A stretch of 64,000 nt of DNA from an uncultured Opitutia bacterium. Lineage in GTDB: Bacteria; Verrucomicrobiota; Verrucomicrobiia; Opitutales; UBA953. The position numbers were made by a program, and so were the translations under genes. Below are positions 1 to 64,000 of the stretch, piece by piece; within the stretch, counting starts at the first letter, position 1, and each line of letters begins with the position of its first letter. The notes under the pieces were generated by a model. The model did not search any database. It was not told the origin of the DNA and worked only from the letters and a program-made list of their open reading frames with translations. The DNA lies in the NCBI GenBank assembly GCA_945957395.1, contig CAMFKE010000001.1:1-64000 (forward strand). The letters run 5' to 3'.

Positions 1-12
1 CGCCGGGTTTAT

Positions 13-48
13 GCCCCTGATCGGCCCAAAGCCGATCAGGGGCTTTTT
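13..48 (+). terminator. Rho-independent terminator
   Basis: A perfect 13-bp stem (13-25 with 31-43) around a 5-nt loop is followed by five T residues on the plus strand. It ends a transcript entering from the left, outside the window. Confidence 0.85.
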
Positions 49-164
49 GTTTGCCCGCTCCCTCGGGGGCCCACCTCTCGGCCGACTCCGCCCCGGAGGA
101 CGGCCTCGCCGACCTCGTCCGCCGGCTGCCTTGGCGACGGTGCCAAGTCACCCCGTCAAATGAA

Positions 165-188
165 TGCCGGCGGGATATTCCGCCGGCA
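165..188 (-). terminator. Hairpin downstream of the DUF255 gene, weak terminator
   Basis: A perfect 9-bp GC-rich stem (165-173 with 180-188) sits about 37 nt past the stop of the minus-strand gene. On the minus strand it is followed by the T-rich but interrupted run TTCATTT. Four further bases on each side pair around one bulge. Terminator function is inferred. Confidence 0.5.
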
Positions 189-224
189 CTTCATGTTATG
201 CCGTTGTCCGCGACTAACGAGGGC

Positions 225-2222
225 TCAGAAGACCCGTGCCAGGTCGACTGTCTCCGGGGCGCAAGCATGGTTGCGGCAGACTTGGAAGCTTCCGATCCTC
301 ACGGAGCTCTCAGGAATAAGGAAAATGCGTCCGGGCGAGTCATGGCGCTCCAATGCGGCGCAGCGCAGAGCATCCCAATCCGCTCCGGCCGAGGCTTTCA
401 CGGTAAGCGGTGCGGCATCGTGTCTGGCGAATGCAAGCAGGGCGTGTGACACTCCGTTCGGAGCTTGTTCTGCAAAGCCGGCATAGGCGGAGCGCAGTTT
501 TTCAAAGCGTTCCAGCGCGGAACTTTCTCCCGTCAGGGCGTAAATCGAGGAGAACACATGAGCCAGCGCCGCATTGCCGGAAGGCGTCGCGTTGTCCCAC
601 CACTCCTTGCGGCGTGCGGCGAGGGGATCTGACGGATTGGCGATGGAAAGGAAGAAGCCCGGGGCGCTCTCGTCCTCAAATGCCGCCACGATATCCTCGG
701 TGAGGCGAAGGGCGCGGGCGCGGTGCACGGCGTGTCGGCCGGGCTCCGCCCATTCGGCAATCTCAGCGAGACTGAGCTCGGCCTCGGCAAGCCAGGCGTG
801 GTCGTTAAGGGTGCCGTCATGGCGAACCTCGTCGCCGGCATAGCGCACCGCGTGGAGCCGGCCGTCTTCAGTGCGGAGGTTCTGCCAGAGGAAGTCGGAA
901 ATGTGCATGGCGCGCTGAGCCCAGTCTTTGCGACCGAACGCCCAGGCGCATCGTGCCAGCCCCGCTATGGCCAGCGCATTCCATGCGCCCAGCACCTTGG
1001 CGTCGCGACCGGGTTGCGGACGATCGTTGCGCGCGGCCAGCAGCTTTTCCCTGAGGGGCCGAAGCTCCTCGCGCAGCGTGAAGTCGCCTGAGGCGAAGAC
1101 CGGATTGCTGGTGCCGTGCTCGAAATTGCCGTGATCATCGACGCCGTATGCCTCGCAGAACCTTTTGGCATCGGCTTCGCCCAGCACTTCGAGGATTTGA
1201 GCGGGCGTCCAGACATAGGTTGCTCCTTCATGGTGGTCGGTGTCCGCATCGAGAGACGCCGCGAAGACGCCGCCGGGCAGGGTCATTTCGCGCTCCAACC
1301 AGTCGATGGTTTCCTCGCAAACCGCCCGGAACAGAGGCTCGCGCCGGTGCAGCCAGGCTTCCGCATAGGCGGAGAGAAGCTGCGCGTTGTCATAGAGCAT
1401 CTTCTCGAAGTGGGGGATGGTCCAGGTAGCATCGACGCTGTATCGGGCGAAGCCTCCGCCAATCTGGTCGAAAATGCCGCCACGCGCCATGGCGCCGAGC
1501 GACTTTGTCACCACTTCATCGATACGCTGCGCCGAGACCGGCGGGTTTGCGGACAGGCTTGCCTCACGCATGGCGAGAAGGAAGCGAAGCTGCATGGGCG
1601 CGGGGAACTTGGGCGCCGCGCCGAAACCGCCGGCGGTGTCGTCGTGCTGCGAGCAGATGAAGCCTGCGGCGCGCTCCAGCGCCGTTTTGTCCAACGGAAT
1701 CTCCGCCTCCGGCGCGGCGTCCTGATGGGCGAAGTTTTGAAGAATGGCCTCCGCGTTGGATACAAGGTCGGCGCGGTGGGTCGTCCAGCGCTCCGCGATG
1801 CGAGTCAGCAACTCGGGCCACGGAATGATACCCCGGCCATGGTCGTGAGGCGGGAAGTAGGTGCCGCCGAAGAACGGGCGACCGTCGGGTAGACAGAAGG
1901 CGTTCAGGGGCCATCCGCCGTGCCCCGCTATCATTTGGACCGCGTCCATCATCACCTTGTCCACATCGGGGCGCTCCTCACGGTCGACTTTGACGCAGAC
2001 GAAGTGGCGGTTCATGAGCTCGGCGATGGCGGCGTCCTCAAAGCACTCGCGCGCCATGACATGGCACCAGTGGCAGGCGGAGTATCCGACGGACACCAGG
2101 ACGGGTTTGTCCTCGCGCCGGGCTCGGGAGAAGGCCTCGGGGCCCCAGGGAAGCCAGTCCACGGGGTTTTCGGCATGCTGGCGGAGGTAGAGGCTGGATT
2201 CGGCGGAGAGGGCGTTGGGCAT
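225..2222 (-). CDS. DUF255 thioredoxin-fold / six-hairpin-glycosidase-like protein (YyaL/SPATA20 family)
   Basis: The protein has 665 residues, full length for the family. The N-terminus is a thioredoxin-like DUF255 domain, with the signature SACHWCHVM placing the Cys pair at C50 and C53 in a CxxC arrangement, followed by a [10 protein letters not shown] segment. The remaining ~500 residues resemble an N-acylglucosamine-2-epimerase-like (alpha/alpha)6 barrel. There is no signal peptide, so it is probably cytoplasmic. The family is widespread, but its substrate is not established; redox or sugar-related roles are only suggested by the folds. It is divergent from mutL with a ~120-bp shared promoter region. 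The ATG at 2222 is the natural start because conserved family sequence begins within about ten residues. Confidence 0.9.
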
Positions 2223-2341
2223 CGGGGCACACGGAGCGCGAGGACCGTGCGCGCGTCAATTTTCAGGGGGTGTTTCACCCGGCAGGTCTCCGGGAATGAT
2301 TTCCCCTTTACCCGCAGCCGGGGTGGGATTCGCTGCCGCGC

Positions 2342-4192
2342 ATGCCCGAAATCCGCATCTTGCCGGACCGGGTCGCCAACCAGATCGCCGCCGGCGAGGT
2401 GGTCGAGCGGCCGGCCGCCGTCGTGAAGGAACTGCTCGAGAACAGTCTCGATGCGGGCGCCACGCGTGTGACCGTTGAGTTCCGCCACGGCGGCAAGTCC
2501 TTCATCGCCATCGAGGACAACGGTTGCGGCATGACTCCGGACCAGGCGTTGCTGGCGTTGGAGCGCCACGCGACCAGCAAGATTCGCGAGACGGCGGACC
2601 TCGATGTGATCGGCACTTTCGGGTTTCGCGGCGAGGCGGTGCCGTCGGTGGCGTCGGTTTCCCGATTCACCCTGAGGTCTCGCCCGTCGGAGTCGGTGGC
2701 CGGCTGCGAGATATTGGTGAATGCCGGGAAAATCGTCCATCAGCGCGACATCGGCATGGCGCCCGGAACGCGCATCGAGGTGCAGAACCTGTTCCATCCG
2801 GTTCCCGCCCGCCTGAAGTTTCTGAAGTCCGACAACACGGAGTCGGCCCACATCACGCGCCTCGTTCGATTGTACGCCGTCGCGCATCCGGAAATCGGAT
2901 TCACGCTGTGGGAGGACGGCCGGGAAATCTTCCGCTCCCCCCCTGCCGGCGACCTGATGGAGCGGGTCCGAGGCATCTGGGGCCGCCAGACCGCCGAGGA
3001 GCTTTTTGCGATGCCGGAGGCGCGAGCCGAGGGCATGCGCCTGCGAGGCCTTTTGGGCCGGCCCGGCGTTGGCCGTGCCACAAGGCAGGAGATGGTGACG
3101 GTCATCAACGGTCGTCCCGTCGACAGCCGGGTGATGGCGTATGCGCTGACCGAGAGCTACCACACCTTCATTCCCAAGGGGCGATTCCCCCTGGCGTTCC
3201 TCTTTTTGGACATGGATCCGTCCCTGGTGGACGTGAATGTCCACCCGGCCAAGCGCGAGGTGCGCTTTCGCGAGGAAGCCGGCGTTCGCCGCCTCATCAT
3301 CGAGGCCGTGCTGGCCGCGTTGCAGCCCGATGTTTCGAAGGAAATCCCGACGCCGCCTGCCGTTGTCGACCCGGATGAAGAGGTTCCGTCAGAGTCCGCG
3401 CAGGGGGGGCGCGCTGCGGCCGTTGATCCAGTCAATCCGGGTTCGACCGTTTCCGTTCCGGTTTCAATGGAGGCCTCCTCGTTTCAGTCGAAAACTGAGC
3501 GTGCCGTGGCGCCGGCGCGGGTCGCTCCCGCCCCCGCGCTCCCGTCCTCAGGCATGCCGGCGTGGAGCGCTCCCGTTGCGCCGGTTCCCTCCGGCGCGCG
3601 ACCGTCAGCGCCCGCGAAGATTGACTGGCGGCTTATCGGCCGTCTGCCGGACTCGCTCGTGTTGTTTGAGACCTCCGCCGGGCTGGTCGTTCTCAATTTG
3701 CGCTCCGCGCATGAGCGAGTCGTGTACGAACGCGTGCTGCGCCGGTTCGAGGCGCGCGAGACGGTTTCACAGCAGTTGCTGCTGCCACCGGCTATGGAAT
3801 TCGAGCCGCTCGCCGGCGCCGCGCTGCGCGAACGACTGAAGCTGTTCGAATCCGCAGGTTTCGAACTGGAGGAGTTCGGGCGCAATTTCTTCCGGCTCAA
3901 CGCTGTGCCCGATTGGCTGAGCGAGTCCGAGGCCGAGCGTTTTGTGCGCGACCTGGTCGCCTCCCTTGCCCGGCGCGAAGGCGACTGGAGGACCGACACC
4001 CTCGCTCACGAGGCGCTCGCCAGGCTGGCCGGCACGCGCGCCGTACGAGCCGACGACCGCCCGGGGGACGCCGAGGTGATGGCCCTGCTTCGCGACCTGT
4101 TCGGCTGCCGTCAGCCCTCCGTGTGTCCGCGGGGCCGCAAGGTGTTCTTCGAGCTTTCCGGCGCCGAAATCGCCCGTCGCTTAGGTGCCTGA
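2342..4192 (+). CDS. mutL: DNA mismatch repair protein MutL
   Basis: The protein has 616 residues. The N-terminal GHKL ATPase is complete: it starts [17 protein letters not shown], has the ENSLDAGA motif, the DNGCGM motif and [14 protein letters not shown] transducer domain follows ([14 protein letters not shown]), then a Pro/Ala/Ser-rich linker (about residues 340-425) and a C-terminal dimerisation domain. It couples MutS mismatch recognition to strand processing. The C-terminal endonuclease motif DQHA(x)2E(x)4E is changed to N452-L-R-S, although E458 and E463 remain. The later CPHGRPT-type motif reads CPRGRKV. Metal-dependent nicking is therefore doubtful. The ATG at 2342 fits the conserved N-terminus. 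The next gene begins 62 nt downstream on the same strand. Confidence 0.97.
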
Positions 4193-4254
4193 TGGGTCGT
4201 TTCCCCGCTTGACCGGTGCGGCTCCCTTCGGAGACTGCCGCGACTCTCACGACC

Positions 4255-5283
4255 ATGCGTCGAATTTCCGCCGTCCTTTTCTCCCTTGTCGCGCTCGCCC
4301 CGTTGCGCGCCGACAACACCGCCACTCCCGAACCCAAGACTGCGGAAGAGGCGGCCATTCGCATGTGGGAGCGTTTCAACACGGCTTCCATCGTGGCGAA
4401 TGTGGACGGCTCGCCCGTAACGGCCGAGGATGTGCGCAACGAGCTTCGCCCGATTTTGCCGCGCTTGAGGCAGGATTCCAAATCGCTGGAGGAATATCGT
4501 CGCAGGCTCAACGAGCAGACTTCGAAGCTGATCGAGTCGCTTGTCGACGAGGAGCTCGTGCTGCACGACTTCAAGGACAAGGGCATGCAGATGCCGCCCT
4601 CCTATGTTAACGAGCAGATCGAGGAGAAAATCATCCGCGAGTTCAACGGCGACCGCACGGAATACATGCGGGCGCTCAGGCTCGCCGGGCGCACGCCGCT
4701 GGACGAGCGCCGCGATATGGAGCGGCGCATCATCACCGAATACCTGAACGGACAGAAGCGCAGGAGCGTGGCCGAACTGAGCCCCGCCAAGATCCAGCGC
4801 TTCTACGAGGCCAATCGCACGGAGTTCACGCGCAAGGCCGCCGCCAAAATTTCCCAGATCGCGCTATGGCCCGGCGCCGCCGACACCGATGAGGACATCC
4901 GCAAGCTGGCGGAGTCCATCCTGGCCCGTTTGGACAAGGGCGAGTCTTTCGCCGAGCTGGCCAAGGAGTTCAGCAAGGATGACTATCGCGCCAACGGCGG
5001 AGACACCGGCTGGCGGGAGATGGCCGAGCTCAACGCCGACCTGGCTAAGACGGTGAACGCGCTGCCCGACGGCGGTCACACGGCCCCCATCGAGTTCAAG
5101 GCCGGCGGACGCCTGAGCCTCTACATTCTGCGTCGCGACGCCTACCGGCCCGAAGGTCCGCGTCCGGTGAACGAGGTGCGTGAGATCATCGAGGGCAAGC
5201 TGCTGGCCGACTCCATGCGCGCGGTGCGCGAAGAGTGGTTGATGCGTCTTCGCGAGCACTTCTTCGTGCGTGTCTACGAGTGA
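4255..5283 (+). CDS. SurA/PrsA-like peptidyl-prolyl cis-trans isomerase
   Basis: The protein has 342 residues. I chose the ATG at 4255 over an upstream in-frame codon because it begins a clear signal peptide (MRRISAVLFSLVALAPLRA). After export there is a helical SurA-N-like chaperone region (about 45-180) and one parvulin domain (about 185-290) with the typical run GESFAELAKEFSKDD and NGGDTGW. It likely assists folding of outer-membrane or periplasmic proteins. E. coli SurA has two parvulin domains; this has one, so the simpler PpiC/PrsA-type label is safer. It lies between mutL and an AmpG-like permease, and transcription may continue from mutL. Confidence 0.88.
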   Translation: MRRISAVLFSLVALAPLRADNTATPEPKTAEEAAIRMWERFNTASIVANVDGSPVTAEDVRNELRPILPRLRQDSKSLEEYRRRLNEQTSKLIESLVDEELVLHDFKDKGMQMPPSYVNEQIEEKIIREFNGDRTEYMRALRLAGRTPLDERRDMERRIITEYLNGQKRRSVAELSPAKIQRFYEANRTEFTRKAAAKISQIALWPGAADTDEDIRKLAESILARLDKGESFAELAKEFSKDDYRANGGDTGWREMAELNADLAKTVNALPDGGHTAPIEFKAGGRLSLYILRRDAYRPEGPRPVNEVREIIEGKLLADSMRAVREEWLMRLREHFFVRVYE

Positions 5284-5311
5284 TCCGGTTGTCTGCGCGC
5301 CTCGGGAAAAC

Positions 5312-6667
5312 ATGAGCGGGACCACTGACCCGTTGACCGGCGCGCCGCGGTCGCAGGCCGACCTGGGCGGAGAGGATGTCGCCTGCGTCAGGTCGTCTGT
5401 GCGTACGATTTCCCCGTGGCTTTGGGTGCCCACCCTGTATTTCGCGCAGGGGCTTCCCAACGGGCTCCTTGAGGACGCCGTGCCGGTGCTTTTCAAGGAT
5501 TTGGGGGTCACGAACGACCGCCTTACCCGCGCGCTGGCCCTGATGTCGCTGCCCTGGATGCTCAAGGCGCTATGGAGTCCGCTCGTGGACGCCTATGGCA
5601 CGAAGCGCTCGTGGGTCTGGCTTTCTCAGCTTGTGGGAGGCTGCGCGTTCGCGGCGTTCGCGCTGACCCCGTTCACCTCCGATCCCGTGGCCTTCGGGTT
5701 GGTTTGGCTGACGCTCATCGCCTTGTGCAGCGCGACCCACGATATCGCCGCCGACGGCTTCTACATGCTCGGCGTGCGCACGGGGGGCGAACAGGCGTTT
5801 TTCTCCGGCATTCGCAATACGGCCTTTCGACTGGCGAAGGTCTTCGCGTCCGCCGTGGTCGTCGTGCTGGCCGGCCGTCTGATTCATGCGGGAAAGGCGG
5901 CGCCCGAGGCTTGGGTGTGGGCGCTCGGTCTCTTTTCGGTCGCCGCGCTGGCCCTGTCGGCCTGGCACGGGTATGCGCTTCCGCGCCCGGCGGAGGACGC
6001 TCCTGCGGGCGCGGGGCGCGAGACTCCCGTCGCCGCGTTTGTCGAAGGATGGCGCAGCTTTTTGGCGAAGCCCGGCGTGGGGAGGCTCATCGCGTTCATC
6101 CTGTTCTACCGTCTTTCCGAAGCGCTCGTGTCCGCACTCGCCTCGCCGTTTCTCAAGGATCCGGTGGAGCGCGGAGGGCTCGGGCTTTCCACGGAGACGC
6201 TCGGCTGGCTCAACGGAGCCGGCGTGCTCGCGCTGCTGGCGGGCGGTGTGCTGGGCGGGCTTCTTGTATCCCGCCACGGGCTGCGCAAGCTGCTGTGGCC
6301 GATGGTGGCGATCATGCATTTGCCCAATTTCGCCTTTCTGGCGCTGGCGCTTGTTCAGCCCCGTTCCGTCGAGCTTATCGGCGGCGCCCTGCTTCTGGAG
6401 AAATTCGGCTACGGCTTCGGCATGTGCGCCATCATGCTCTACCTCATTCATGTGTGCACCGGGCCTCGCCGTGTGACGCACTACGCGCTGTGCTCCGGCT
6501 TCATGGTCATCGGCGCGAAGGCCTTCACCTACTACGCCGGCGATTTCCAAATCGCCTTCGGTTATCCCTCCTTCTTCACGCTCGCGCTGCTCTGCATGAT
6601 TCCCGGCGTTTTCGTCACCTGGCTGGTGCGCGACATCCCCGCCGGCTTCGGTCGCAAGGAATCCTGA
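5312..6667 (+). CDS. AmpG-like MFS permease
   Basis: About 451 residues with twelve predicted hydrophobic segments. The opening (WLWVPTLYFAQGLPNGLLED) and the LPWMLKALWSPLVD segment are typical of the AmpG / acetyl-CoA-transporter branch of the major facilitator superfamily. AmpG imports GlcNAc-anhydro-muropeptides for peptidoglycan recycling; substrate identity here is inferred from family resemblance only. An in-frame GTG at 5270 would overlap the previous gene; the ATG at 5312 is preferred, with a weak GGG upstream. The protein ends close to a ~135-bp gap before tsaD. Confidence 0.82.
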   Translation: MSGTTDPLTGAPRSQADLGGEDVACVRSSVRTISPWLWVPTLYFAQGLPNGLLEDAVPVLFKDLGVTNDRLTRALALMSLPWMLKALWSPLVDAYGTKRSWVWLSQLVGGCAFAAFALTPFTSDPVAFGLVWLTLIALCSATHDIAADGFYMLGVRTGGEQAFFSGIRNTAFRLAKVFASAVVVVLAGRLIHAGKAAPEAWVWALGLFSVAALALSAWHGYALPRPAEDAPAGAGRETPVAAFVEGWRSFLAKPGVGRLIAFILFYRLSEALVSALASPFLKDPVERGGLGLSTETLGWLNGAGVLALLAGGVLGGLLVSRHGLRKLLWPMVAIMHLPNFAFLALALVQPRSVELIGGALLLEKFGYGFGMCAIMLYLIHVCTGPRRVTHYALCSGFMVIGAKAFTYYAGDFQIAFGYPSFFTLALLCMIPGVFVTWLVRDIPAGFGRKES

Positions 6668-6802
6668 ATCCTTTCATGATTCCGGACCTTGGATTTTCCG
6701 GATTCAGTAGCGTCCGCGCTCCTCGTCCTGTCCCGTATCCGCATGTTTTACGCGGTCTTCGGCAAACGCGCTGCCTCCTGTCACACACCTTTTCCTTTCC
6801 CT

Positions 6803-7843
6803 ATGATTCTCGCCGTAGAGAGCTCCTGTGACGAATCCGCCATCGCCCTGTTCGATCCGGAAAAGGGCGTATTGGTCGACGCCATACACTCGCAGGCGGC
6901 GCTCCACGCCCTCTACGGCGGCGTCGTTCCGGATGTGGCGGCCCGGGAGCATCTTGAGAAGTTTCCCGATCTGCTCCGCCTGCTTCCGGGGGATTTCGAC
7001 CCGGCCCGCCTTTCCTCCGTGGTCGTGACGCGAGGACCCGGCCTGGCGGGCTGTCTCGCCCTGGGGCTCGCGTTCGCCAAGTCGCTCGCTCTGGCCTGGG
7101 GCAAGCCGCTCGCGGGCATGAACCATCTCCGCGGGCACCTTTGGTCTCCGTTCATCCCTTTGCACGCCGCCAACCCCCGGCGATTCCGCGCGGAGCTCGA
7201 GTCGCTCACGCCGCATCTGGGGGTCGTCGTCTCCGGCGGCAACACCCTGCTTGTCTCGCTGGAGGCGTCGGGCGTGGTGGAGGTTCTCGCGCAGACGGTG
7301 GACGATGCGGCGGGCGAGGCTTTTGACAAAGGCGCCAAGCTGCTCGGCCTGCCTTACCCCGGCGGCGCTCTGCTGGAAAAGGCGGCGCGGGAGGGCGACG
7401 CCGCCAAGTATGACTTTCCCCGGGGCATACCGGAGAAGGCCGACCCGCGCCTCAGTTTCTCGGGGCTCAAGACGAACCTGCGCTACCGTATCGAGAAGAT
7501 GTCGGACGAGACGCTCAAGGCGGAGATGCCGCATCTGTGCGCCGGCTATCAGGCGGCCATCATCGACCAGCTGGTCGCCAAGACCGAAGGCGCCTTGCGC
7601 ACCCGCAAATTCGCGAGCCTCGGGCTTTCAGGAGGCGTGGCGAACAACCGCACCTTGCGCGAGGCCTTCGCGTCGTTGGCGAAACGCCGAAGGCTGCCGC
7701 TCTTGGTCGCCGAGCCCCGGCACACCGGGGACAACGCCGCGATGATCGCCTTCGCCGCCTGGGCCGATTCCTCCTCGCTCCCCCCGCGACACGGCGCCTG
7801 GGACCTCAATTTCGAGCCGGCGCTGACCATCGACCGTCCCTGA
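6803..7843 (+). CDS. tsaD: tRNA N6-adenosine threonylcarbamoyltransferase TsaD
   Basis: The protein has 346 residues. The start at 6803 gives the canonical ILAVESSCDESA N-terminus. The ASKHA-fold signatures are present: the metal-binding NHLRGH histidines, VSGGNTLL, the DDAAGEAFDKGAKLLGLPYPGG segment, and SGGVANNRTLR plus HTGDNAAM near the C-terminus. With TsaB, TsaE and TsaC it makes t6A37 in ANN-decoding tRNAs in the cytoplasm; those partners are not in this window. An extended upstream frame is open but lacks conserved sequence. Confidence 0.97.
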   Translation: MILAVESSCDESAIALFDPEKGVLVDAIHSQAALHALYGGVVPDVAAREHLEKFPDLLRLLPGDFDPARLSSVVVTRGPGLAGCLALGLAFAKSLALAWGKPLAGMNHLRGHLWSPFIPLHAANPRRFRAELESLTPHLGVVVSGGNTLLVSLEASGVVEVLAQTVDDAAGEAFDKGAKLLGLPYPGGALLEKAAREGDAAKYDFPRGIPEKADPRLSFSGLKTNLRYRIEKMSDETLKAEMPHLCAGYQAAIIDQLVAKTEGALRTRKFASLGLSGGVANNRTLREAFASLAKRRRLPLLVAEPRHTGDNAAMIAFAAWADSSSLPPRHGAWDLNFEPALTIDRP

Positions 7844-7855
7844 CGGGGGCGATCA

Positions 7856-7941
7856 GAACTCGGAGGCCAAGCCGAAGAGTGCAGAATAGCCACCGGGCTT
7901 CCGCGAGTTCGATGAGGCGCATGCGACAGCGCCTATTCTGC
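7856..7941. other. Structured intergenic segment between tsaD and tsf
   Basis: Two nested inverted repeats interleave: GAACTCG at 7856-7862 with CGAGTTC at 7904-7910, and GCAGAATAG at 7881-7889 with CTATTCTGC at 7933-7941. They cannot both form fully. The segment leads into the bidirectional terminator at 7966-7999. It may be a 3' UTR structure or a small RNA; this is inference from pairing only. Confidence 0.35.
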
Positions 7942-7965
7942 CTTCGTCAATCTGACTTCTTCATT

Positions 7966-7999
7966 AAAAAAGGCCGCCCCGTTGAAGGGCGGCCTTTTT
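7966..7999. terminator. Bidirectional terminator between tsaD and tsf
   Basis: An 8-bp stem (7972-7979 with 7987-7994) is flanked by A residues on the left and five T residues on the right, so it can end transcripts from both convergent genes. Confidence 0.9.
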
Positions 8000-8020
8000 G
8001 AATCCGTATCCGGACCAGGC

Positions 8021-8665
8021 TTACGCGCCGATCTGGTAGCGGGTGAAGCGGGACACGATGGTGTTCTCGCCGAGCTTGGAGATGAAGGCGGTCAGCAGAT
8101 CGTTGATCTTCTGGTCCGGGTTCTTCACGAAGGGCTGCTCGAGGAGGCAGTTGTCGGCGTAGAACGAAGCGACCTTGCCTTCCACGATCTTCTCGATGGC
8201 CATGGCGGGCTTGGGCTGCGGGGCGGGGCGGCCGGCTTCGAGAGCGGCGGCCACGGCGGCTTCATGCTGCGCGGCGATCTGGGCGAGGATGATTTCCTTC
8301 TCCTTGGCCACGGCGTCGGCGGGCACTTCTTCGCGCTTCACCCAGCGGGGGTTGGCGGCGGCGATGTGCATGGCGATGTCGCGGGCGAGCACGGTGAACT
8401 CCTCGTTGCGGGCGACGAAGTCGGATTCGCAGTTGAGTTCCACGAGCACGCCGATCTTGCCTCCGGCATGGATGTAGGAGTGGATGATGCCTTCGGAAGC
8501 CTCGCGGCCGGCTTTCTTGTCGCGCGTCGCGGCACCCTTCTTGCGAAGGAGCTCGGCGGCGGCGTCCATGTCGCCGTTGGTTTCCACAAGGGCACCCTTG
8601 CAGTCCATGAGGCCTGCTCCGGTGCGGGTGCGCAGTTCGTTGACCTGTTGGGCGGTGATGGCCAT
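8021..8665 (-). CDS. tsf: Translation elongation factor Ts
   Basis: The protein has 214 residues. The N-terminal UBA-like region carries the signature VNELRTRTGAGLMDCKGAL, followed by GKIGVLVELNCESDFVAR, which contacts EF-Tu. It catalyses GDP/GTP exchange on EF-Tu. The length matches short EF-Ts forms that lack the larger coiled-coil insert of E. coli (about 280 residues). It lies 45 nt downstream of rpsB, the usual rpsB-tsf operon order, and ends at a strong bidirectional terminator. Confidence 0.97.
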   Translation of the reverse strand: MAITAQQVNELRTRTGAGLMDCKGALVETNGDMDAAAELLRKKGAATRDKKAGREASEGIIHSYIHAGGKIGVLVELNCESDFVARNEEFTVLARDIAMHIAAANPRWVKREEVPADAVAKEKEIILAQIAAQHEAAVAAALEAGRPAPQPKPAMAIEKIVEGKVASFYADNCLLEQPFVKNPDQKINDLLTAFISKLGENTIVSRFTRYQIGA

Positions 8666-8710
8666 ATTCAGGGTAAGTTTGTTGTTGTTAATCGGATACC
8701 CGTTCCGCTC

Positions 8711-9592
8711 TTAGCGGGAGGCGGGACGACGGTCGCCGCGGGGGGCGCCGCCACGCTGGCCGCCGGAGCGGGGGCCGCCGAAGCCGGGACGGCCGCCGGA
8801 GGGGGCGTCCTTCATGAGGGAGGGGTCGATGGTCACTTCGGGCTGTTCGCCCTGTTCGCCGGTGCGACCGCCGAAGGCGGCGCGGGGGGCGGGACGGGCG
8901 GCGCGCTCGGCTTCGCGGCGGGCCAGACCGGCCTGGATGGCTTCGGAGATGACCTGAACGATGATGCGCACGGACTTCACGGCGTCGTCGTTGCCGGGGA
9001 TCGGGTAGGTGACCTTGGAGGGGTCGGCGTTGGTGTCGACGAGGCCGATCACGGGGATGCCGGCGCGACCGGCTTCGGCCACGGCGATTTCCTCGTTCTT
9101 GGTGTCGATCACGAAGATGGCGCCGGGGAGGCCGCGCAGTTCGAGCATGCCTTCGAAGTTGCGGTTCATGCGGACCATCTCGCGCTTGATCTGGGCGGCT
9201 TCCTTCTTGAGGATCTTGGGGAAGCCTTCCTGTTCGAGCTTGATGTACTTGCGGTACTTATCGAGCGAGCCCTTCACGGTGGCCCAGTTGGTGATGCCGC
9301 CGCCGAGCCAGCGGTTGACGGCGAAGGGCATGTTCAGGCTCTTGGCGGCTTCGCGCATGATTTCCTGAGCCTGGCGCTTGGTGGCGACGAAAAGGATGTC
9401 CTGACCGGAGGCGACGATGTCCTCGGCGGCCTTGGCGGCCTGCTCGAGCTGGGCGTGGGTCTTCTCGAGGTCGATGATCGAGATGCCGTTGCGGTGGTCG
9501 AAGATGAAGGGGCGGGACTTGGGGTTCCAGCGGCGGGTCTGGTGGCCGAAGTGCACGCCGGCGTCGAGGAGGTCTTTGACGGTGATGTTCAT
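8711..9592 (-). CDS. rpsB: 30S ribosomal protein S2
   Basis: The protein has 293 residues. The ATG at 9592 gives the canonical start MNITVKDLLDAGVHFGHQTR; the frame stays open upstream without conserved sequence. Core S2 features include WLGGGITNWATVKGS and the PVIGLVDTNADP segment. The last ~60 residues are a Gly/Arg/Pro-rich basic tail beyond the usual ~240-residue S2, resembling RNA-binding tails. First gene of the rpsB-tsf operon. Confidence 0.96.
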   Translation of the reverse strand: MNITVKDLLDAGVHFGHQTRRWNPKSRPFIFDHRNGISIIDLEKTHAQLEQAAKAAEDIVASGQDILFVATKRQAQEIMREAAKSLNMPFAVNRWLGGGITNWATVKGSLDKYRKYIKLEQEGFPKILKKEAAQIKREMVRMNRNFEGMLELRGLPGAIFVIDTKNEEIAVAEAGRAGIPVIGLVDTNADPSKVTYPIPGNDDAVKSVRIIVQVISEAIQAGLARREAERAARPAPRAAFGGRTGEQGEQPEVTIDPSLMKDAPSGGRPGFGGPRSGGQRGGAPRGDRRPASR

Positions 9593-9965
9593 GGTGTTGG
9601 AGGGCTCCGTGAGTCCTGCGCGTGGCGCGGGACCGTATTGGATCTGGGTGTTTGTTGTTGTTTGATTCCCCGAAGAGGTCCGATGCCGCACGGCACGATC
9701 CCTTTTCGAGGAGCGCGCAGCAAAAAGGCGGGGGCGCATGCCGCAAGCCGAATTTGTGAAAGTTTTGACCGAGCCGGCCGGCCTTCGCCTAACGCCGGAC
9801 TCCGCGGGCGCACGGCGGTTTTCTCAGGCCGCGGGCGGACCTGCGGAATCGGGATTGCGGCGCGATTTCCCCACGGCCGCGCGACTCCTCTTTTTCAAAG
9901 AAAGTTGTTGCGCCGGACCGCTCCGGGTCTTTTCTGCCCCCCCTCACTAAGAACTTTAGAAAGTC
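9593..9965. other. Intergenic region between rpsB and the small basic protein gene
   Basis: These 373 bases separate divergent translation genes. They must carry the rpsB promoter and leader on the minus strand and the small-protein promoter on the plus strand. A short hairpin (CCGGA/TCCGG) lies near 9915-9928, followed by TCTTTT. I see no convincing sigma-70 -35/-10 pair, no tRNA and no other gene. Confidence 0.5.
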
Positions 9966-10124
9966 ATGTCCCAGCACAACAGCTTCAAGAGCGGTGCCGC
10001 TTCCGGCGGTAACAAGCGCAATGTCCTCAAGCGTTTCGAGCGCGTCGAGCTTCTCCAGAAGCGCGGTGCCATCAAGACCGTCACCCGCGTGACGGCTCTC
10101 CCGAAGACCAAGCCCGATGCGTAA
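9966..10124 (+). CDS. Small basic protein of the PVC superphylum
   Basis: A 52-residue highly basic protein, MSQHNSFKSGAASGGNKRNV at the N-terminus and ending RVTALPKTKPDA. The central NVLKRFERVELLQKRG stretch matches the small basic protein family conserved across Planctomycetes, Verrucomicrobia and Chlamydiae, proposed to bind RNA or the ribosome. This recognition is from memory of the family. It stands as a single gene with its own terminator at 10143-10171. Its location next to rpsB-tsf fits a translation-related role but does not prove it. The Shine-Dalgarno is weak (AGAAAG). Confidence 0.88.
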   Translation: MSQHNSFKSGAASGGNKRNVLKRFERVELLQKRGAIKTVTRVTALPKTKPDA

Positions 10125-10142
10125 TCGCGCCTGTCGCACACG

Positions 10143-10171
10143 AAAACCCCGCCCTTGCCGGCGGGGTTTTT
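10143..10171 (+). terminator. Rho-independent terminator after the small basic protein gene
   Basis: A perfect 11-bp stem (10143-10153 with 10160-10170) with a 6-nt loop has A residues at the left base and five T residues at the right. It begins 18 nt after the stop codon. Confidence 0.9.
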
Positions 10172-10243
10172 GCTTTGAGCGGGTCGCCCGGTTTGCGTGC
10201 GCTTGACTTGCCGACCCGGCGCGACAGGTTCCGCGGGGTTCAC

Positions 10244-10294
10244 ATGATGCACCGCGGCGTCACGCTTCTTCTTACCGGCCGACTTCTTCCCTAG
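10244..10294 (+). CDS. Putative leucine leader peptide upstream of leuA
   Basis: This 16-codon open frame reads MMHRGVTLLLTGRLLP then TAG. Five of 16 residues are leucine, all encoded by CTT, arranged as CTT-CTT-CTT and CTT-CTT, whereas surrounding genes favour CTG and CTC. A GGGG run lies a few bases before the ATG. It lies ~220 nt before leuA and is followed by a terminator-like hairpin at 10360-10405. This is the layout of a leu attenuation leader, in which ribosome stalling at leucine codons senses charged tRNA-Leu. No homologue is asserted; function is inferred from codon content and position. Confidence 0.6.
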   Translation: MMHRGVTLLLTGRLLP

Positions 10295-10359
10295 GGGAAG
10301 CAGACCAATTTTCGCGCGGACAGCGGGCGCCGCCATAGACACGAAGGCCCGCAAAAACA

Positions 10360-10405
10360 AAGAGGGGAGATTCAAGAAACGGCGCAGACCGTCGTCTTCC
10401 CTTTT
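10360..10405 (+). terminator. Candidate attenuator hairpin in the leuA leader
   Basis: AAGAGGGGAGA (10360-10370) pairs with TCTTCCCTTTT (10395-10405) over 11 positions including two G-U pairs. An inner stem ACGG/CCGT lies inside the loop. The 3' arm ends in four T residues. The 3' arm sequence CTTCCC also occurs in the leader peptide (10286-10291), next to GGGAAG after its stop, so alternative pairings exist. Attenuator function is inferred. Confidence 0.5.
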
Positions 10406-10513
10406 GAAACAAGCCGCAAGCGGAGGCCGAAACAGGCTTTCGCGCGGCGACCTGAAACGACTCGGCCCGACCGGGCGAGTCATCCTCGAAACAGTAACTT
10501 TAAGGACATCCCC

Positions 10514-12199
10514 ATGAACTCCGGCGCCATCAAGAAATACCGCCCCTTCGCCTTCGGCCCCAAGCTCACCGACCGCCGCTGGCCCGACAACACCATCTCC
10601 CGCGCCCCCGTCTGGTGCTCCGTCGACCTGCGCGACGGCAACCAGGCGCTCGCCGTGCCCATGACCGTTCCCGAGAAGCTCGAACTCTTCCGCGAGCTGG
10701 TCCGCATCGGCTTCAAGGAAATCGAGATCGGGTTCCCGTCCGCCTCCGACACCGAGTTCGCCTTCACCCGCGAGCTCATCGAGAAGAAGCTCATTCCGGA
10801 CGATGTGACCGTGCAGGTGCTCGTGCAGTGCCGCGAGCACCTCATCGACCGCACCTTCGAGGCGCTCAAGGGCGTCAAGAATGTCATCATCCACATCTAC
10901 AACTCCACTTCGCCCCTGCAGCGTCGCGTGACTTTCGGCGACGCCACCAAGGAATCCATCCGGCAGATCGCGGTGGACGGGGCGCGCATGGTGAAGGAGC
11001 GGGTGGGGCGCCTGCCTGAGGCGAACATCCGCCTGCAGTACTCGCCCGAATCGTTCTCGGACACCGAGGTCGAGTTCTCCCTGGAGGTGTGCGTGGCGGT
11101 CATGGCCGAGTGGAAGCCCACCGCGCAAAAGCCCATTATTCTGAACCTGCCCGCCACGGTGGAGTGGGTCACCCCGAATGTGCACGCCGACCAGATCGAG
11201 TGGTTCTGCCGCAACATGAAGGACCGCAAGGCCGCCCTCATCTCGCTGCACACGCACAACGACCGCGGCACCGGCGTGGCCGCCACCGAGCTGGGCCTCA
11301 TGGCCGGTGCCGACCGTGTGGAGGGCACGCTCTTCGGCAACGGCGAGCGTACCGGGAATCTGGATATCGTGACCGTGGCGCTCAACATGTACACGCAGGG
11401 CGTCGAGCCCGGCCTGGATTTCACCGACATCCGTCGCATCCGCGAGGTGTACGAGCGCACCACGCGCATGAGCGTGCACGACCGCCACCCCTACGCCGGC
11501 GACCTTGTGTTCACCGCTTTCTCCGGCTCGCACCAGGACGCCATCAAGAAAGGCATGGATCTGCGCAAGGGCGCGCCCGCCGAGTCGGCGTGGGCGGTGC
11601 CGTACCTCACGATCGACCCGGTCGACCTGGGCGCCACCTACGAGGCCATCGTGCGCATCAACTCGCAGTCGGGCAAGGGGGGCATCGCCTACATCCTCGG
11701 TCGCGACTTCGGGTTCGACCTGCCCAAGCTCATGCACCCCGAGGTGGGCAACCTCGTGGGCGCCGAAGCCGACCGGCAGTCTCGCGAGCTTTCGCCCCGC
11801 GAGATTCGCGATTACTTCCGCAAGTTCTTCGTGAATGTGTCGGCGCCGCTGAAGCTGGTGTCGTTCGACGAGCACGAGGTGCCGGGTGAGACGCATGCGT
11901 TCGGGTGCGTCGCCAAGGTCGAGGTGAACGGCGCCACGCTGGACATTTCCGGCAAGGGCAACGGCCCCATCAACGCCTTCATGCACGCCCTGGCCGAGAA
12001 CGGCCTGAAGAAGGTTTCGCTCAAGGACTACCGCTCGCACGCCCTCGGCGGCGAAGGCTCGGCCTCCGAGTCGGCCGCCTATGTGTGCGTGGAGCGCGAT
12101 TCCGACGGCGCGAAGTTCTGGGGCTGCGGCGTGGACACGAGCATCGAGCTCGCCGGCCTGCTCGCCCTGGTCTCCGCCATGAACCGCGCCGGCGTTTAA
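10514..12199 (+). CDS. leuA: 2-isopropylmalate synthase (type 2 LeuA)
   Basis: The protein has 561 residues, matching the long fungal/actinobacterial-type LeuA rather than the E. coli type. It condenses acetyl-CoA with 2-oxoisovalerate, the committed step to leucine. The HMGL-like TIM barrel occupies about residues 30-320: SVDLRDGNQAL near the start, the metal-binding HTHNDRGTG motif and LFGNGERTGN. The C-terminal ~150 residues form the LeuA allosteric domain. It stands alone; leuB and leuCD are not in the window. A leucine-rich leader and candidate attenuator precede it. A strong terminator follows at 12223-12267. Confidence 0.97.
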   Translation: MNSGAIKKYRPFAFGPKLTDRRWPDNTISRAPVWCSVDLRDGNQALAVPMTVPEKLELFRELVRIGFKEIEIGFPSASDTEFAFTRELIEKKLIPDDVTVQVLVQCREHLIDRTFEALKGVKNVIIHIYNSTSPLQRRVTFGDATKESIRQIAVDGARMVKERVGRLPEANIRLQYSPESFSDTEVEFSLEVCVAVMAEWKPTAQKPIILNLPATVEWVTPNVHADQIEWFCRNMKDRKAALISLHTHNDRGTGVAATELGLMAGADRVEGTLFGNGERTGNLDIVTVALNMYTQGVEPGLDFTDIRRIREVYERTTRMSVHDRHPYAGDLVFTAFSGSHQDAIKKGMDLRKGAPAESAWAVPYLTIDPVDLGATYEAIVRINSQSGKGGIAYILGRDFGFDLPKLMHPEVGNLVGAEADRQSRELSPREIRDYFRKFFVNVSAPLKLVSFDEHEVPGETHAFGCVAKVEVNGATLDISGKGNGPINAFMHALAENGLKKVSLKDYRSHALGGEGSASESAAYVCVERDSDGAKFWGCGVDTSIELAGLLALVSAMNRAGV

Positions 12200-12222
12200 G
12201 CGCTTCCGCAGGTCCGCCATTC

Positions 12223-12267
12223 AAGGCCGCCGCTCGGGTTCACGCCCGGTCGGCGGCCTTTGTTTTT
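12223..12267 (+). terminator. Terminator after leuA
   Basis: A perfect 10-bp stem (12223-12232 with 12251-12260) around an 18-nt loop is followed by TGTTTTT. Confidence 0.85.
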
Positions 12268-12364
12268 CCTGGTTTACGCCGCGGGTGCTCGGCCGGCGGG
12301 GCATTGATTTTTTCAAAGTCGTCGGCCTTGCGTTCGGCGCCCGGGGCGCCGGTGTGGTTCCCTC

Positions 12365-13360
12365 ATGATGACCCCGTCCCCGCGCCCCCTTCGCCGCATC
12401 GATTGCCATGTCCACCTGGTCGGCGACGGTTCCGACGGCTCCGGCTGCCTCTTCCGGCTGCCGTCGCCGCTGAAGCGCTTTCTCGCCCGCTGCATGTTGA
12501 GCGAGGTAGGACTGGACCCCTCGGTGTTGAAGGGCGGGCTCGACCGCGCGTATCGCGAGGCGCTGCTGCGCTATGTGGAGGATTCCGGGTTGGACGCCGC
12601 CGTGGTGCTGGCGCAGGACTGGCCGTACGACGAGCGCGGCGAACCGTTGCGCGAGCGGGGCAGTTTTTTCGTGCCCAACGACTATCTGCTGGAGGTCTGC
12701 GCGGCCTCCGGCGGGCGTTTCATCCCCGCCGTCTCCATTCACCCGTATCGCCCCGACGCCTGCCGTGAGCTGGAGCGGTGCGTGGCGCGCGGCGCCAAGG
12801 TGCTCAAACTGCTGCCGAACTGCCATAACGCCGACTGCAACGCGCCGCGTACGCGCGACTTCTGGAAGCTCATGGCGGACACCGGCACGGTGTTCCTTAG
12901 CCACACCGGCGGCGAGTACTCGGTGCCGGTGATCAACCGCGACTACGAGTCGCCGGAGATTTTGCGCCAGCCGTTGGAACTGGGCGTCACCTGCATAGCC
13001 GCGCACGGCGCAGGCGCCTCGGCGCCGCTCATCAGCCGTGATCACACGGAGCGTCTCGTCTCGATGTTCCGCGAGTACCCGCACCTGTATTGCGACAACT
13101 CCGCGCTGTGCACGCCCAACCGCGCCGGCACCGCGAAACGCCTTCTGCGCTCCGACGCCGTGGGGCGCGTGCTGCACGGCAGCGATTTCCCGGTGCCCGT
13201 GAGCGGACTTGGCCCCTGGGCACGCGGGTTGTTGCCGTGGTCGGCCGTGCGGGCCGCCTCGCGCGACGCCAACCCGCTGCGTCGCGATGCGGGCCTCAAG
13301 CGCGCCATGGGCTTCGGCGACGAGACTTTCACGCGACTCGACGGCCTCCTGCGCGCCTAG
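12365..13360 (+). CDS. Amidohydrolase-family metal-dependent hydrolase (amidohydrolase 2 type)
   Basis: The protein has 331 residues with a TIM-barrel amidohydrolase signature. The N-terminal metal motif is IDCHVHL; later histidines occur in AVSIHPY, FLSHTGGEY and CIAAHGAG; the C-terminal VLHGSDFPVP supplies the conserved catalytic-type Asp. Members hydrolyse or decarboxylate varied small molecules, and the substrate cannot be read from sequence. No signal peptide, so cytoplasmic. Two adjacent ATG codons start the frame (12365 and 12368). It is isolated between terminators. Confidence 0.8.
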   Translation: MMTPSPRPLRRIDCHVHLVGDGSDGSGCLFRLPSPLKRFLARCMLSEVGLDPSVLKGGLDRAYREALLRYVEDSGLDAAVVLAQDWPYDERGEPLRERGSFFVPNDYLLEVCAASGGRFIPAVSIHPYRPDACRELERCVARGAKVLKLLPNCHNADCNAPRTRDFWKLMADTGTVFLSHTGGEYSVPVINRDYESPEILRQPLELGVTCIAAHGAGASAPLISRDHTERLVSMFREYPHLYCDNSALCTPNRAGTAKRLLRSDAVGRVLHGSDFPVPVSGLGPWARGLLPWSAVRAASRDANPLRRDAGLKRAMGFGDETFTRLDGLLRA

Positions 13361-13381
13361 CGCGGGAAGGGTTCGGGGCAT

Positions 13382-13420
13382 GAAAATGCCCCGGCACGGC
13401 GGGCGTGTCGGGGCGTTTTC
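13382..13420. terminator. Bidirectional terminator between the amidohydrolase and lipA
   Basis: A 16-bp stem (13382-13397 with 13405-13420, two G-U pairs) has GAAAA at one base and TTTTC at the other, serving both convergent genes. Confidence 0.85.
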
Positions 13421-13439
13421 AGTGTTGCGTCGAGGACGC

Positions 13440-14339
13440 TCAGGCCAGGGCCGGCGCGAGGCGCGTTTTGCGACGCTCGAGCAGGTTGAATTTATCGGCG
13501 GCCACATCGGCCTTGTACGAGGAGCGCACGAGCGGGCCGGATTCGCAGACATCGATGCCCAGCTCGTGGGCGAAGGCCTTCCACTCGGCGAACTCGTCCG
13601 GGTGCACCCAGCGGTCGATGGGCGCGTGGTCCTTGGACGGAGCGAGGTACTGGCCGATGGTCAGGATGTTCACGCCCGCGGCGGCGATGTCGCGCAGCAG
13701 CTGCGCCACTTCCTCCTTCTGTTCGCCGATGCCCAGCATGATTCCGGTCTTCGTGATGAAGCCGCGGGCCTTGGCGTGCTTGAGCACCCACAGCGAGCGC
13801 TCGTAGCGGGCGGTCTTGCGGATGGGGCGCTGCAGGCGTTCCACGGTTTCCATGTTGTGGTTGAACACATCCGGCTCGGCGTCCAGCACGAGGTCCAGGT
13901 GTTCCTGCACGCCGCGGAAGTCCGCCGGCAAAATTTCAATCGTGGTGGTCGGGCACTTGGCGCGCACCGCGCGCACGGTGGCCGCCCAGATCGCCGCGCC
14001 GGTGTCCTTGAGGTCGTCGCGGGCGACCGAAGTGATGACCACATGCTTGAGCTTCATCTTGGCGATGGAGTCCGCCACGCGCGCCGGCTCGCCCAGGTCG
14101 AGCTCGGTGGGGCGTCCCGACTGCACGGCGCAGAAGGCGCAGGTGCGCGTGCAGATGTTGCCCAGGATCATGACCGTGGCCGATTCGCGCGACCAGCACT
14201 CGCCCATGTTCGGGCACTGGGCGCTCTGACACACCGTGTGCAGCGAGTTTCCGTCGATGTTCTTGCGCGTCTCGGTGTAGCGCGGGCCGGACGGCAGTTG
14301 GGCGCGAAGCCAGTCGGGTTTGCGAGCGGTCGTGAGCAT
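13440..14339 (-). CDS. lipA: Lipoyl synthase
   Basis: The protein has 299 residues. It inserts two sulfurs into octanoyl-lipoyl domains with radical S-adenosylmethionine chemistry. The auxiliary cluster motif is complete (CQSAQCPNMGEC, C-x4-C-x5-C), as is the radical-SAM motif CTRTCAFC (C-x3-C-x2-C). The start at 14339 gives MLTTARKPDWLRAQLPSG; the frame runs upstream without conserved sequence. lipB lies further upstream on the same strand, but a low-GC acetyltransferase gene on the opposite strand separates them, so lipA needs its own promoter. Confidence 0.97.
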   Translation of the reverse strand: MLTTARKPDWLRAQLPSGPRYTETRKNIDGNSLHTVCQSAQCPNMGECWSRESATVMILGNICTRTCAFCAVQSGRPTELDLGEPARVADSIAKMKLKHVVITSVARDDLKDTGAAIWAATVRAVRAKCPTTTIEILPADFRGVQEHLDLVLDAEPDVFNHNMETVERLQRPIRKTARYERSLWVLKHAKARGFITKTGIMLGIGEQKEEVAQLLRDIAAAGVNILTIGQYLAPSKDHAPIDRWVHPDEFAEWKAFAHELGIDVCESGPLVRSSYKADVAADKFNLLERRKTRLAPALA

Positions 14340-14630
14340 GGTGAGTCGGAGGGTTTCGAGCTTGAGGCCGAGTTCAACCGGAAAGGCTTGGGCCTTCCGG
14401 GCATGGGGGGCAGTTACGCGAGCCCGCCGGAATGGCAAGCGGTCAGGGCTCGTGGCTCCCGCCCATTTTCTGTCGGTTTGCCGTCTTTGCCGGCGTGCAC
14501 GGCGCCGGCGCGTATCAGGTCGTACGGGTGCTGCCGTTGCAATTAGGCGGTGTGCTTGCTGTCGGCGTTCGCCCCCCGTGCATGCTTTGGGGCGTCTTTG
14601 AAAAGGCTGGAGAAGTGTCGGTTTTCGATC

Positions 14631-15179
14631 ATGATTTCAGAGGTTATGAACCTCACGAAAACAAGGATCACCTCCGCGCACCAAAGGGAGTTTCCGCATT
14701 TTTGGAGTCTCTACCGGGAGAGTTTTCCTGAGGTTGAGCGCAAGGATATGTCGGGTATGTGCCGGGCTTTGGTAAAGGACCGTTTTTATAACGAAATGTT
14801 TTTCAGTGATGGGGAGCCTGAGGCCATGCTCGCCTATTGGCTGTATCCGGAGTTTTGCTACCTGGAATATATTGCCGTTGATCCATCCCGGAAGGGACAT
14901 GGCACGGGCTCCCGGATATTGAAGGAACTGTTGGGGCGCACGACGCTCCCCGTGATTTTGGAGATAGAACCGGTGGTGGATGATACCACGCTGCGCCGCC
15001 GGGTGTTTTATGAGCGGCTGGGGTTTGTGGGCAACCCGCAGCATGAACACATGCAGCCTCCCTACCAAAAAGGTTTTCAACCCCTGCCGATGCTGTTGAT
15101 GACCTATCCGGTGCCCATCACCGCCGAGGCTTACCGCCACTTTTATAGCATACTCTCCACGGAAATTGTGGAGATATGA
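14631..15179 (+). CDS. GNAT-family N-acetyltransferase, low GC
   Basis: About 182 residues. The GNAT acetyl-CoA signature appears as YLEYIAVDPSRKGHGTGSRI, that is beta-4 followed by the R-x-x-G-x-G/A-like loop. A later RRRVFYERLGFVG segment is the usual C-terminal GNAT motif. The substrate is unknown. Sampled 60-base stretches within it are about 47-50% GC, against about 72% in a lipB stretch, and its codons are mixed. This suggests recent acquisition. It sits between lipA and lipB on the opposite strand. The start is uncertain: ATG at 14631 or 14646, the latter with AGAGG directly upstream. Confidence 0.8.
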   Translation: MISEVMNLTKTRITSAHQREFPHFWSLYRESFPEVERKDMSGMCRALVKDRFYNEMFFSDGEPEAMLAYWLYPEFCYLEYIAVDPSRKGHGTGSRILKELLGRTTLPVILEIEPVVDDTTLRRRVFYERLGFVGNPQHEHMQPPYQKGFQPLPMLLMTYPVPITAEAYRHFYSILSTEIVEI

Positions 15180-15251
15180 AACTCCGGGCGAGGCGCCCCT
15201 GTGTCGCATCTCCCGAGGGTGAAATCGCCGGCTCGGGATGCGTGGGGCGAA

Positions 15252-15914
15252 CTATCGCGGCCGGGAAAATATGCGGAGCGCCTCGGCGGCCAGAAGCTCC
15301 TTGAGCGCGGCCATGTCCACCGGCCTGCCGAGCTCGGCGGAAAGGGAGGTGACGCCGCCATCGTCGGGCGAAATGCCGCAGGGCACGATGCCGCCGAAGA
15401 TGCCCAGGTCGTTGTTCACGTTGAGCGCGAAGCCGTGGTAGGTGACCCAGGAGCGCGCGGCCACGCCGATGGCGGCGATCTTGCGCGTGCCGGCGCCCAC
15501 CCAGACACCCGTCTTGCCCTCGCGCCGGTCGGCGTCGAGGCCGAGCAGGCGCAGGGTGTCGATGAGCACCTGTTCGAGGTCGCGCAGGAAGGCGTGCAGG
15601 TCGCGCCCGCGGTTTTCCAAATCCACGATGGCGTAGCCGACGAGCTGGCCCGGGTTGTGCGCCGTGATGTCACCGCCGCGCGAGACGCGGTGCAGCGTCA
15701 CGCCGCGTTCGGCCAGTTCATCCTCGGGAACGAGGAGGTGTTTCTCGGCGCCGGGTCGCGAGCCGAGCGTGTAGGTCGCCGGGTGTTCGCAGAGTATCAG
15801 CGTGTCGGCGATCTCGCCGCGCCGGCGCGCCTCGCACAGGGCGAGCTGCAACGCGAGCGCCTCGTCGTAGGGGACGAGGCCGCGATCGTTGATGACGAGG
15901 GCGTGGGCGGTCAT
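15252..15914 (-). CDS. lipB: Octanoyl-[acyl-carrier-protein] transferase LipB
   Basis: The protein has 220 residues. It moves octanoate from acyl carrier protein to lipoyl domains, providing the LipA substrate. Family hallmarks are present: HPATYTLGSRPGAEKH, RGGDITAHNPGQLVGYAIVDL, GRKIAAIGV-like GTRKIAAIGVAARSWVTYHG, and FGGIVPCGI with the active-site cysteine. The ATG at 15914 removes a long non-conserved upstream extension. It is the last gene of a run of minus-strand genes starting near 21.1 kb; hisC ends about 95 nt before it. Confidence 0.95.
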   Translation of the reverse strand: MTAHALVINDRGLVPYDEALALQLALCEARRRGEIADTLILCEHPATYTLGSRPGAEKHLLVPEDELAERGVTLHRVSRGGDITAHNPGQLVGYAIVDLENRGRDLHAFLRDLEQVLIDTLRLLGLDADRREGKTGVWVGAGTRKIAAIGVAARSWVTYHGFALNVNNDLGIFGGIVPCGISPDDGGVTSLSAELGRPVDMAALKELLAAEALRIFSRPR

Positions 15915-16009
15915 GTTTGTTCGGACACGGAAAACACGAAAGGCGCGGAATGTCAGGTCGGCCCGAATGAACCCGGGCCTGACGCCCGCGCCTTTGGGCG
16001 TCCGACGGC

Positions 16010-17113
16010 TTACTTGCCGAGAACGGAGGCGAGCTCGCGCAGGAAGCGCTCGTTCTGCTCGGCGGTGCCGACGGTGACGCGCAGGCTGTCGGGCATGGCG
16101 TAGGGCGCGAGGGGGCGCACGATGACGCCGCGCTTTTGCAGTTCCGCGAAGGTCTTGGCGGCGACGCCGGGGGTGTGCACGACGACGAAGTTGCCGTAGC
16201 TGGGGATGTAGCGGAGGCCGAGCTTCTCGAAGCCCGCGTAGAGTTGCCTGAGGCCCTCGCTGTTCACGCGGCGGCTTTCCTCGATGAACTTCGTGTCGTC
16301 CAGCGCGGCGATGGCGGCGGCCTGGGCGGGCAGGTTCACATTGAACGGCTGGCGCACGCGGTTGAGCAGACCCACTACCTCCTCGGAACCGAAGAGGTAG
16401 CCGATGCGCAGGCCGGCGAGGCCGTAGATCTTGGAGAAGGTGCGCGTGACGACGACCTTGCGGCCTTCGGCGATGAGCGGGCGGAAATCGGCGGCCTCGT
16501 CGAGGTACTCGGTGTAGGCTTCGTCGATGCACAGGATGACATGCTCCGGCAGGCTGCGCGCGAACTCGAGGAGCTCGGCGGGCTTGTCGTTCGTGCCTGT
16601 CGGGTTGTTCGGGCAGGCGAGGAAGATGATGCGCGTCTTGTCGGTGACCGCGGCGCGCATGGCCTTCAGGTCGTGCGCGTAGCCGGGCATGGGCACGGGC
16701 ACGGGCGTGGCGCCGAACATGAGCGCGGCGAGCTTGTACACCACGAAGCCCTGCGCGCCGAACACGATCTCGTCGCCGGGGCCGGCGAAGGCCTGTGCGA
16801 GCAGGACGAGCACCTCGTTGGTGCCGTTGCCGATGACGAACTGCGAGGGCTTCAGCCCCCAGTACTGCGAAAGCTTCTGGCGCAGCGCGAAGGTGCCGGC
16901 GTCCGGGTACAGGTGGCCGTGATCCAGCGACTTCTTCGCGGCGGCCAGGCCGAGGGGCGACATGCCCAGCGGGCTCTCGTTGGAGGCCAGCTTGATGATG
17001 TTCGCCGGGTCGAGGCCGAACTCGCGCGCCACATCCTCGATGGGCTTGCCCGCCTCATACACGGGCTGGGACAGGACGGACTTGCGGGCGAGGTCGGTGT
17101 AGGAAAGTGCCAT
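16010..17113 (-). CDS. hisC: Histidinol-phosphate aminotransferase
   Basis: The protein has 367 residues, a class II (HisC-type) PLP aminotransferase of fold type I. It converts imidazole-acetol phosphate plus glutamate to histidinol phosphate. Visible motifs are KLASNESPLGMSP, YPDAGTFALR, GNGTNEVLVLL, ACPNNPTGT and the PLP-lysine segment TRTFSKIYGLAGLRIGY. No other his gene is present, and some HisC-like proteins act on aromatic amino acids, so specificity is likely but not proven. Confidence 0.93.
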   Translation of the reverse strand: MALSYTDLARKSVLSQPVYEAGKPIEDVAREFGLDPANIIKLASNESPLGMSPLGLAAAKKSLDHGHLYPDAGTFALRQKLSQYWGLKPSQFVIGNGTNEVLVLLAQAFAGPGDEIVFGAQGFVVYKLAALMFGATPVPVPMPGYAHDLKAMRAAVTDKTRIIFLACPNNPTGTNDKPAELLEFARSLPEHVILCIDEAYTEYLDEAADFRPLIAEGRKVVVTRTFSKIYGLAGLRIGYLFGSEEVVGLLNRVRQPFNVNLPAQAAAIAALDDTKFIEESRRVNSEGLRQLYAGFEKLGLRYIPSYGNFVVVHTPGVAAKTFAELQKRGVIVRPLAPYAMPDSLRVTVGTAEQNERFLRELASVLGK

Positions 17114-17178
17114 GGTGGCGACCGTGCATGCTCATCGGGGATTGTTTGGCAATCCCCGGCGCGCACCCGGTCGCTAAC

Positions 17179-17994
17179 TCAGGCCTGCGCCTTGTGCGAC
17201 TTCACCACCGCCGCGAGCTCCTCGGCGCGAGCCTTGCCGGCGTCGAGGCGACGGCCGAGACGGTGCCCGAGCATGTCGCGCCCTTTCACCGACGGCTTGT
17301 CGTTCTCCGAGGCCGCCACGGCGTACCAGGCGTAGGCTTCGAGCTCGTCGGCGGGCACGCCGTCGCCGTCGGCGAGGCGCGCGGCGAGCGTGAGCTGGGC
17401 GGTGTGGTCGCCGCGTTCGGCGGCGAAACGGTACCAGCGCAGGGCCTGCTTCATGTCCTCGTCCACGCCGTCGCCGTCCTCATAGAGGCTGGCGAGGTTG
17501 TGCGCGGCGCGGGCGTCGCCGCGCTCGGCGGCGAAGAGGTACCAGTGGGCGGCCTGTTCGAAGTCGGGTTCGTCAAGGCCGAGGCCCTCGTCGTAGAGCA
17601 CGCCGAGGTTGAACGCGGCGCGCGCTTCGCCGGCCTCGGCGGAGCGGCGGTACCAGTCCATGGCCAGGGAGTAATCCTGTTTCACGCCGATGCCCTCGTC
17701 GTGCATGCCGCCGAGCTTGAGCATGGACTTGGCGTGGCCTTGGTCGGCGGCTTTGCGGTAAAGGCGCGCGGCGGAAGCCTCGTCCTTCTTGACGCCCTGG
17801 CCCTTGAGCAGGCGGTTGGCGTAGTTGAAAATCGCCTTCACATGGCCGGCTTCGGCGGCGCGGCGGAAGCAGTCGGCGGCGCGAGCCTCGTCGGCCTTCA
17901 CGCCGTCGCCCTTGGCGTAGGCGAGGCCGAGCTTGAACAGGGCCTCCATGTCGCCGCCCTCGGCGGCCTTGAGGAGTGAGTCGGGGGTCGTCAT
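17179..17994 (-). CDS. Sel1-like repeat protein
   Basis: A 271-residue protein built almost entirely of Sel1-like (SLR/TPR-related) repeats, roughly six to seven units of ~36 residues with the pattern A-x2-G-x-L-Y-x2-G-x-GV-x-x-D-x2-x-A-x2-W-Y-R-x-A-A-x-x-G. There is no signal peptide. Such solenoids mediate protein contacts; no specific partner can be named. The ATG at 17994 starts at the first repeat; the frame is open upstream without conserved sequence. It lies 32 nt after the CBM9-like gene and 65 nt before hisC. Confidence 0.88.
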   Translation of the reverse strand: MTTPDSLLKAAEGGDMEALFKLGLAYAKGDGVKADEARAADCFRRAAEAGHVKAIFNYANRLLKGQGVKKDEASAARLYRKAADQGHAKSMLKLGGMHDEGIGVKQDYSLAMDWYRRSAEAGEARAAFNLGVLYDEGLGLDEPDFEQAAHWYLFAAERGDARAAHNLASLYEDGDGVDEDMKQALRWYRFAAERGDHTAQLTLAARLADGDGVPADELEAYAWYAVAASENDKPSVKGRDMLGHRLGRRLDAGKARAEELAAVVKSHKAQA

Positions 17995-18026
17995 GGGGTG
18001 GGGGACGGGGAAGGGGTGGTGCCGGT

Positions 18027-18572
18027 TCAGGCGAAGAGGGGCGTCCAGCGCTCGGGGCGGTGGAAGTCGGGGGTGCCTCCGCCCAGGTCGGCGTAGGTCA
18101 TGTAGCGCTGCGGGGCGTTGCCCAGGCAGAAGGTGACATTGCCGCAGGTCTTGGCGGGGTCGAAAGCGAGGTCGGCGGGGAGCGAGGCCACCGGGATGCG
18201 GATGCGCGCGGTCCACTCCGGGCCGCCTTCGGCGCAGCCGGAGGTGGTCACGCCGGCGAGCGGGATGGGCTGGTCGGGCAGGTTCACGCGGGGCGCCGAG
18301 AAGGCGCAGGTCCACCAGCCGCCGCGCGGCGAGAGGTTCACCTCGATGTACACGCCGTTGTCGGGGTTGCGCAAAAACAGCTCGGCGCAGTCGCCCTGCC
18401 ACAGGCCCGCCGTGAAACAGCCGGCGTCGTCGGCCACGCACAGGGGCGTCTTCGACACGCGCGCTTCCAGCACGATGGCGTCGTTTTCCAGACGCAGTTC
18501 AAACGAGGGGTTTTCGGCGACGGGGGCCCGGAACCAATCTTTGTCGAGGGTGGCGGTGATGACTTGGGGCAT
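18027..18572 (-). CDS. Carbohydrate-binding family 9-like (DOMON-type) protein
   Basis: A 181-residue protein resembling the CBM9-like beta-sandwich. Suggestive segments are CAELFLRNPDNGVYIEVNLSP, GGPEWTARIRIPVASL and the ending GGGTPDFHRPERWTPLF. No signal peptide is visible, although members are often extracytoplasmic. Function unknown. The start at 18572 is followed by conserved-looking sequence. It belongs to the minus-strand run downstream of the DUF71 pair. Confidence 0.7.
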   Translation of the reverse strand: MPQVITATLDKDWFRAPVAENPSFELRLENDAIVLEARVSKTPLCVADDAGCFTAGLWQGDCAELFLRNPDNGVYIEVNLSPRGGWWTCAFSAPRVNLPDQPIPLAGVTTSGCAEGGPEWTARIRIPVASLPADLAFDPAKTCGNVTFCLGNAPQRYMTYADLGGGTPDFHRPERWTPLFA

Positions 18573-18661
18573 GCGCCGCCTATGGGAAAAACCTGCGCGC
18601 GTTCGCCAAGCCCGAAGCGCACGAAGAATTTGCGAAGCGCGCGCGGGGCCGTCGCCGTTTT

Positions 18662-19339
18662 TCAGCAGAGCCAGTCGGCGAAAAGGTAGTGTTCGTGGCG
18701 CACGGGGCGCATGGGCGGCAGCTCCACCGGGCGCGAGAAGAGCGGGCAGTCGACCACGAAGGTGTGGAATTCGCCGTTCTCGCCGCAGGGGCACACGCCG
18801 AGCGCCTGCAGCTCCTCGGCGAGCGCGAGCGTGAGCTTTTGTCCGATGAATCGTTTCCCCAGGTCGGCGCGGCAGGAGGTGATCACGGTGACGATGCCGG
18901 CGGCGAGCATCTCGCGCACGAGCCCCATGCGGTCGCCGTGCCACAGCGGCAGCCGCGCGGTGAGCCCGGCGGCGGCGCACACCTTCTCCTCCCAGTCGCG
19001 GTGCGCCTGCAGGTCGATGTCGCCGAACACCGCCTCGGTGGCGCCGGAGTCGGCCTTCAGGCGCACGAGCGCGTCCACGAAGAGTTTTTCGTAGTCGGCC
19101 CAGGAGGCGGGCACGGTGAGCAGCGGCACGCGGAGCACCTCGGCCTGCCGGCGCAGCAGCTCCTGCGGCAGCCCGTGCGAACGGGAGATTTTGCCGTTCT
19201 CGTTCATCATGTTGAGCAGGCGCAGCGGGCGCAGGCCGTCGCGCGCCGCGAGCATGACGGCGTAGCAGCTGTCCTTGCCTCCGCTCCAGGAGGCGATGAA
19301 GCCGGGCGCATGGGCGTCGGAGGGGGAGGAATCAGGCAT
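18662..19339 (-). CDS. DUF71/Dph6-related ATP pyrophosphatase, copy 2
   Basis: A 225-residue PP-loop ATPase with the signature SWSGGKDSCYA near the N-terminus, a GDIDLQAHRDW segment and the family ending NGEFHTFVVDCPLF. DUF71/COG2102 includes the diphthamide ligase Dph6, but bacteria lack diphthamide. Comparative genomics linked a bacterial subgroup to B12 salvage, possibly an ATP-dependent amidation. It overlaps the upstream paralogue (19332-20066) by 8 nt, so the pair is translationally coupled. The neighbouring riboswitch-controlled BtuB-like receptor supports the corrinoid link. The exact reaction is unknown. Confidence 0.85.
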   Translation of the reverse strand: MPDSSPSDAHAPGFIASWSGGKDSCYAVMLAARDGLRPLRLLNMMNENGKISRSHGLPQELLRRQAEVLRVPLLTVPASWADYEKLFVDALVRLKADSGATEAVFGDIDLQAHRDWEEKVCAAAGLTARLPLWHGDRMGLVREMLAAGIVTVITSCRADLGKRFIGQKLTLALAEELQALGVCPCGENGEFHTFVVDCPLFSRPVELPPMRPVRHEHYLFADWLC

Positions 19340-20066
19340 GGGCGGGCAGGATGTCGGCGTACCAGAAGCCGCGGGTCTTGGGTTCGTCGGGGCGGGCGCC
19401 GGCGTCGTCATGGTTTTCCAGCGGGCGGTAGACGATTTCGCCGAGCGTGTGCGGGACGGGGTGGCGGAACACCGGCCCGGCGTGGCAGAAGGTGTGGAAT
19501 TCGCCGTGTTCGCCGCACGGGTCCACCCCGGCGGGCAGCGAGGCGAGGAAGTCGCGGTCGTATTCGCGTCCGACATGCCCGCGGCCGAGCCGGGCGTCGT
19601 TCACGCAGCAGGTGACGGTGCGGAAGCCCTCGTCGATGAAGGCGTGGGCGAGCTCGCGCGTATCGCGCCGCCAGATCGGGAAACGGGCGCTCATGCCGAC
19701 GGCGGCGAGTTTCTCCTCCCGATACCGGCGCAGGTCTTCCAGGAAGATGTCGCCGAAGAGGCAGTCGCGTACGCCTTCGGCGCGCACGCGGGCCATGGCG
19801 GCGCCCATTTGCGCCTCGTAATGCTCGTAGGTCGGTTCGGTCACGCGCACCTTGATGACGGGCAGCCCGAGGGCCTCGGCCTGGGCGTCGAGCATGGCCT
19901 CGCGCACGCCGTGCAGGGAGACGCGGCCGAGGTCGCCGTTCAGGGTTGTAAGCAGATATCGGATATCAAATCGGCCTTCGGTGCGCGCCACATGCAGGGC
20001 GTAGGCGGAGTCCTTGCCGCCGCTCCAGCAGAATATCGCGGGCGGCTTCGGGGCGGGAATCGTCAT
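19332..20066 (-). CDS. DUF71/Dph6-related ATP pyrophosphatase, copy 1
   Basis: A 244-residue paralogue of the next gene. It carries the PP-loop CWSGGKDSAYA, a GDIFLEDLRRYRE segment and CGEHGEFHTFCHAGPVF. The ATG at 20066 is preceded by TTTGGAG at short spacing and is preferred over the TTG three codons upstream. The second copy has diverged considerably, so the two may act on different substrates or as a heteromeric pair. Predicted role in corrinoid or B12 salvage is from family context, not shown by the sequence itself. Confidence 0.85.
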   Translation of the reverse strand: MTIPAPKPPAIFCWSGGKDSAYALHVARTEGRFDIRYLLTTLNGDLGRVSLHGVREAMLDAQAEALGLPVIKVRVTEPTYEHYEAQMGAAMARVRAEGVRDCLFGDIFLEDLRRYREEKLAAVGMSARFPIWRRDTRELAHAFIDEGFRTVTCCVNDARLGRGHVGREYDRDFLASLPAGVDPCGEHGEFHTFCHAGPVFRHPVPHTLGEIVYRPLENHDDAGARPDEPKTRGFWYADILPAHA

Positions 20067-20082
20067 GTTCTCCAAAGGGGGC

Positions 20083-20448
20083 TCAGTACGGGCAGTGGCG
20101 GCAGCCGTTGCCGCAGCAGGTGCCGCGTTTCAGATGATACCAGGCGGTGAAGACCACATAGCCGCCCTCCCGGTAGAAATCGGGTCCCTCGACGGGCGCT
20201 CCGGCGGTGGCGTGTCGGGTGAACAGCGGGTTGTTCACGCGCTGCGCTTTGGGGATGGACTCGATGCGCCGTACGATGAGCGGGTTGATCACCTTGCCCA
20301 GGCAGCTCGGGCAAAGGCATTCGAGGCCGGGCTCGGGCGGCAGGATGGGCGGGTAGGCGTCGCACCAGCAGCGGCCGCATTCGATGTCCGGTCCGCACCC
20401 GAAGCGGGTTCCGCACAGCGGGCAGGTCTTCTCTCGCATCGCGCGCAT
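20083..20448 (-). CDS. Cysteine-rich CWC domain protein fused to DUF5522
   Basis: About 121 residues. The N-terminus is a cysteine-rich CWC-type zinc-ribbon-like region (CPLCGTRFGC, CGRCWCDAYP, CLCPSCLGKVI). The C-terminus matches DUF5522: FYREGGYVVFTAWYHLKRGT then CCGNGCRHCPY. It probably binds metal. The role is unknown. It begins 6 nt after the DUF6580 gene and ends 16 nt before the DUF71 gene, so it is in the same operon. The start could also be the ATG at 20439. Confidence 0.8.
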   Translation of the reverse strand: MRAMREKTCPLCGTRFGCGPDIECGRCWCDAYPPILPPEPGLECLCPSCLGKVINPLIVRRIESIPKAQRVNNPLFTRHATAGAPVEGPDFYREGGYVVFTAWYHLKRGTCCGNGCRHCPY

Positions 20449-20453
20449 CGGCT

Positions 20454-21092
20454 TCAGGGACGCTGCGCCGTGCCGGCGGCGGGGTGTCTCGCAGCGGACG
20501 CGGTATGGCGCAGGGCGAACCGGTGGAGGGCGAAGGCGGCGGCGCCGAAGCCCAGGGTGCCCGCGAGGAAGCGCAGTTGGAACGGGATGGCGTTGATCAG
20601 GCAGCGGGCGTAACCGGGGAGGTCCGCAGGGTAGGGGCGACCGGTGCCGGGTTCGAGGCCGCCGGTCAGCCACACGCCGGTGTTCGACAGCACCCAGTGC
20701 GTGAGCGTCGCGGCCACGGCGACCGCGCCGGCCTTTCTCCATCCGAAACGGCGACTGTTTAACGCCCGGCCCATGAGCGTCATCAGCGCGAGGGATGCGT
20801 AGACCCATTGCCAGCCGCGGTAGACGGGGAAGCCGTGGTCGCCGTGGTAGACGAGCGCGAGGATGGCGAGATCGCCCAGCAGCAGTCCGGCCAGCGTGGT
20901 CAGCAGCGAGGCGCCGGCTCGCGGCAGCGTCGCTCCGGCGAAGAGTGCGGCGGCGCCCACGGGCGAGAACCCGCCCAGGCCCGGAAGCGCCTGCGGCAGA
21001 AGGATGCGCAGGGTGTGCAGCAGGGCGGCCAGCGCGAGCCCCGCCGCCGGCCCCTCGGTGTTCTCCCGCATGGTTTCGGCGGTGTTTCTCAT
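20454..21092 (-). CDS. DUF6580-family integral membrane protein
   Basis: About 212 residues with five or six hydrophobic segments (AAGLALAALLHTLRILLPQA, AGASLLTTLAGLLLGDLAIL, WVYASLALMTLMG, and later segments). NFSPVGA-like GGFSPVGAAALFAGA and a WVLSNTGVW segment recall the DUF6580 family and, loosely, S-components of ECF vitamin transporters. A vitamin or corrinoid uptake role is plausible given the adjacent B12 receptor, but is not demonstrated. The start is uncertain: ATG at 21092, 21071 or 21146. First gene of the divergent minus-strand operon. Confidence 0.72.
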   Translation of the reverse strand: MRNTAETMRENTEGPAAGLALAALLHTLRILLPQALPGLGGFSPVGAAALFAGATLPRAGASLLTTLAGLLLGDLAILALVYHGDHGFPVYRGWQWVYASLALMTLMGRALNSRRFGWRKAGAVAVAATLTHWVLSNTGVWLTGGLEPGTGRPYPADLPGYARCLINAIPFQLRFLAGTLGFGAAAFALHRFALRHTASAARHPAAGTAQRP

Positions 21093-21200
21093 GCGCCCAT
21101 CGCGTGACCTCCGTCGCCGGGGGCGTCGAGGAAAAACACCAAACATATCAAAATATTCGGATTTGAAGGTTGACCGTTTTTAAGGGCCGGGCCCTAACGC

Positions 21201-21533
21201 GCACCTGTTCTTTTCAAGCCCGTCCCCCGTTACTTGACGATGCGAGGAACGCCGTGTGAACCGGCGACAGTCGCGCTGCGGTATCGGACGAAGGAAACGC
21301 GGAATGCGGAGCGCGGAAGATTTGGATACGGGGCGTCATGTTGCGCCTCATTCCGAGTGCCGAGTTTCGAGTTCCCCAGTTTTGCGTTTCCGCCGGTTCC
21401 ACCCGGGCGCGCCGTCTTATACGGGCCGGCGCGCCGGATTGCCAATGGGCCGCAAGGCTTGTGAAGGCGGGGGAATCGGAGCGCATGGTTCCCGTGCGCG
21501 CAGTCCGGAGTCCGAACATTCCGTCGGCAGGTG
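21201..21533 (+). promoter_or_regulatory. Cobalamin (B12) riboswitch
   Basis: The conserved core is at 21246-21294: GGAA, then GCCGTGTGAACCGGC, then ACAGTCGCGCTGCGGTA, closely paralleling the E. coli btuB element. A P6-like CCAATGG...GGGGAA pair lies at about 21452-21475, and a B12-box-like AGTCCGAACATTCCGTCGG at about 21509-21527. CACCTG at 21202-21207 pairs with CAGGTG at 21528-21533 to close P1. The element is unusually long because of an extra arm at about 21296-21440. It should repress the downstream receptor when adenosylcobalamin is plentiful. Confidence 0.85.
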
Positions 21534-21559
21534 ATTTCCTACCAAGTCCTCCCGGGTGT

Positions 21560-21577
21560 CGCGCCAAGCATGGCGCG
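21560..21577 (+). promoter_or_regulatory. Hairpin between the riboswitch and the BtuB-like start
   Basis: CGCGCCA (21560-21566) and TGGCGCG (21571-21577) form a perfect 7-bp stem with a 4-nt loop, 20 nt before the ATG. No T run follows, so it may be the riboswitch expression platform acting on translation rather than a terminator. Inferred from position. Confidence 0.45.
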
Positions 21578-21596
21578 CGCCCCGTTCATCGCGAAA

Positions 21597-23609
21597 ATGA
21601 ATCCGTCCTCAAGAAACTCCGCCGCGCGCTTCCTGCGTGCGGCCGCTCTGCTGCCCGCCCTGTGCGCGTGCTCGCTGTCCGCCGCCGAAAATGTTCCGGC
21701 GGCCGGACCCGACAAATCCGCGCCCGCGCCCGGGGCCGCCGTTGATAAAACCCCGACTCCCGCCCCCGTCGCGGCGAAGGAGCCCGATTCCTCGGAAAAG
21801 ATCGGCAAACTCGTCGTGGTCGCCTCGCGTCGCAGCGAGAGCCTTTCCGAAGTGTCCCCGTCCGTGTCCGTCGTGACCAGGGACGAAATCGAGACGCGCC
21901 AGCTCGCCTCGCTGTCCGATGCGCTGACCTATTCGCCCGGCGTGATTGTGGCGACCTCGGGCGCCCCCGGCGGCAACCAGTCCGTCTTCACCCGCGGCAC
22001 GAACTCGAACATGACGGCCGTGCTGCTCGACGGTCGCCGCGTGAGCCCGGGCTTCTCCAACAACGCCGAGATCGAGCGCTTCTCGCTGAGCGGGCTGGAG
22101 TCGGTCGAATTCCTGCGCGGCGCCTCGTCCACCCTCTATGGCGCGAACGCGCTGGGCGGCGTGATCGACATGCGCACGGGCGACACCCTCGCGCTGCGCC
22201 GCAACGAAGGTTCGCTGAGCGCCGAGTTCGGCAGCTTCGGCCACAGCGCCGTCACCGCGCAGGCGGCCGGCAACACCGACACGCTTGAGGGCGCGTTGGT
22301 GAAGGGGCTGGGCGCCTCGGTTTCGTACACGCAGAGCGAGACCGACAACAAGCGCGTGAACAGCGATTTCAGCCGCAACAACCTGCTGCAGAAAACCGAG
22401 TATCGCATCTCCGACTCCCTTTCCGCCGAGCTTCTCAACCAGTATTACGAGACCAAGTCGGGCGCGCCCGGAACGGTGGGCCCCTTCGCCTCGACGACCC
22501 AGCGGGTCGACCGCAACGGTTGGATGACCTCGCCCGGGCTGAAGTTCGACAACCGCGACGGCGCGCGCGCCTCGCTCTTCTACGCGCGCTCCTTCTCGCG
22601 TCTCGATTCCTACGGCTCCGCCTTCGGCGCCCCCACGCGCAGCGAGATCGACATGCAGGAGGTCACCGCCCGCGCGGAGTTCGACCTTTCCCGCAACGCT
22701 ATCGCCACGGTCGGCTATTCGTACGAGGACACCGATTTCGATCGGGAGAACCGCACCACCGGCGCGGAGCTTCCCGGCAGCCCCAAGTGGGAGTCGCACT
22801 CGCCCTGGGGTCGCGTCGAGCTCTTCTCCAAGGACCGCGCTGCGCGCCTGGGCGCCGGCGCCCGCTACCAGCACTTCGACGCGTTCGACGACGCGGTGAC
22901 CGGCGAGACCTTCGGCTCCTACAAGTTCCGGGAGACCGGCACGCTGCTGTCCGCCAAGGTCGCCACCGCCTACGCCGCGCCGTCCGCCGCCTACTACCAG
23001 AACGCGCCGCTCACCGAGCTCAAGCCCGAGGAGACCCTCTCGTGGGAGGCCGGCGTGCGCCAGGAGCTCTTCCAAAAGAGCGCGCCCACCGAAATCGGCG
23101 CCGTGTACTTCGAGAACCGCATGGACAACATCATCGCCTCGCGTGACACTGGCGGCTTCGTCTACCGGGCGTTCAACGCGCTCGAGGCGCGGGCCCGCGG
23201 CGTCGAACTGTTCGCCGAGGTTCGCCCGGCCAAGCAGGTGAAACTCTTCGCCAACGCCACGATTCAGGATGCGCGTTACACCGAGGATCAGCCCGCCTAC
23301 TTCATCGCCGCGGGCGACAAGCTTCTGCGTCGCCCCGACTACATGACCACCTTCGGGCTCGAACTGTATCCGGTGGAGGATGTCACGCTGGGCGTCTCCG
23401 GCACCGGCGTCATGGGCCGTGAGGACTTCGGGCATGTCGACCAGGGCGACTACTTCGTGGCGCGCGCCTACGGCTCCTGGCGCTTTGTCGAGAACGCCGA
23501 GTTGTTCGGGCGCGTGGAAAACGTCTTCGACGAACGCTACGACCCCGCCGGCATCGGCTATCCCGCGCTTCCCCTCGCCGTGTACGCGGGCATTCGCGCC
23601 CGCTTCTGA
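21597..23609 (+). CDS. TonB-dependent receptor, BtuB-like (corrinoid uptake)
   Basis: The protein has 670 residues. The ATG at 21597 gives a signal peptide (RNSAARFLRAAALLPALCAC, then SLSAAEN) followed by a Pro/Ala-rich spacer. The plug domain starts at the TonB-box-like KLVVVASRRSESLSEV and continues with SLSDALTYSPGV, LLDGRRV and VEFLRGASSTLYGANALGGVI. A 22-strand-type barrel follows and ends in aromatic F (YAGIRARF). The preceding cobalamin riboswitch makes corrinoid uptake the best assignment. No btuCDF or tonB is in the window. A strong terminator follows. Confidence 0.88.
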   Translation: MNPSSRNSAARFLRAAALLPALCACSLSAAENVPAAGPDKSAPAPGAAVDKTPTPAPVAAKEPDSSEKIGKLVVVASRRSESLSEVSPSVSVVTRDEIETRQLASLSDALTYSPGVIVATSGAPGGNQSVFTRGTNSNMTAVLLDGRRVSPGFSNNAEIERFSLSGLESVEFLRGASSTLYGANALGGVIDMRTGDTLALRRNEGSLSAEFGSFGHSAVTAQAAGNTDTLEGALVKGLGASVSYTQSETDNKRVNSDFSRNNLLQKTEYRISDSLSAELLNQYYETKSGAPGTVGPFASTTQRVDRNGWMTSPGLKFDNRDGARASLFYARSFSRLDSYGSAFGAPTRSEIDMQEVTARAEFDLSRNAIATVGYSYEDTDFDRENRTTGAELPGSPKWESHSPWGRVELFSKDRAARLGAGARYQHFDAFDDAVTGETFGSYKFRETGTLLSAKVATAYAAPSAAYYQNAPLTELKPEETLSWEAGVRQELFQKSAPTEIGAVYFENRMDNIIASRDTGGFVYRAFNALEARARGVELFAEVRPAKQVKLFANATIQDARYTEDQPAYFIAAGDKLLRRPDYMTTFGLELYPVEDVTLGVSGTGVMGREDFGHVDQGDYFVARAYGSWRFVENAELFGRVENVFDERYDPAGIGYPALPLAVYAGIRARF

Positions 23610-23633
23610 CGGCGCATCACGGGCCGTTTTCAC

Positions 23634-23681
23634 GGACCTTCGTTCGGCCGCTTCGGCGCCCGCACGAGGGTCCTTTTTTTT
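23634..23681 (+). terminator. Terminator after the BtuB-like receptor
   Basis: GGACCTTCG (23634-23642) pairs with CGAGGGTCC (one G-U) ending at 23673, followed by eight T residues. Confidence 0.85.
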
Positions 23682-23869
23682 GTTTTCGGGCGCTCCATTC
23701 CGGCGTGCCGGACCCGTTCGACGGTCCGGGGAGGAGGGCCCGGGGGACCTCGGTTCTTCGCCGCCGCGCATTCTCTGTTTTTTTATCCGCGTTCGTCAAA
23801 ACGGGCTGGCGGCGCAGAGGGCGTCTCCCAAAGTCCGCAGCGCACCAGTCGGGATAAGAACATCCCCCC

Positions 23870-26653
23870 ATGAGCGAGATTTCCCAACAGCAAGAACCCG
23901 CCGCCGACGAAGCCACCCTGTTCGGGTCGCTTCCCTGGCCCTGCGCGGCCATCGACGCCGAGGGCGTCCTCCTGGCTTCCAACCCGGCTTTTCTTTCCCA
24001 GTTCCCCTCCGCCCGTGACGGCGTGAGCACGCTCGACGACCTGTTCGAGCCCGGGGCCGACGGGCGCAGCGCGTCGAGCGTGATGCTCAACGAGCCCGAA
24101 TCGCTCTGGCAGGGCATGCGCAACGCCAGGCCCGGCGCCGCCGAGAAGCGCTTCCGCGTGATCGTGAACCGGGATCCGATGAACCCGACGGTGCGCTGGC
24201 TGTTCCTGCCGGACAACCCGCTCTCGCACGGCCACTCGCTGCTCACTCCGCGCTCCGAGATCGAGCTCACGCGCATGGTGTTGGATCACACCCCGGATTT
24301 CCTTTTCCTGCGCGACCCTTCGGGCACGCTCCTGTTCGCCAGCCGTTCGCTGACGCGCTTCCTCAAGACGCCCGGCGAGGGCTATGAGATCGGACGCCCC
24401 ATCACCAACTTCCTCGGGCGCGACTGCGCTGCCGAGTTCGATAAGCTCGACCAGGAGACGATCACGCAGGCGCGCACCGTGCACCGGGCGCGTCTGAATT
24501 TCGAGACCGTGCGCGGCGACCGTCTGCTGCTGGACCTCACGCAGGAGCCCGTGCGCAACGCCGCCGGCAACCTTGTCGGCCTGCTCTCCTTCGGGCGCGA
24601 CATCACCGCGCGCGTGGATCGTGAGAACAAGCTGCACCTGGCGCTGGAGGAGGCCCGCAACGCGGGCGAGACGAAGAACTTCTTCGTCGCCAATGTCTCG
24701 CACGAGATTCGCACCCCCATCAACGGCATCCTCGGCATGGCCGAGCTCTGCCTGGATACGCCGCTGAACCCGGAGCAGCGCAAATACCTTCAGGCCGTCC
24801 TCGATTGCGGCCGCACGCTGCTCACGCTGGTGAACGACATTCTCGACTTCTCCAAGGTCGAGGCCGGCCGCGTGACTTTCGAGAACATCGACTTCGATTT
24901 CGCGCGCCTGCTGTGCGACGCCTCCGCACAGTTCGCCCCGCGCGCCTACGACCGCCAGGTCGAGATGGTCGTGGACGCCGACCCGGCGCTGCCGCGCCGT
25001 CTGAAAGGCGACCCCGTGCGCGTGCGCCAGGTGTTGCACAACCTCATCAGCAACGCCGTCAAGTTCACCGAGAACGGGCATGTCGTGGTGTCCGCACGCC
25101 TGCGCGAGACCGACGAGCGGCGCGCCCGCATCGCCGTGGACATCGCGGACACCGGCATCGGCATCCCCGCCGACAAGCAGGGCACGATCTTCGAGGCCTT
25201 CACCCAGGCCGACGCGTCCACCACGCGCCGCTTCGGCGGCACCGGACTGGGGTTGGCCATCTGCAAGCGACTCACCGAGATGATGGGCGGCACGCTCACC
25301 GTGAGCAGCCGGCCCGGCGTGGGCAGCGTGTTCACGGCCGAATTCCAGTTGGAAATCTCCTCGCGCGACGAGATCGCCCACGGCGTGCCCCTGCGCGGGC
25401 GGCGCGTGGCGCTCGTCAGCGACGACCCCGTGCAGCGCGAGGCGCTCGCCAGGCTTTTCCGCGGGCTCGGGGCGCAGGTCGAGGAATCCGCCGCCGCCGT
25501 GGAGGCCTTCCGCTTCTTCGATGCCGGAGGCGCCGAGCGCGCGCCGGTGAGCCTGCTGGTGGCCGACTATCCTGCGGCCGCTCCGGAGACGCACGACATG
25601 ATCAACCTGCTCGTGGGTCGCGCCGCCTCCTCCGCCATCCCCCTGCTCACGCTTGCCGGACTCAAGGCGGAGCCGGAGGTGCTCTCCCGCCTGCGCAGCC
25701 TCCCTCACCGTCACCTCTCCAAGCCCGCCGGCTTCCACGAGCTGCGCGCCGCCGCGCTCGCCCTGCTGTCGATAGAGGACGACGAGGCGGCTGAGAACCT
25801 TCCTCAGGGCTCGGCGCCGACGCGGCGTCTGCGCGTGCTGCTGGCCGAGGACAATCCCGTCAACCAGGAGCTCGCCCTGCGCCGTCTCGAGAAGATCGGG
25901 CACCAGGTGGACCTCGCCGAGGACGGCGGGCGCGCCTGGAAGCTGCTCACCGCCAAGCGCTACGACATCGCGCTGCTGGACGTGCAGATGCCGGTCCTTG
26001 ACGGCATCCGCCTCGCCAAGCGTATCCGGGAAATGGAGGCGGGAGGTCGTTCGCGCCTGCCCCTTGTCGCGCTCACCGCGCTGGCCATGGATTCCGACCG
26101 GCTCGAATGCCTCGACGCCGGGTTCGACACCATGCTCACCAAGCCCTTCCTCACCGACGATCTGCGCAAGGTCATCGACGGGCTCGTGCCCTTCTCGCCC
26201 GAGGCGGACGCCGGCGCGTCGGCCGCCCCGGCCAAGCCGTCGTTCTCCGGCACCGCCGTCTCGCCCAATGTCACGCGTCCGCCCGTGGCGCGGCGCCGGG
26301 AGGTTTTCGATTTTGAAGCCGTGCTGCGCCCGCTCGATCCCACCGAGGCGGAGGACATGCTGATGGCCGGAGAGGTTTTCCTGACCTACTGGGAGAAGGA
26401 GACCGCCGCGCTTCAGGACGCGTGGGAGAAATCCGACATGCGCCTGCTCGCCCTCATCGCCCACCGCATCAAAGGCGGCGCCGGGGCCCTTCGCGGTCGC
26501 GCCGCCAGCGAGCTTTGCGAACGGCTTGAGCAGGCGGCCAAGAGCGGCAAGGCGGCCGACGCCGGCGCCCAGTTGCGCAAGCTCGTCGACGAGCTTCAAT
26601 CCATGGCCGACGGCATCCGGTCCGCCCTCGACGCCCGCAGCCGCCAGACATGA
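23870..26653 (+). CDS. Hybrid sensor histidine kinase with two receivers and HPt
   Basis: The protein has 927 residues and no membrane segments. Order: two PAS-like regions (about 20-75 and 130-255), HisKA with VSHEIRTPING (H278), HATPase (VRQVLHNLISNAVKF, DTGIGI, GGTGLGLAICKRL), a first receiver-like domain (about 500-640) that departs from consensus after its Asp, a canonical receiver with LLDVQMPVLDG (D704), and a C-terminal HPt with AHRIKGGAG (H865). It runs a cytoplasmic phosphorelay of unknown signal; no dedicated output regulator is adjacent. Its stop overlaps clpS by 4 nt (ATGA), coupling their translation. Confidence 0.93.
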   Translation: MSEISQQQEPAADEATLFGSLPWPCAAIDAEGVLLASNPAFLSQFPSARDGVSTLDDLFEPGADGRSASSVMLNEPESLWQGMRNARPGAAEKRFRVIVNRDPMNPTVRWLFLPDNPLSHGHSLLTPRSEIELTRMVLDHTPDFLFLRDPSGTLLFASRSLTRFLKTPGEGYEIGRPITNFLGRDCAAEFDKLDQETITQARTVHRARLNFETVRGDRLLLDLTQEPVRNAAGNLVGLLSFGRDITARVDRENKLHLALEEARNAGETKNFFVANVSHEIRTPINGILGMAELCLDTPLNPEQRKYLQAVLDCGRTLLTLVNDILDFSKVEAGRVTFENIDFDFARLLCDASAQFAPRAYDRQVEMVVDADPALPRRLKGDPVRVRQVLHNLISNAVKFTENGHVVVSARLRETDERRARIAVDIADTGIGIPADKQGTIFEAFTQADASTTRRFGGTGLGLAICKRLTEMMGGTLTVSSRPGVGSVFTAEFQLEISSRDEIAHGVPLRGRRVALVSDDPVQREALARLFRGLGAQVEESAAAVEAFRFFDAGGAERAPVSLLVADYPAAAPETHDMINLLVGRAASSAIPLLTLAGLKAEPEVLSRLRSLPHRHLSKPAGFHELRAAALALLSIEDDEAAENLPQGSAPTRRLRVLLAEDNPVNQELALRRLEKIGHQVDLAEDGGRAWKLLTAKRYDIALLDVQMPVLDGIRLAKRIREMEAGGRSRLPLVALTALAMDSDRLECLDAGFDTMLTKPFLTDDLRKVIDGLVPFSPEADAGASAAPAKPSFSGTAVSPNVTRPPVARRREVFDFEAVLRPLDPTEAEDMLMAGEVFLTYWEKETAALQDAWEKSDMRLLALIAHRIKGGAGALRGRAASELCERLEQAAKSGKAADAGAQLRKLVDELQSMADGIRSALDARSRQT

Positions 26654-26946
26654 GCGCCACCAAACATCACGAGTCCCCCGCTTCCGCCACCCGTTCGGCC
26701 CTCGAGCGCCGCTGGCTTGTCGTCGTGCACAACGACCCGGTCAACCTCATGGGCTATGTCGTCCTGGTGTTTCGGCGCGTGCTCGGCATGAACCGCGAGG
26801 ACGCGACCCGGCACATGATGGAGGTGCACCGCGACGGACGCTCCGTGGTTTGGGCCGGCTCGCGCGAGCCCGCCGAGCACCGGGTGCATGAACTTCAGAC
26901 CTGGCACCTGCGCGCCACACTCGATCCCGAAGATGACCACGCTTGA
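26650..26946 (+). CDS. clpS: ATP-dependent Clp protease adaptor ClpS
   Basis: The protein has 98 residues. It recognises N-degron substrates and hands them to ClpA/ClpC-ClpP. The diagnostic WLVVVHNDPVNLMGYV holds the Asn-Asp pair of the binding pocket, followed by AxxxMxxVHxxGR-like ATRHMMEVHRDGRSVVW. It overlaps the kinase gene by 4 nt upstream and the DUF2017-like gene by 14 nt downstream, forming a tightly coupled three-gene unit. The clpA/clpC partner is not in the window. Confidence 0.93.
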   Translation: MSATKHHESPASATRSALERRWLVVVHNDPVNLMGYVVLVFRRVLGMNREDATRHMMEVHRDGRSVVWAGSREPAEHRVHELQTWHLRATLDPEDDHA

Positions 26947-27385
26947 CCTGCGTTTCCCGCACGAGGTGCGAACCGTGCTGGCCGAACTCGCCCGCATGCT
27001 CGCCGACGCGGCGCCCGCCGCCCTGCTCGCTCACACCCGCCCGCCGGAGGACGAGGAGCCCGAGTTCGCCGAGCAGTGGCTCACCGGGCTTCATCGCCGC
27101 ATCGACGAAGACACCGACGCGGCGCGCCGCCTGCTCAACCGGGGTGATTTCGGCATCGAAAGTGTGGAAATCTCCGACGAGGAGGCGTTGGCCGCGCTGC
27201 GAGGATTCGCCGCCCTGCGGCTAGCCCTGCGCGAAACGGCCCTTGGCGCACTGCCCGACGAGGCGCTGGAAACCGGCACCGTCGACCGTCGGCGTCTGAA
27301 GGCCGCCCAGCGTCACGCTTACGCCTGCTACGCCGCCTTGGGCGAAATCCAGGCCGCGTTGTGCGATGTGATTTCGCCGGAGTGA
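26933..27385 (+). CDS. DUF2017-like protein downstream of clpS
   Basis: A 150-residue soluble, acidic, mostly helical protein starting MTTLDLRFPHEVRTVLAELA. Resemblance to DUF2017, which follows clpS in many Actinobacteria, is suggested by position and by the TLDL...EV..VL..L and late LR..LG......... segments, but sequence similarity is only moderate by eye. Function unknown. The start at 26933 overlaps the clpS end and is preferred over an upstream in-frame codon. Confidence 0.65.
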   Translation: MTTLDLRFPHEVRTVLAELARMLADAAPAALLAHTRPPEDEEPEFAEQWLTGLHRRIDEDTDAARRLLNRGDFGIESVEISDEEALAALRGFAALRLALRETALGALPDEALETGTVDRRRLKAAQRHAYACYAALGEIQAALCDVISPE

Positions 27386-27407
27386 GCCCGGGGGCGAGCC
27401 GTCCGCG

Positions 27408-30400
27408 TCAGCGTCTCCTGCGACGCGCCGCGGCAAGCGCCAGGGAAAGGCCGGCGCCCGCAAGGGCGAAGGTGGACGGTTCGGGCACCACGGTGAAGCT
27501 CAGCCCCGCCAGAGGGTTGAAGTCAAAGTAGCCCGTGAGGCCCGCGCTCAGGTTGGCGTAGCTGAAATCGGCGGAGGTGAACCCGGAGGTCAGCGCCGCG
27601 CCCGAGATCAGCGTGTAGGTGCCGGTCGAGCCGGTGTTCAGGAAATCGAATGCGTAGGCGCCGCTGCCGGATTTCGTCAGGGCTCCGCTCAGGGACAGCC
27701 GGTCGGAAACGCCGCCATTCTCGAGGTCGAATCGCAGGGTCGCCCCGCCGGCCCAGTTCAGGGAGGCCGCGGTGAGCGTGCCCGTGGAGGCGGCACCGGC
27801 GGCGCCGGGGCTGAGCGAAGCGCCCGAGGCGAGGGTGATGGCTCCGGTCGTGCCCGAACCGCCGAGGGTGGCCGAGGACGCCACGGTGTGGGCGGAGGCG
27901 GAGGCCGAACCGTTGTTGAACAGCGAGCCTGCGGACACCGCCGTGGTGCCGGTATGGGTGCTCGCCCCGGTGAGAATCCAGGTGGTGGTTCCCGTTTTGT
28001 TCAGCGAGGTGATTCCGGTCCCGTTGTTGGCGAGGGCTGCGGCGAAGGTGCTGGCCCCGGCGTAGGTGCCGCCGAGCGTGAGGCTGCGAGCCTGATTGAC
28101 CGTGCCGTAGGCCGGGGCGGGCGCGGTGAGGATGAGCGCCCCCGTGCCGTTGTTGGCCAGAGTCACCGAGGCGGTGGTCCCGAGGGTGAAGGCGCGGTTG
28201 GACGAGGCTCCTGCGCCGTCATACGACAGGGTGGAAGTGCCGGAGAACACCAGGTTGGACGCCGCGCTTCCCGCCGCACCGATGGAGGAGGCCACGCCGC
28301 CGTCGGCGAGCGAGCTCACCTGCAGGGTGCCGCCCGAGAGGGTGGTGACGCCGGTGTAGGTGTTGGCATTGGGCAGGATCCATCGACCGGCGCCGATCTT
28401 GAGGAAACTCAGTTTGCCCGTGCCGTTGTCCTGAAGAATCGGGTTGAAGGTGTTCGCGCCCGTGTTGGTGCCGCCCAGCTGAAGCGTGCGCGCCTGATTG
28501 GCCGTGCCGTAGGCTAGCGCTGGCGCCGTCAGCGTCAGCGCCCCGGTGCCGTTGCTGTTGAGCGTCACCGAGGAGGTGGTGGCGAGGGTGAAGGCGCGGT
28601 TGGTCGAGGCGCCTGCGCCCGTGTAGGCCAGGGTCGAGGCTCCCGAAAACACCAGGTTGGCCGCCGCCGCGGAGGCTGCGCCGAGGGGCGAGGCCACGCC
28701 GCCGTCGGTGAGCGAGCCCACCTGCAGGGTGCCGCCGGAGAGGGTGGTGACGCCGGTGTGGGTGTTGGCGTTGGTCAGAATCCAGCGTCCGGCGCCGGCC
28801 TTGGTGAGGTTTACGAGGGCCGTTCCGTTGTTTTGTACGAGCGGGCTGAAGGTGTTGGTGCCGGTGTTGGTGCCGCCGAGCGTCAGCGTGCGCGTCTGGT
28901 TGGCCGTGCCGTAGGCGATGGCCCCGGTGTTCGCCAGCGTCAGCGTGGAGGCGGCGGCCGAGGCGTTATTGGCCACGCCGCCGGCGGCCCCGGCCGTGGA
29001 GACGCCGAGGGTGAACAGGCGGTCGGTGGAGGCGGCGACGGTGCCGGAGTATCCCCAATAGGCGGGCGCGGATACGGTGCCGGCCACCACGATGCCGGAG
29101 GGCGCCGCGGCGCCAAGGCCCATGGCGGAGCCTGCGCCGCCGTTGCTCACGGTGGAAAATTGCAGCGTGCCTGCGTTGACCCGGAGGGTTCCCGCATGCG
29201 AGTTCGCGGCGTTGGTCAGCGTCCAGGTGCCCGTTCCGGATTTGGTCAGGTTGAGCAGGCCGCCCGAGGGGTCGGCCAGTCGCGAGGCGAGCACGCCGGC
29301 GCGCGTGCCGGACAGGGTGAGCGTGCGCGTGCCCGTGCCGCTCATGGCGATGTCTCCGGTGTTGGCGAAGGTCAGCGTGGAGCCGGAGGCGGCGGATTGG
29401 TCGATGCCGCCGCCCAGGGATCCGAGGGTGAAAAGCCTGTCGGTGGACACGCTTGCTCCGGTGATGTAGCCGATCGTGCCGCCGTTGAGCGTGAGGTTGC
29501 TCGCCGCGCTCGACGAGGCGCCCAGGGAGGAGGCGACGCCGCCGTTGGCCAGCCGCGCCACGCGCAGGTTGCCGGCCTCCACCGAGACGGCTCCGGTGAA
29601 GGTGTTCGCCACGCCGGTAAGGCTCACGATTCCGGCCCCGCGTTTCGTGACGCCGCCCGCTCCGCTGACGAGCCCGGAGAGCGTCATGGTCCGGGTCGCG
29701 TTGGTGGTGCTCAGGATGGCCGAAGCTTCCAGGGAGACGGGGCCTGTCAGAGTGACCGTGCCGGCCGCGGTGTTGGCCAGCGTGCTTTCTCCGGTTCCTG
29801 ACGCCGCGACCACCAAGCCTTGGCCGAAGGTGCCCGCGACGGCGAAATTCAGGGCGATGTTCGACGAGGACTCGGCGAGGCGTCTCAGGGCAAGCACGGT
29901 GGCGGAGTCGCCGGCGGCACCCGTGCCGGCGATGTTCACCGTGCCTTGCGCCACTTCCAAGCCCGCCAGGGTGTTGGTGCCGCTGAGGGTCAGCGCGCCG
30001 GCTCCGGTTTTGGTGATCGTGCCGGTCGAGCTGACGGCGGATGCGATGGCGGCGCTCGTCGCGTCGACGCGTATGGCGGCGTCTGGGGTCAGCGTGAGCG
30101 TGCCGCCGGTGAGCGTGTAGGCGCCCGAGCTCAGGGGGGCGAATTCCAGTCCTCCGGCGGTCAGTGCGCCGCTGAGCGTGACGGTCGCGCCGGCCCCGCC
30201 CGACCCGAACCGGGCGATGTCGGCATTGGCGTTATCCCAGATGACATTGGCGGCGGCGGCGCGCCAGCGTAGGCCGGCGGTGTCCCAAACACCCGCGCCG
30301 TCTGTGGCGCCGGTGGCGAAGTCGGCGTCGGCGTCCCAGGTCAGGACTTCCGCCTGCAGGGAAGGTCCGGTGACGAACGCGACAAACCCCGCGAGGCGTA

Positions 30401-30443
30401 GCAGCCTTTTCAAGCGAAGCGGGTGTTGGAAAATCAGGCGCAT
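27408..30443 (-). CDS. Autotransporter-type beta-strand-repeat surface protein with PEP-CTERM anchor
   Basis: The protein has 1011 residues. The N-terminus is a signal peptide (LKRLLRLAGFVAFVTGPSLQ, then AEVLTWD). The body is made of PATR-type repeats with recurring units such as GAGRWILTNANTHTGVTTL and TLSGGTLQVGSLTDGGVAS; the best-matched units repeat every 402 nt (134 residues), for example 28249 and 28651. The C-terminus is a PEP-CTERM signal: VPEPSTFALAGAGLSLALAA followed by arginines, processed by an exosortase not seen here. It is expected to be exported or surface-bound with an adhesive or matrix role (inferred). The start at 30443 begins the signal peptide. Confidence 0.9.
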   Translation of the reverse strand: MRLIFQHPLRLKRLLRLAGFVAFVTGPSLQAEVLTWDADADFATGATDGAGVWDTAGLRWRAAAANVIWDNANADIARFGSGGAGATVTLSGALTAGGLEFAPLSSGAYTLTGGTLTLTPDAAIRVDATSAAIASAVSSTGTITKTGAGALTLSGTNTLAGLEVAQGTVNIAGTGAAGDSATVLALRRLAESSSNIALNFAVAGTFGQGLVVAASGTGESTLANTAAGTVTLTGPVSLEASAILSTTNATRTMTLSGLVSGAGGVTKRGAGIVSLTGVANTFTGAVSVEAGNLRVARLANGGVASSLGASSSAASNLTLNGGTIGYITGASVSTDRLFTLGSLGGGIDQSAASGSTLTFANTGDIAMSGTGTRTLTLSGTRAGVLASRLADPSGGLLNLTKSGTGTWTLTNAANSHAGTLRVNAGTLQFSTVSNGGAGSAMGLGAAAPSGIVVAGTVSAPAYWGYSGTVAASTDRLFTLGVSTAGAAGGVANNASAAASTLTLANTGAIAYGTANQTRTLTLGGTNTGTNTFSPLVQNNGTALVNLTKAGAGRWILTNANTHTGVTTLSGGTLQVGSLTDGGVASPLGAASAAAANLVFSGASTLAYTGAGASTNRAFTLATTSSVTLNSNGTGALTLTAPALAYGTANQARTLQLGGTNTGANTFNPILQDNGTGKLSFLKIGAGRWILPNANTYTGVTTLSGGTLQVSSLADGGVASSIGAAGSAASNLVFSGTSTLSYDGAGASSNRAFTLGTTASVTLANNGTGALILTAPAPAYGTVNQARSLTLGGTYAGASTFAAALANNGTGITSLNKTGTTTWILTGASTHTGTTAVSAGSLFNNGSASASAHTVASSATLGGSGTTGAITLASGASLSPGAAGAASTGTLTAASLNWAGGATLRFDLENGGVSDRLSLSGALTKSGSGAYAFDFLNTGSTGTYTLISGAALTSGFTSADFSYANLSAGLTGYFDFNPLAGLSFTVVPEPSTFALAGAGLSLALAAARRRRR
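27770..29240 (-). repeat. Degenerate 402-nt tandem repeats inside the PEP-CTERM gene
   Basis: Long near-identical blocks recur with a 402-nt period, such as TGCAGGGTGCCGCC at 28321 and 28723, and ACCAGGTTGG at 28249 and 28651. They encode beta-helix repeat units. Copy number may vary between strains by recombination (inference). Confidence 0.75.
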
Positions 30444-30578
30444 ATGGACCGGGTGTTTTTCTTTAATAGAGGCTACGCAAAACACCTAATCCGGCAATGC
30501 GCGCGCCTCGGGCTCCGAGGAATTGACGGCATTTGGAGAAGCGCCGTCGAGCCGCTGGCTTTTGCCGTCCGCGTCGGG

Positions 30579-32468
30579 TCACGCCGGCGTGGTGGGGCAG
30601 CGCAGCGCTGCGGCCAGGGCGTGCAACAGGTCGGCTTCGTCGTCGTTGATGTGGCCGTCGTGTGTGACGATGGCCTCGGCCGCGGCGAGCGCCTGACGGC
30701 GAAGGCGGAAGTCCGCCCGAGCCAGGGTGACGAAGGCCTCCTCAAGCGCCTCGCGGGTGTATTCTTCGGCGCGAGGCATGTCGGTGACGGGGCCGAAGTC
30801 GCGCGCCAGCGAGAGGGCTCGGGTGAGCGATTCGGCGTTGGCGACCTCGTCGCCGGTGGCGGTGAGCAGGGCGCCCAGGACCAGGCGCAGCGCGGGGCGC
30901 AGCATTTCCGGGGAATGGATGTCGGCGGTGTCGTCGGTCGGGTGCGTGATGGAGGCGACGAGGCGGATGAGGCCGAGTTCGAAGAACGACACGGCGCCGT
31001 CGGCCTGGGCGAGCTCGCGCAGGTTGTGCACGAGGGCGTCGGCCTGCGCGGGCGTGAGCCGGCGCAGCGCGGGCGCGGCGAGCTGCACGAGTGCGAGCCG
31101 GCGGTTCGACGGCACGGAGTGCGCGAAGCCCCACGCGGCCTTCAGCCGGGCGAAGAGCTCGGGCGGCACGGAGCGCTTCAGCATCACGGCCTGCGCGTTG
31201 TTCTCCGCCGGGCTGTCGGTCATGATGAGCAGCAGCATCGCGGCCTGCGCGCCCAGCGGGTCGCGCACGAGCGCCGCGACCGGCTCGGGGAAGGTGGCGG
31301 CGGGGCGGGCGGCGGGCATCGGCGGGGGCGTTTCGCCTGCGAGGGCGGAAGCGCCGGCGGAGTTGTGCATGAAGCGCTCGCGGAAATTGCGATCCACCTC
31401 GGCGTCGTCCTTCGGGTTGAAGTACTTCGCGCGCTGCGGGTCGAGCGGGGGCAGGGCGGTGCCGTCCCAGTCGGGCTTGAGCAGGCGGATGCGTTCCTCC
31501 AGCGGCGGGTGCGTGGCGAAGAGCGAGGAGACGCCCTCGCCGAAGCACATGTGGGCGACCTCGGCGGCGTGCGGGTTGTTCAGGCGGGTGCCCGCGGATT
31601 CGCCGGCGATGCGGCGCAGCGCGTTGGCGAGCGCCTCGGGGTTGCGCGTGAACTGGGTGGCGGAGGCGTCCGCGAGGTGCTCGCGCTGGCGGGAGATGGA
31701 GGCCTGGATGAGCTGCGCGAAGAGGCTGCCGATGTAGCCGATGATGAGCACCAGGATGCCGAAAACGAGCAGGGCCGCGCCGGGATTGTTCCCTTTGCGG
31801 TCGGTGCGCGAAAAGGCTCCGGCGTCCATGAGCACGCGGGCCACCACCGTCATCGCGACGAGTCCGAAAATCCAGCCGATGAGGCGCACATTCAGGCGCA
31901 TGTCGCCGTTGAGGATGTGGCTGAACTCGTGCGCCATCACCGCCTGCAGCTCGTCGCGCGTGAGCTTGCGCAGCGCGCCGCGCGTGACGGCCACGGCGGC
32001 GTTCTCAATGGAGTCGCCGGCGGCGAAGGCGTTGATGGCGTCCTCGCCGGTGAGGATGTACACCTCGGGGACGGGCACGCCGGAGGCGATGCTCATCTCC
32101 TCGACGATGTTGAGCAGGCGCCGCTCCTCCTCGTCGCGCGTGTCGGGGTCCACCCGGGTGCCGCCGACGGCGAGGGCGACCTGTCCGCCGCCGCCGGAGA
32201 GTTGCATGGATTTAAACAGGGAGCCGCCGCCGACGACGAGGAGCGTGGCGCCCATGCAGCCCAGGAAAAGCGCGGGATTCCACAGGGCGGGTTCGGCGTG
32301 ATGCAGTTTCTGCGAGCCGAACTGGAAGACGAGGGTGGCCGCCCCGTACACGGCGGCTATCGTGCCGGCCACGGCGAGCGCGAACCACAGCACCAGACGG
32401 CCCGTCCTGGCACGCGCGGCGTCCTGACGGGCGAAGAAATCGGAGGGGGCGAATTCCGGGCTTTTCAT
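30579..32468 (-). CDS. M48-family membrane metalloprotease with long C-terminal extension
   Basis: The protein has 629 residues, about twice the length of HtpX. Two N-terminal membrane segments (about 25-50 and 75-95) precede the M48 core with the zinc motif HEFSH (H180, E181, H184), two more membrane segments (LIGWIFGLVAMTVVARVLM and a GAALLVFGILVLIIGYIGSL region) and the third-ligand helix REHLADASATQF. The ~330-residue C-terminal part contains QADGAVSFFELGLIRLV and VTHDGHINDDEADLLHALA, resembling TerB-like helical motifs. A role in membrane protein quality control is inferred. The ATG at 32468 removes a non-conserved upstream extension. Confidence 0.87.
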   Translation of the reverse strand: MKSPEFAPSDFFARQDAARARTGRLVLWFALAVAGTIAAVYGAATLVFQFGSQKLHHAEPALWNPALFLGCMGATLLVVGGGSLFKSMQLSGGGGQVALAVGGTRVDPDTRDEEERRLLNIVEEMSIASGVPVPEVYILTGEDAINAFAAGDSIENAAVAVTRGALRKLTRDELQAVMAHEFSHILNGDMRLNVRLIGWIFGLVAMTVVARVLMDAGAFSRTDRKGNNPGAALLVFGILVLIIGYIGSLFAQLIQASISRQREHLADASATQFTRNPEALANALRRIAGESAGTRLNNPHAAEVAHMCFGEGVSSLFATHPPLEERIRLLKPDWDGTALPPLDPQRAKYFNPKDDAEVDRNFRERFMHNSAGASALAGETPPPMPAARPAATFPEPVAALVRDPLGAQAAMLLLIMTDSPAENNAQAVMLKRSVPPELFARLKAAWGFAHSVPSNRRLALVQLAAPALRRLTPAQADALVHNLRELAQADGAVSFFELGLIRLVASITHPTDDTADIHSPEMLRPALRLVLGALLTATGDEVANAESLTRALSLARDFGPVTDMPRAEEYTREALEEAFVTLARADFRLRRQALAAAEAIVTHDGHINDDEADLLHALAAALRCPTTPA

Positions 32469-32580
32469 GGCGCGCGCAGCGTGCGCCGTTTTCGGGCCGC
32501 CGCCAGCCAAACCCTCGCGACCGGAAAGCGGGCGCGATTTTGGAAACCGGCGGCGGCCCGTTGACGGGGCGCGGGGGGCG

Positions 32581-35175
<2,595 letters not shown>

Positions 35176-35597
35176 GGGTGGGCGTATCGTTGGGGATTTC
35201 TTTGCACCGGAGGAAAATGCATCGGGCGCGCCGGGCTCGAATCGGCCCGCAAGCCCCTGATTATCAAGGGAGACTGCCTGCGGTCGCCGCGCCTGTCGAG
35301 CCGGCTTGACGCGCGCCCGGGACGGAACGGCCCGGCGTGGCTCACCGCCCCGGCCGACGCTTTCCCCCGCCCGCGCGGGGGCGCCCGTTTTGCCGCTTGC
35401 TCAGCGTCCGGCACCCCTTTGAACGCCGTTTGAAGCAATTCCGGCACTCTTTCCGTACGCTTCGCCGAGGAATCTTTTCCGAGTCGGCGAGGGGGCGTGT
35501 TCGGGGGTGGGGGAGTTTTCACACAGGTATCTGTTTTGTCATCAAAATGACACAATCGGGCGGCATCCTGTCCTCACTTTCCAGTTTTCAAAAAAAC
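35176..35597. other. Divergent intergenic region between clpB and the porin
   Basis: These 422 bases hold the promoters of two divergent genes. The left ~300 bases show no feature I can support. The right end is AT-richer and carries the inverted repeat at 35537-35552, followed by a run of A residues just before the porin start. Confidence 0.5.
35537..35552 (+). promoter_or_regulatory. Inverted repeat TGTCAT-N4-ATGACA upstream of the porin
   Basis: A perfect 6-bp inverted repeat with a 4-nt spacer lies ~45 nt before the porin start. It resembles half-sites of the Pho box (TGTCA), but these are inverted here, whereas classical Pho boxes are direct repeats. A regulator site is likely; which regulator is open. 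Confidence 0.45.
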
Positions 35598-37043
35598 ATG
35601 AGTACCACTCCCATGAAACTCGCCCGCCTTCTCGCCCTTTTCGCCGGTCTCGGCACCGCGTCGGCCTTCGCCCTGGATGGCAAGGTCGTGCTCGATCAGA
35701 TGGTCAAGAAGGGGGTGCTCACCTCCGAGGAGGCCGAGGAGATCCTCAAGAAGGATCAGCAGAATCAACAGGCCGAGGCCGCCAAGAAGGCGGAGGAGGC
35801 AAGGAAGGCCGAGCAGTCCGCGCCCAAGAAGGCGGAAGAATCCAAGGGCGCCGAGGGTTCCAAGGTCAACGGCTCCGTGGAGACGGCCGCCAAGAAGCAC
35901 GACCTGGGCCCGGTGAAGAAGTCCACCAAGTGGTACGACCGCATCAAGATCGACGGTTATGTGCAGGCGCGCTTCACCGAGCAGCTCAATGATTCGGCCG
36001 ACTCGCTCGATGTGCCCGCCGACAAGTCGGTGCGCCCCACCGAGAGCCTCATGATCCGCCGCGGTCGCCTGAAGGTCTCCGGCGATGTTACCGACAACCT
36101 CTATTTCTACTCGCAGCTCGACATGCAGGCCACCGTCGGCTCCGGCGTCGGCGTTCAGGCTCGCGACATCTACTTCGACCTGAGCTTCGATGACGCCAAG
36201 GAACACCGCCTGCGCGCGGGTCTTTCCAAGGTGCCCTACGGCTGGGTGAATCTGCAGTCCTCGCAGAACCGCCTGCCCATGGAACGCCCCGAGGCGCTCA
36301 ACTCCGCCGTGGAAGGCGAGCGCGACTACGGCGTCTACTACATGTGGGCCGGCAAGGAGCACCGCGAACTCTTCAAGAAGCTGGTGAAGGAAGGCCTGAA
36401 GGGCTCCGGCGACTACGGCGTGTTCACCGTCGGCGCCTACAACGGACAGGGCCTCAACAAGTCCGACCTCAATGGCGAACCCCACCTGCTGGCCCGCCTG
36501 AGCGTGCCGTGGCAGACCGCCTCCGGCCAGATCTACGAAGCCGGCTTCGGCGGCTATGTCGGCAAGTATGTGGTGGAAAAGACCGCCGGCGTCGGCGGCG
36601 GCGACTTCATGTCGAGCACTCGCAGCGAGTTCCGCGACAACCGCATGTCCGCTCACTTCATCATGTACCCGCAGCCCTTCGGTCTCGAGGCCGAGTGGAC
36701 CTTCGGCGAAGGCCCCCAGCTCAACGGCAATCGCACCCGCATCGAGATGGAGACGCTGCAGGGCGGCTATGTGCAGGCCAGCTACCGCATTGTTGACGGC
36801 TCCATGGAGTACATCCCGTTCATCCGATTCAACTACTATGACGGCGCCCGCAAGTTCGCCACCAACGCCCCGCGCATGCAGGTCTGCGAGTACGACATCG
36901 GCACCGAGATTCAGTTCGGCGAAGGCTGGGAGCTGACCCTCGTGTACACCTACACCGACAAGCGCACCAACACCTCCGCGGCGCCCTACGCCGACGTCAC
37001 CGACGCGCACCGCCTGGCCGCCCAGCTCCAGTTCAACTTCTGA
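35598..37043 (+). CDS. OprO/OprP-like phosphate-selective porin
   Basis: The protein has 481 residues. The ATG at 35598 begins a signal peptide (STTPMKLARLLALFAGLGTA, then SAFA). Next is a segment LDQMVKKGVLTSEEAEEILK and a Lys/Glu/Ala-rich coiled-coil-like stretch (to about residue 95), common in porins of this group. The barrel (about 110-481) has SLMIRRGRLKVSGD, DIYFDLSF, ERPEALNSAVEGERDYGVYY and the C-terminal aromatic LAAQLQFNF. Polyphosphate or phosphate selectivity is inferred from the family. A PstS protein is encoded ~5 kb downstream but not in the same operon. Terminator follows. Confidence 0.85.
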   Translation: MSTTPMKLARLLALFAGLGTASAFALDGKVVLDQMVKKGVLTSEEAEEILKKDQQNQQAEAAKKAEEARKAEQSAPKKAEESKGAEGSKVNGSVETAAKKHDLGPVKKSTKWYDRIKIDGYVQARFTEQLNDSADSLDVPADKSVRPTESLMIRRGRLKVSGDVTDNLYFYSQLDMQATVGSGVGVQARDIYFDLSFDDAKEHRLRAGLSKVPYGWVNLQSSQNRLPMERPEALNSAVEGERDYGVYYMWAGKEHRELFKKLVKEGLKGSGDYGVFTVGAYNGQGLNKSDLNGEPHLLARLSVPWQTASGQIYEAGFGGYVGKYVVEKTAGVGGGDFMSSTRSEFRDNRMSAHFIMYPQPFGLEAEWTFGEGPQLNGNRTRIEMETLQGGYVQASYRIVDGSMEYIPFIRFNYYDGARKFATNAPRMQVCEYDIGTEIQFGEGWELTLVYTYTDKRTNTSAAPYADVTDAHRLAAQLQFNF

Positions 37044-37078
37044 TCCCGTTCGACGCGGGGAAATTCCCGTCGTTGGCG

Positions 37079-37112
37079 AAAAGCCGGCCCCGCTGCGGGG
37101 GCCGGCTTTTTT
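37079..37112 (+). terminator. Terminator after the porin
   Basis: A GC-rich stem of at least 11 bp (AAGCCGGCCCC against GGGGCCGGCTT) is followed by six T residues. Confidence 0.88.
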
Positions 37113-37285
37113 GCGCACACGCCGAACCTTCCTCGGCGGTCGTCGGGCGCTCCGACCCTCGACAAACCCGAAGGATTTCAAAAAAGGGGGTCGCACATCA
37201 CCCTCTCGCCGGGCACGCCATTGCGGTCCGGTTCGGTGCCTTCGCCGAAAACGGCCCCTCGAATCCCTCGCCGCCCTCCTTGCCC

Positions 37286-39823
37286 ATGTCCCTGTCCACC
37301 GCCGATTTTCTCCCGCCCGCGCCGTATCGTCACACGCTCAAGAACGGGCTCGTCGTGCTGTTCCGGCCGGATCATGCGGCGGGGCTGGTTTCCGCGCAGG
37401 TGTGGGTGAAGACCGGCAGCATCCACGAGGGCGACCTGCTCGGCTCCGGGCTTTCGCACTATGTGGAGCACATGGTGTTCAAGGGCACCGCCAAGTACGG
37501 CTGCCGCGAACTCACACAAGCCGTGCAGCGGGTGGGCGGAAACCTGAACGCCTACACGACTTTCGACCGTACGGTGTACCATGTGGACGGGCCGGCCGAG
37601 GGCCTCGAAATCTCCCTGGATGTGCTCGCCGAGCTCACGCTCGCCGCGACCATCGACCCGGAGGAGGCCTCCCGCGAGCGGCAGGTCATCCTGCGCGAAA
37701 TCGCCATGCGCGACGACGAGCCGGATTCGCTGCTTTCCGAGGGCGTGCTGGCCGAGGCGTTCCGCGCGCACCCTTACCGTTTCCCCGTCATCGGCGAGAA
37801 ATCCATTTTCGAGAAGATCACGCGCGACGAGCTCTACGCCTACTACAAGGCGCGCTACGCGCCCAACAACATGGTGCTCGTGGTCGCCGGGGCGGCCGAG
37901 CCCGACGCGGTGTTCGCGCTCGCCGAGAAGTACTTCGGCGTGCACGAGGGGCGCGCCGTGCCCCCCGCGCTCGTGCCGTCGGAGCCGCCCCAGCTCGCCC
38001 CGCGCGCGCTCACGCTGCGTTCCGATGTTCGCATCCTGCGCGGCGTCATGACCTGGCGCATCCCGGGCCTCGCTCACGCCGACGCTCCGGCGCTCGATGT
38101 GCTCGCGCATGTGCTCGGCCACGGCGAAAGTTCGCGCTTCCATCGCCACCTGCACGCCGACCAGGGGCTGGTTCACCAGATTGACGCGAGCGTGTGGAAC
38201 CCCGGCGAGACCGGGCTCTTCTGGGTCTCCTACTGCTCCGACACCGGCAAGCGCTCCGAGGTCGAGGCCGGCATCCGCGCCGAAATCAAGAAGCTCATCG
38301 ACGAGGGCGTGCCCGCGGAACGCTTGGAAAAGGCGCGCCGGCGCACGCTCGTGGGCCTGGTGAACAGCCGCAAGACCGTATCCGGCCAGGCCGGCCGTCT
38401 GGGCGCCGAGTGGTGCGTGCTGGGCGACCTCGGCTACGCCAAGATCTACCTGGAACGCCTGGAGACGCTCACGCCCGAGGCCGTGCGCGAAGCCGCCGTG
38501 CGCTACCTGGTCGACGAACGCTGCACCGCCGTCACCCTGGAGCCGGAAGAGAAGGGCGCCTCGCCCGCCGCCGTATCCAAAAACGAGGGACGCCCCGCTG
38601 ACTTCGAGACGGTCGTGCTGCCCAACGGCGTGCGCGTGCTGCTTCAGCCTTTCTCCGGTTTCCCCAAGGTGCACTACCGCGCCGTCTCCGTGGGCGGCTG
38701 CCTTTACGAGAAGCCCGAGGCCCGCGGCTCGTCCGCCCTGCTTTCCACGCTGCTGTGCCGCGACACCTCGGCGCGCGACGCCGAGGCCGTGGCCGAAGCC
38801 GTGGAGGGCTCCGGCGGCTCGCTCGTGGACCTTGCGGGCAACAACACCCTCGGGCTTTCCCTGGAGATGCTCGCCACCGACCGCGAGCTGGCCGAGGACA
38901 TCTTCGCCGAGGCGCTCCTGCGCCCGACCTTCGACAGGAAGACGGTGAAGTCGGAGCGCGAGGCTCAGGTCGCCTCGATCAAGGACGACGAGGACGATGT
39001 CGTGGAGTGGGCGCGCAACGCCGTGCGCCTGGCGTTCTTCGGCGAGCACCCGGTGGCGGTCGACCACATGGGCCTGGTGAAGCATCTCGAGAAGATGCCC
39101 GCCGACACCCTGCGCGAGCTGCACAAGGGCCTGCTCGTGCCGGACAACCTCGTCATCGCCGTGGCGGGCGCGTTCGACCGCGACACCGTGCTGGCCTCGC
39201 TCACCGCGAAGTTCGGCAAGCTTTCGGGCGGCCCGCTCGCGCGCGTCGAAGTTCCCTTTGAAAAGCCGGCTCGCACCGGGCGCATCGTGGAGAAGCGCGA
39301 TTGCGAGCAGGCCGTCGTGCACCTGGCCTTCCCCGACACCGGGCTGGTGTGCGATGATTTCGTGGCGGGCGAACTGCTCGACGAGCTCATGTCCGGCATG
39401 GCCTCGAAACTCTTCCTCTCGGTGCGCGAGGAGCGCGGCATGGCCTACTTCGTGGCCGCCTCGCGCCTGTGTTTCCCCGCTTACGGCATGTTCTCGCTTT
39501 ATGCGGGAACCGCTCCGGAGCAGGCCGAGGCCGTGCTTCACGAGATGCGCCTGGAGGTGGACCGCATGCGTCGCGGCGACTTCGATCCCGGCGAGATCGA
39601 CGCGGCCAAGACCCGCCTGCGCGCCGGCCGTCGCATGGGGCGCCAGACCATCGGCGCTCGCGCCAGCGCCGCGGCGCTCAACTGCGCTTTCGGCATGCCG
39701 GTGAATCACGAGGCCCAGTGGGAGGCCCAGCTCGCCGCGCTCACCGCGGCCGACCTCTCGGGCTTCGCCCGCAAGTACCTGCGCGAGGACGCGGCGCTCG
39801 AGCATCTCGTGTTGCCCGAGTAA
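37286..39823 (+). CDS. M16-family zinc metalloprotease, two-domain
   Basis: The protein has 845 residues with two M16 halves. The first half is catalytic: GLSHYVEHMVFKGTAKY holds the inverted zinc motif HxxEH (H58, E61, H62), and ERQVILREIAMRDDEPDS gives the downstream glutamate ligand. The second half (about 430-845) lacks HxxEH and forms the inactive clamshell partner. No signal peptide at the ATG of 37286; an upstream open extension has no conserved sequence. Likely a cytoplasmic or periplasmic peptidase like PqqL-type M16 enzymes. Substrate unknown. Confidence 0.9.
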   Translation: MSLSTADFLPPAPYRHTLKNGLVVLFRPDHAAGLVSAQVWVKTGSIHEGDLLGSGLSHYVEHMVFKGTAKYGCRELTQAVQRVGGNLNAYTTFDRTVYHVDGPAEGLEISLDVLAELTLAATIDPEEASRERQVILREIAMRDDEPDSLLSEGVLAEAFRAHPYRFPVIGEKSIFEKITRDELYAYYKARYAPNNMVLVVAGAAEPDAVFALAEKYFGVHEGRAVPPALVPSEPPQLAPRALTLRSDVRILRGVMTWRIPGLAHADAPALDVLAHVLGHGESSRFHRHLHADQGLVHQIDASVWNPGETGLFWVSYCSDTGKRSEVEAGIRAEIKKLIDEGVPAERLEKARRRTLVGLVNSRKTVSGQAGRLGAEWCVLGDLGYAKIYLERLETLTPEAVREAAVRYLVDERCTAVTLEPEEKGASPAAVSKNEGRPADFETVVLPNGVRVLLQPFSGFPKVHYRAVSVGGCLYEKPEARGSSALLSTLLCRDTSARDAEAVAEAVEGSGGSLVDLAGNNTLGLSLEMLATDRELAEDIFAEALLRPTFDRKTVKSEREAQVASIKDDEDDVVEWARNAVRLAFFGEHPVAVDHMGLVKHLEKMPADTLRELHKGLLVPDNLVIAVAGAFDRDTVLASLTAKFGKLSGGPLARVEVPFEKPARTGRIVEKRDCEQAVVHLAFPDTGLVCDDFVAGELLDELMSGMASKLFLSVREERGMAYFVAASRLCFPAYGMFSLYAGTAPEQAEAVLHEMRLEVDRMRRGDFDPGEIDAAKTRLRAGRRMGRQTIGARASAAALNCAFGMPVNHEAQWEAQLAALTAADLSGFARKYLREDAALEHLVLPE

Positions 39824-39847
39824 TCCGGCGCTCCGTCGGCGCGGGCT

Positions 39848-40303
39848 TTAGAAGTCCGGCCGGCGGGTGTCCAGGATGAGCGTCACGGGCCCGTCGTTGG
39901 TCAGCTCCACCTGCATGTCGGCGCCGAACACGCCGGTGGGCACGGGCTTGCCGAGTATTTCCGAGAGTCTTTGCGCGAAACGCTCGTAGAGCGGCGTGGC
40001 GTGCGCCGGCGGCGCCGCGCGGTTGAAGGACGGCCGGTTGCCCTTGGCCACCGAGCCGAAAAGTGTGAACTGGCTCACCACGAGCGCCCCGCCTCCGGTC
40101 TCGGGCAACGCCAGGTTCATTTTGCCCTCGGCGTCCTCAAACACGCGCAGCTTCGATACCTTGTCGGCCAGCTTGTCGGCGTCGGCCGTCGTGTCCTCGG
40201 GTTCCACGCCGAGCAGGATGAGCAGGCCTTTGCCGATTTCGCCGGCGACGGCGCCTTCGACGCGCACGCAGGCCCGGGTGACGCGTTGGATGACGATGCG
40301 CAT
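39848..40303 (-). CDS. dtd: D-aminoacyl-tRNA deacylase
   Basis: The protein has 151 residues, typical size. It removes D-amino acids (and glycine mischarged to tRNA-Ala) from tRNA. Signatures are [36 protein letters not shown] (SQxTL site) and [11 protein letters not shown] (the Gly-cisPro motif). It starts 6 nt after the stop of the membrane-anchored unknown upstream, so the two are co-transcribed. Confidence 0.96.
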
Positions 40304-40309
40304 GGGCGT

Positions 40310-41899
40310 TTATTGCGAAGGGAATTCCCACGGCTTGCGCACGGGCTTGTCCAGGTCCGAAGGGCGCAGGCCGAAGGCGGCGGGGTTGGTCGGGCGTTCC
40401 GGTTCCAGTGTCACGGTCGGTTCCCACAGCTGCGCGTTTTCCGAGGCGAATTCGGCGTCCTCGAGCCCGCCCAGATTCACAGCGTCAGCGCCGGGGCTGT
40501 GCAGGGTCATGCGCTTGCGCGAATAGATCACGGCGTCGTCGGTGAACGGGTCGGAAGGGAAGGTGTCGCAGAGGCCCTCGAACAGCCCGCCGATGTCCCG
40601 GGGCAGGTTGCCCGCCGCGTCCCTGCGCGATTCCAACGCCAGCGCGTAGGCTGTGGCGGCGGCGTCGAAACGGGTGCGGTCGCGCCTGGCCAGCAGCGCC
40701 GTGAGCTCGGCGTGGCGGCGAAGCAGGAGGGCCTCGCCGAAGATGTCGTCGGAAGAGGCCAGGGCGGTGAACTTGAGCACGAACGCCTCCATGGACGAAT
40801 CCGTGGCCGGCGCCTGTCGGAAGAAATACGGCGTGGCGGCGTCGGCGCGGGCCAGTCCCAGCGCGCGCTCGCGAAGGAGCAGCGAAGCCAGCCGCGCGTC
40901 GCGGAAGGTGCCCGGCTGCGCAAAGGCGCGGCAGGCGGCGGGGAACGCCGGCTTGGCCATGGCCGCGCCGAAGTCGGCCAGCAGGGCGGAGACTTTCTCG
41001 CGGTGCGCGTTCGGGCGGCGTCCGGCGAGCGCCAGACGCAGGAACGGCGTGCGCGAGGCGAAGGCCGAGGCGTTCGCCCTCATGGCGGCGAGCCCGGCGT
41101 CCGGGGCGCGCTCGAGCGAGGCGTCGAAGGCCGCCGCCTGGTGCGAGGCCGTGGCCTCGTCGGGCGCGAGCGCGTGGCGGGCCAGCGCGTCCAGGGTGGG
41201 CTTGAGCTCGGCCGTGTCCGCGACCAGCAGCGCCGCGTCCGCGCGGATTTCGGCGAACACCGAGCGCTCGTGCTCCAGAGCCTCCATGAGCGCGGCCGGC
41301 GAGGCGGCGCAGGTGCGCAGCGCTCCGGCGAGCCGAAGGCGCAGGCGGGCGGCTCGGTTGAGCCCTGCCGCGTCGCGCGCGGCCCGGGCGGCGGCGCACT
41401 CGGCGCGAAGGGCCCCGTCGTAGGCCGCCGTGTCCGGCGATTCCGTGGCCGGCGAGGGCGGGGTGGAGTCGGCCTTTTCCACCGCGGCGCGGAAGCGCGT
41501 CAGGAACTCCGCCGTGAGCGTGGCGTCGAACGCGCGGCCGGCGGCGATGTCGGGCGGTGTCGGCGAATCGGAGGGCTCTTGCGTAAGGATTTCCCCGATA
41601 CGCACGGCGCGCGCGATTTCGGCCTCGGCGAGCGCGGCGGAGTGCGTGGTGCCGACGGAGACGTCCTCCGGGGCGCGCAGCGCGCGCCGGGCGAGTGTTG
41701 CGGGCTTGTCCGCATCCGGTCGCAGGATGTTGAACACCAGCCGCACGAACGGCACGGCGATGAGCACGCCGATGACGACGAACATCCAGAACCAGGTCCT
41801 GTGCCGAAGCGGCGTTCGTTTGACGACGGGCGGACGGGGCGGTTCGCCTTTGCTTGAGCGCGCGGGCCGCGGCTTGGAATCGGGGGTGGTGTCGGACAT
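40310..41899 (-). CDS. Membrane-anchored protein of unknown function
   Basis: A 529-residue protein with a short Pro/Lys-rich cytoplasmic N-terminus, one transmembrane helix (WFWMFVVIGVLIAVPFVRLV, about residues 38-58) and a ~470-residue Ala/Arg-rich helical extracytoplasmic part. The C-terminal ~80 residues contain DIGGLFEGLCDTFPSDPFTD and DAVIYSRKRMTLHSPG, which recall the periplasmic tail of type II secretion-like assembly or hypothetical PVC proteins, but no family can be named. Start at 41899 (MSDTTPD). It is coupled to dtd downstream. Confidence 0.75.
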   Translation of the reverse strand: MSDTTPDSKPRPARSSKGEPPRPPVVKRTPLRHRTWFWMFVVIGVLIAVPFVRLVFNILRPDADKPATLARRALRAPEDVSVGTTHSAALAEAEIARAVRIGEILTQEPSDSPTPPDIAAGRAFDATLTAEFLTRFRAAVEKADSTPPSPATESPDTAAYDGALRAECAAARAARDAAGLNRAARLRLRLAGALRTCAASPAALMEALEHERSVFAEIRADAALLVADTAELKPTLDALARHALAPDEATASHQAAAFDASLERAPDAGLAAMRANASAFASRTPFLRLALAGRRPNAHREKVSALLADFGAAMAKPAFPAACRAFAQPGTFRDARLASLLLRERALGLARADAATPYFFRQAPATDSSMEAFVLKFTALASSDDIFGEALLLRRHAELTALLARRDRTRFDAAATAYALALESRRDAAGNLPRDIGGLFEGLCDTFPSDPFTDDAVIYSRKRMTLHSPGADAVNLGGLEDAEFASENAQLWEPTVTLEPERPTNPAAFGLRPSDLDKPVRKPWEFPSQ

Positions 41900-42051
41900 G
41901 GGGCCGTCCACAACCTACCCGCCCGGACCGCGGGATGTGAAGTGGGAAGTTCGGCTGGTCCGAAGCCTTCCTCGCCGCAGGTTTCGGCGCACGGTGCTGT
42001 CGGGTTCACGCCTTTCTTTCGCGGCCGGCATGAAACCGTAACACGGCGGGT

Positions 42052-42057
42052 GATAAT
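42052..42057 (+). promoter_or_regulatory. Possible -10 element for the PstS gene
   Basis: GATAAT lies 41 nt before the ATG. No good -35 is seen at 16-18 nt spacing, so this is weak. Confidence 0.3.
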
Positions 42058-42098
42058 GGGCGGCGTAAACCACGAACGCTTTCACGCCCTTCGCCAAT

Positions 42099-43082
42099 AT
42101 GACCAAGTCGCTACAAAAACTCATCGCCTTCGCCGGCGCCTCGCTGGCGTTCTCCGCCGCCGCCTCCGCGGCCTCCGTCGAGGTGGAAGCCGCCGTCCCC
42201 GAGTACAAGACGGTCTCGGGCGTCTCCGGTAACCTCAACTCGATCGGCTCCGACACGCTCAACAACCTGATGACATTCTGGGCCGAGGGTTTTAAGGCCA
42301 AGTACCCGAATGTGAAGGTGCAGATCGAGGGCAAGGGTTCCGCCACCGCCCCTCCCGCGCTGATCGAGGGCACCGCCCAGATCGGCCCGATGTCGCGCCC
42401 GATGAAGCGTGAGGAAATCTCGGCCTTTGAGAAGAAGTACGGTTACAAGCCGACCGAGATCAAGGTGGCCGTCGACGCCCTGGCCGTGTTCGTCCACAAG
42501 GACAACCCGGTGAAGGGGCTCACGCTCAAGCAGGTGGACGGCATGTTCTCCTCCACCCGCAAGTCCGGCGGCGCCGCCGTCGCCACCTGGTCGCAGGTCG
42601 GCGCTCAGGGCGCTCTGGCCGCCAGGCCGGTCTCCCTCTACGGGCGCAACTCCGCCTCGGGCACCTACGGCTTCTTCAAGGAGCACGCCTTGCGCAAGGG
42701 TGACTTCCTGCCGACGGTCAAGGAACAGCCGGGCTCGTCCACCGTGGTGCAGGGTGTCGCCAACGACATCGCCGGCGTGGGCTACTCCGGCATCGGCTAT
42801 GTGACGCCCGGCGTGCGCGCGCTGCCCCTGGGCGACTCCGAGGGCAAGTATGTGGAACCCACTTACGAGAACTGCCTCTCGGGCGACTACCCGCTCTCTC
42901 GCTTCCTCTACATCTACATCAACCGCGCTCCGGGCAAGCGCGTCGACCCCCTCGTGGAGGAGTTCGTGAAGTTCATCGCCTCGCAGGAGGGCCAGCGCAT
43001 CGTCATCAAGGACGGCTACTACCCGCTCACCGCCGAACTGGCCGGTGAGGGCCGTTCCGTGGTCCAAGCCAAGGCCGAGTGA
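42099..43082 (+). CDS. PstS-family phosphate-binding protein
   Basis: The protein has 327 residues. The signal peptide is KLIAFAGASLAFSAAASAAS. The mature part is a type II periplasmic binding protein: LNSIGSDTLNNLMTFWAEGF, the phosphate-contact segment YGRNSASGTYGFF (R-N-S-x-S-G-T), and GVANDIAGVGYSGIGYV. It delivers phosphate to PstCAB, which is absent from the window, so this is an orphan or distant paralogue. Together with the OprO/P-like porin it points to phosphate scavenging. Confidence 0.9.
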   Translation: MTKSLQKLIAFAGASLAFSAAASAASVEVEAAVPEYKTVSGVSGNLNSIGSDTLNNLMTFWAEGFKAKYPNVKVQIEGKGSATAPPALIEGTAQIGPMSRPMKREEISAFEKKYGYKPTEIKVAVDALAVFVHKDNPVKGLTLKQVDGMFSSTRKSGGAAVATWSQVGAQGALAARPVSLYGRNSASGTYGFFKEHALRKGDFLPTVKEQPGSSTVVQGVANDIAGVGYSGIGYVTPGVRALPLGDSEGKYVEPTYENCLSGDYPLSRFLYIYINRAPGKRVDPLVEEFVKFIASQEGQRIVIKDGYYPLTAELAGEGRSVVQAKAE

Positions 43083-43128
43083 CCCGCCGGGCGCTTCGCC
43101 TCCCTTTATTGTTAGGTTGATTGCCTCG

Positions 43129-43222
43129 GGATTCCTCACCGTGCGGGGTGGCGTCGGCGCCATGCCCGAAGCAAGGGTCGGTCCGATCAAGGTCGGCGCA
43201 GGCTCCGCACGGTGACGAATCC
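43129..43222. repeat. Imperfect 18-bp inverted repeat between pstS-like gene and trxB
   Basis: 43129-43146 (GGATTCCTCACCGTGCGG) and 43205-43222 are reverse complements with one mismatch, separated by 58 nt. The transcript would form a long stem with a large loop. Function unknown. Confidence 0.6.
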
Positions 43223-43235
43223 GATTCGGTCAAAG

Positions 43236-43276
43236 CGGCGGCGGTCGTCCTCGGGCGGCCGCCGCCGGCGTTTTTT
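43236..43276 (+). terminator. Probable terminator for the PstS transcript
   Basis: CGGCGGCGG (43236-43244) pairs with CCGCCGCCG (43259-43267), followed after three bases by six T residues. Confidence 0.65.
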
Positions 43277-43380
43277 AGGCGGCGCGCGCGCACGGGGAGG
43301 CTGGTGTCGCGGTTCGCTTGCGCTCGGAGCGAAACCGGGAAGCCTTGCATCCCCTCTTCATCCCCTTTTTCAACACTTCC

Positions 43381-44313
43381 ATGGAAAACGTCATCATTCT
43401 CGGCACCGGTTGCGCCGGTCTCACCGCCGCCATCTATGCGGCCCGCGCCAACCTGAACCCGCTCGTCATCGAAGGCGTCCAGCCCGGCGGCCAGCTCACC
43501 ACCACTTCCGAGGTGGAGAACTTCCCCGGCTTCCCCGAGGGCGTCGACGGCTACATGCTCACCGACAACATGCGCCGCCAGGCCGCCAAGTTCGGCGCGC
43601 GCTTCGAATCCGACCGCATCGACTCGGTCGACTTTTCCGGTCCGGTCAAGAAGCTGGTTTCCGGCACCCGCACCTACGAGGCCAAGTCGGTGATCATCGC
43701 CACCGGCGCCTCCCCCAAGCTTCTGGGCATCCCCGGCGAGCAGGAGTACTACGGCGGCAACGGCGTGACCACCTGCGCCACCTGTGACGGCGCCTTCTAC
43801 CGCAATCGCGAGGTCGTCGTGCTCGGCGGCGGCGACTCGGCCGCCGAGGAGGCGATTTTCCTCACGCGCTTCGCCTCGAAGGTCACCCTGGTGCACCGTC
43901 GCGACAAGCTTCGCGCTTCCGAAATCATGGCGCGTCGCGTGGTCGAGCATCCCAAGATTGAAACCGCTTGGAACAGCCAGCCCACGGCCGTGCTCGGCGG
44001 CGAGGACGGCAAGGTGCGCGCCCTGCGCGTGAAGGACACCGTGACCGGCGCGGAGCGCGAGATTCCCTGCAAGGGCGTGTTCGTCGCCATCGGCCACAAG
44101 CCCAACACCGACTTCCTCGCCGGCTCCCTGCCTTGCGACGAGTCCGGCTATGTCATCTGCCCCGACAACTCCACCGTGCGCACTTCCGTCCCCGGCGTGT
44201 TTGTCGCCGGCGACTGTGCCGACCATGTGTACCGCCAGGCCATCACGGCCGCGGGCATGGGCTGCCGCGCCGCCATCGAAGCGGAGCGCTGGCTCACCGA
44301 CCAGGAGGCCTGA
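43381..44313 (+). CDS. trxB: Thioredoxin reductase
   Basis: The protein has 310 residues. It transfers electrons from NADPH through FAD to thioredoxin. Visible are the FAD Rossmann motif [16 protein letters not shown], the redox-active [10 protein letters not shown], the NADPH motif [15 protein letters not shown] with [10 protein letters not shown], and the C-terminal [23 protein letters not shown]. The start at 43381 gives the expected [10 protein letters not shown]. The gene is monocistronic and ends at a strong bidirectional terminator. Confidence 0.97.
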
Positions 44314-44362
44314 GGCCGCCCTGCCGCGTGGCGCGCATGCGCTCGCGGAGATTCATCGCACG

Positions 44363-44402
44363 GAAAACCCGGCGTGGCGCTTTGCGCCACGCCGGGTTTT
44401 CG
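44363..44402. terminator. Bidirectional terminator between trxB and the SDR gene
   Basis: A perfect 18-bp stem with a 3-4-nt loop has GAAAA at the left base and TTTTC at the right, serving both convergent transcripts. Confidence 0.9.
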
Positions 44403-44460
44403 CATCCGGGTGCGGCGACTCCGTCGGCGAGTCTCCCGGCACCGCGCAGCGGTGCGAAAT

Positions 44461-45372
44461 TCAGGCGAGGCCGCCCCGGCTGAGGATGGCCTCGTATCCG
44501 GACCGGAAGTCAGGGTATGCCGGCGTCCACCCGAACTCGGTGCGGAAGGCGCGGTTGCTCACAATCCTGTCGGGCGAAGCGGCGCCGCGTCTGGCGGCGC
44601 GCGCGGTGAGTGTACCCGCATCGAAGGCCGGCTCGGGCAGACCGAGCCGGGCGGCCAGCCAGCGCGCGATGGCGGATTTGGTCTCCGGGTGCCCGTCCGT
44701 GACATTGTAGACCCCGTTCCTCGCGGCGTCGGGCGGCCCGAGGGCCGCCAGCAGCGCCGAGACGGCGTCGTCGCGATGCAGGTAGTTCACCCTGAAGTCG
44801 CCGCCTCCGGCGAAGCGGGTCTCGCCGCGAAGAAGCGTATCCAGCATATAATGACGCCACGGGCCGTAGAGTCCGCCCAGGCGCAGGGCGAACGCGCGTC
44901 CGATGCCGGAGCCGGCTTCGCCGGCCCGTTCCAGCAGAAGCCTTTCGGTCAGCGCCAGGATGTCGGAGCGCGTGTCGCCCCCGACGGCGGAGGTCTCGTC
45001 AACGGTGACCCCGCCCGTCTGCGGATAGACGCCGGTGGAGGAGGTGTAGACGAAGGTGCCGATGTGGCGCCCGCGCGCCCAGCGCAAGGCCGACGCCATG
45101 CCCTCGGCGTAGGCCCGGCGGTAGGCCGTGTCGTCTCCGCCTCCCGAGCTCACGCAGTAGACCGCGTCGGCTTCGCGCAGGGGGAACGCGTCGTGCCAGC
45201 CGTCTTCGGCCACATCCCCGGCGACGACGCCCGTGAGGCCGATTTCGCGAAGCGCTTGCGCCTTGGCCTCGGAGCGAACGAGGGCGTGCACGCCCCGGCC
45301 TTCCCGAAGGGCCTCGCGAGCGAGGGCCGTGCCGATGTAGCCGCAGCCGAGCAGAATCAAAGGGCGTTTCAT
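44461..45372 (-). CDS. NAD(P)-dependent epimerase/SDR-like protein (YeeZ-like)
   Basis: A 303-residue extended SDR-type protein. The N-terminal cofactor motif is LLGCGYIGTALAREAL (GxGxxG form rather than GxxGxxG), followed by VYTSSTGVYPQTGG, a GLYGPWRH segment and NYLHRDDAVSALLAAL. It resembles the atypical YeeZ group. Substrate unknown. It is last in the azoR-yceI-VOC-pirin-SDR run and ends at the terminator 44363-44402. The ATG at 45372 fits the cofactor motif; upstream open sequence is out of family. Confidence 0.82.
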   Translation of the reverse strand: MKRPLILLGCGYIGTALAREALREGRGVHALVRSEAKAQALREIGLTGVVAGDVAEDGWHDAFPLREADAVYCVSSGGGDDTAYRRAYAEGMASALRWARGRHIGTFVYTSSTGVYPQTGGVTVDETSAVGGDTRSDILALTERLLLERAGEAGSGIGRAFALRLGGLYGPWRHYMLDTLLRGETRFAGGGDFRVNYLHRDDAVSALLAALGPPDAARNGVYNVTDGHPETKSAIARWLAARLGLPEPAFDAGTLTARAARRGAASPDRIVSNRAFRTEFGWTPAYPDFRSGYEAILSRGGLA

Positions 45373-45461
45373 GCCGTGCACCTTGCCCGAAACCGGTGCG
45401 AAGGGAAGCGGCGGCTTGAGCTCCGCCTCCTTTCCTCCGCTCGCGCCGGCTCCTCTGCGGG

Positions 45462-46157
45462 TCAGGCCAGGTCGAACACCAGCGCCTGCGCGCCGGGCGT
45501 GCCGGTGAGCGTCACGGACGGCTCGTCGGAGAGCGCGGCGCCGTCGCCTTCCGCGAGTTTTATTCCGTTCACGACGATGGCTCCGCTCAGCGCCTGCACC
45601 CAGGCGTGGCGTCCGGGCGCAAGTGTGTGCGTGAGCTTTTCGGCTCCCTCGAATTTCGCCAGGAGGACGGACGCGTCGGCCTGGATGGCCATCGAGCCCT
45701 CGGCGCCGGTGGGGGCGGCCAGCGTGGTGAGTGCGCCCGGGGCGGCGTGGCGGAAGTCGCGCGCGGCGTAGGCGGGAGGGAGTCCGCGGCGCGACGGGAG
45801 AATCCAAATCTGATACAGGTGTGCTGGCTCGGTGGCGGAGTCGTTGAACTCGCTGTGGCGCACCCCGGTGCCGGCGCTCATGTACTGGATTTCGCCGGGG
45901 CGGATGACGCCCTCGTTGCCCATGCTGTCGCGATGGCGCAGCGCGCCGGAGAGCAGCACGGTCAGGATCTCCATGTCGGAGTGCGGGTGCATGCCGAAGC
46001 CCATGCCGCCCGCGATGCGGTCCTCGTTCATCACGCGCAGGGCGCGGAAGCCCATGTGGCGCGGGTCGTGGTAGTCGGCGAAGGAGAAGGTGTGTTTGGC
46101 GAGCAGCCAGCCGTGGTCGGCGAGGCCGCGTTGGTCGGCGGGGCGGAGGGTGATCAT
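45462..46157 (-). CDS. Pirin-family bicupin protein
   Basis: A 231-residue bicupin of the YhhW/pirin type. It begins ITLRPADQRGLADHGWLLAK and carries the metal-binding cupin motif GMHPHSDMEILTVLLSG with HRDSMGNEGVIRPGEIQYMSAGTGVRHSE-like spacing (His and Glu ligands). Related proteins act as quercetin 2,3-dioxygenases or sensors of redox state. It lies 21 nt downstream of the VOC gene within a stress-type operon. Confidence 0.93.
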   Translation of the reverse strand: MITLRPADQRGLADHGWLLAKHTFSFADYHDPRHMGFRALRVMNEDRIAGGMGFGMHPHSDMEILTVLLSGALRHRDSMGNEGVIRPGEIQYMSAGTGVRHSEFNDSATEPAHLYQIWILPSRRGLPPAYAARDFRHAAPGALTTLAAPTGAEGSMAIQADASVLLAKFEGAEKLTHTLAPGRHAWVQALSGAIVVNGIKLAEGDGAALSDEPSVTLTGTPGAQALVFDLA

Positions 46158-46178
46158 AAAGTGAGAGGCTGGGCTTGG

Positions 46179-46598
46179 TTAAGGTTTGAGGCGGGAGGAG
46201 GCGCCGTGCCAAAGCGGACGGCCGTTCTCGGCGCGGGTGTCGCGGTAGATTTCCACGCCGTTGCCATCGGGGTCGCTCAGGTAGAGCGCGTGGCTGATGC
46301 CGTGGTCGACGCCCGAGAGGCGATGGCCGGCGTCGGTGAGCCTTTGGGCGAGCGTGCGCAGGTCGTCCTCCGAATCCACTTCGAAGGCGGTGTGGTAGAG
46401 TCCTGTCGCGTGTTCGGGCGGAGTCGGCGCGTTCGCCCCGAGTGCTTGGAGCGCGATGTCGTGATGCGCGGAGCCGAACGAGAGGAACACCATCGAGTCG
46501 TCGAGCCGTTCGGTGACGCGCAGGCCGAGCAGGTCGCGGTAAAAGCCGAGGGCCCTGTCGAGGTTGCGCACCTTCAGGTGAACATGGCCGAGTTTCAT
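46179..46598 (-). CDS. VOC-family (glyoxalase/dioxygenase-like) protein
   Basis: A 139-residue vicinal-oxygen-chelate protein: MKLGHVHLKVRNLDRALGFY, LYHTAFEV and LYLSDPDGNGVEIYRDT provide the two beta-alpha-beta-beta-beta halves and the metal ligands (His in GHVHL and LYHTAF, Glu in GVEIY). It may be a ring-cleaving dioxygenase of the CatE type or a glyoxalase-like detoxifier; which is not decidable here. Start at 46598. Confidence 0.88.
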   Translation of the reverse strand: MKLGHVHLKVRNLDRALGFYRDLLGLRVTERLDDSMVFLSFGSAHHDIALQALGANAPTPPEHATGLYHTAFEVDSEDDLRTLAQRLTDAGHRLSGVDHGISHALYLSDPDGNGVEIYRDTRAENGRPLWHGASSRLKP

Positions 46599-46675
46599 GG
46601 ATGAGCTTGGCGTCGGGATTGAAAAACGGGCGGCGTCGCCGCCGCCCGTGTGGTGGTAGGTTTCGGAGGAGCCCC

Positions 46676-47278
46676 TTACTTCTTGGCGGGCTTTTCGGCC
46701 GCAGCGGGCTTGTCCAGCGAGGCTTCGATCTGGATGGAGATCTCGACCTCGTCGCCGATCATGCCCTTGCCGTAGGTCATGCCCCACTGCGTGCGGTCGA
46801 TCTTGGCGGTGGCTTCGAAGCCGCCGACCTTGCCCTTGGTCATCGGGTTGTCGGCGGTGCCGGTGTGCACGAGCTTGAGCGTCACGGGCTTGGTGGCGCC
46901 GGCGAAGGCGAGGTCGCCGGTCACCTCATAGGTGTTGGGTTCGGCGGACTTCTTCCACGCCGTGGACTTGAAGGTCATGGTCGGGTTTTGCTCGGCCTTG
47001 AAGAAGTCGCCGCCTTGCAGGTGCGCATCGCGCTTGGCGTTGCCGGTGCCGACGCTGACGACCTTGATTTCACCGACGGCGGAGGAGGCCTCGGGCTTGG
47101 CTTCGTCGAGGATGATTTTGCCGGAGAACTCGCCGAAGCTGCCGGTCACCTTGGAGACGAGGTGGCGCACCTTGAAGTTCACGGAGGAATGGACCGGGTC
47201 GACCGTGTAGGAGACCGGTTCGGCGGAGAGCGCGCAGGGCAGGGCGAGAAGCGCGAGGAGGCTGAGGCTGTTTTTCAT
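46676..47278 (-). CDS. YceI-family periplasmic lipid-binding protein
   Basis: A 200-residue lipocalin-like protein. Signal peptide KNSLSLLALLALPCALSA, then SYTVDPVHSSVNFKVRHLVSKVTGSF, GNAKRDAHLQGGDFF and the C-terminal IGDEVEISIQIEASL, all typical of YceI, which binds polyisoprenoids and is often induced by stress. The last residues are Lys/Ala/Pro-rich. It is 34 nt downstream of azoR and shares its transcript. Confidence 0.93.
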   Translation of the reverse strand: MKNSLSLLALLALPCALSAEPVSYTVDPVHSSVNFKVRHLVSKVTGSFGEFSGKIILDEAKPEASSAVGEIKVVSVGTGNAKRDAHLQGGDFFKAEQNPTMTFKSTAWKKSAEPNTYEVTGDLAFAGATKPVTLKLVHTGTADNPMTKGKVGGFEATAKIDRTQWGMTYGKGMIGDEVEISIQIEASLDKPAAAEKPAKK

Positions 47279-47312
47279 GTTTCGTATTTGGGTTGTGGGG
47301 GTGAAAGAGCGG

Positions 47313-47909
47313 TTACCAGGACTTCGCGAGTTCGGCGAGTTTGGCGCGGGCGGCGGAAAGGCCCTTCGCCTTGGCCTCGTCGCCGAGGTTCATGCCCTCG
47401 GCGCGCACGAAGGTCACATCGGTGATTCCGATGAAGCCGAGGATGGCGCGCAGGTAGGGTTCCTCGAAGTCATAGGGGGTGCCGGAGAAGACGCCGCCGG
47501 AGGCGAGGATGATCAGCGCCTTCTTGCCGTGAACCATCGGGAAGTAGCCCTGTTCGTTCATGCCGAAGGTGCGGCCTCCTCTGACAATCTGGTCGATCCA
47601 GGCCTTCAGCGAGGCGGGTGCGGCGAGGTTGTACATCGGGGCGCTGATCACAAGGCGGTCCGCGGCGAGAAGCTCGTCCACGAGCGCGTCGGATATGGCG
47701 ATGGCGGCGGCGGCCTCAGTCGTGCGTTCGGCGGGTGCCGAGAAGGCGCCGGCGACCCAGTTTTCGGAGACGAAAGGCACGGGGTTGCGGCCCAGGTCGC
47801 GGTAGGTTTCCGTGTCGCCCTGGCGGGCGGCCATGAACTCTTTGGCGAGAAGGCGGGAGCTGGAGCGGTCTCCGCGAGGGGAGGCGTCGAGGTGGAGGAT
47901 TTTGGCCAT
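47313..47909 (-). CDS. azoR: FMN-dependent NADH-azoreductase / quinone reductase
   Basis: A 198-residue flavodoxin-like reductase. It starts MAKILHLDASPRGDRSSSR (phosphate loop of FMN), with SAPMYNLAAPASLKAWIDQIVRGGRTF as the family signature. It reduces azo dyes and quinones with NADH, a protective reaction against electrophilic quinones. First gene of a five-gene minus-strand run, divergent from a LysR regulator and its T-N11-A box. Confidence 0.93.
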   Translation of the reverse strand: MAKILHLDASPRGDRSSSRLLAKEFMAARQGDTETYRDLGRNPVPFVSENWVAGAFSAPAERTTEAAAAIAISDALVDELLAADRLVISAPMYNLAAPASLKAWIDQIVRGGRTFGMNEQGYFPMVHGKKALIILASGGVFSGTPYDFEEPYLRAILGFIGITDVTFVRAEGMNLGDEAKAKGLSAARAKLAELAKSW

Positions 47910-47954
47910 GATGGTGGAGTCGATAGGGTGCGGGGGTCGTTTGAGACGGCGCAC

Positions 47955-47960
47955 AGTATA
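47955..47960 (-). promoter_or_regulatory. Candidate -10 element of the azoR promoter
   Basis: On the minus strand TATACT lies 45 nt upstream of the azoR start. A poor -35 (TAGCAC) lies 17 nt further upstream, which would fit an activator-dependent promoter. Confidence 0.45.
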
Positions 47961-48005
47961 ACCCGGAGCGGTTCGGGGTGCTAATACCACCTCGGTCGAT
48001 TCTTG

Positions 48006-48020
48006 ATACTTCAAAGGTAT
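48006..48020 (+). promoter_or_regulatory. LysR-type T-N11-A operator
   Basis: ATAC-N7-GTAT (48006-48020) is a perfect inverted repeat containing TAC...GTA in T-N11-A form. It lies between the divergent azoR and lysR starts, ~46 nt upstream of the azoR -10 and just before the regulator start, the usual place for activation of the neighbour and self-repression. An outer AATACC/GGTATT pair (47983-47988, 48016-48021) overlaps it. Confidence 0.6.
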
Positions 48021-48037
48021 TTATCAGGTTCGCCGCC

Positions 48038-48928
48038 ATGGAACTGCGCCACCTCAGGTACTTTGTTAAGGTCGCCGACGAGGGGAACTTCGGGCGGGCG
48101 GCGGAGGCGCTGCACATGGCTCAGCCGCCGTTGAGCCGCCAAATCAAGGATTTGGAGGATGAGGTGGGCGTGCGGTTGCTGGACCGCACGAAGCGCGGCG
48201 CCATCCCCACGCCGGCGGGCCGGGTCTTCCTGCGCGAGGCGCGCGACATCCTGGCGCGGGCCACCTTCGCGGTGGAGCAGGCGAGGCGGGCCGGCAAGGG
48301 TGAGTCCGGCGAACTGCGCGTGGGGCACCTGTCGGGGCCCGGCGCGGAGGTTATTCCCAAGGCGATGGGGCTGTTTCGCGAGAGCCGGCCCGGCGTCTCG
48401 CTCGTGCTGAACGAGCTGAGCGCGGCCGACATGGCCAAGGCTCTCGCCGAGGGAGAAATCGATGCGGCGTTCGTGTCGGAGCCCGACGACAACGGGCCGT
48501 ACGGCGGAATGCCCTACGCGCCCGTCGTGAGATATCCGCTTCTTCTCGCCGTGTCGGCCGGCCACCGGCTTGCCGGTGAGGAGCGCGTGAAATGGCGCGA
48601 CGCCGCCGGCGAGCGGTTCTGGGTTTACTCGAAGAAGTCCTACCCGGATTACGCGGGATGGCTTACGGGCGTGTGCCGCGAGCGAGGTTTCGAGCCGATG
48701 ATCGCCGGTCAGGTGACCTCGAGCACGGCGATGCTCACCTCCGTCGCCTCCGGCGGCGGCGTGGCGCTGCTGCTTCCCCCGTACGCCTGTTGGGCGCCTC
48801 CCGGCGTGCTGCTCAAGCCGCTTACGCCGAAGGGTCCGGAGTTGGAGTTCGGCCTCGTTTGGTCGCCCTCCTCGGCGGGGCCGCTGCTGGACGCCTGGAT
48901 CGAGGCGCTCAAGCGCGCCGCGAAGTGA
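48038..48928 (+). CDS. LysR-type transcriptional regulator
   Basis: The protein has 296 residues. The N-terminal winged helix-turn-helix reads MELRHLRYFVKVADEGNFGR, then AAEALHMAQPPLSRQIKDLE. The C-terminal part is a substrate-binding effector domain (GELRVGHLSGPGAEVIPKAM onward). It most resembles LTTRs that sense aromatic compounds, but the effector cannot be assigned. It is divergent from azoR and presumably regulates that operon. An upstream in-frame codon exists, but 48038 gives the canonical start. Confidence 0.93.
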   Translation: MELRHLRYFVKVADEGNFGRAAEALHMAQPPLSRQIKDLEDEVGVRLLDRTKRGAIPTPAGRVFLREARDILARATFAVEQARRAGKGESGELRVGHLSGPGAEVIPKAMGLFRESRPGVSLVLNELSAADMAKALAEGEIDAAFVSEPDDNGPYGGMPYAPVVRYPLLLAVSAGHRLAGEERVKWRDAAGERFWVYSKKSYPDYAGWLTGVCRERGFEPMIAGQVTSSTAMLTSVASGGGVALLLPPYACWAPPGVLLKPLTPKGPELEFGLVWSPSSAGPLLDAWIEALKRAAK

Positions 48929-48946
48929 GCGCGCCGGCCACGGCGG

Positions 48947-50989
48947 TCAGGCCCGCGGTTTGCGGGGGGACGCCTTGGCGTATTTGAATTTTCCCGACGC
49001 GGTGCCGCCGGCCTTGGTGCGCACGCCCTTGGGCGACTCGCCGCGCAGCACGGCGATCTGGTCGCGCAGCTGCGCGGCCTTCTCGAACTCGAGCCGGTCG
49101 GAAGCCGCCAGCATCTCCTCCTCCAGTTCCGAGAGGATGGCGGCGAGGTCGCGGTCCTTGGTGCCCTCGGCGACCAGCAGCGTGGCTTCGTCCGGTTCGG
49201 CCTCCAGGAGCGCGGCCTGCTCGGCGCGGCGCACGGAGCGCGGCGTGATGCCGTGCTCGCGGTTGTAGGCCTCCTGTCGCTCGCGGCGCAGCTTGCAGGT
49301 GGCGACCGCGCGCATCAGGGATTTCGTCATCACATCGGCGTAGAGGATGACGCGGCCTTCGGAATGGCGCGCCGCGCGGCCGGCTGTCTGGATGATGGAG
49401 GTCTCGCTGCGCAGGAAGCCCTCCTTGTCGGCGTCGAGGATGACGACGAGTCCGACCTCGGGCAGGTCGAGGCCTTCGCGCAGGAGGTTCACGCCGATGA
49501 GCACGTCGAACTTGCCGGCGCGCAGACGGCGCAGGATCTCGACTCGCTCGATGGCGTCGATGTCGCTGTGCAGGTATTCGACGCGCAGGCCGGCCTCGCG
49601 CATGAACTCGCAAAGGTCCTCGCTCATGCGCTTGGTCAGCGTGGTGACGAGCGTGCGCTGGCCCGCTTCGACGGCGGCCTTGGCCTCGCCTATGCAGTCT
49701 TCGACCTGCCCCTTGAGGGGCCGGATTTCCATGAGCGGGTCGAGCAGCCCGGTCGGCCGGATGACCTGCTCGGCGACGCACTTGGAGACGGAAATCTCGT
49801 AATCGGCCGGAGTGGCCGAGACATAGACGGTCTGCGGCGTGACGGAGTCGAACTCTTCGGGGCGCAGCGGGCGGTTTTCGAGGGCGGTGGGCAGCCGGAA
49901 CCCGTATTCGACGAGGCGTTCCTTGCGCGAACGGTCGCCGTGGTACATGCCGCGCACCTGGGGCACGGTCACATGGCTTTCGTCGATGAAGAGCAGGTAG
50001 TCCTTGGGGAAGAAGTCGAGGAGGCACCAGGGGCGCCCGCCGTCGGCGCGGCCGCTCATGTGCGCCGAGTAGTTCTCGATGCCGCGGCAAAAACCGGTCT
50101 CGTGGAGCATCTCGATGTCGTGCTCGGTGCGCATGCGGATGCGCTGCGCCTCCACGAGGCGGCCGGCCTTCTCGAAGTGCGCCACGCGCGTTTCCAGTTC
50201 GGCGCGTATGCCGGCGATGGCGGCCTCCACGCGTTCGCGCGGGGTCACATACTGGTTGGCCGGATACAGGTCGAACTTCTCCAGCTTCGCGCCGGGCTTG
50301 CCGGAGACCGGGTCGAGCTCGCGGATGAGCTCGACCTCGTCGCCCCAGAACTCCACGCGCACGGCCGTTTCCATGTAGGCCGGGTAGATGTCCACGGTCT
50401 CGCCGCGCACGCGGAAGCAGCAGCGCTCCAGTTTGATCTCGTCGCGCCGGTAGAGCATCTCGACGAGGCGCGCCAGGAGCGCGTCGCGTCGCAGAGGCAT
50501 GCCCGCGCGCAGGGGCAGCATCATGGCCTTGAAGTCTTCGGGGGAGCCGAGGCCGTAGATGCAGGAGACGGAGGCCACCACGATGACATCGCGGCGGGAG
50601 AGCAGGGCGGAGGAGGCGGCGATGCGCAGGCGCTCGATGTCGTCGTTGATGGCGGCGTCCTTCTCGATGAAGGTGTCGGTGGACGGGATGTACGCCTCGG
50701 GCTGATAGAAGTCGTAATAGGAGATGAAGTACTCGACGGCGTTGTGCGGGAAGAAGCTCTTGAACTCCGAATAGAGCTGGGCCGCCAGGGTCTTGTTGTG
50801 CGAGAGGATGAGCGCCGGCCGGTCGAGGTTCGCGATGAGGTTGGCCATCGTGAAGGTCTTGCCCGAGCCGGTGACGCCCAGGAGCGTCTGGTGCTTGTGT
50901 CCGGCGCGCACCGATCCTTCCAGAGCCGCGATGGCGGCGGGCTGGTCGCCGGCGGGCGCGTGGTCGGAGACGAGGCGGAAAAGGGACAT
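48947..50989 (-). CDS. uvrB: UvrABC system protein B
   Basis: A 680-residue excision-repair helicase-like protein. Walker A is GVTGSGKTFTMANLI; the beta-hairpin segment EYFISYYDFYQPEAYIPSTDTFIEKD and the DEAD-box-like LLFIDESHVTVPQVRGMYHGD motif follow. Motif V/VI segments (GVNLLREGLDLPEVGLVVIL, QTAGRAARH) and a C-terminal UVR motif (LEEEMLAASDRLEFEKAAQLRDQI) are complete. It loads on damaged DNA with UvrA and recruits UvrC. The start at 50989 removes a non-conserved upstream stretch. Confidence 0.97.
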   Translation of the reverse strand: MSLFRLVSDHAPAGDQPAAIAALEGSVRAGHKHQTLLGVTGSGKTFTMANLIANLDRPALILSHNKTLAAQLYSEFKSFFPHNAVEYFISYYDFYQPEAYIPSTDTFIEKDAAINDDIERLRIAASSALLSRRDVIVVASVSCIYGLGSPEDFKAMMLPLRAGMPLRRDALLARLVEMLYRRDEIKLERCCFRVRGETVDIYPAYMETAVRVEFWGDEVELIRELDPVSGKPGAKLEKFDLYPANQYVTPRERVEAAIAGIRAELETRVAHFEKAGRLVEAQRIRMRTEHDIEMLHETGFCRGIENYSAHMSGRADGGRPWCLLDFFPKDYLLFIDESHVTVPQVRGMYHGDRSRKERLVEYGFRLPTALENRPLRPEEFDSVTPQTVYVSATPADYEISVSKCVAEQVIRPTGLLDPLMEIRPLKGQVEDCIGEAKAAVEAGQRTLVTTLTKRMSEDLCEFMREAGLRVEYLHSDIDAIERVEILRRLRAGKFDVLIGVNLLREGLDLPEVGLVVILDADKEGFLRSETSIIQTAGRAARHSEGRVILYADVMTKSLMRAVATCKLRRERQEAYNREHGITPRSVRRAEQAALLEAEPDEATLLVAEGTKDRDLAAILSELEEEMLAASDRLEFEKAAQLRDQIAVLRGESPKGVRTKAGGTASGKFKYAKASPRKPRA

Positions 50990-51061
50990 TGCGGGGAGCG
51001 GAATGCGGGTCGGTAAACGGTCGAGGGCTTGCCGTTCGTAAGGCCGCAGGAACGGGTAGCT

Positions 51062-51088
51062 ATTTCGCAATCCGCATTTCGCAATCCG
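51062..51088. repeat. Tandem direct repeat with heptad period
   Basis: ATTTCGCAATCCG occurs at 51062-51074 and 51076-51088. On the minus strand the tract reads as heptads of the type ATTGCGA-AATGCGG. A related GGAGCGG-AATGCGG pair lies near 50996-51009. It is in the uvrB-MFS intergenic region. Confidence 0.6.
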
Positions 51089-51263
51089 AGTCGGCGATTT
51101 GCGGCGCGAAAAGCCGGGGGGCCGTCTCCGGGTGCTCGGCAGGGCGATGGCGAACGGTCTGCGCGGCGCGCTAGGTGGGTGCTCGGGCCGGCATTCGGCG
51201 AGGCGGGGAAAATGGTTCTCTCAATCCCGCCCGTCTTGTGCAATTTGCAGCGCGCCACCGCCC

Positions 51264-52517
51264 ATGCTGCCGGACATGTTAGCCCCCTTTCGCGCCCGGA
51301 ACTTCCGTCTGTTCTGGTTCGGTCAGGCGTTTTCGCTCACCGGCAGCTGGTGCACGCAGACGGCGGTGAACTGGCTCGTTTATGCGATTACGGGGAGCCT
51401 GGTGGCCCAGGGGTGGTTCAGCTTTCTTCAGCAGATTCCCAATTTCCTGTTCGCGCCGTTCGCGGGGGTGCTGGCCGACCGGGTGGACCGTATGCGCTTT
51501 CTTCTCGTCGCGCAGATGGCGGGCCTGGTCTCCTCCTGCGCGCTGGCCTGCTACGCCTGGTTTGACGGTGTGTCGGTCGGCATGCTTGGCGCTTTGTGTC
51601 TGGCGAGGGGGCTTGTCTCCTCCATCGAGGTGCCGGCCCGGCAGGTCATGATCGTGAGGTTTGTGGAGAATCCCGCGCTGCTTGCCCGGGCCATCGCCCT
51701 GAACTCGTCGCTGTTCAATCTCGCGCGCTTTGTGGGGCCGGCGATGGCCGGTTGGATCTATGTGAACGGCGAACGGCTGTCGGGGCCCGCGGCGGCCGGC
51801 GCATTCGTGTGCTTCGCGCTCGACGCGCTTTCGTTCATTCCCGTGATCGGCGCCCTGCTGGCCATGCGACTGGCGCCGGAGCCGGAGAGGCAGGTGGGCA
51901 AGGAGCCTCCGTTGCGCGAACTGGCCGACGGGTTGCGTTATGCCCGGGGCAACCGCACCTGCCGTTTGCTCATCCCCGCCGCCGCGGCCCTCAGCCTGTT
52001 CGGGCTGTCCTACGCCGTGCTGCTTCCCCGCCTGGCGCGAGAGGAGTATGCGGGCGACGCCTCCACCTACGGGGCTTTGTTGTCGGCCGTGTCGGTGGGC
52101 TCGTTTGTCGCCGCGTTATCCCTGGCGGCGCGTCGCGATACCCGGGGGCTGGAGCGGCGTATCGCGCTGGGCGCGGCCTGCCTGGGCGCGGGTCTGGCGG
52201 GTATGTCATGGCTGCCGCCCATGCATGTGGCCTGGTTTTTCCTGGCGCTTTCGGGTTACGGCGGCGTGTCCGCCATGGCGGGGACGAACACACTGCTGCA
52301 GCACACCGTGGACGAGGCGTACCGCGGGAGAGTCATCGGGCTTTTCCACATGAGTTTCTCCGGGATGTTGCCCTTCGGGGGACTGCTTGCCGGCTATCTG
52401 GCCGCCCACTTCGGTGTTCGTGTCGGCCTTTTGTTTGCGGCGGCCGCCTCGTTGGGGGTGGCCTGGCGGGTCTTGCGGGGAAGCGCTGTCCCTGTGGCGC
52501 ACCCAAGCGAGGCGTAG
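51264..52517 (+). CDS. MFS transporter, EntS-like (TM effector family)
   Basis: A 417-residue protein with about 11-12 hydrophobic segments. It starts LAPFRARNFRLFWFGQAFSL and has GVLADRVDRMRFLLVAQ (loop 2-3 motif), LARGLVSSIEVPARQVMIVR and ALNSSLFNLARFVGPAMAGW, typical of the enterobactin-exporter (EntS) / TM-effector branch. Substrate unknown; efflux of a small metabolite is likely. The start may be 51264 or 51276. Confidence 0.85.
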   Translation: MLPDMLAPFRARNFRLFWFGQAFSLTGSWCTQTAVNWLVYAITGSLVAQGWFSFLQQIPNFLFAPFAGVLADRVDRMRFLLVAQMAGLVSSCALACYAWFDGVSVGMLGALCLARGLVSSIEVPARQVMIVRFVENPALLARAIALNSSLFNLARFVGPAMAGWIYVNGERLSGPAAAGAFVCFALDALSFIPVIGALLAMRLAPEPERQVGKEPPLRELADGLRYARGNRTCRLLIPAAAALSLFGLSYAVLLPRLAREEYAGDASTYGALLSAVSVGSFVAALSLAARRDTRGLERRIALGAACLGAGLAGMSWLPPMHVAWFFLALSGYGGVSAMAGTNTLLQHTVDEAYRGRVIGLFHMSFSGMLPFGGLLAGYLAAHFGVRVGLLFAAAASLGVAWRVLRGSAVPVAHPSEA

Positions 52518-52576
52518 CCCGATCGGCTTTTGCCGGGGCGGCCCCCCGCGTACTGCCAAGGGATAGGGACAAAATG

Positions 52577-52607
52577 AAAGCGCCCATCGCGAGGCGAAGG
52601 GCGCTTT
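52577..52607. terminator. Hairpin between the MFS gene and the RRM gene, probable terminator
   Basis: AAAGCGCCC (52577-52585) pairs perfectly with GGGCGCTTT (52599-52607). The short T run makes it moderate on either strand. Confidence 0.65.
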
Positions 52608-52630
52608 AAGCAGGATTTCAGTCCCGAGGA

Positions 52631-53143
52631 TTACTCGTCGGAGCCGAAGTCGCGACGGGGCTTGGGCTTGAAGCGATAGCCGCCTCCGCCCTGGCCGCCG
52701 CCGAAGCCGCCTTCGCGGGGGCCGCCGAAGGAGCGACCCTGGCCGCCGCCGAAGCCGCCTTCGCGGGGACCGCCGAAGGAGCGACGCTCGCCGCCGCCGA
52801 AGCCGCCTTCGCGGGGGCCGCCGAAGGAGCGACGCTCGCCGCCGCCGAAGCCGCCTTCGCGGGGGCCGCCGAAGGAACGACGCGGGGCGCCTTCTTCGCG
52901 GGGACGGGCGACATTGACCTTCAGGGGGCGACCCATGAATTCTTTGCCTTCAAGATTGGAGACCGCGTTGGCCGCCTCGGCGTCCGTGGACATGGTGAGG
53001 AAGGCGAAACCGCGGGCGCGGTTGGTGAACTTGTCGCGGAGCACTTCCACGGACTCGACGGTGCCGAACTGGCTGAAGAGTTGGGAGAGGTCTTCCTCGG
53101 TGGCAGCCCAAGCGAGGTTGCCGACAAACAGCTTATTTTCCAT
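52631..53143 (-). CDS. RRM RNA-binding protein with RGG-like glycine/arginine repeat tail
   Basis: A 170-residue protein. Residues 1-80 form one RRM with RNP-2 LFVGNL and RNP-1 RGFAFLTM. The tail is four near-identical 16-residue units of the type ERRSFGGPREGGFGGG, then GYRFKPKPRRDFGSDE. Such glycine-rich RRM proteins are cold-shock or RNA-chaperone-like in bacteria. A ~200-nt 5' region precedes the ATG and contains strong hairpins, consistent with RNA-level control. Start at 53143. Confidence 0.93.
   Translation of the reverse strand: MENKLFVGNLAWAATEEDLSQLFSQFGTVESVEVLRDKFTNRARGFAFLTMSTDAEAANAVSNLEGKEFMGRPLKVNVARPREEGAPRRSFGGPREGGFGGGERRSFGGPREGGFGGGERRSFGGPREGGFGGGQGRSFGGPREGGFGGGQGGGGYRFKPKPRRDFGSDE
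52691..52882 (-). repeat. Four tandem 48-nt repeats in the RRM gene
   Basis: Units at 52691-52738, 52739-52786, 52787-52834 and 52835-52882 differ by only a few bases. They encode the SFGGPREGGFGGG tail units. Near-identity implies recent amplification or gene conversion and possible copy-number variation. Confidence 0.9.
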
Positions 53144-53353
53144 TGACTTACTTTTCTCTGTTGAAGGACGCCAGTGTTTCCGACCATCGGATCTACGCAC
53201 CGGGGGCGCCCTTGCCGGGTCCTCCCTGTTCGCCACTTGCGTCCCGTCCCTTCTTTTGCTGGGACGGCGCGTAACTTCCCCCGAAGCAGGCCGGGTGCAA
53301 CCGGAAAAAACAGTTTTCCGTGTAAATTTTTCGAGGCCGATTGCGGCCTCCTA
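53144..53353 (-). promoter_or_regulatory. Long 5' region of the RRM gene
   Basis: About 210 nt without another gene. On the minus strand it contains GAGGCCG/CGGCCTC (53333-53350) and CGGAAAA/TTTTCCG near 53309-53325. A long structured leader is common for cold-shock RNA-binding proteins; no promoter could be pinned down. Confidence 0.4.
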
Positions 53354-53446
53354 TCAGGGCCTCCGGGCGGCCAGAGCCAGGGCTGCCAGGGCGCTCAGGA
53401 GCAGGACGGTGAGCGCCAGTCGCTCGCGCGCGGTGGTCGAGAACAT
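53354..53446 (-). CDS. Putative 30-residue single-membrane-pass peptide
   Basis: An ATG-initiated frame downstream of the polyprenyl synthetase gene (gap 14 nt) encodes FSTTARERLALTVLLLSALA followed by ALALAARRP, one hydrophobic helix with basic ends. There is no obvious Shine-Dalgarno. Small size means it could be chance; its position and clean topology support it. Confidence 0.4.
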   Translation of the reverse strand: MFSTTARERLALTVLLLSALAALALAARRP

Positions 53447-53460
53447 GCCGATTTATCGCG

Positions 53461-54474
53461 TCAGTCGACGGGGAGCCGTTCCATCTGGGCTCGCACGAAG
53501 GCGATGAGCGCGGCGAGGTAGGGCGCCGACGGCGCGTCCTTGTGCGGCGCGATGGCGGCTTCGGCGGCGGCGAGTTCGGCGAGGAAGTTTTCGCGGCAGG
53601 CGCGCAGGGCGCCCGATTCGCGAAGGCGGGCGGCCACGGCCTCGACATCGAGGGCGCCCGAGCGGATGGCGGCGAGCTCGGCGGCCCGGCGCTCCTGAGG
53701 CAGGTTGTTCAGCCAGAGCAGGAGGGGCAGGGTGAACTTGCCGCTGGCCAGGTCGGTGCCGAGCGTTTTGCCGATTTTGCCCGCATCGCCAACGAAATCG
53801 GCGAGGTCGTCGAAAATCTGATAGGCCACGCCCAGCCGGCTGCCGAATTCCGCACAGGCGAGGCGATAGTCGCCCCCGCGTCCGGAGTACATGGCGCCCA
53901 GAAGGCAGGAGACCTCGAACAGGTCCGCCGTCTTCATCTTGATGATGCGACGGTAGGCGTCCAGCGAGAGCGCGTCGTCGCCGCGGGCGAAGGTCTGGCA
54001 GATTTCGCCGGAGCACACATCGCGCAGGGCGGTGGCCACGACGCGGCAAACCTCGACGGTGGGGAAGTCGGCGGTGAGCTTGAGGGCCTGTGCGAAAAGG
54101 GCGTCGCCGAGAAGCACGGCGGCGTGTGAGCCGTAACGGGCGTCGGCGGTCTGCGAGCTGTGGCGAATCGAGGCGCCGTCGAGGATGTCGTCGTGGACGA
54201 GCGTCGCCAGGTGCACCATCTCGACGATGGCGGCGGCGCGCACCAGGTCGGCGGAGGGCTCGTCGCCATCCCATCCGGCGAAGAACACGAGCACGGGGCG
54301 CAGTCGCTTGCCGCGGTGTCCGAAGGTGTAGCGGACGAGGTCGCGCACGGCGGGTTCGAATTCGCCCACCTGCGCGTCCAGGAACGCGTCGAGCGCCCGC
54401 ATGTGCGGGATGAGCGGGGCGAGCAGCGAGTCGGTGGCGCGCAGCCCCGGATACGGCTTGGGCGTCTCGGGCAT
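53461..54474 (-). CDS. Polyprenyl (octaprenyl-type) diphosphate synthase
   Basis: The protein has 337 residues. It elongates isoprenoid chains. The first aspartate-rich motif is LVHDDILD and the second is YQIFDDLADFVGD, with GKRLRPVLV and GKFTLPLL. These are trans-prenyltransferase (IspA/IspB family) features. Chain length cannot be read with certainty; octa- to nonaprenyl for quinone side chains is likely. The start at 54474 matches the first conserved region. Confidence 0.92.
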   Translation of the reverse strand: MPETPKPYPGLRATDSLLAPLIPHMRALDAFLDAQVGEFEPAVRDLVRYTFGHRGKRLRPVLVFFAGWDGDEPSADLVRAAAIVEMVHLATLVHDDILDGASIRHSSQTADARYGSHAAVLLGDALFAQALKLTADFPTVEVCRVVATALRDVCSGEICQTFARGDDALSLDAYRRIIKMKTADLFEVSCLLGAMYSGRGGDYRLACAEFGSRLGVAYQIFDDLADFVGDAGKIGKTLGTDLASGKFTLPLLLWLNNLPQERRAAELAAIRSGALDVEAVAARLRESGALRACRENFLAELAAAEAAIAPHKDAPSAPYLAALIAFVRAQMERLPVD

Positions 54475-54609
54475 GGCGCGCACCGTGCGGTGCGGCCCTT
54501 CGTTGGCAAGGCGGAAGGCCGGGGCGCAGGCGGTCCGGAGGGCAGGCGAGGGGCGCCACCGAGGTTTTTCGCCTTCCCACGGGGGCGGCTTGGCCGTTGA
54601 TAGCCGGGC

Positions 54610-55608
54610 ATGACCAAAATCCTCGTGACCGGCGGCGGCGGCTTCCTCGGGCGTGCGATCGTGAATCGCCTGCTCGAAAGCGGCCACGGCGTGCGCGTGG
54701 TGGGGCGCGGGGCGCAGCCCGAGCTGGAGGCGGCCGGGGTGGAGTTCGTGCGGGGCGACCTCGCGCAGCCCGGGGTGGCCCGGCGCGCGGTGGCCGGTTG
54801 CGACACGGTTTTCCATGTGGCGGCGAAGGCCGGCGTGTGGGGCGACTTCGTGGAGTTTCACCGCGCCAACGTGGAGGCCACCCGGCTTTTGCTGGAGGCG
54901 GCTCGCGAGGCGGGTGTGTCGCGCTTCGTGTACACCTCGACTCCCAGCGTGGTGTTCAATGGCTCGGCTCTGGCGGGCGCCGATGAATCGCTCCCCTATG
55001 TGGAGCCCTCGAAGTGCCCGTGCGCCTACCCGGTGACGAAGGCCGAGGCCGAGCGGCTCGTGCTCGCCGCGAACGCCCCGGATTTTCGCACCTGCGCCCT
55101 GCGCCCGCATCTCATCTGGGGCGTCGGCGACAACCATCTGGTGCCGCGTGTCGTCGCCCGCGCCCGCGCCGGCAGGCTTCGCATCGTGGGGCGCGGTGAC
55201 AATCGCGTGGACATGACGCATGTCGACAACGCCGCACACGCCCACCTGCTCGCGCTGGATGCGCTTTCGCGCGGCACGGCGTGCGGCCGGGCCTACTTCC
55301 TGTCCGACGGGGCGCCCGTGCCGCTGTGGGGGTGGATCAACGGACTGCTGGGTCGGCTGGGCGTCGCTCCGGTCACGCGACGTGTGCCCGTGTGGGCCGC
55401 GTATGCGGCGGCCACGGTGGCCGAGGGCCTTTGGCGGATTTTGCGGCGTGAGGGCGAGCCGCCCATGACGCGGTTTGTCGCCGTGGAACTCTCCAAGGAC
55501 CATTGGTTCTCCATTGAGGCCGCCATGCGCGACCTCGGTTACGCGCCGGTGGTGGATAACGAACGGGCTCTCGCGGAACTGGCGGATTGGCTCAAGTCCG
55601 GCCGCTGA
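54610..55608 (+). CDS. OleD-like 3-beta-HSD family NAD(P)-dependent reductase
   Basis: A 332-residue extended SDR with cofactor loop VTGGGGFLGRAI and catalytic YPVTK (Y-x3-K) after VYTSTPSVV. Segments VFHVAAKAGVWG, LRPHLIWGVGDNHLVPRV and GEPPMTRFVAVELSKDHW closely recall OleD, the 2-alkyl-3-oxoalkanoate reductase of long-chain olefin biosynthesis. The oleA, oleB and oleC partners are not in this window, so function as OleD is a family-based inference. Alternatively it is a generic sterol-type dehydrogenase. It is divergent from the polyprenyl synthetase. Confidence 0.83.
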   Translation: MTKILVTGGGGFLGRAIVNRLLESGHGVRVVGRGAQPELEAAGVEFVRGDLAQPGVARRAVAGCDTVFHVAAKAGVWGDFVEFHRANVEATRLLLEAAREAGVSRFVYTSTPSVVFNGSALAGADESLPYVEPSKCPCAYPVTKAEAERLVLAANAPDFRTCALRPHLIWGVGDNHLVPRVVARARAGRLRIVGRGDNRVDMTHVDNAAHAHLLALDALSRGTACGRAYFLSDGAPVPLWGWINGLLGRLGVAPVTRRVPVWAAYAAATVAEGLWRILRREGEPPMTRFVAVELSKDHWFSIEAAMRDLGYAPVVDNERALAELADWLKSGR

Positions 55609-55666
55609 GCGGCGACCGGCTCAATTCGCGCTCGCCGAGCGCCGGGCGCGCCTTTGCCTACGGCGC

Positions 55667-56596
55667 ATGAGCAAGCGTGTCGCCGTCGTCGATATCGGTT
55701 CGAACTCCATCAAAATCCTCGTGGCCGAAGGTCCCGGGGTGAAGCCCGTGTTCGAGAAGACACTGGAGACGCGCCTGTCGCCAGGTCCGGACGAGCCGCA
55801 GGACGCGATCTCGGAGCGCGGCGTCGCCGCCGGAGTGGGGGCGGTGGCCGCGTTGCTGCCGTTCGCCGATTTGCACGGCGCGGAGTCGATCGCGGTGGTC
55901 GCCACAAGCATGGTGAGGGAGGCCGCCAACCGCGCCGAGTTCGCCGAGGCCATCGAGGACTGCACGGGGGAGCGTCTGCGCATCCTCACCGGCACCGAGG
56001 AGGCCGCCGGCATCGCGGCCGGCGTGGCCACCGACCCCGCCTTCGCCGGGGTTGCGCGACTGGGCATCTTCGACCTGGGCGGCGGTTCTCTGGAATTCAT
56101 CCACCGGGTGGACGGCAAGGTGCGAACTGCCGTGAGCCACCGCGTGGGCGCGGTGCGCATGACGCGGCGGTTTGTGCTCAACCCCGCGGAGCCCGTGGGC
56201 GTCGCCGAGCTGGCCGCCGTGCGCAACGAGGTGAATACGCACTTTGCTCCGGTCATCGCCGACGCTTTGAAGACGGGCCCGCTGGCTCTCGCCGGATGCG
56301 GGGGCGCGTTTTCCGCCGCCCGCGCCATGCTGGGCGCGCGTGCGGGCAAAGGCGCCCGCGAGACGGATCCGTTCCTGAGCGTCGCCGCGCTTGAGGAGCT
56401 TTTGCACGAGGTGGCCTCCAATCCGCTGGATGCGCGCATCGCCATCCCCGGCGTGCCGGCGGCGCGCGCGGACATTCTGCCTGCGGCCTTCGCGACGCTC
56501 CTGGAGCTCGCCGCGCTCGCCAAGGCCACCGGGTTCACGCACTCGTGGCGCAACCTGCGCTACGGCGTGGCCGCCGAAATGCTACGCCGCCGCTGA
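55667..56596 (+). CDS. Ppx/GppA-family phosphatase
   Basis: A 309-residue ASKHA-fold protein: VAVVDIGSNSIKILVAEG, VATSMVREAANRAEF and LGIFDLGGGSLEFIHRVDGK are the phosphate loops. It cleaves polyphosphate or pppGpp; the short length (no C-terminal HD domain) matches the compact exopolyphosphatase-like forms. The start at 55667 trims a non-conserved upstream frame. It lies 58 nt downstream of the OleD-like gene on the same strand. Confidence 0.9.
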   Translation: MSKRVAVVDIGSNSIKILVAEGPGVKPVFEKTLETRLSPGPDEPQDAISERGVAAGVGAVAALLPFADLHGAESIAVVATSMVREAANRAEFAEAIEDCTGERLRILTGTEEAAGIAAGVATDPAFAGVARLGIFDLGGGSLEFIHRVDGKVRTAVSHRVGAVRMTRRFVLNPAEPVGVAELAAVRNEVNTHFAPVIADALKTGPLALAGCGGAFSAARAMLGARAGKGARETDPFLSVAALEELLHEVASNPLDARIAIPGVPAARADILPAAFATLLELAALAKATGFTHSWRNLRYGVAAEMLRRR

Positions 56597-56614
56597 TTCG
56601 CCGAAACGGCCCGC

Positions 56615-57331
56615 TCACTCGGACGGCGGGCGCGGGTCGTTTTCCCCGGCCAGTGCCGCCAGCGCCGCGCGTGCGGCGGCTTCTCCGGCGAGCTTGAGTG
56701 AGGCGCCTTCGCCGAGTCCATGGCTCACGCCTTCTATGCGCACCTCCACGGTGAAACGCCGGGCGTGGACGGGGCCCTCCGCGGCGACGGTCCGATATTC
56801 GATGAGAGCGCCCGCATTGGCGCCGCGGGAGCGGGCCTGCACGAGTTCCTGAAGCTTGTTTTTCGGGGAATCCACCGGCTTCACCGACATGAGTTCCTCG
56901 CCGAGCAGGCTCAGTGTCAGCGCCCTTGCGGCCTCGATTCCGGCGTCGCGGTAGACGGCGCCCACGAGCGCTTCCATCGCGTTTTCCGCCGCCGAATCCG
57001 TGCCGCGGACCCGGGCGGACGCCGCCGGGTCGTCGCCGGCGTCGATGAGCTCGGTCAGGCCGAGGTTCCGAGCGAGGCGCGTCAGCGTCGGGCCGGACGC
57101 CAGTGTGGCGCGGCAGGCGGAGAGCTCGCCCTCGCCGGCTTCCGGCCGAGTCGCGTGAAGGGCGTCGGCCAGCACCAGGTTGATCACGGCGTCACCGAGA
57201 AACTCCAGTCGCTCGGAGTCGAGCGGGCTGCCGTCAGGCTTGCGGCGGCGGGCGCACGGGTGGGTGAGCGCTTCGCACGCGAGTTCGGGGCGGGCGAAGC
57301 GGTGGCCGGCAATCGACTCGGGCAGGGGCAT
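56615..57331 (-). CDS. rnc: Ribonuclease III
   Basis: The protein has 238 residues. The signature ERLEFLGDAV is at residues 40-49, with catalytic acidic residues later (AENAMEALVGAVYRDAG). The C-terminal double-strand RNA-binding domain spans about 160-230 (PKNKLQELVQA, ASLKLAGEAAARAALA). It processes rRNA and regulates mRNAs. It is convergent with ppx at a ~20-nt interval without an obvious terminator. Confidence 0.95.
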   Translation of the reverse strand: MPLPESIAGHRFARPELACEALTHPCARRRKPDGSPLDSERLEFLGDAVINLVLADALHATRPEAGEGELSACRATLASGPTLTRLARNLGLTELIDAGDDPAASARVRGTDSAAENAMEALVGAVYRDAGIEAARALTLSLLGEELMSVKPVDSPKNKLQELVQARSRGANAGALIEYRTVAAEGPVHARRFTVEVRIEGVSHGLGEGASLKLAGEAAARAALAALAGENDPRPPSE

Positions 57332-57411
57332 GTGGACGGAGGCGTGAGCCCGGGCGTTTTCCGTCGCGCGGGCTGCGCTTTGGGCGGGAAACCCGGCGGG
57401 GAAGGGGCGTC

Positions 57412-57675
57412 TTACTTGGCGGACGCGTTGACGGGCGCCGGGGCGACGATGCCCAGGTTGCGCTGTTCTTCAGCGGTCAGGGGGCGCTCGCTGATGTACT
57501 CCTTGTAGACATTGGTGCCTTCGACGCGCTGCCAATAGGTGTAACTAGAGGACTGGGGAAGCGGCATGGTTTCGTTGACCAGGGCGCTCACCGGGTCGGT
57601 GCAAGGGTCGGAGGCCGAACCGCAGCCGGCGAGGGAGAGAATGAGGGCGGCGGCGGCGATGTTGCGCAAGTTCAT
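57412..57675 (-). CDS. Small lipoprotein of unknown function
   Basis: An 87-residue protein with a lipoprotein signal: NLRNIAAAALILSLAGCGSA, the Cys being the lipidation site. The mature part is short and polar with no recognised domain. A fitting partner for the neighbouring envelope operon is possible but unproven. Start at 57675. Confidence 0.78.
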   Translation of the reverse strand: MNLRNIAAAALILSLAGCGSASDPCTDPVSALVNETMPLPQSSSYTYWQRVEGTNVYKEYISERPLTAEEQRNLGIVAPAPVNASAK

Positions 57676-57759
57676 GGGGAGTGAATGTCGGGTGGTGCCG
57701 GCATGCTCTGCGGGCGCCCAGAGATTGTCAACGAGCCGGACGGCGAAGCGTCGGCGCAT

Positions 57760-57794
57760 AAAAAAGCGCGCCCCCCCGTGAAGGGTGGCGCGCT
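57760..57794 (-). terminator. Terminator of the TPR-ExbBD operon
   Basis: On the minus strand AGCGCGCC/GGCGCGCT (8 bp) is followed by a run of T residues (A residues at 57760-57765 on the plus strand). It lies 31 nt past the last ExbD stop. Confidence 0.85.
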
Positions 57795-57825
57795 GTCTTC
57801 GGCGTGGGAATGCGCCGGTAGCCTT

Positions 57826-58278
57826 TTACTCGGCGTCGGCCGTGGCGAATGTCACGTTTTCCGAGGCGCCGGCCTTGGCGAGGGCGTTCAGAACATACGC
57901 GATGCGCTCGTACTTGGCGGTCTCCTCGGCCGAGACGGTGACGAGGATCTTCTGGTTCGAGCGACGCGCGTTTTCGGCAACCATCTTCATCTCCTGCGTG
58001 AGCGTGGCGAGGTTCTCGTCGGTCTGGCTGTCGACCGGGTTGTCGTTGACCGAGACCTGGCCGTTTTCGGCGATGGAGATGGTCACTTCATCCGGGGAGT
58101 CGGTGGGGGCCGAAGTCGAGGCTTCGGGGTCCCCCGGAAGCTTCATTTTGAGTTCATGCTCCACCTTCACGCTGCCTGCCATGACCATGAAGAAGAGCAT
58201 GATGACGAAGACCACGTCGATCATGGGCGCGATCTGGAAGCCCATGTCCGGGTGGCCGGTTTTTGCGCGATGCTTCAT
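57826..58278 (-). CDS. ExbD/TolR-family protein, copy 2
   Basis: A 150-residue protein: short cytoplasmic tail, one membrane helix (MIDVVFVIMLFFMVMAG) with the proton-path aspartate at D21, and a periplasmic domain with ILVTVSAEETAKYERIAYVLNAL. It is the last gene of the operon, 4 nt after the other ExbD. With ExbB it would form the proton-conducting motor. Confidence 0.92.
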   Translation of the reverse strand: MKHRAKTGHPDMGFQIAPMIDVVFVIMLFFMVMAGSVKVEHELKMKLPGDPEASTSAPTDSPDEVTISIAENGQVSVNDNPVDSQTDENLATLTQEMKMVAENARRSNQKILVTVSAEETAKYERIAYVLNALAKAGASENVTFATADAE

Positions 58279-58282
58279 GGTG

Positions 58283-58741
58283 TCACTGGTTCAGCCCGGA
58301 GAAGGCGATGTTGTCGATGCCGGCTTCGGCGCCCCACATGAGGGCCTTGTTGATGAACTTGGCCTGCACGTTCTTGTCGGCTCGCACGAGCAGTCGGAAA
58401 CCGGCGTCGGTGCCCCTGCGTCGTTCGAGTTCCTTGATGAGCGGACCGATGCCGTTGACGCTGGGCGTCTCGGTGTCGATCTCGCCGATGTCGCGGTCGT
58501 CGAGTTTGAACTTGGCGACCTTCAGGCCGGAGTCCCAGGAGATGTTGATAAGACCGCACTTGGCCTTGTCGTCCCGCTTGATGCCGGCGGGTGTGACCGG
58601 AAGCTGGATGGACTGGTCGACCTTGAGGGTCTGCGAGGTGGTGATGCTCATGAAGAAGATGAGCATCACGAGGAGAACATCGATGAGCGGGGCGACCTGG
58701 AATTCCGGTTCGCCGTCGCCACCGCCGCCGCCGCCTGCCAT
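58283..58741 (-). CDS. ExbD/TolR-family protein, copy 1
   Basis: A 152-residue protein. The N-terminus is Gly-rich (MAGGGGGGDGEPEFQ), then PLIDVLLVMLIFFMSIT with aspartate at D21, and a periplasmic part ending in LLVRADKNVQAKFINKALMWGAEAGI. It differs markedly from copy 2, suggesting a heteromeric ExbD pair. It lies 48 nt after ExbB. Confidence 0.92.
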   Translation of the reverse strand: MAGGGGGGDGEPEFQVAPLIDVLLVMLIFFMSITTSQTLKVDQSIQLPVTPAGIKRDDKAKCGLINISWDSGLKVAKFKLDDRDIGEIDTETPSVNGIGPLIKELERRRGTDAGFRLLVRADKNVQAKFINKALMWGAEAGIDNIAFSGLNQ

Positions 58742-58789
58742 GGTGGGAGGGGGTTGGGGTTAGGGCTGCTTGAGTCCGCTTTGGCGGAA

Positions 58790-59665
58790 TCAGGCGGCCG
58801 GGGTGGATTCGCCGGCGGGAGCGGTCGTGGCTTCGGCCCAGACGGGCTTGGCCGCGTAGATTTCTTCGTCGCCGATGTGGGTGCCGGCGAGCTCTTCGTA
58901 GGGCATGTTGCGGAAGAGCGAGGCGGCGAGTTCCTGCAGGTCGTGCATCATCTTGGTGACGCGGTTGCGCAGCAGGTAGTAGGTGATGAAGGCGGGAATG
59001 GCGACGAAGAGACCCGAACCGGTGGCCACGAGCACTTCACCGATGTGACCGGCGAGCGCGCCGGCATCGCCGGCGCCGGACTTGCCGAGGGCGTCGAAGG
59101 CGCCCATCATGCCGGTGACGGTACCGGTCAGACCGATCATGGGGGCGCAAACGCCGATGACGGAGAGGTAGGAGATGCGGGCGTCGAAGCCGGCCTTAAC
59201 GCGGTCGAGTTCGGAGAGCATGGCCTCTTCGGTCATGGTCTTGCCATCCGGGCAGTAGGCGATGCCGGCACGGACCACGTCGCAGACGGGGCAGGGGTGC
59301 GTCTTGGCGAAGTTGTAGGCGCCGACATAGTCGCCGGCGCGGAAGAAGTTGCGCAGGGCCTCGACGGAGGCGGGAGGGTAGACCTTGCCGTTGCTGGTCT
59401 TGATGAAGCCGTCGACGGTGAACCAGACCATGAAGATGGAGGCTGCGGCGATGACGTGCATCACCCAACCGCCGAGGCGGTAGTAGTCGATAAGGGTCTT
59501 GTCCTTGCCGCCGCCGTGGGCGTCGGCCTTCTTTTCGGCGGGCGCGGCGGCGGTTTCGGTGGCGGGGGCCTCCTGGGCGAGGACGACGGCCGGGGTGGCG
59601 ATGGAGAAGGCCGCGATGCCGATGGCGACGGCGGCGGCGAGCTTGCGGAGGGACTTGAGGATCAT
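58790..59665 (-). CDS. ExbB/TolQ/MotA-family proton channel protein
   Basis: A 291-residue protein. It has an N-terminal hydrophobic signal-like segment (LAAAVAIGIAAFSIATPAVV) and an Ala/Glu-rich stretch before the canonical three helices (GGWVMHVIAAASIFMVWFTV, LSVIGVCAPMIGLTGTVTGM, LVATGSGLFVAIPAFITYYL). The signature GTVTGMMGAF matches ExbB. A cysteine motif C125-x2-C128-x9-C138 lies in the predicted cytoplasmic loop, which is unusual. It should form the pentameric channel with ExbD. Confidence 0.93.
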   Translation of the reverse strand: MILKSLRKLAAAVAIGIAAFSIATPAVVLAQEAPATETAAAPAEKKADAHGGGKDKTLIDYYRLGGWVMHVIAAASIFMVWFTVDGFIKTSNGKVYPPASVEALRNFFRAGDYVGAYNFAKTHPCPVCDVVRAGIAYCPDGKTMTEEAMLSELDRVKAGFDARISYLSVIGVCAPMIGLTGTVTGMMGAFDALGKSGAGDAGALAGHIGEVLVATGSGLFVAIPAFITYYLLRNRVTKMMHDLQELAASLFRNMPYEELAGTHIGDEEIYAAKPVWAEATTAPAGESTPAA

Positions 59666-59735
59666 GGTGGGGTAAGTTCTTGCGGAGGGTTGATTAAAGG
59701 CGAACGGCTGAGGGCGAAAGGCTAAAGGGCGGCGG

Positions 59736-60758
59736 TCAGGAGCCGGTTTCTTCGGCTGCTTGAGCCGCGGCGGGGGCGGCTTCGGCGGCCGGGGCTGGAG
59801 CCGGGGCTGGCTTTTCCTCGGTCGGGGCGGCGGTGGCGCCTGCGGCGCGGTTTTCCTCGGCCACGCGTTCCTCGCGCGGGAGGAGCGACTTGGCTTCGGC
59901 GGCCTCCTTGGAGACGGGGAAGTCGCGAATGATCTCGCGCAGGTAGAAGGCTGAGGCGAGGTCGAGCCGCTGCGGGCGGTTGGCCGGGGTGTCGAGGGCG
60001 CGCAGGGACTTGGCGGTGCCCAGGTACGCGGCCGGGATGAAGGTCTTTTCGGCGCCGAAGAAGACGGGGACGCGCAGGTAGGTGTTGAGGGCCGCCTCGT
60101 ATTTGCGTGTGGCGAACAGCGAGTCGGCCTTGATGAGCGTGAGCTTGGCCTGCATGTCCGGCTCCTCGAGTTCGCCCAGGAGCTGGTCGGCCTCGACGAG
60201 CACGGAGGCGTGGTCGCCCTCCTTCACCCGGCGGTTGATCTTGGCCAGTTTGATTTTGGCGGCCAGACCGGGGACGGAGCCGTCGTCGGCCTCCTCGAGC
60301 ACGGCGATGAACGCGGAGAGCGCGGCGGTGTTGCTCAGCTCGGAAAGGGCGTCGAGCTTCACCTCGGCGGCCTTGAGCCAGGGGGAGCCGGGCAGCTTGC
60401 GGATGGGGTCGAACTGGCGCAGCACGGGCTCGATGACATTGAGCGCCGAGGCGTGCTCGCCGCGCTGCACCTGTTCGGCGGCGGTGGTGATGGCGGAGGG
60501 CAGCTTGGGCCACTCCATGCGCTTGAGCGTGGAGAGCTTGCGGGTCAGTTCGACGCCGTCACCGCGGTTGAAGGTGATTTCCGAGCCTTTCCAGACGGCC
60601 TTGGTGGGGTCGGGCTTGGTGCCGGCCGGGGCGAAGGGGTCGTTGAGGGGCCACTTCTCCTCCTTGCCGCCGACATTGAAGACGACGGATTGGGCGAGGA
60701 GTCCGGCGGGGGCGAAGGCCGCCGCGGCCAGGGCGAGTATGCGAAGGGATTGACGCAT
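59736..60758 (-). CDS. Periplasmic TPR-type protein of the ExbBD operon
   Basis: A 340-residue protein. Signal peptide RQSLRILALAAAAFAPAGLL, then VVFNVGGKEEKWPLNDPFAP and helical TPR-like repeats over ~200 residues. The C-terminal ~60 residues are a low-complexity Ala/Pro/Glu tail. It lies between the large TPR protein (19 nt upstream) and ExbB (70 nt downstream), so it should be part of the same envelope complex. Start at 60758. Confidence 0.8.
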   Translation of the reverse strand: MRQSLRILALAAAAFAPAGLLAQSVVFNVGGKEEKWPLNDPFAPAGTKPDPTKAVWKGSEITFNRGDGVELTRKLSTLKRMEWPKLPSAITTAAEQVQRGEHASALNVIEPVLRQFDPIRKLPGSPWLKAAEVKLDALSELSNTAALSAFIAVLEEADDGSVPGLAAKIKLAKINRRVKEGDHASVLVEADQLLGELEEPDMQAKLTLIKADSLFATRKYEAALNTYLRVPVFFGAEKTFIPAAYLGTAKSLRALDTPANRPQRLDLASAFYLREIIRDFPVSKEAAEAKSLLPREERVAEENRAAGATAAPTEEKPAPAPAPAAEAAPAAAQAAEETGS

Positions 60759-60777
60759 GGGGTGTGCGTGCGAGGGG

Positions 60778-63700
60778 TTAGTTGAGACCGGCGAGGTACT
60801 TCTCGGCCTCGGCCCATTCGGGGGTGTTCTTGTATCGATCCTGCACGCGAGCATCGGCGTTCTTGAAGAACTGCTGGTTGAGCGTGAGGGCCGCGTCGGG
60901 GCGGCGGTCGAGCTTTTCGGCAAGCAACCTGGCGGCGGCGAGCACGGCCTTTGCGGAGTACTTCTCGTACTTCTTCCACTGCAGATAGCAGGCCTGGTAG
61001 GCGTCGTGAGCCTCCTTGTACTTGCCCCGGCGCTCCTCGATGAGGGCCAGGTAGTACTTGCAGCCGGCGGTGACTTCGCCGCGCCATTCCTTCACCTTGG
61101 CGATGCCGTCGAAGAGCTTGGCGGCTTCGTCGAGGTTGCCGATGTCGAGTTGGGCGCGCGCTTCGAGGAAGCGCAGGTCGCGCTCGCGGGTGAAGGCGAT
61201 GCCGCTTTCGAGGGCGTCCTGGGCGATGGCCAGGGCGTCCTTGGGCTTGTTCTTGTCCAGGGCGATCTGGGAGAGTCCGGAGAAGGCGAAGTCGGCGAAG
61301 GAGGAGCCGCGGAAGGTCTCCTTGAGGTAGGAGAAGAACCGGGCGGCGTCGTCGGGCTTGCCGGTGGCGAGCAGGTGGTCGCCCAGGATGGCGAGGATGG
61401 TCGGGCTGAGCTCGTCGGGCTTGAAGCGACGGGCCATGAGGTCGTACTCGGCGGCCGCCTTTTCGGGCTGACGCAGGGCCTTGGCGATCTCGGCCTTGGC
61501 GAAGGAGCCGCGGGCCTGGGCGATGAGCGTGCTCTGGTTCTCCTTCAGCTTGAGAAGGGTTTCGAGCTCCTTGGGCGCGTCGAAGGGTTCGGCGCTGCCC
61601 GGCTTGTCGCGGTTCATCTTGTCGCGACGGCGCACCTCGCGAGCCAGCTTCTGGGCCAGCTCGAGCACGAGGTTTTCAACGTTCTCCTGGCGCACATCGT
61701 TGATGTTTTCGACGATGGCGTTGGAAAGGATGAGCTTGGCCTCCTCGGAGCTCTTGAGCTTTTCCTCGGGGGTCTTGCCCATGCGCTCGGTGCACTTGAT
61801 GACCCAGTAAAGGTGGCCGAGGGCGTCGGGGCTCTTGGTGTCGCGCTGGTAGAGACCTTCGTAGACTTCGCGAAGGCGCTTCCAGTCGCCGCGGGCGGGC
61901 AGGCTCTTGTTCAGTTCGCGCAGGGCGAAGTCGAGCACCTGCTTGTTGTCCCCGGCTTTCTTGGCGGTCTCGATGTAGCCGTCGATGGCCATCGAGGCGT
62001 AGCGCGCGCGCTCCTCCTTGGAAAGCGACTTGATGTCGGCGATCTTGTTGTGCGCGTCGGCCTTGAGGTTGATGACTTCCGGAATCTGGTTGATCACGGA
62101 GGGGTCGATCGAGTCGCCGTACTCCTTGAGCCACATTTCGCAGCGTTGCACGACCTTCTCGGCGTTGACCTTGGCTTCCTTGTCGTTGGCCGGCTTGACG
62201 CCGAGGATGACGAGGGCGTAGCGGTAGGCGACATCGGCGCCGAAGCGGCCGGTGGCGCCGTAGGTGTTGCGGTATTCGTCGAAGCCGGCGATGGTTTCGC
62301 GATACTTGCCCTCGTAGAAGTAGGTGAGGGCGCGCATGTAGGTCATGCTTTCGCGCTGGCTGCTGGAGGGCCAGGTGGAAAGGAACTTCTCGATGGCGGT
62401 GCGGGCGTCGGCCCAGTCGACGTTGCGGAAGAGCGAGTCGGCGATGGCCGCGTCGATGTATTCGCGGTCCTCGTTCTTGAGGTCGGGCACGTTCGCGAGG
62501 GCCCAGCGGAAGTTCTTCACGGCCAGATTGTACTCCTCCTGGTCGCGGAAGATGTCGCCGAGCATGACGGCCACATTGCCCTTAAGCTGGCTCTGCGTGA
62601 ACTTGGAGAGGAACTTTTTGCATTCCTCCTGAGCTTCGGTGAAGCGGCGGATCTCGTTGAGGCAGACGATGTAGTAATAGTTGGCGACATCGCCCTTCTT
62701 CTCCATGGCGCCGTCCGCGCCGGGGATTTCGAAATCAGGATCCTTGTCCATGATTTCCTTGAAGGCGATGCGGGCCTCCCAGGGGCGCTGCAACTCCACG
62801 AGGCAAAGGCCGAGCCGGTAGGCCAGCACGGAGTCGTAGCTCTTGTTTTTCTGGAAGCTCTCGCGGTTGCGCTTGAGGGCCTCGAGGTCCTCCTCGGCCT
62901 TGCGCAGGGGGTCTTCGCCCGCCTGGAGCCCGGTGGCGTTCGAGTTCGCGGCGTTGGCGGGGGCCGCGGGGCGGCTCTTGATCTGCTCGACGCGGGCCTG
63001 GGCCTGCTCGATGGCCTTGTCCATGAAGGCGCCGATGTACTTGCGACGGTGCACGCCCTGGTAGGCGGCGATGGCCGACTTGTAGAGCCCCTGGCGCTTC
63101 ACGACATCGGACGGGGCCGTGGAGCCCTGCAGCGCCTCGGCTTCGCCGAAATAGCGGTCGCCCAACTCGAGTTTGAGGAAGTTGGAGCGTACGAGGTCGG
63201 CGGGGTTGGTGAGCTTGGCCTCGAGCTCGGAGCGGAGCTGGTTGGCTTCGGCGGCCATGCCGAGCTTGGTGTAGAGTCCGACGAGCTTGTAGCCGGCTTC
63301 GCGCACCTCGGGGATGGTGAGGTTGTTCTGCGTGATGGGCTTGACCATCTCCATCGCGGCGCGCGTGGCGGCCTGCTGTTCGGCGGGCGTGCCCTTGGCG
63401 GCCTTCTGTTCGGTCAGGTCGGCCATGTACATGACCGCCTTCATGCGGTCGGAGAACTGGTCGGTGGCGACGCCGAGGCTGAACATGCGCAGGCCGCGGA
63501 TGGCCTCGTCATGCTTGCCCTGCTTGGCCAGGCACTCCGACAGGGAAAGCATGGCGGCGCCGCGGAAGTTGTTGCCGGGCAGCAGGATGTCGCCCGCCCC
63601 GTTGGGGAATTTCTGCAGGTCGAGGAAGTCCCTGAGGAAGGGTTCGGCCTCGGCCCACTTGCCGCGGTTCAACTGGCAGGCGGCGCGGCGCACGGTCAGT

Positions 63701-63975
63701 GCGGCCACCTGCTCGCTGAGCATCATCGGGGTGTACTTCTCGATGAGCGTGGCGTAGAGCTTGTCCGCATCTTCGTACCGGCGTTCGGCGAAAGCCGCTT
63801 CGGAATCCTCCAGCAGGGTCTGCTGGGTGACCGGGCGCGCCTGGGCGGCGGCCGGCTTGGCCGGCGCCTTCTTCTTGGCCTGGGCCTGCGCCTGCGGGGC
63901 GGTGAAGAGGGCGAGTGAAATCGTCGCCAGCAGGGCGAGGACGGTGGTGCGGGGGGGTAAGGTCTTGTTTACCAT
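60778..63975 (-). CDS. Large periplasmic tetratricopeptide protein of the ExbBD operon
   Basis: A 1065-residue protein. Signal peptide TVLALLATISLALFTAPQA, then a Lys/Ala-rich linker. The rest is a long TPR-type helical solenoid, with units such as AERRYEDADKLYATLIEKY, EAQEECKKFLSKF and YKEAHDAYQACYLQW. No enzymatic motif seen. Such solenoids bind partners or peptidoglycan-associated proteins. First gene of the operon; its promoter lies beyond or near the right edge of the window. Confidence 0.87.
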   Translation of the reverse strand: MVNKTLPPRTTVLALLATISLALFTAPQAQAQAKKKAPAKPAAAQARPVTQQTLLEDSEAAFAERRYEDADKLYATLIEKYTPMMLSEQVAALTVRRAACQLNRGKWAEAEPFLRDFLDLQKFPNGAGDILLPGNNFRGAAMLSLSECLAKQGKHDEAIRGLRMFSLGVATDQFSDRMKAVMYMADLTEQKAAKGTPAEQQAATRAAMEMVKPITQNNLTIPEVREAGYKLVGLYTKLGMAAEANQLRSELEAKLTNPADLVRSNFLKLELGDRYFGEAEALQGSTAPSDVVKRQGLYKSAIAAYQGVHRRKYIGAFMDKAIEQAQARVEQIKSRPAAPANAANSNATGLQAGEDPLRKAEEDLEALKRNRESFQKNKSYDSVLAYRLGLCLVELQRPWEARIAFKEIMDKDPDFEIPGADGAMEKKGDVANYYYIVCLNEIRRFTEAQEECKKFLSKFTQSQLKGNVAVMLGDIFRDQEEYNLAVKNFRWALANVPDLKNEDREYIDAAIADSLFRNVDWADARTAIEKFLSTWPSSSQRESMTYMRALTYFYEGKYRETIAGFDEYRNTYGATGRFGADVAYRYALVILGVKPANDKEAKVNAEKVVQRCEMWLKEYGDSIDPSVINQIPEVINLKADAHNKIADIKSLSKEERARYASMAIDGYIETAKKAGDNKQVLDFALRELNKSLPARGDWKRLREVYEGLYQRDTKSPDALGHLYWVIKCTERMGKTPEEKLKSSEEAKLILSNAIVENINDVRQENVENLVLELAQKLAREVRRRDKMNRDKPGSAEPFDAPKELETLLKLKENQSTLIAQARGSFAKAEIAKALRQPEKAAAEYDLMARRFKPDELSPTILAILGDHLLATGKPDDAARFFSYLKETFRGSSFADFAFSGLSQIALDKNKPKDALAIAQDALESGIAFTRERDLRFLEARAQLDIGNLDEAAKLFDGIAKVKEWRGEVTAGCKYYLALIEERRGKYKEAHDAYQACYLQWKKYEKYSAKAVLAAARLLAEKLDRRPDAALTLNQQFFKNADARVQDRYKNTPEWAEAEKYLAGLN

Positions 63976-64000
63976 CGGTTGTGCCGTGGTGTGGGGTGGG

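Follow-up and report, generated by a model that had tools for sequence, protein, structure and literature searches.

Does the short leucine-rich reading frame that precedes leuA in an uncultured Opitutia bacterium sense leucine on behalf of that gene? The window analyzed here, a stretch of 64,000 nucleotides, carries on its forward strand a frame of 16 codons (10244-10294; ATGATGCACCGCGGCGTCACGCTTCTTCTTACCGGCCGACTTCTTCCCTAG) that encodes the peptide MMHRGVTLLLTGRLLP and ends in a TAG stop codon. All five Leu codons of the frame (codons 8-10 at 10265-10273 and codons 14-15 at 10283-10288) are CTT, which is unusual because CTT is chosen for 11% of leucines across seven genes located in the window. 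An earlier note on this DNA described the frame as a probable leucine-attenuation leader, and the gene behind it is indeed genuine leuA. It encodes a 2-isopropylmalate synthase of 561 amino acids (10514-12199, forward strand) that matches TIGR00970 with 728 bits against a cut-off of 697, and it is the gene that the leader would regulate. Upstream on the same strand, a gene whose small basic product matches TIGR04137 (75 bits) occupies 9966-10172 together with its terminator. The terminator-like site near 10151-10172 is strong and separates the leader from upstream transcription; leuA therefore requires its own promoter. The fold of the whole leader region is unexceptional (z -1.49), so the window alone is not enough to settle the matter, and it is conservation in relatives that does so.

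The conserved part of the leader is a small hairpin that the earlier note overlooked. CTTCCC (10286-10291) at the end of the frame pairs with GGGAAG (10295-10300) and places the TAG stop codon in the loop. This hairpin, designated H1 (10286-10300, forward strand), folds at -6.6 kcal/mol in the window and was traced by alignment of 52 distinct leader loci, by folding, and by a whole-genome model search. The loci came from LeuA searches of the window's family (79 genomes), its order (223 genomes), and a collection of named genomes, after which the upstream regions were examined. About ten families of Opitutales (f1, f3, f4, f5, f8, f11, f15, f20, f21, and f23) possess an element composed of a TTGACA-type promoter, a Leu-rich frame ending in LLP, and the hairpin CTYCTCCCC-NNN-GGGGAG, with a stop codon inside the loop or shortly beyond the hairpin. 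Frames end either in LLP followed by a stop codon within the loop, or in LLPxGE or LLPxGDMK followed by a stop codon just after the hairpin. The element is missing before leuA in other families and in g5, a large genus within the family of the window. In genus g5 (L014, L015, L017-L023, L025, L026, and L028-L030), leuA closely follows the small basic protein gene with no leader between them, so this genus either lost the leader or never acquired it.

A covariance model built on H1, designated R1, was searched against whole genomes; its training set included the window, and the window's score is thus not independent. Within the window's own genome, the leuA leader is the only significant place (E 0.0013), and no further copy reached significance (next match E 3.2). 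Over 273 genomes of the order, R1 gave 46 matches at E up to 0.0015, of which 43 lie just before leuA when their coordinates are compared with the places of LeuA. The three matches not assigned to leuA are one inside a coding gene (G223:C119), one at the end of a contig (G017:C2), and one in genome G288. Matches outside the order were weak. Off-target matches in L275, L277, L279, and L280 resemble coding sequence or ordinary terminators and were for this reason dismissed as chance.

The promoter is predicted strongly in relatives and weakly in the window. At least five of the six bases of TTGACA are present upstream of the frame in 44/46 leaders of relatives, and the median distance from the end of the -10 element to the start of the frame is 13 nt. 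Position relative to these leaders points to TTGACT (10203-10208), a spacer of 16 nt, and a weak CAGGTT (10225-10230) as the predicted leader promoter of the window (10203-10230, forward strand). CAGGTT ends 13 nt before the frame, and the window promoter is too weak to be called by a strict consensus scan. With the -10 element placed about 13 nt before the frame, the transcript should have only a few bases ahead of the start codon, and the frame should accordingly be almost leaderless. The predicted start of transcription thus lies upstream of the frame; a start beyond 10294 would, according to the earlier note, have counted against a leader.

Both the frame and the hairpin carry marks of selection. 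Among 54 distinct leuA loci that possess the core hairpin, taken without any filter for frame or leucine, we asked which frames run open for at least 8 codons and reach a stop codon within 24 nt. The leucine frame, in which CTC is a codon, does so in 54/54 loci, ending at the hairpin, whereas the other two frames do so in 0/54. The alignment of relatives proposed in the earlier note therefore finds the Leu-rich frame persisting rather than lost. The codon that precedes the invariant CTC encodes Leu in 44/46 leaders, and because all four CTN codons occur there, the conserved feature is leucine itself. CTC is fixed in 45/46 leaders. The exception is the window, which has CTT; its H1 3' arm contains the matching A, and CTT/AAG in place of the CTC/GAG of the others constitutes a compensatory pair change. 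Single-base codon changes in the leader frames are synonymous in 49% of cases compared with about 24% expected. The Leu content of the frame body is 28% in loci partly selected for Leu, or 22% without the Leu filter, versus 9% in control frames. The stop codon resides in the hairpin loop in 26/46 leaders; in the remaining ones, it follows within 9-15 nt of that point. Judging from these comparisons, selection is acting on both peptide and hairpin.

The attenuator hairpin described in the earlier note exists. Bases 10361-10370 pair with 10395-10404 (AGAGGGGAGA / GTCTTCCCTTT) at -16.2 kcal/mol, followed by a T tract of only four bases, TTTT. This second hairpin (10361-10405, forward strand) is a possible terminator special to the window's genome. 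A simple terminator scan was passed only by its inner stem plus CTTCCCTTTT; the region contains 4 terminator-like sites versus 0.8 expected. By a simple score, 3% of shuffled sequences were at least as good as the second hairpin. Intrinsic termination between the frame and leuA is thus weakly predicted in the window, and no counterpart of the 10361-10404 hairpin, by conserved sequence or by place, was found among relatives. Of the two hairpins in the window leader, H1 is kept with its compensatory change, while the 11-bp hairpin is not conserved. In 9/11 loci from the family of the window, the most terminator-like structure of the leader is H1 with the T tract behind it. Outside this family, T tracts are mostly missing from the leaders, and T-run terminators are mostly absent in group B. 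A second hairpin in relatives, designated H2, is clear within some groups, and it was rejected as an element conserved across relatives because its general signal is weak (mean z -0.49).

In silico masking of the window leader by a ribosome, followed by computed folding, connects these structures to translation. Without a ribosome, H1 and the terminator both form. A ribosome at the last CTT codons abolishes H1, GGGGAAG pairs with the 3' arm of the terminator, and the probability of the terminator stem falls from 0.98 to 0.37. When the ribosome occupies the stop codon, the terminator forms. The earlier note had stalling on the first CTT triplet free GGGAAG, but the computed fold for that position still contains H1 (P 0.92) and the terminator (P 0.98). 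According to these folds, the last two Leu codons would be a workable stall site in the window and the first triplet would be the wrong place. A 2:4 pairing of GGGGAAG with the terminator 3' arm is possible in the window and is special to it. Over 46 leaders, downstream sequence offers the GGGGAG arm of H1 no more partners than expected; the arm is, if anything, less complementary to it than chance (mean z +0.40). A family-wide antiterminator through the H1 3' arm was rejected on this basis: no classical 2:3 antiterminator is visible, and one based on GGGAAG is not a shared mechanism. A ribosome on the upstream Leu codons, the expected first stop under starvation, leaves H1 free to fold, so a simple model in which H1 is the terminator does not fit.

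Could the conserved hairpin and peptide end serve another purpose? The core CTCCC..GGG is nearly invariant, beyond the needs of pairing alone, as might be expected if H1 were a protein-binding or other structural element for which the leucine frame matters little. We consider this the least probable of the explanations, since the frame is open in 54/54 loci, is Leu-rich, and shows a synonymous bias. Some stalling peptides end in Pro-stop, and a C-terminal Leu-Leu-Pro before the stop codon could arrest the ribosome in response to free leucine. LLP persists in about ten families, either directly ahead of the stop codon or separated from it by a few codons, and at codon -3 it is the amino acid Leu that is conserved. 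Against such an arrest peptide, the sequence outside LLP varies freely, many leaders carry at least three codons after Pro, and H1 pairing already accounts for CTC and CCC; we regard it as very unlikely.

Translational attenuation deserves more weight, although it too is improbable as the general explanation. Leu codons of the upstream frame would pair with the leuA initiation region and control access of ribosomes, a scheme put forward for the LEU element that precedes leuA in Actinobacteria. There, Leu codons and the leuA Shine-Dalgarno sequence form the base stem of a pseudoknot (Seliverstov et al. 2005, PMC1262725). Group D (one family, 7 loci) agrees with this scheme. Pairing between the body of its frames and the region of the leuA start greatly exceeds that of shuffled sequences (mean z -2.5), its alignment shows the pairing GGCCU/AGGCC, and no intrinsic terminators were found in it. 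Group D leaders thus look like translational switches in the style of the LEU element. That hallmark was found in group D only: the window and groups B, C, E, and F gave no signal of leuA-start pairing, with z near 0 in the window's group. Moreover, the accessibility of the leuA start did not change consistently with ribosome position, and a switch of this kind was rejected.

A leucine leader-peptide attenuator of leuA is, in our judgment, quite probably the best explanation for the locus. Comparison of the sequences shows the frame with its need for leucine, and likewise H1, the placement of the promoter, and the association with leuA; by this measure the element is a real leucine leader. It most likely acts as a leucine sensor that switches leuA on when leucine is short. 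A sigma-70 promoter would start the transcript a few bases before the leucine-rich frame, so that ribosomes load almost at the 5' end, and their progress along the Leu codons would report the supply of charged leucyl-tRNA. Because the final Leu-Leu-Pro codons lie in H1 along with the stop codon, ribosome position would decide whether the hairpin folds. With ample leucine, we infer, the ribosome finishes and leaves, H1 and/or the following hairpin forms, and transcription ends early. With scarce leucine, ribosomes held at the terminal Leu codons would keep H1 open and leuA would be transcribed. The nearest relatives of the window appear to use H1, together with its T tract, as the terminator. 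In the window, the 10361-10404 hairpin may end transcription, and GGGAAG would pair with its 3' arm only with a ribosome on the last CTT codons. What survives of the strategy put forward in the earlier note is a conserved, translated, Leu-rich leader that would control leuA; its terminator and antiterminator do not extend to a general scheme.

The best terminator candidate in the window's family is H1, T tracts are mostly missing elsewhere, and in group D pairing with the leuA start is predicted; the sensor is therefore common to the families and the output is not, the output step in the window being one that we infer. A conserved antiterminator, which defines the textbook mechanism, was tested and not found, and for this reason we file the leader as a variant of the leader-peptide attenuator. 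It is conceivable, though rather doubtful, that the leaders form a separate Opitutales-specific class, without an antiterminator, in which the decisive event is whether the hairpin enclosing the stop codon of the frame is kept open by the translating ribosome, and in which the output (H1 terminator, other terminator, or leuA-start pairing) is exchanged between families while the sensor stays fixed.

Several known systems resemble this leader. Enterobacterial leuL (Rfam RF00512, Leu_leader) likewise places a leucine-codon leader peptide before leuA; the Opitutales frame differs in being shorter, nearly leaderless, and without a shared antiterminator. A stop codon between paired segments is a feature of leaders of the trpL/leuL type, and it is found here as well. 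RF00512 did not match over the frame and gave a chance match of 13.6 bits (threshold 50) over the terminator of the upstream gene; no Rfam family matched the leader at gathering or relaxed thresholds. The actinobacterial LEU element shares a leucine-rich frame before leuA, conserved structure at the leucine codons, and many members without a clear terminator (PMC1262725), whereas the conserved part in Opitutales is a local hairpin closing on the stop codon of the frame and leuA-start pairing is confined to group D. In ilvB leaders known from Actinobacteria, among them ilvB-II of Corynebacterium, branched-chain codons overlap the terminator hairpin, an arrangement that H1 shares in the window's family (PMC1262725, PMC10272879); these leaders differ in target gene (ilvB), phylum, and sequence. 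No relevant report of a leucine leader in Verrucomicrobiota was found in the open-access papers searched, and as far as found the element is new to the phylum, in agreement with the earlier note.

The leader would extend ribosome-sensed control of amino-acid synthesis to Verrucomicrobiota. Its signature, a promoter followed by a near-leaderless Leu-rich frame whose stop codon sits in a CTCCCC/GGGGAG loop, offers a means of finding further members. If the sensor is fixed and the output changes, the leaders would illustrate the evolution of these switches. Among the members, Cerasicoccus maritimus (L048) and others with named records are open to direct tests.

Some further leaders merit mention. 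In group D (family f8: L162, L167, L187, and L192-L195), the upstream frame, through its Leu codons and its start, pairs both with the region of the leuA start and with the GGCAAGU that follows H2. Other leucine-rich frames precede leuA in L073, L198, L203, L210, L211, and L214; their hairpin sequences differ (e.g., CTTCCTTAGGAAG), and several place a stop codon within the hairpin loop. Contigs labeled Spirochaetes and Nitriliruptoraceae (L060, L062, L064, and L065) have a leucine-rich frame and a strong terminator before leuA, an arrangement of classical appearance.
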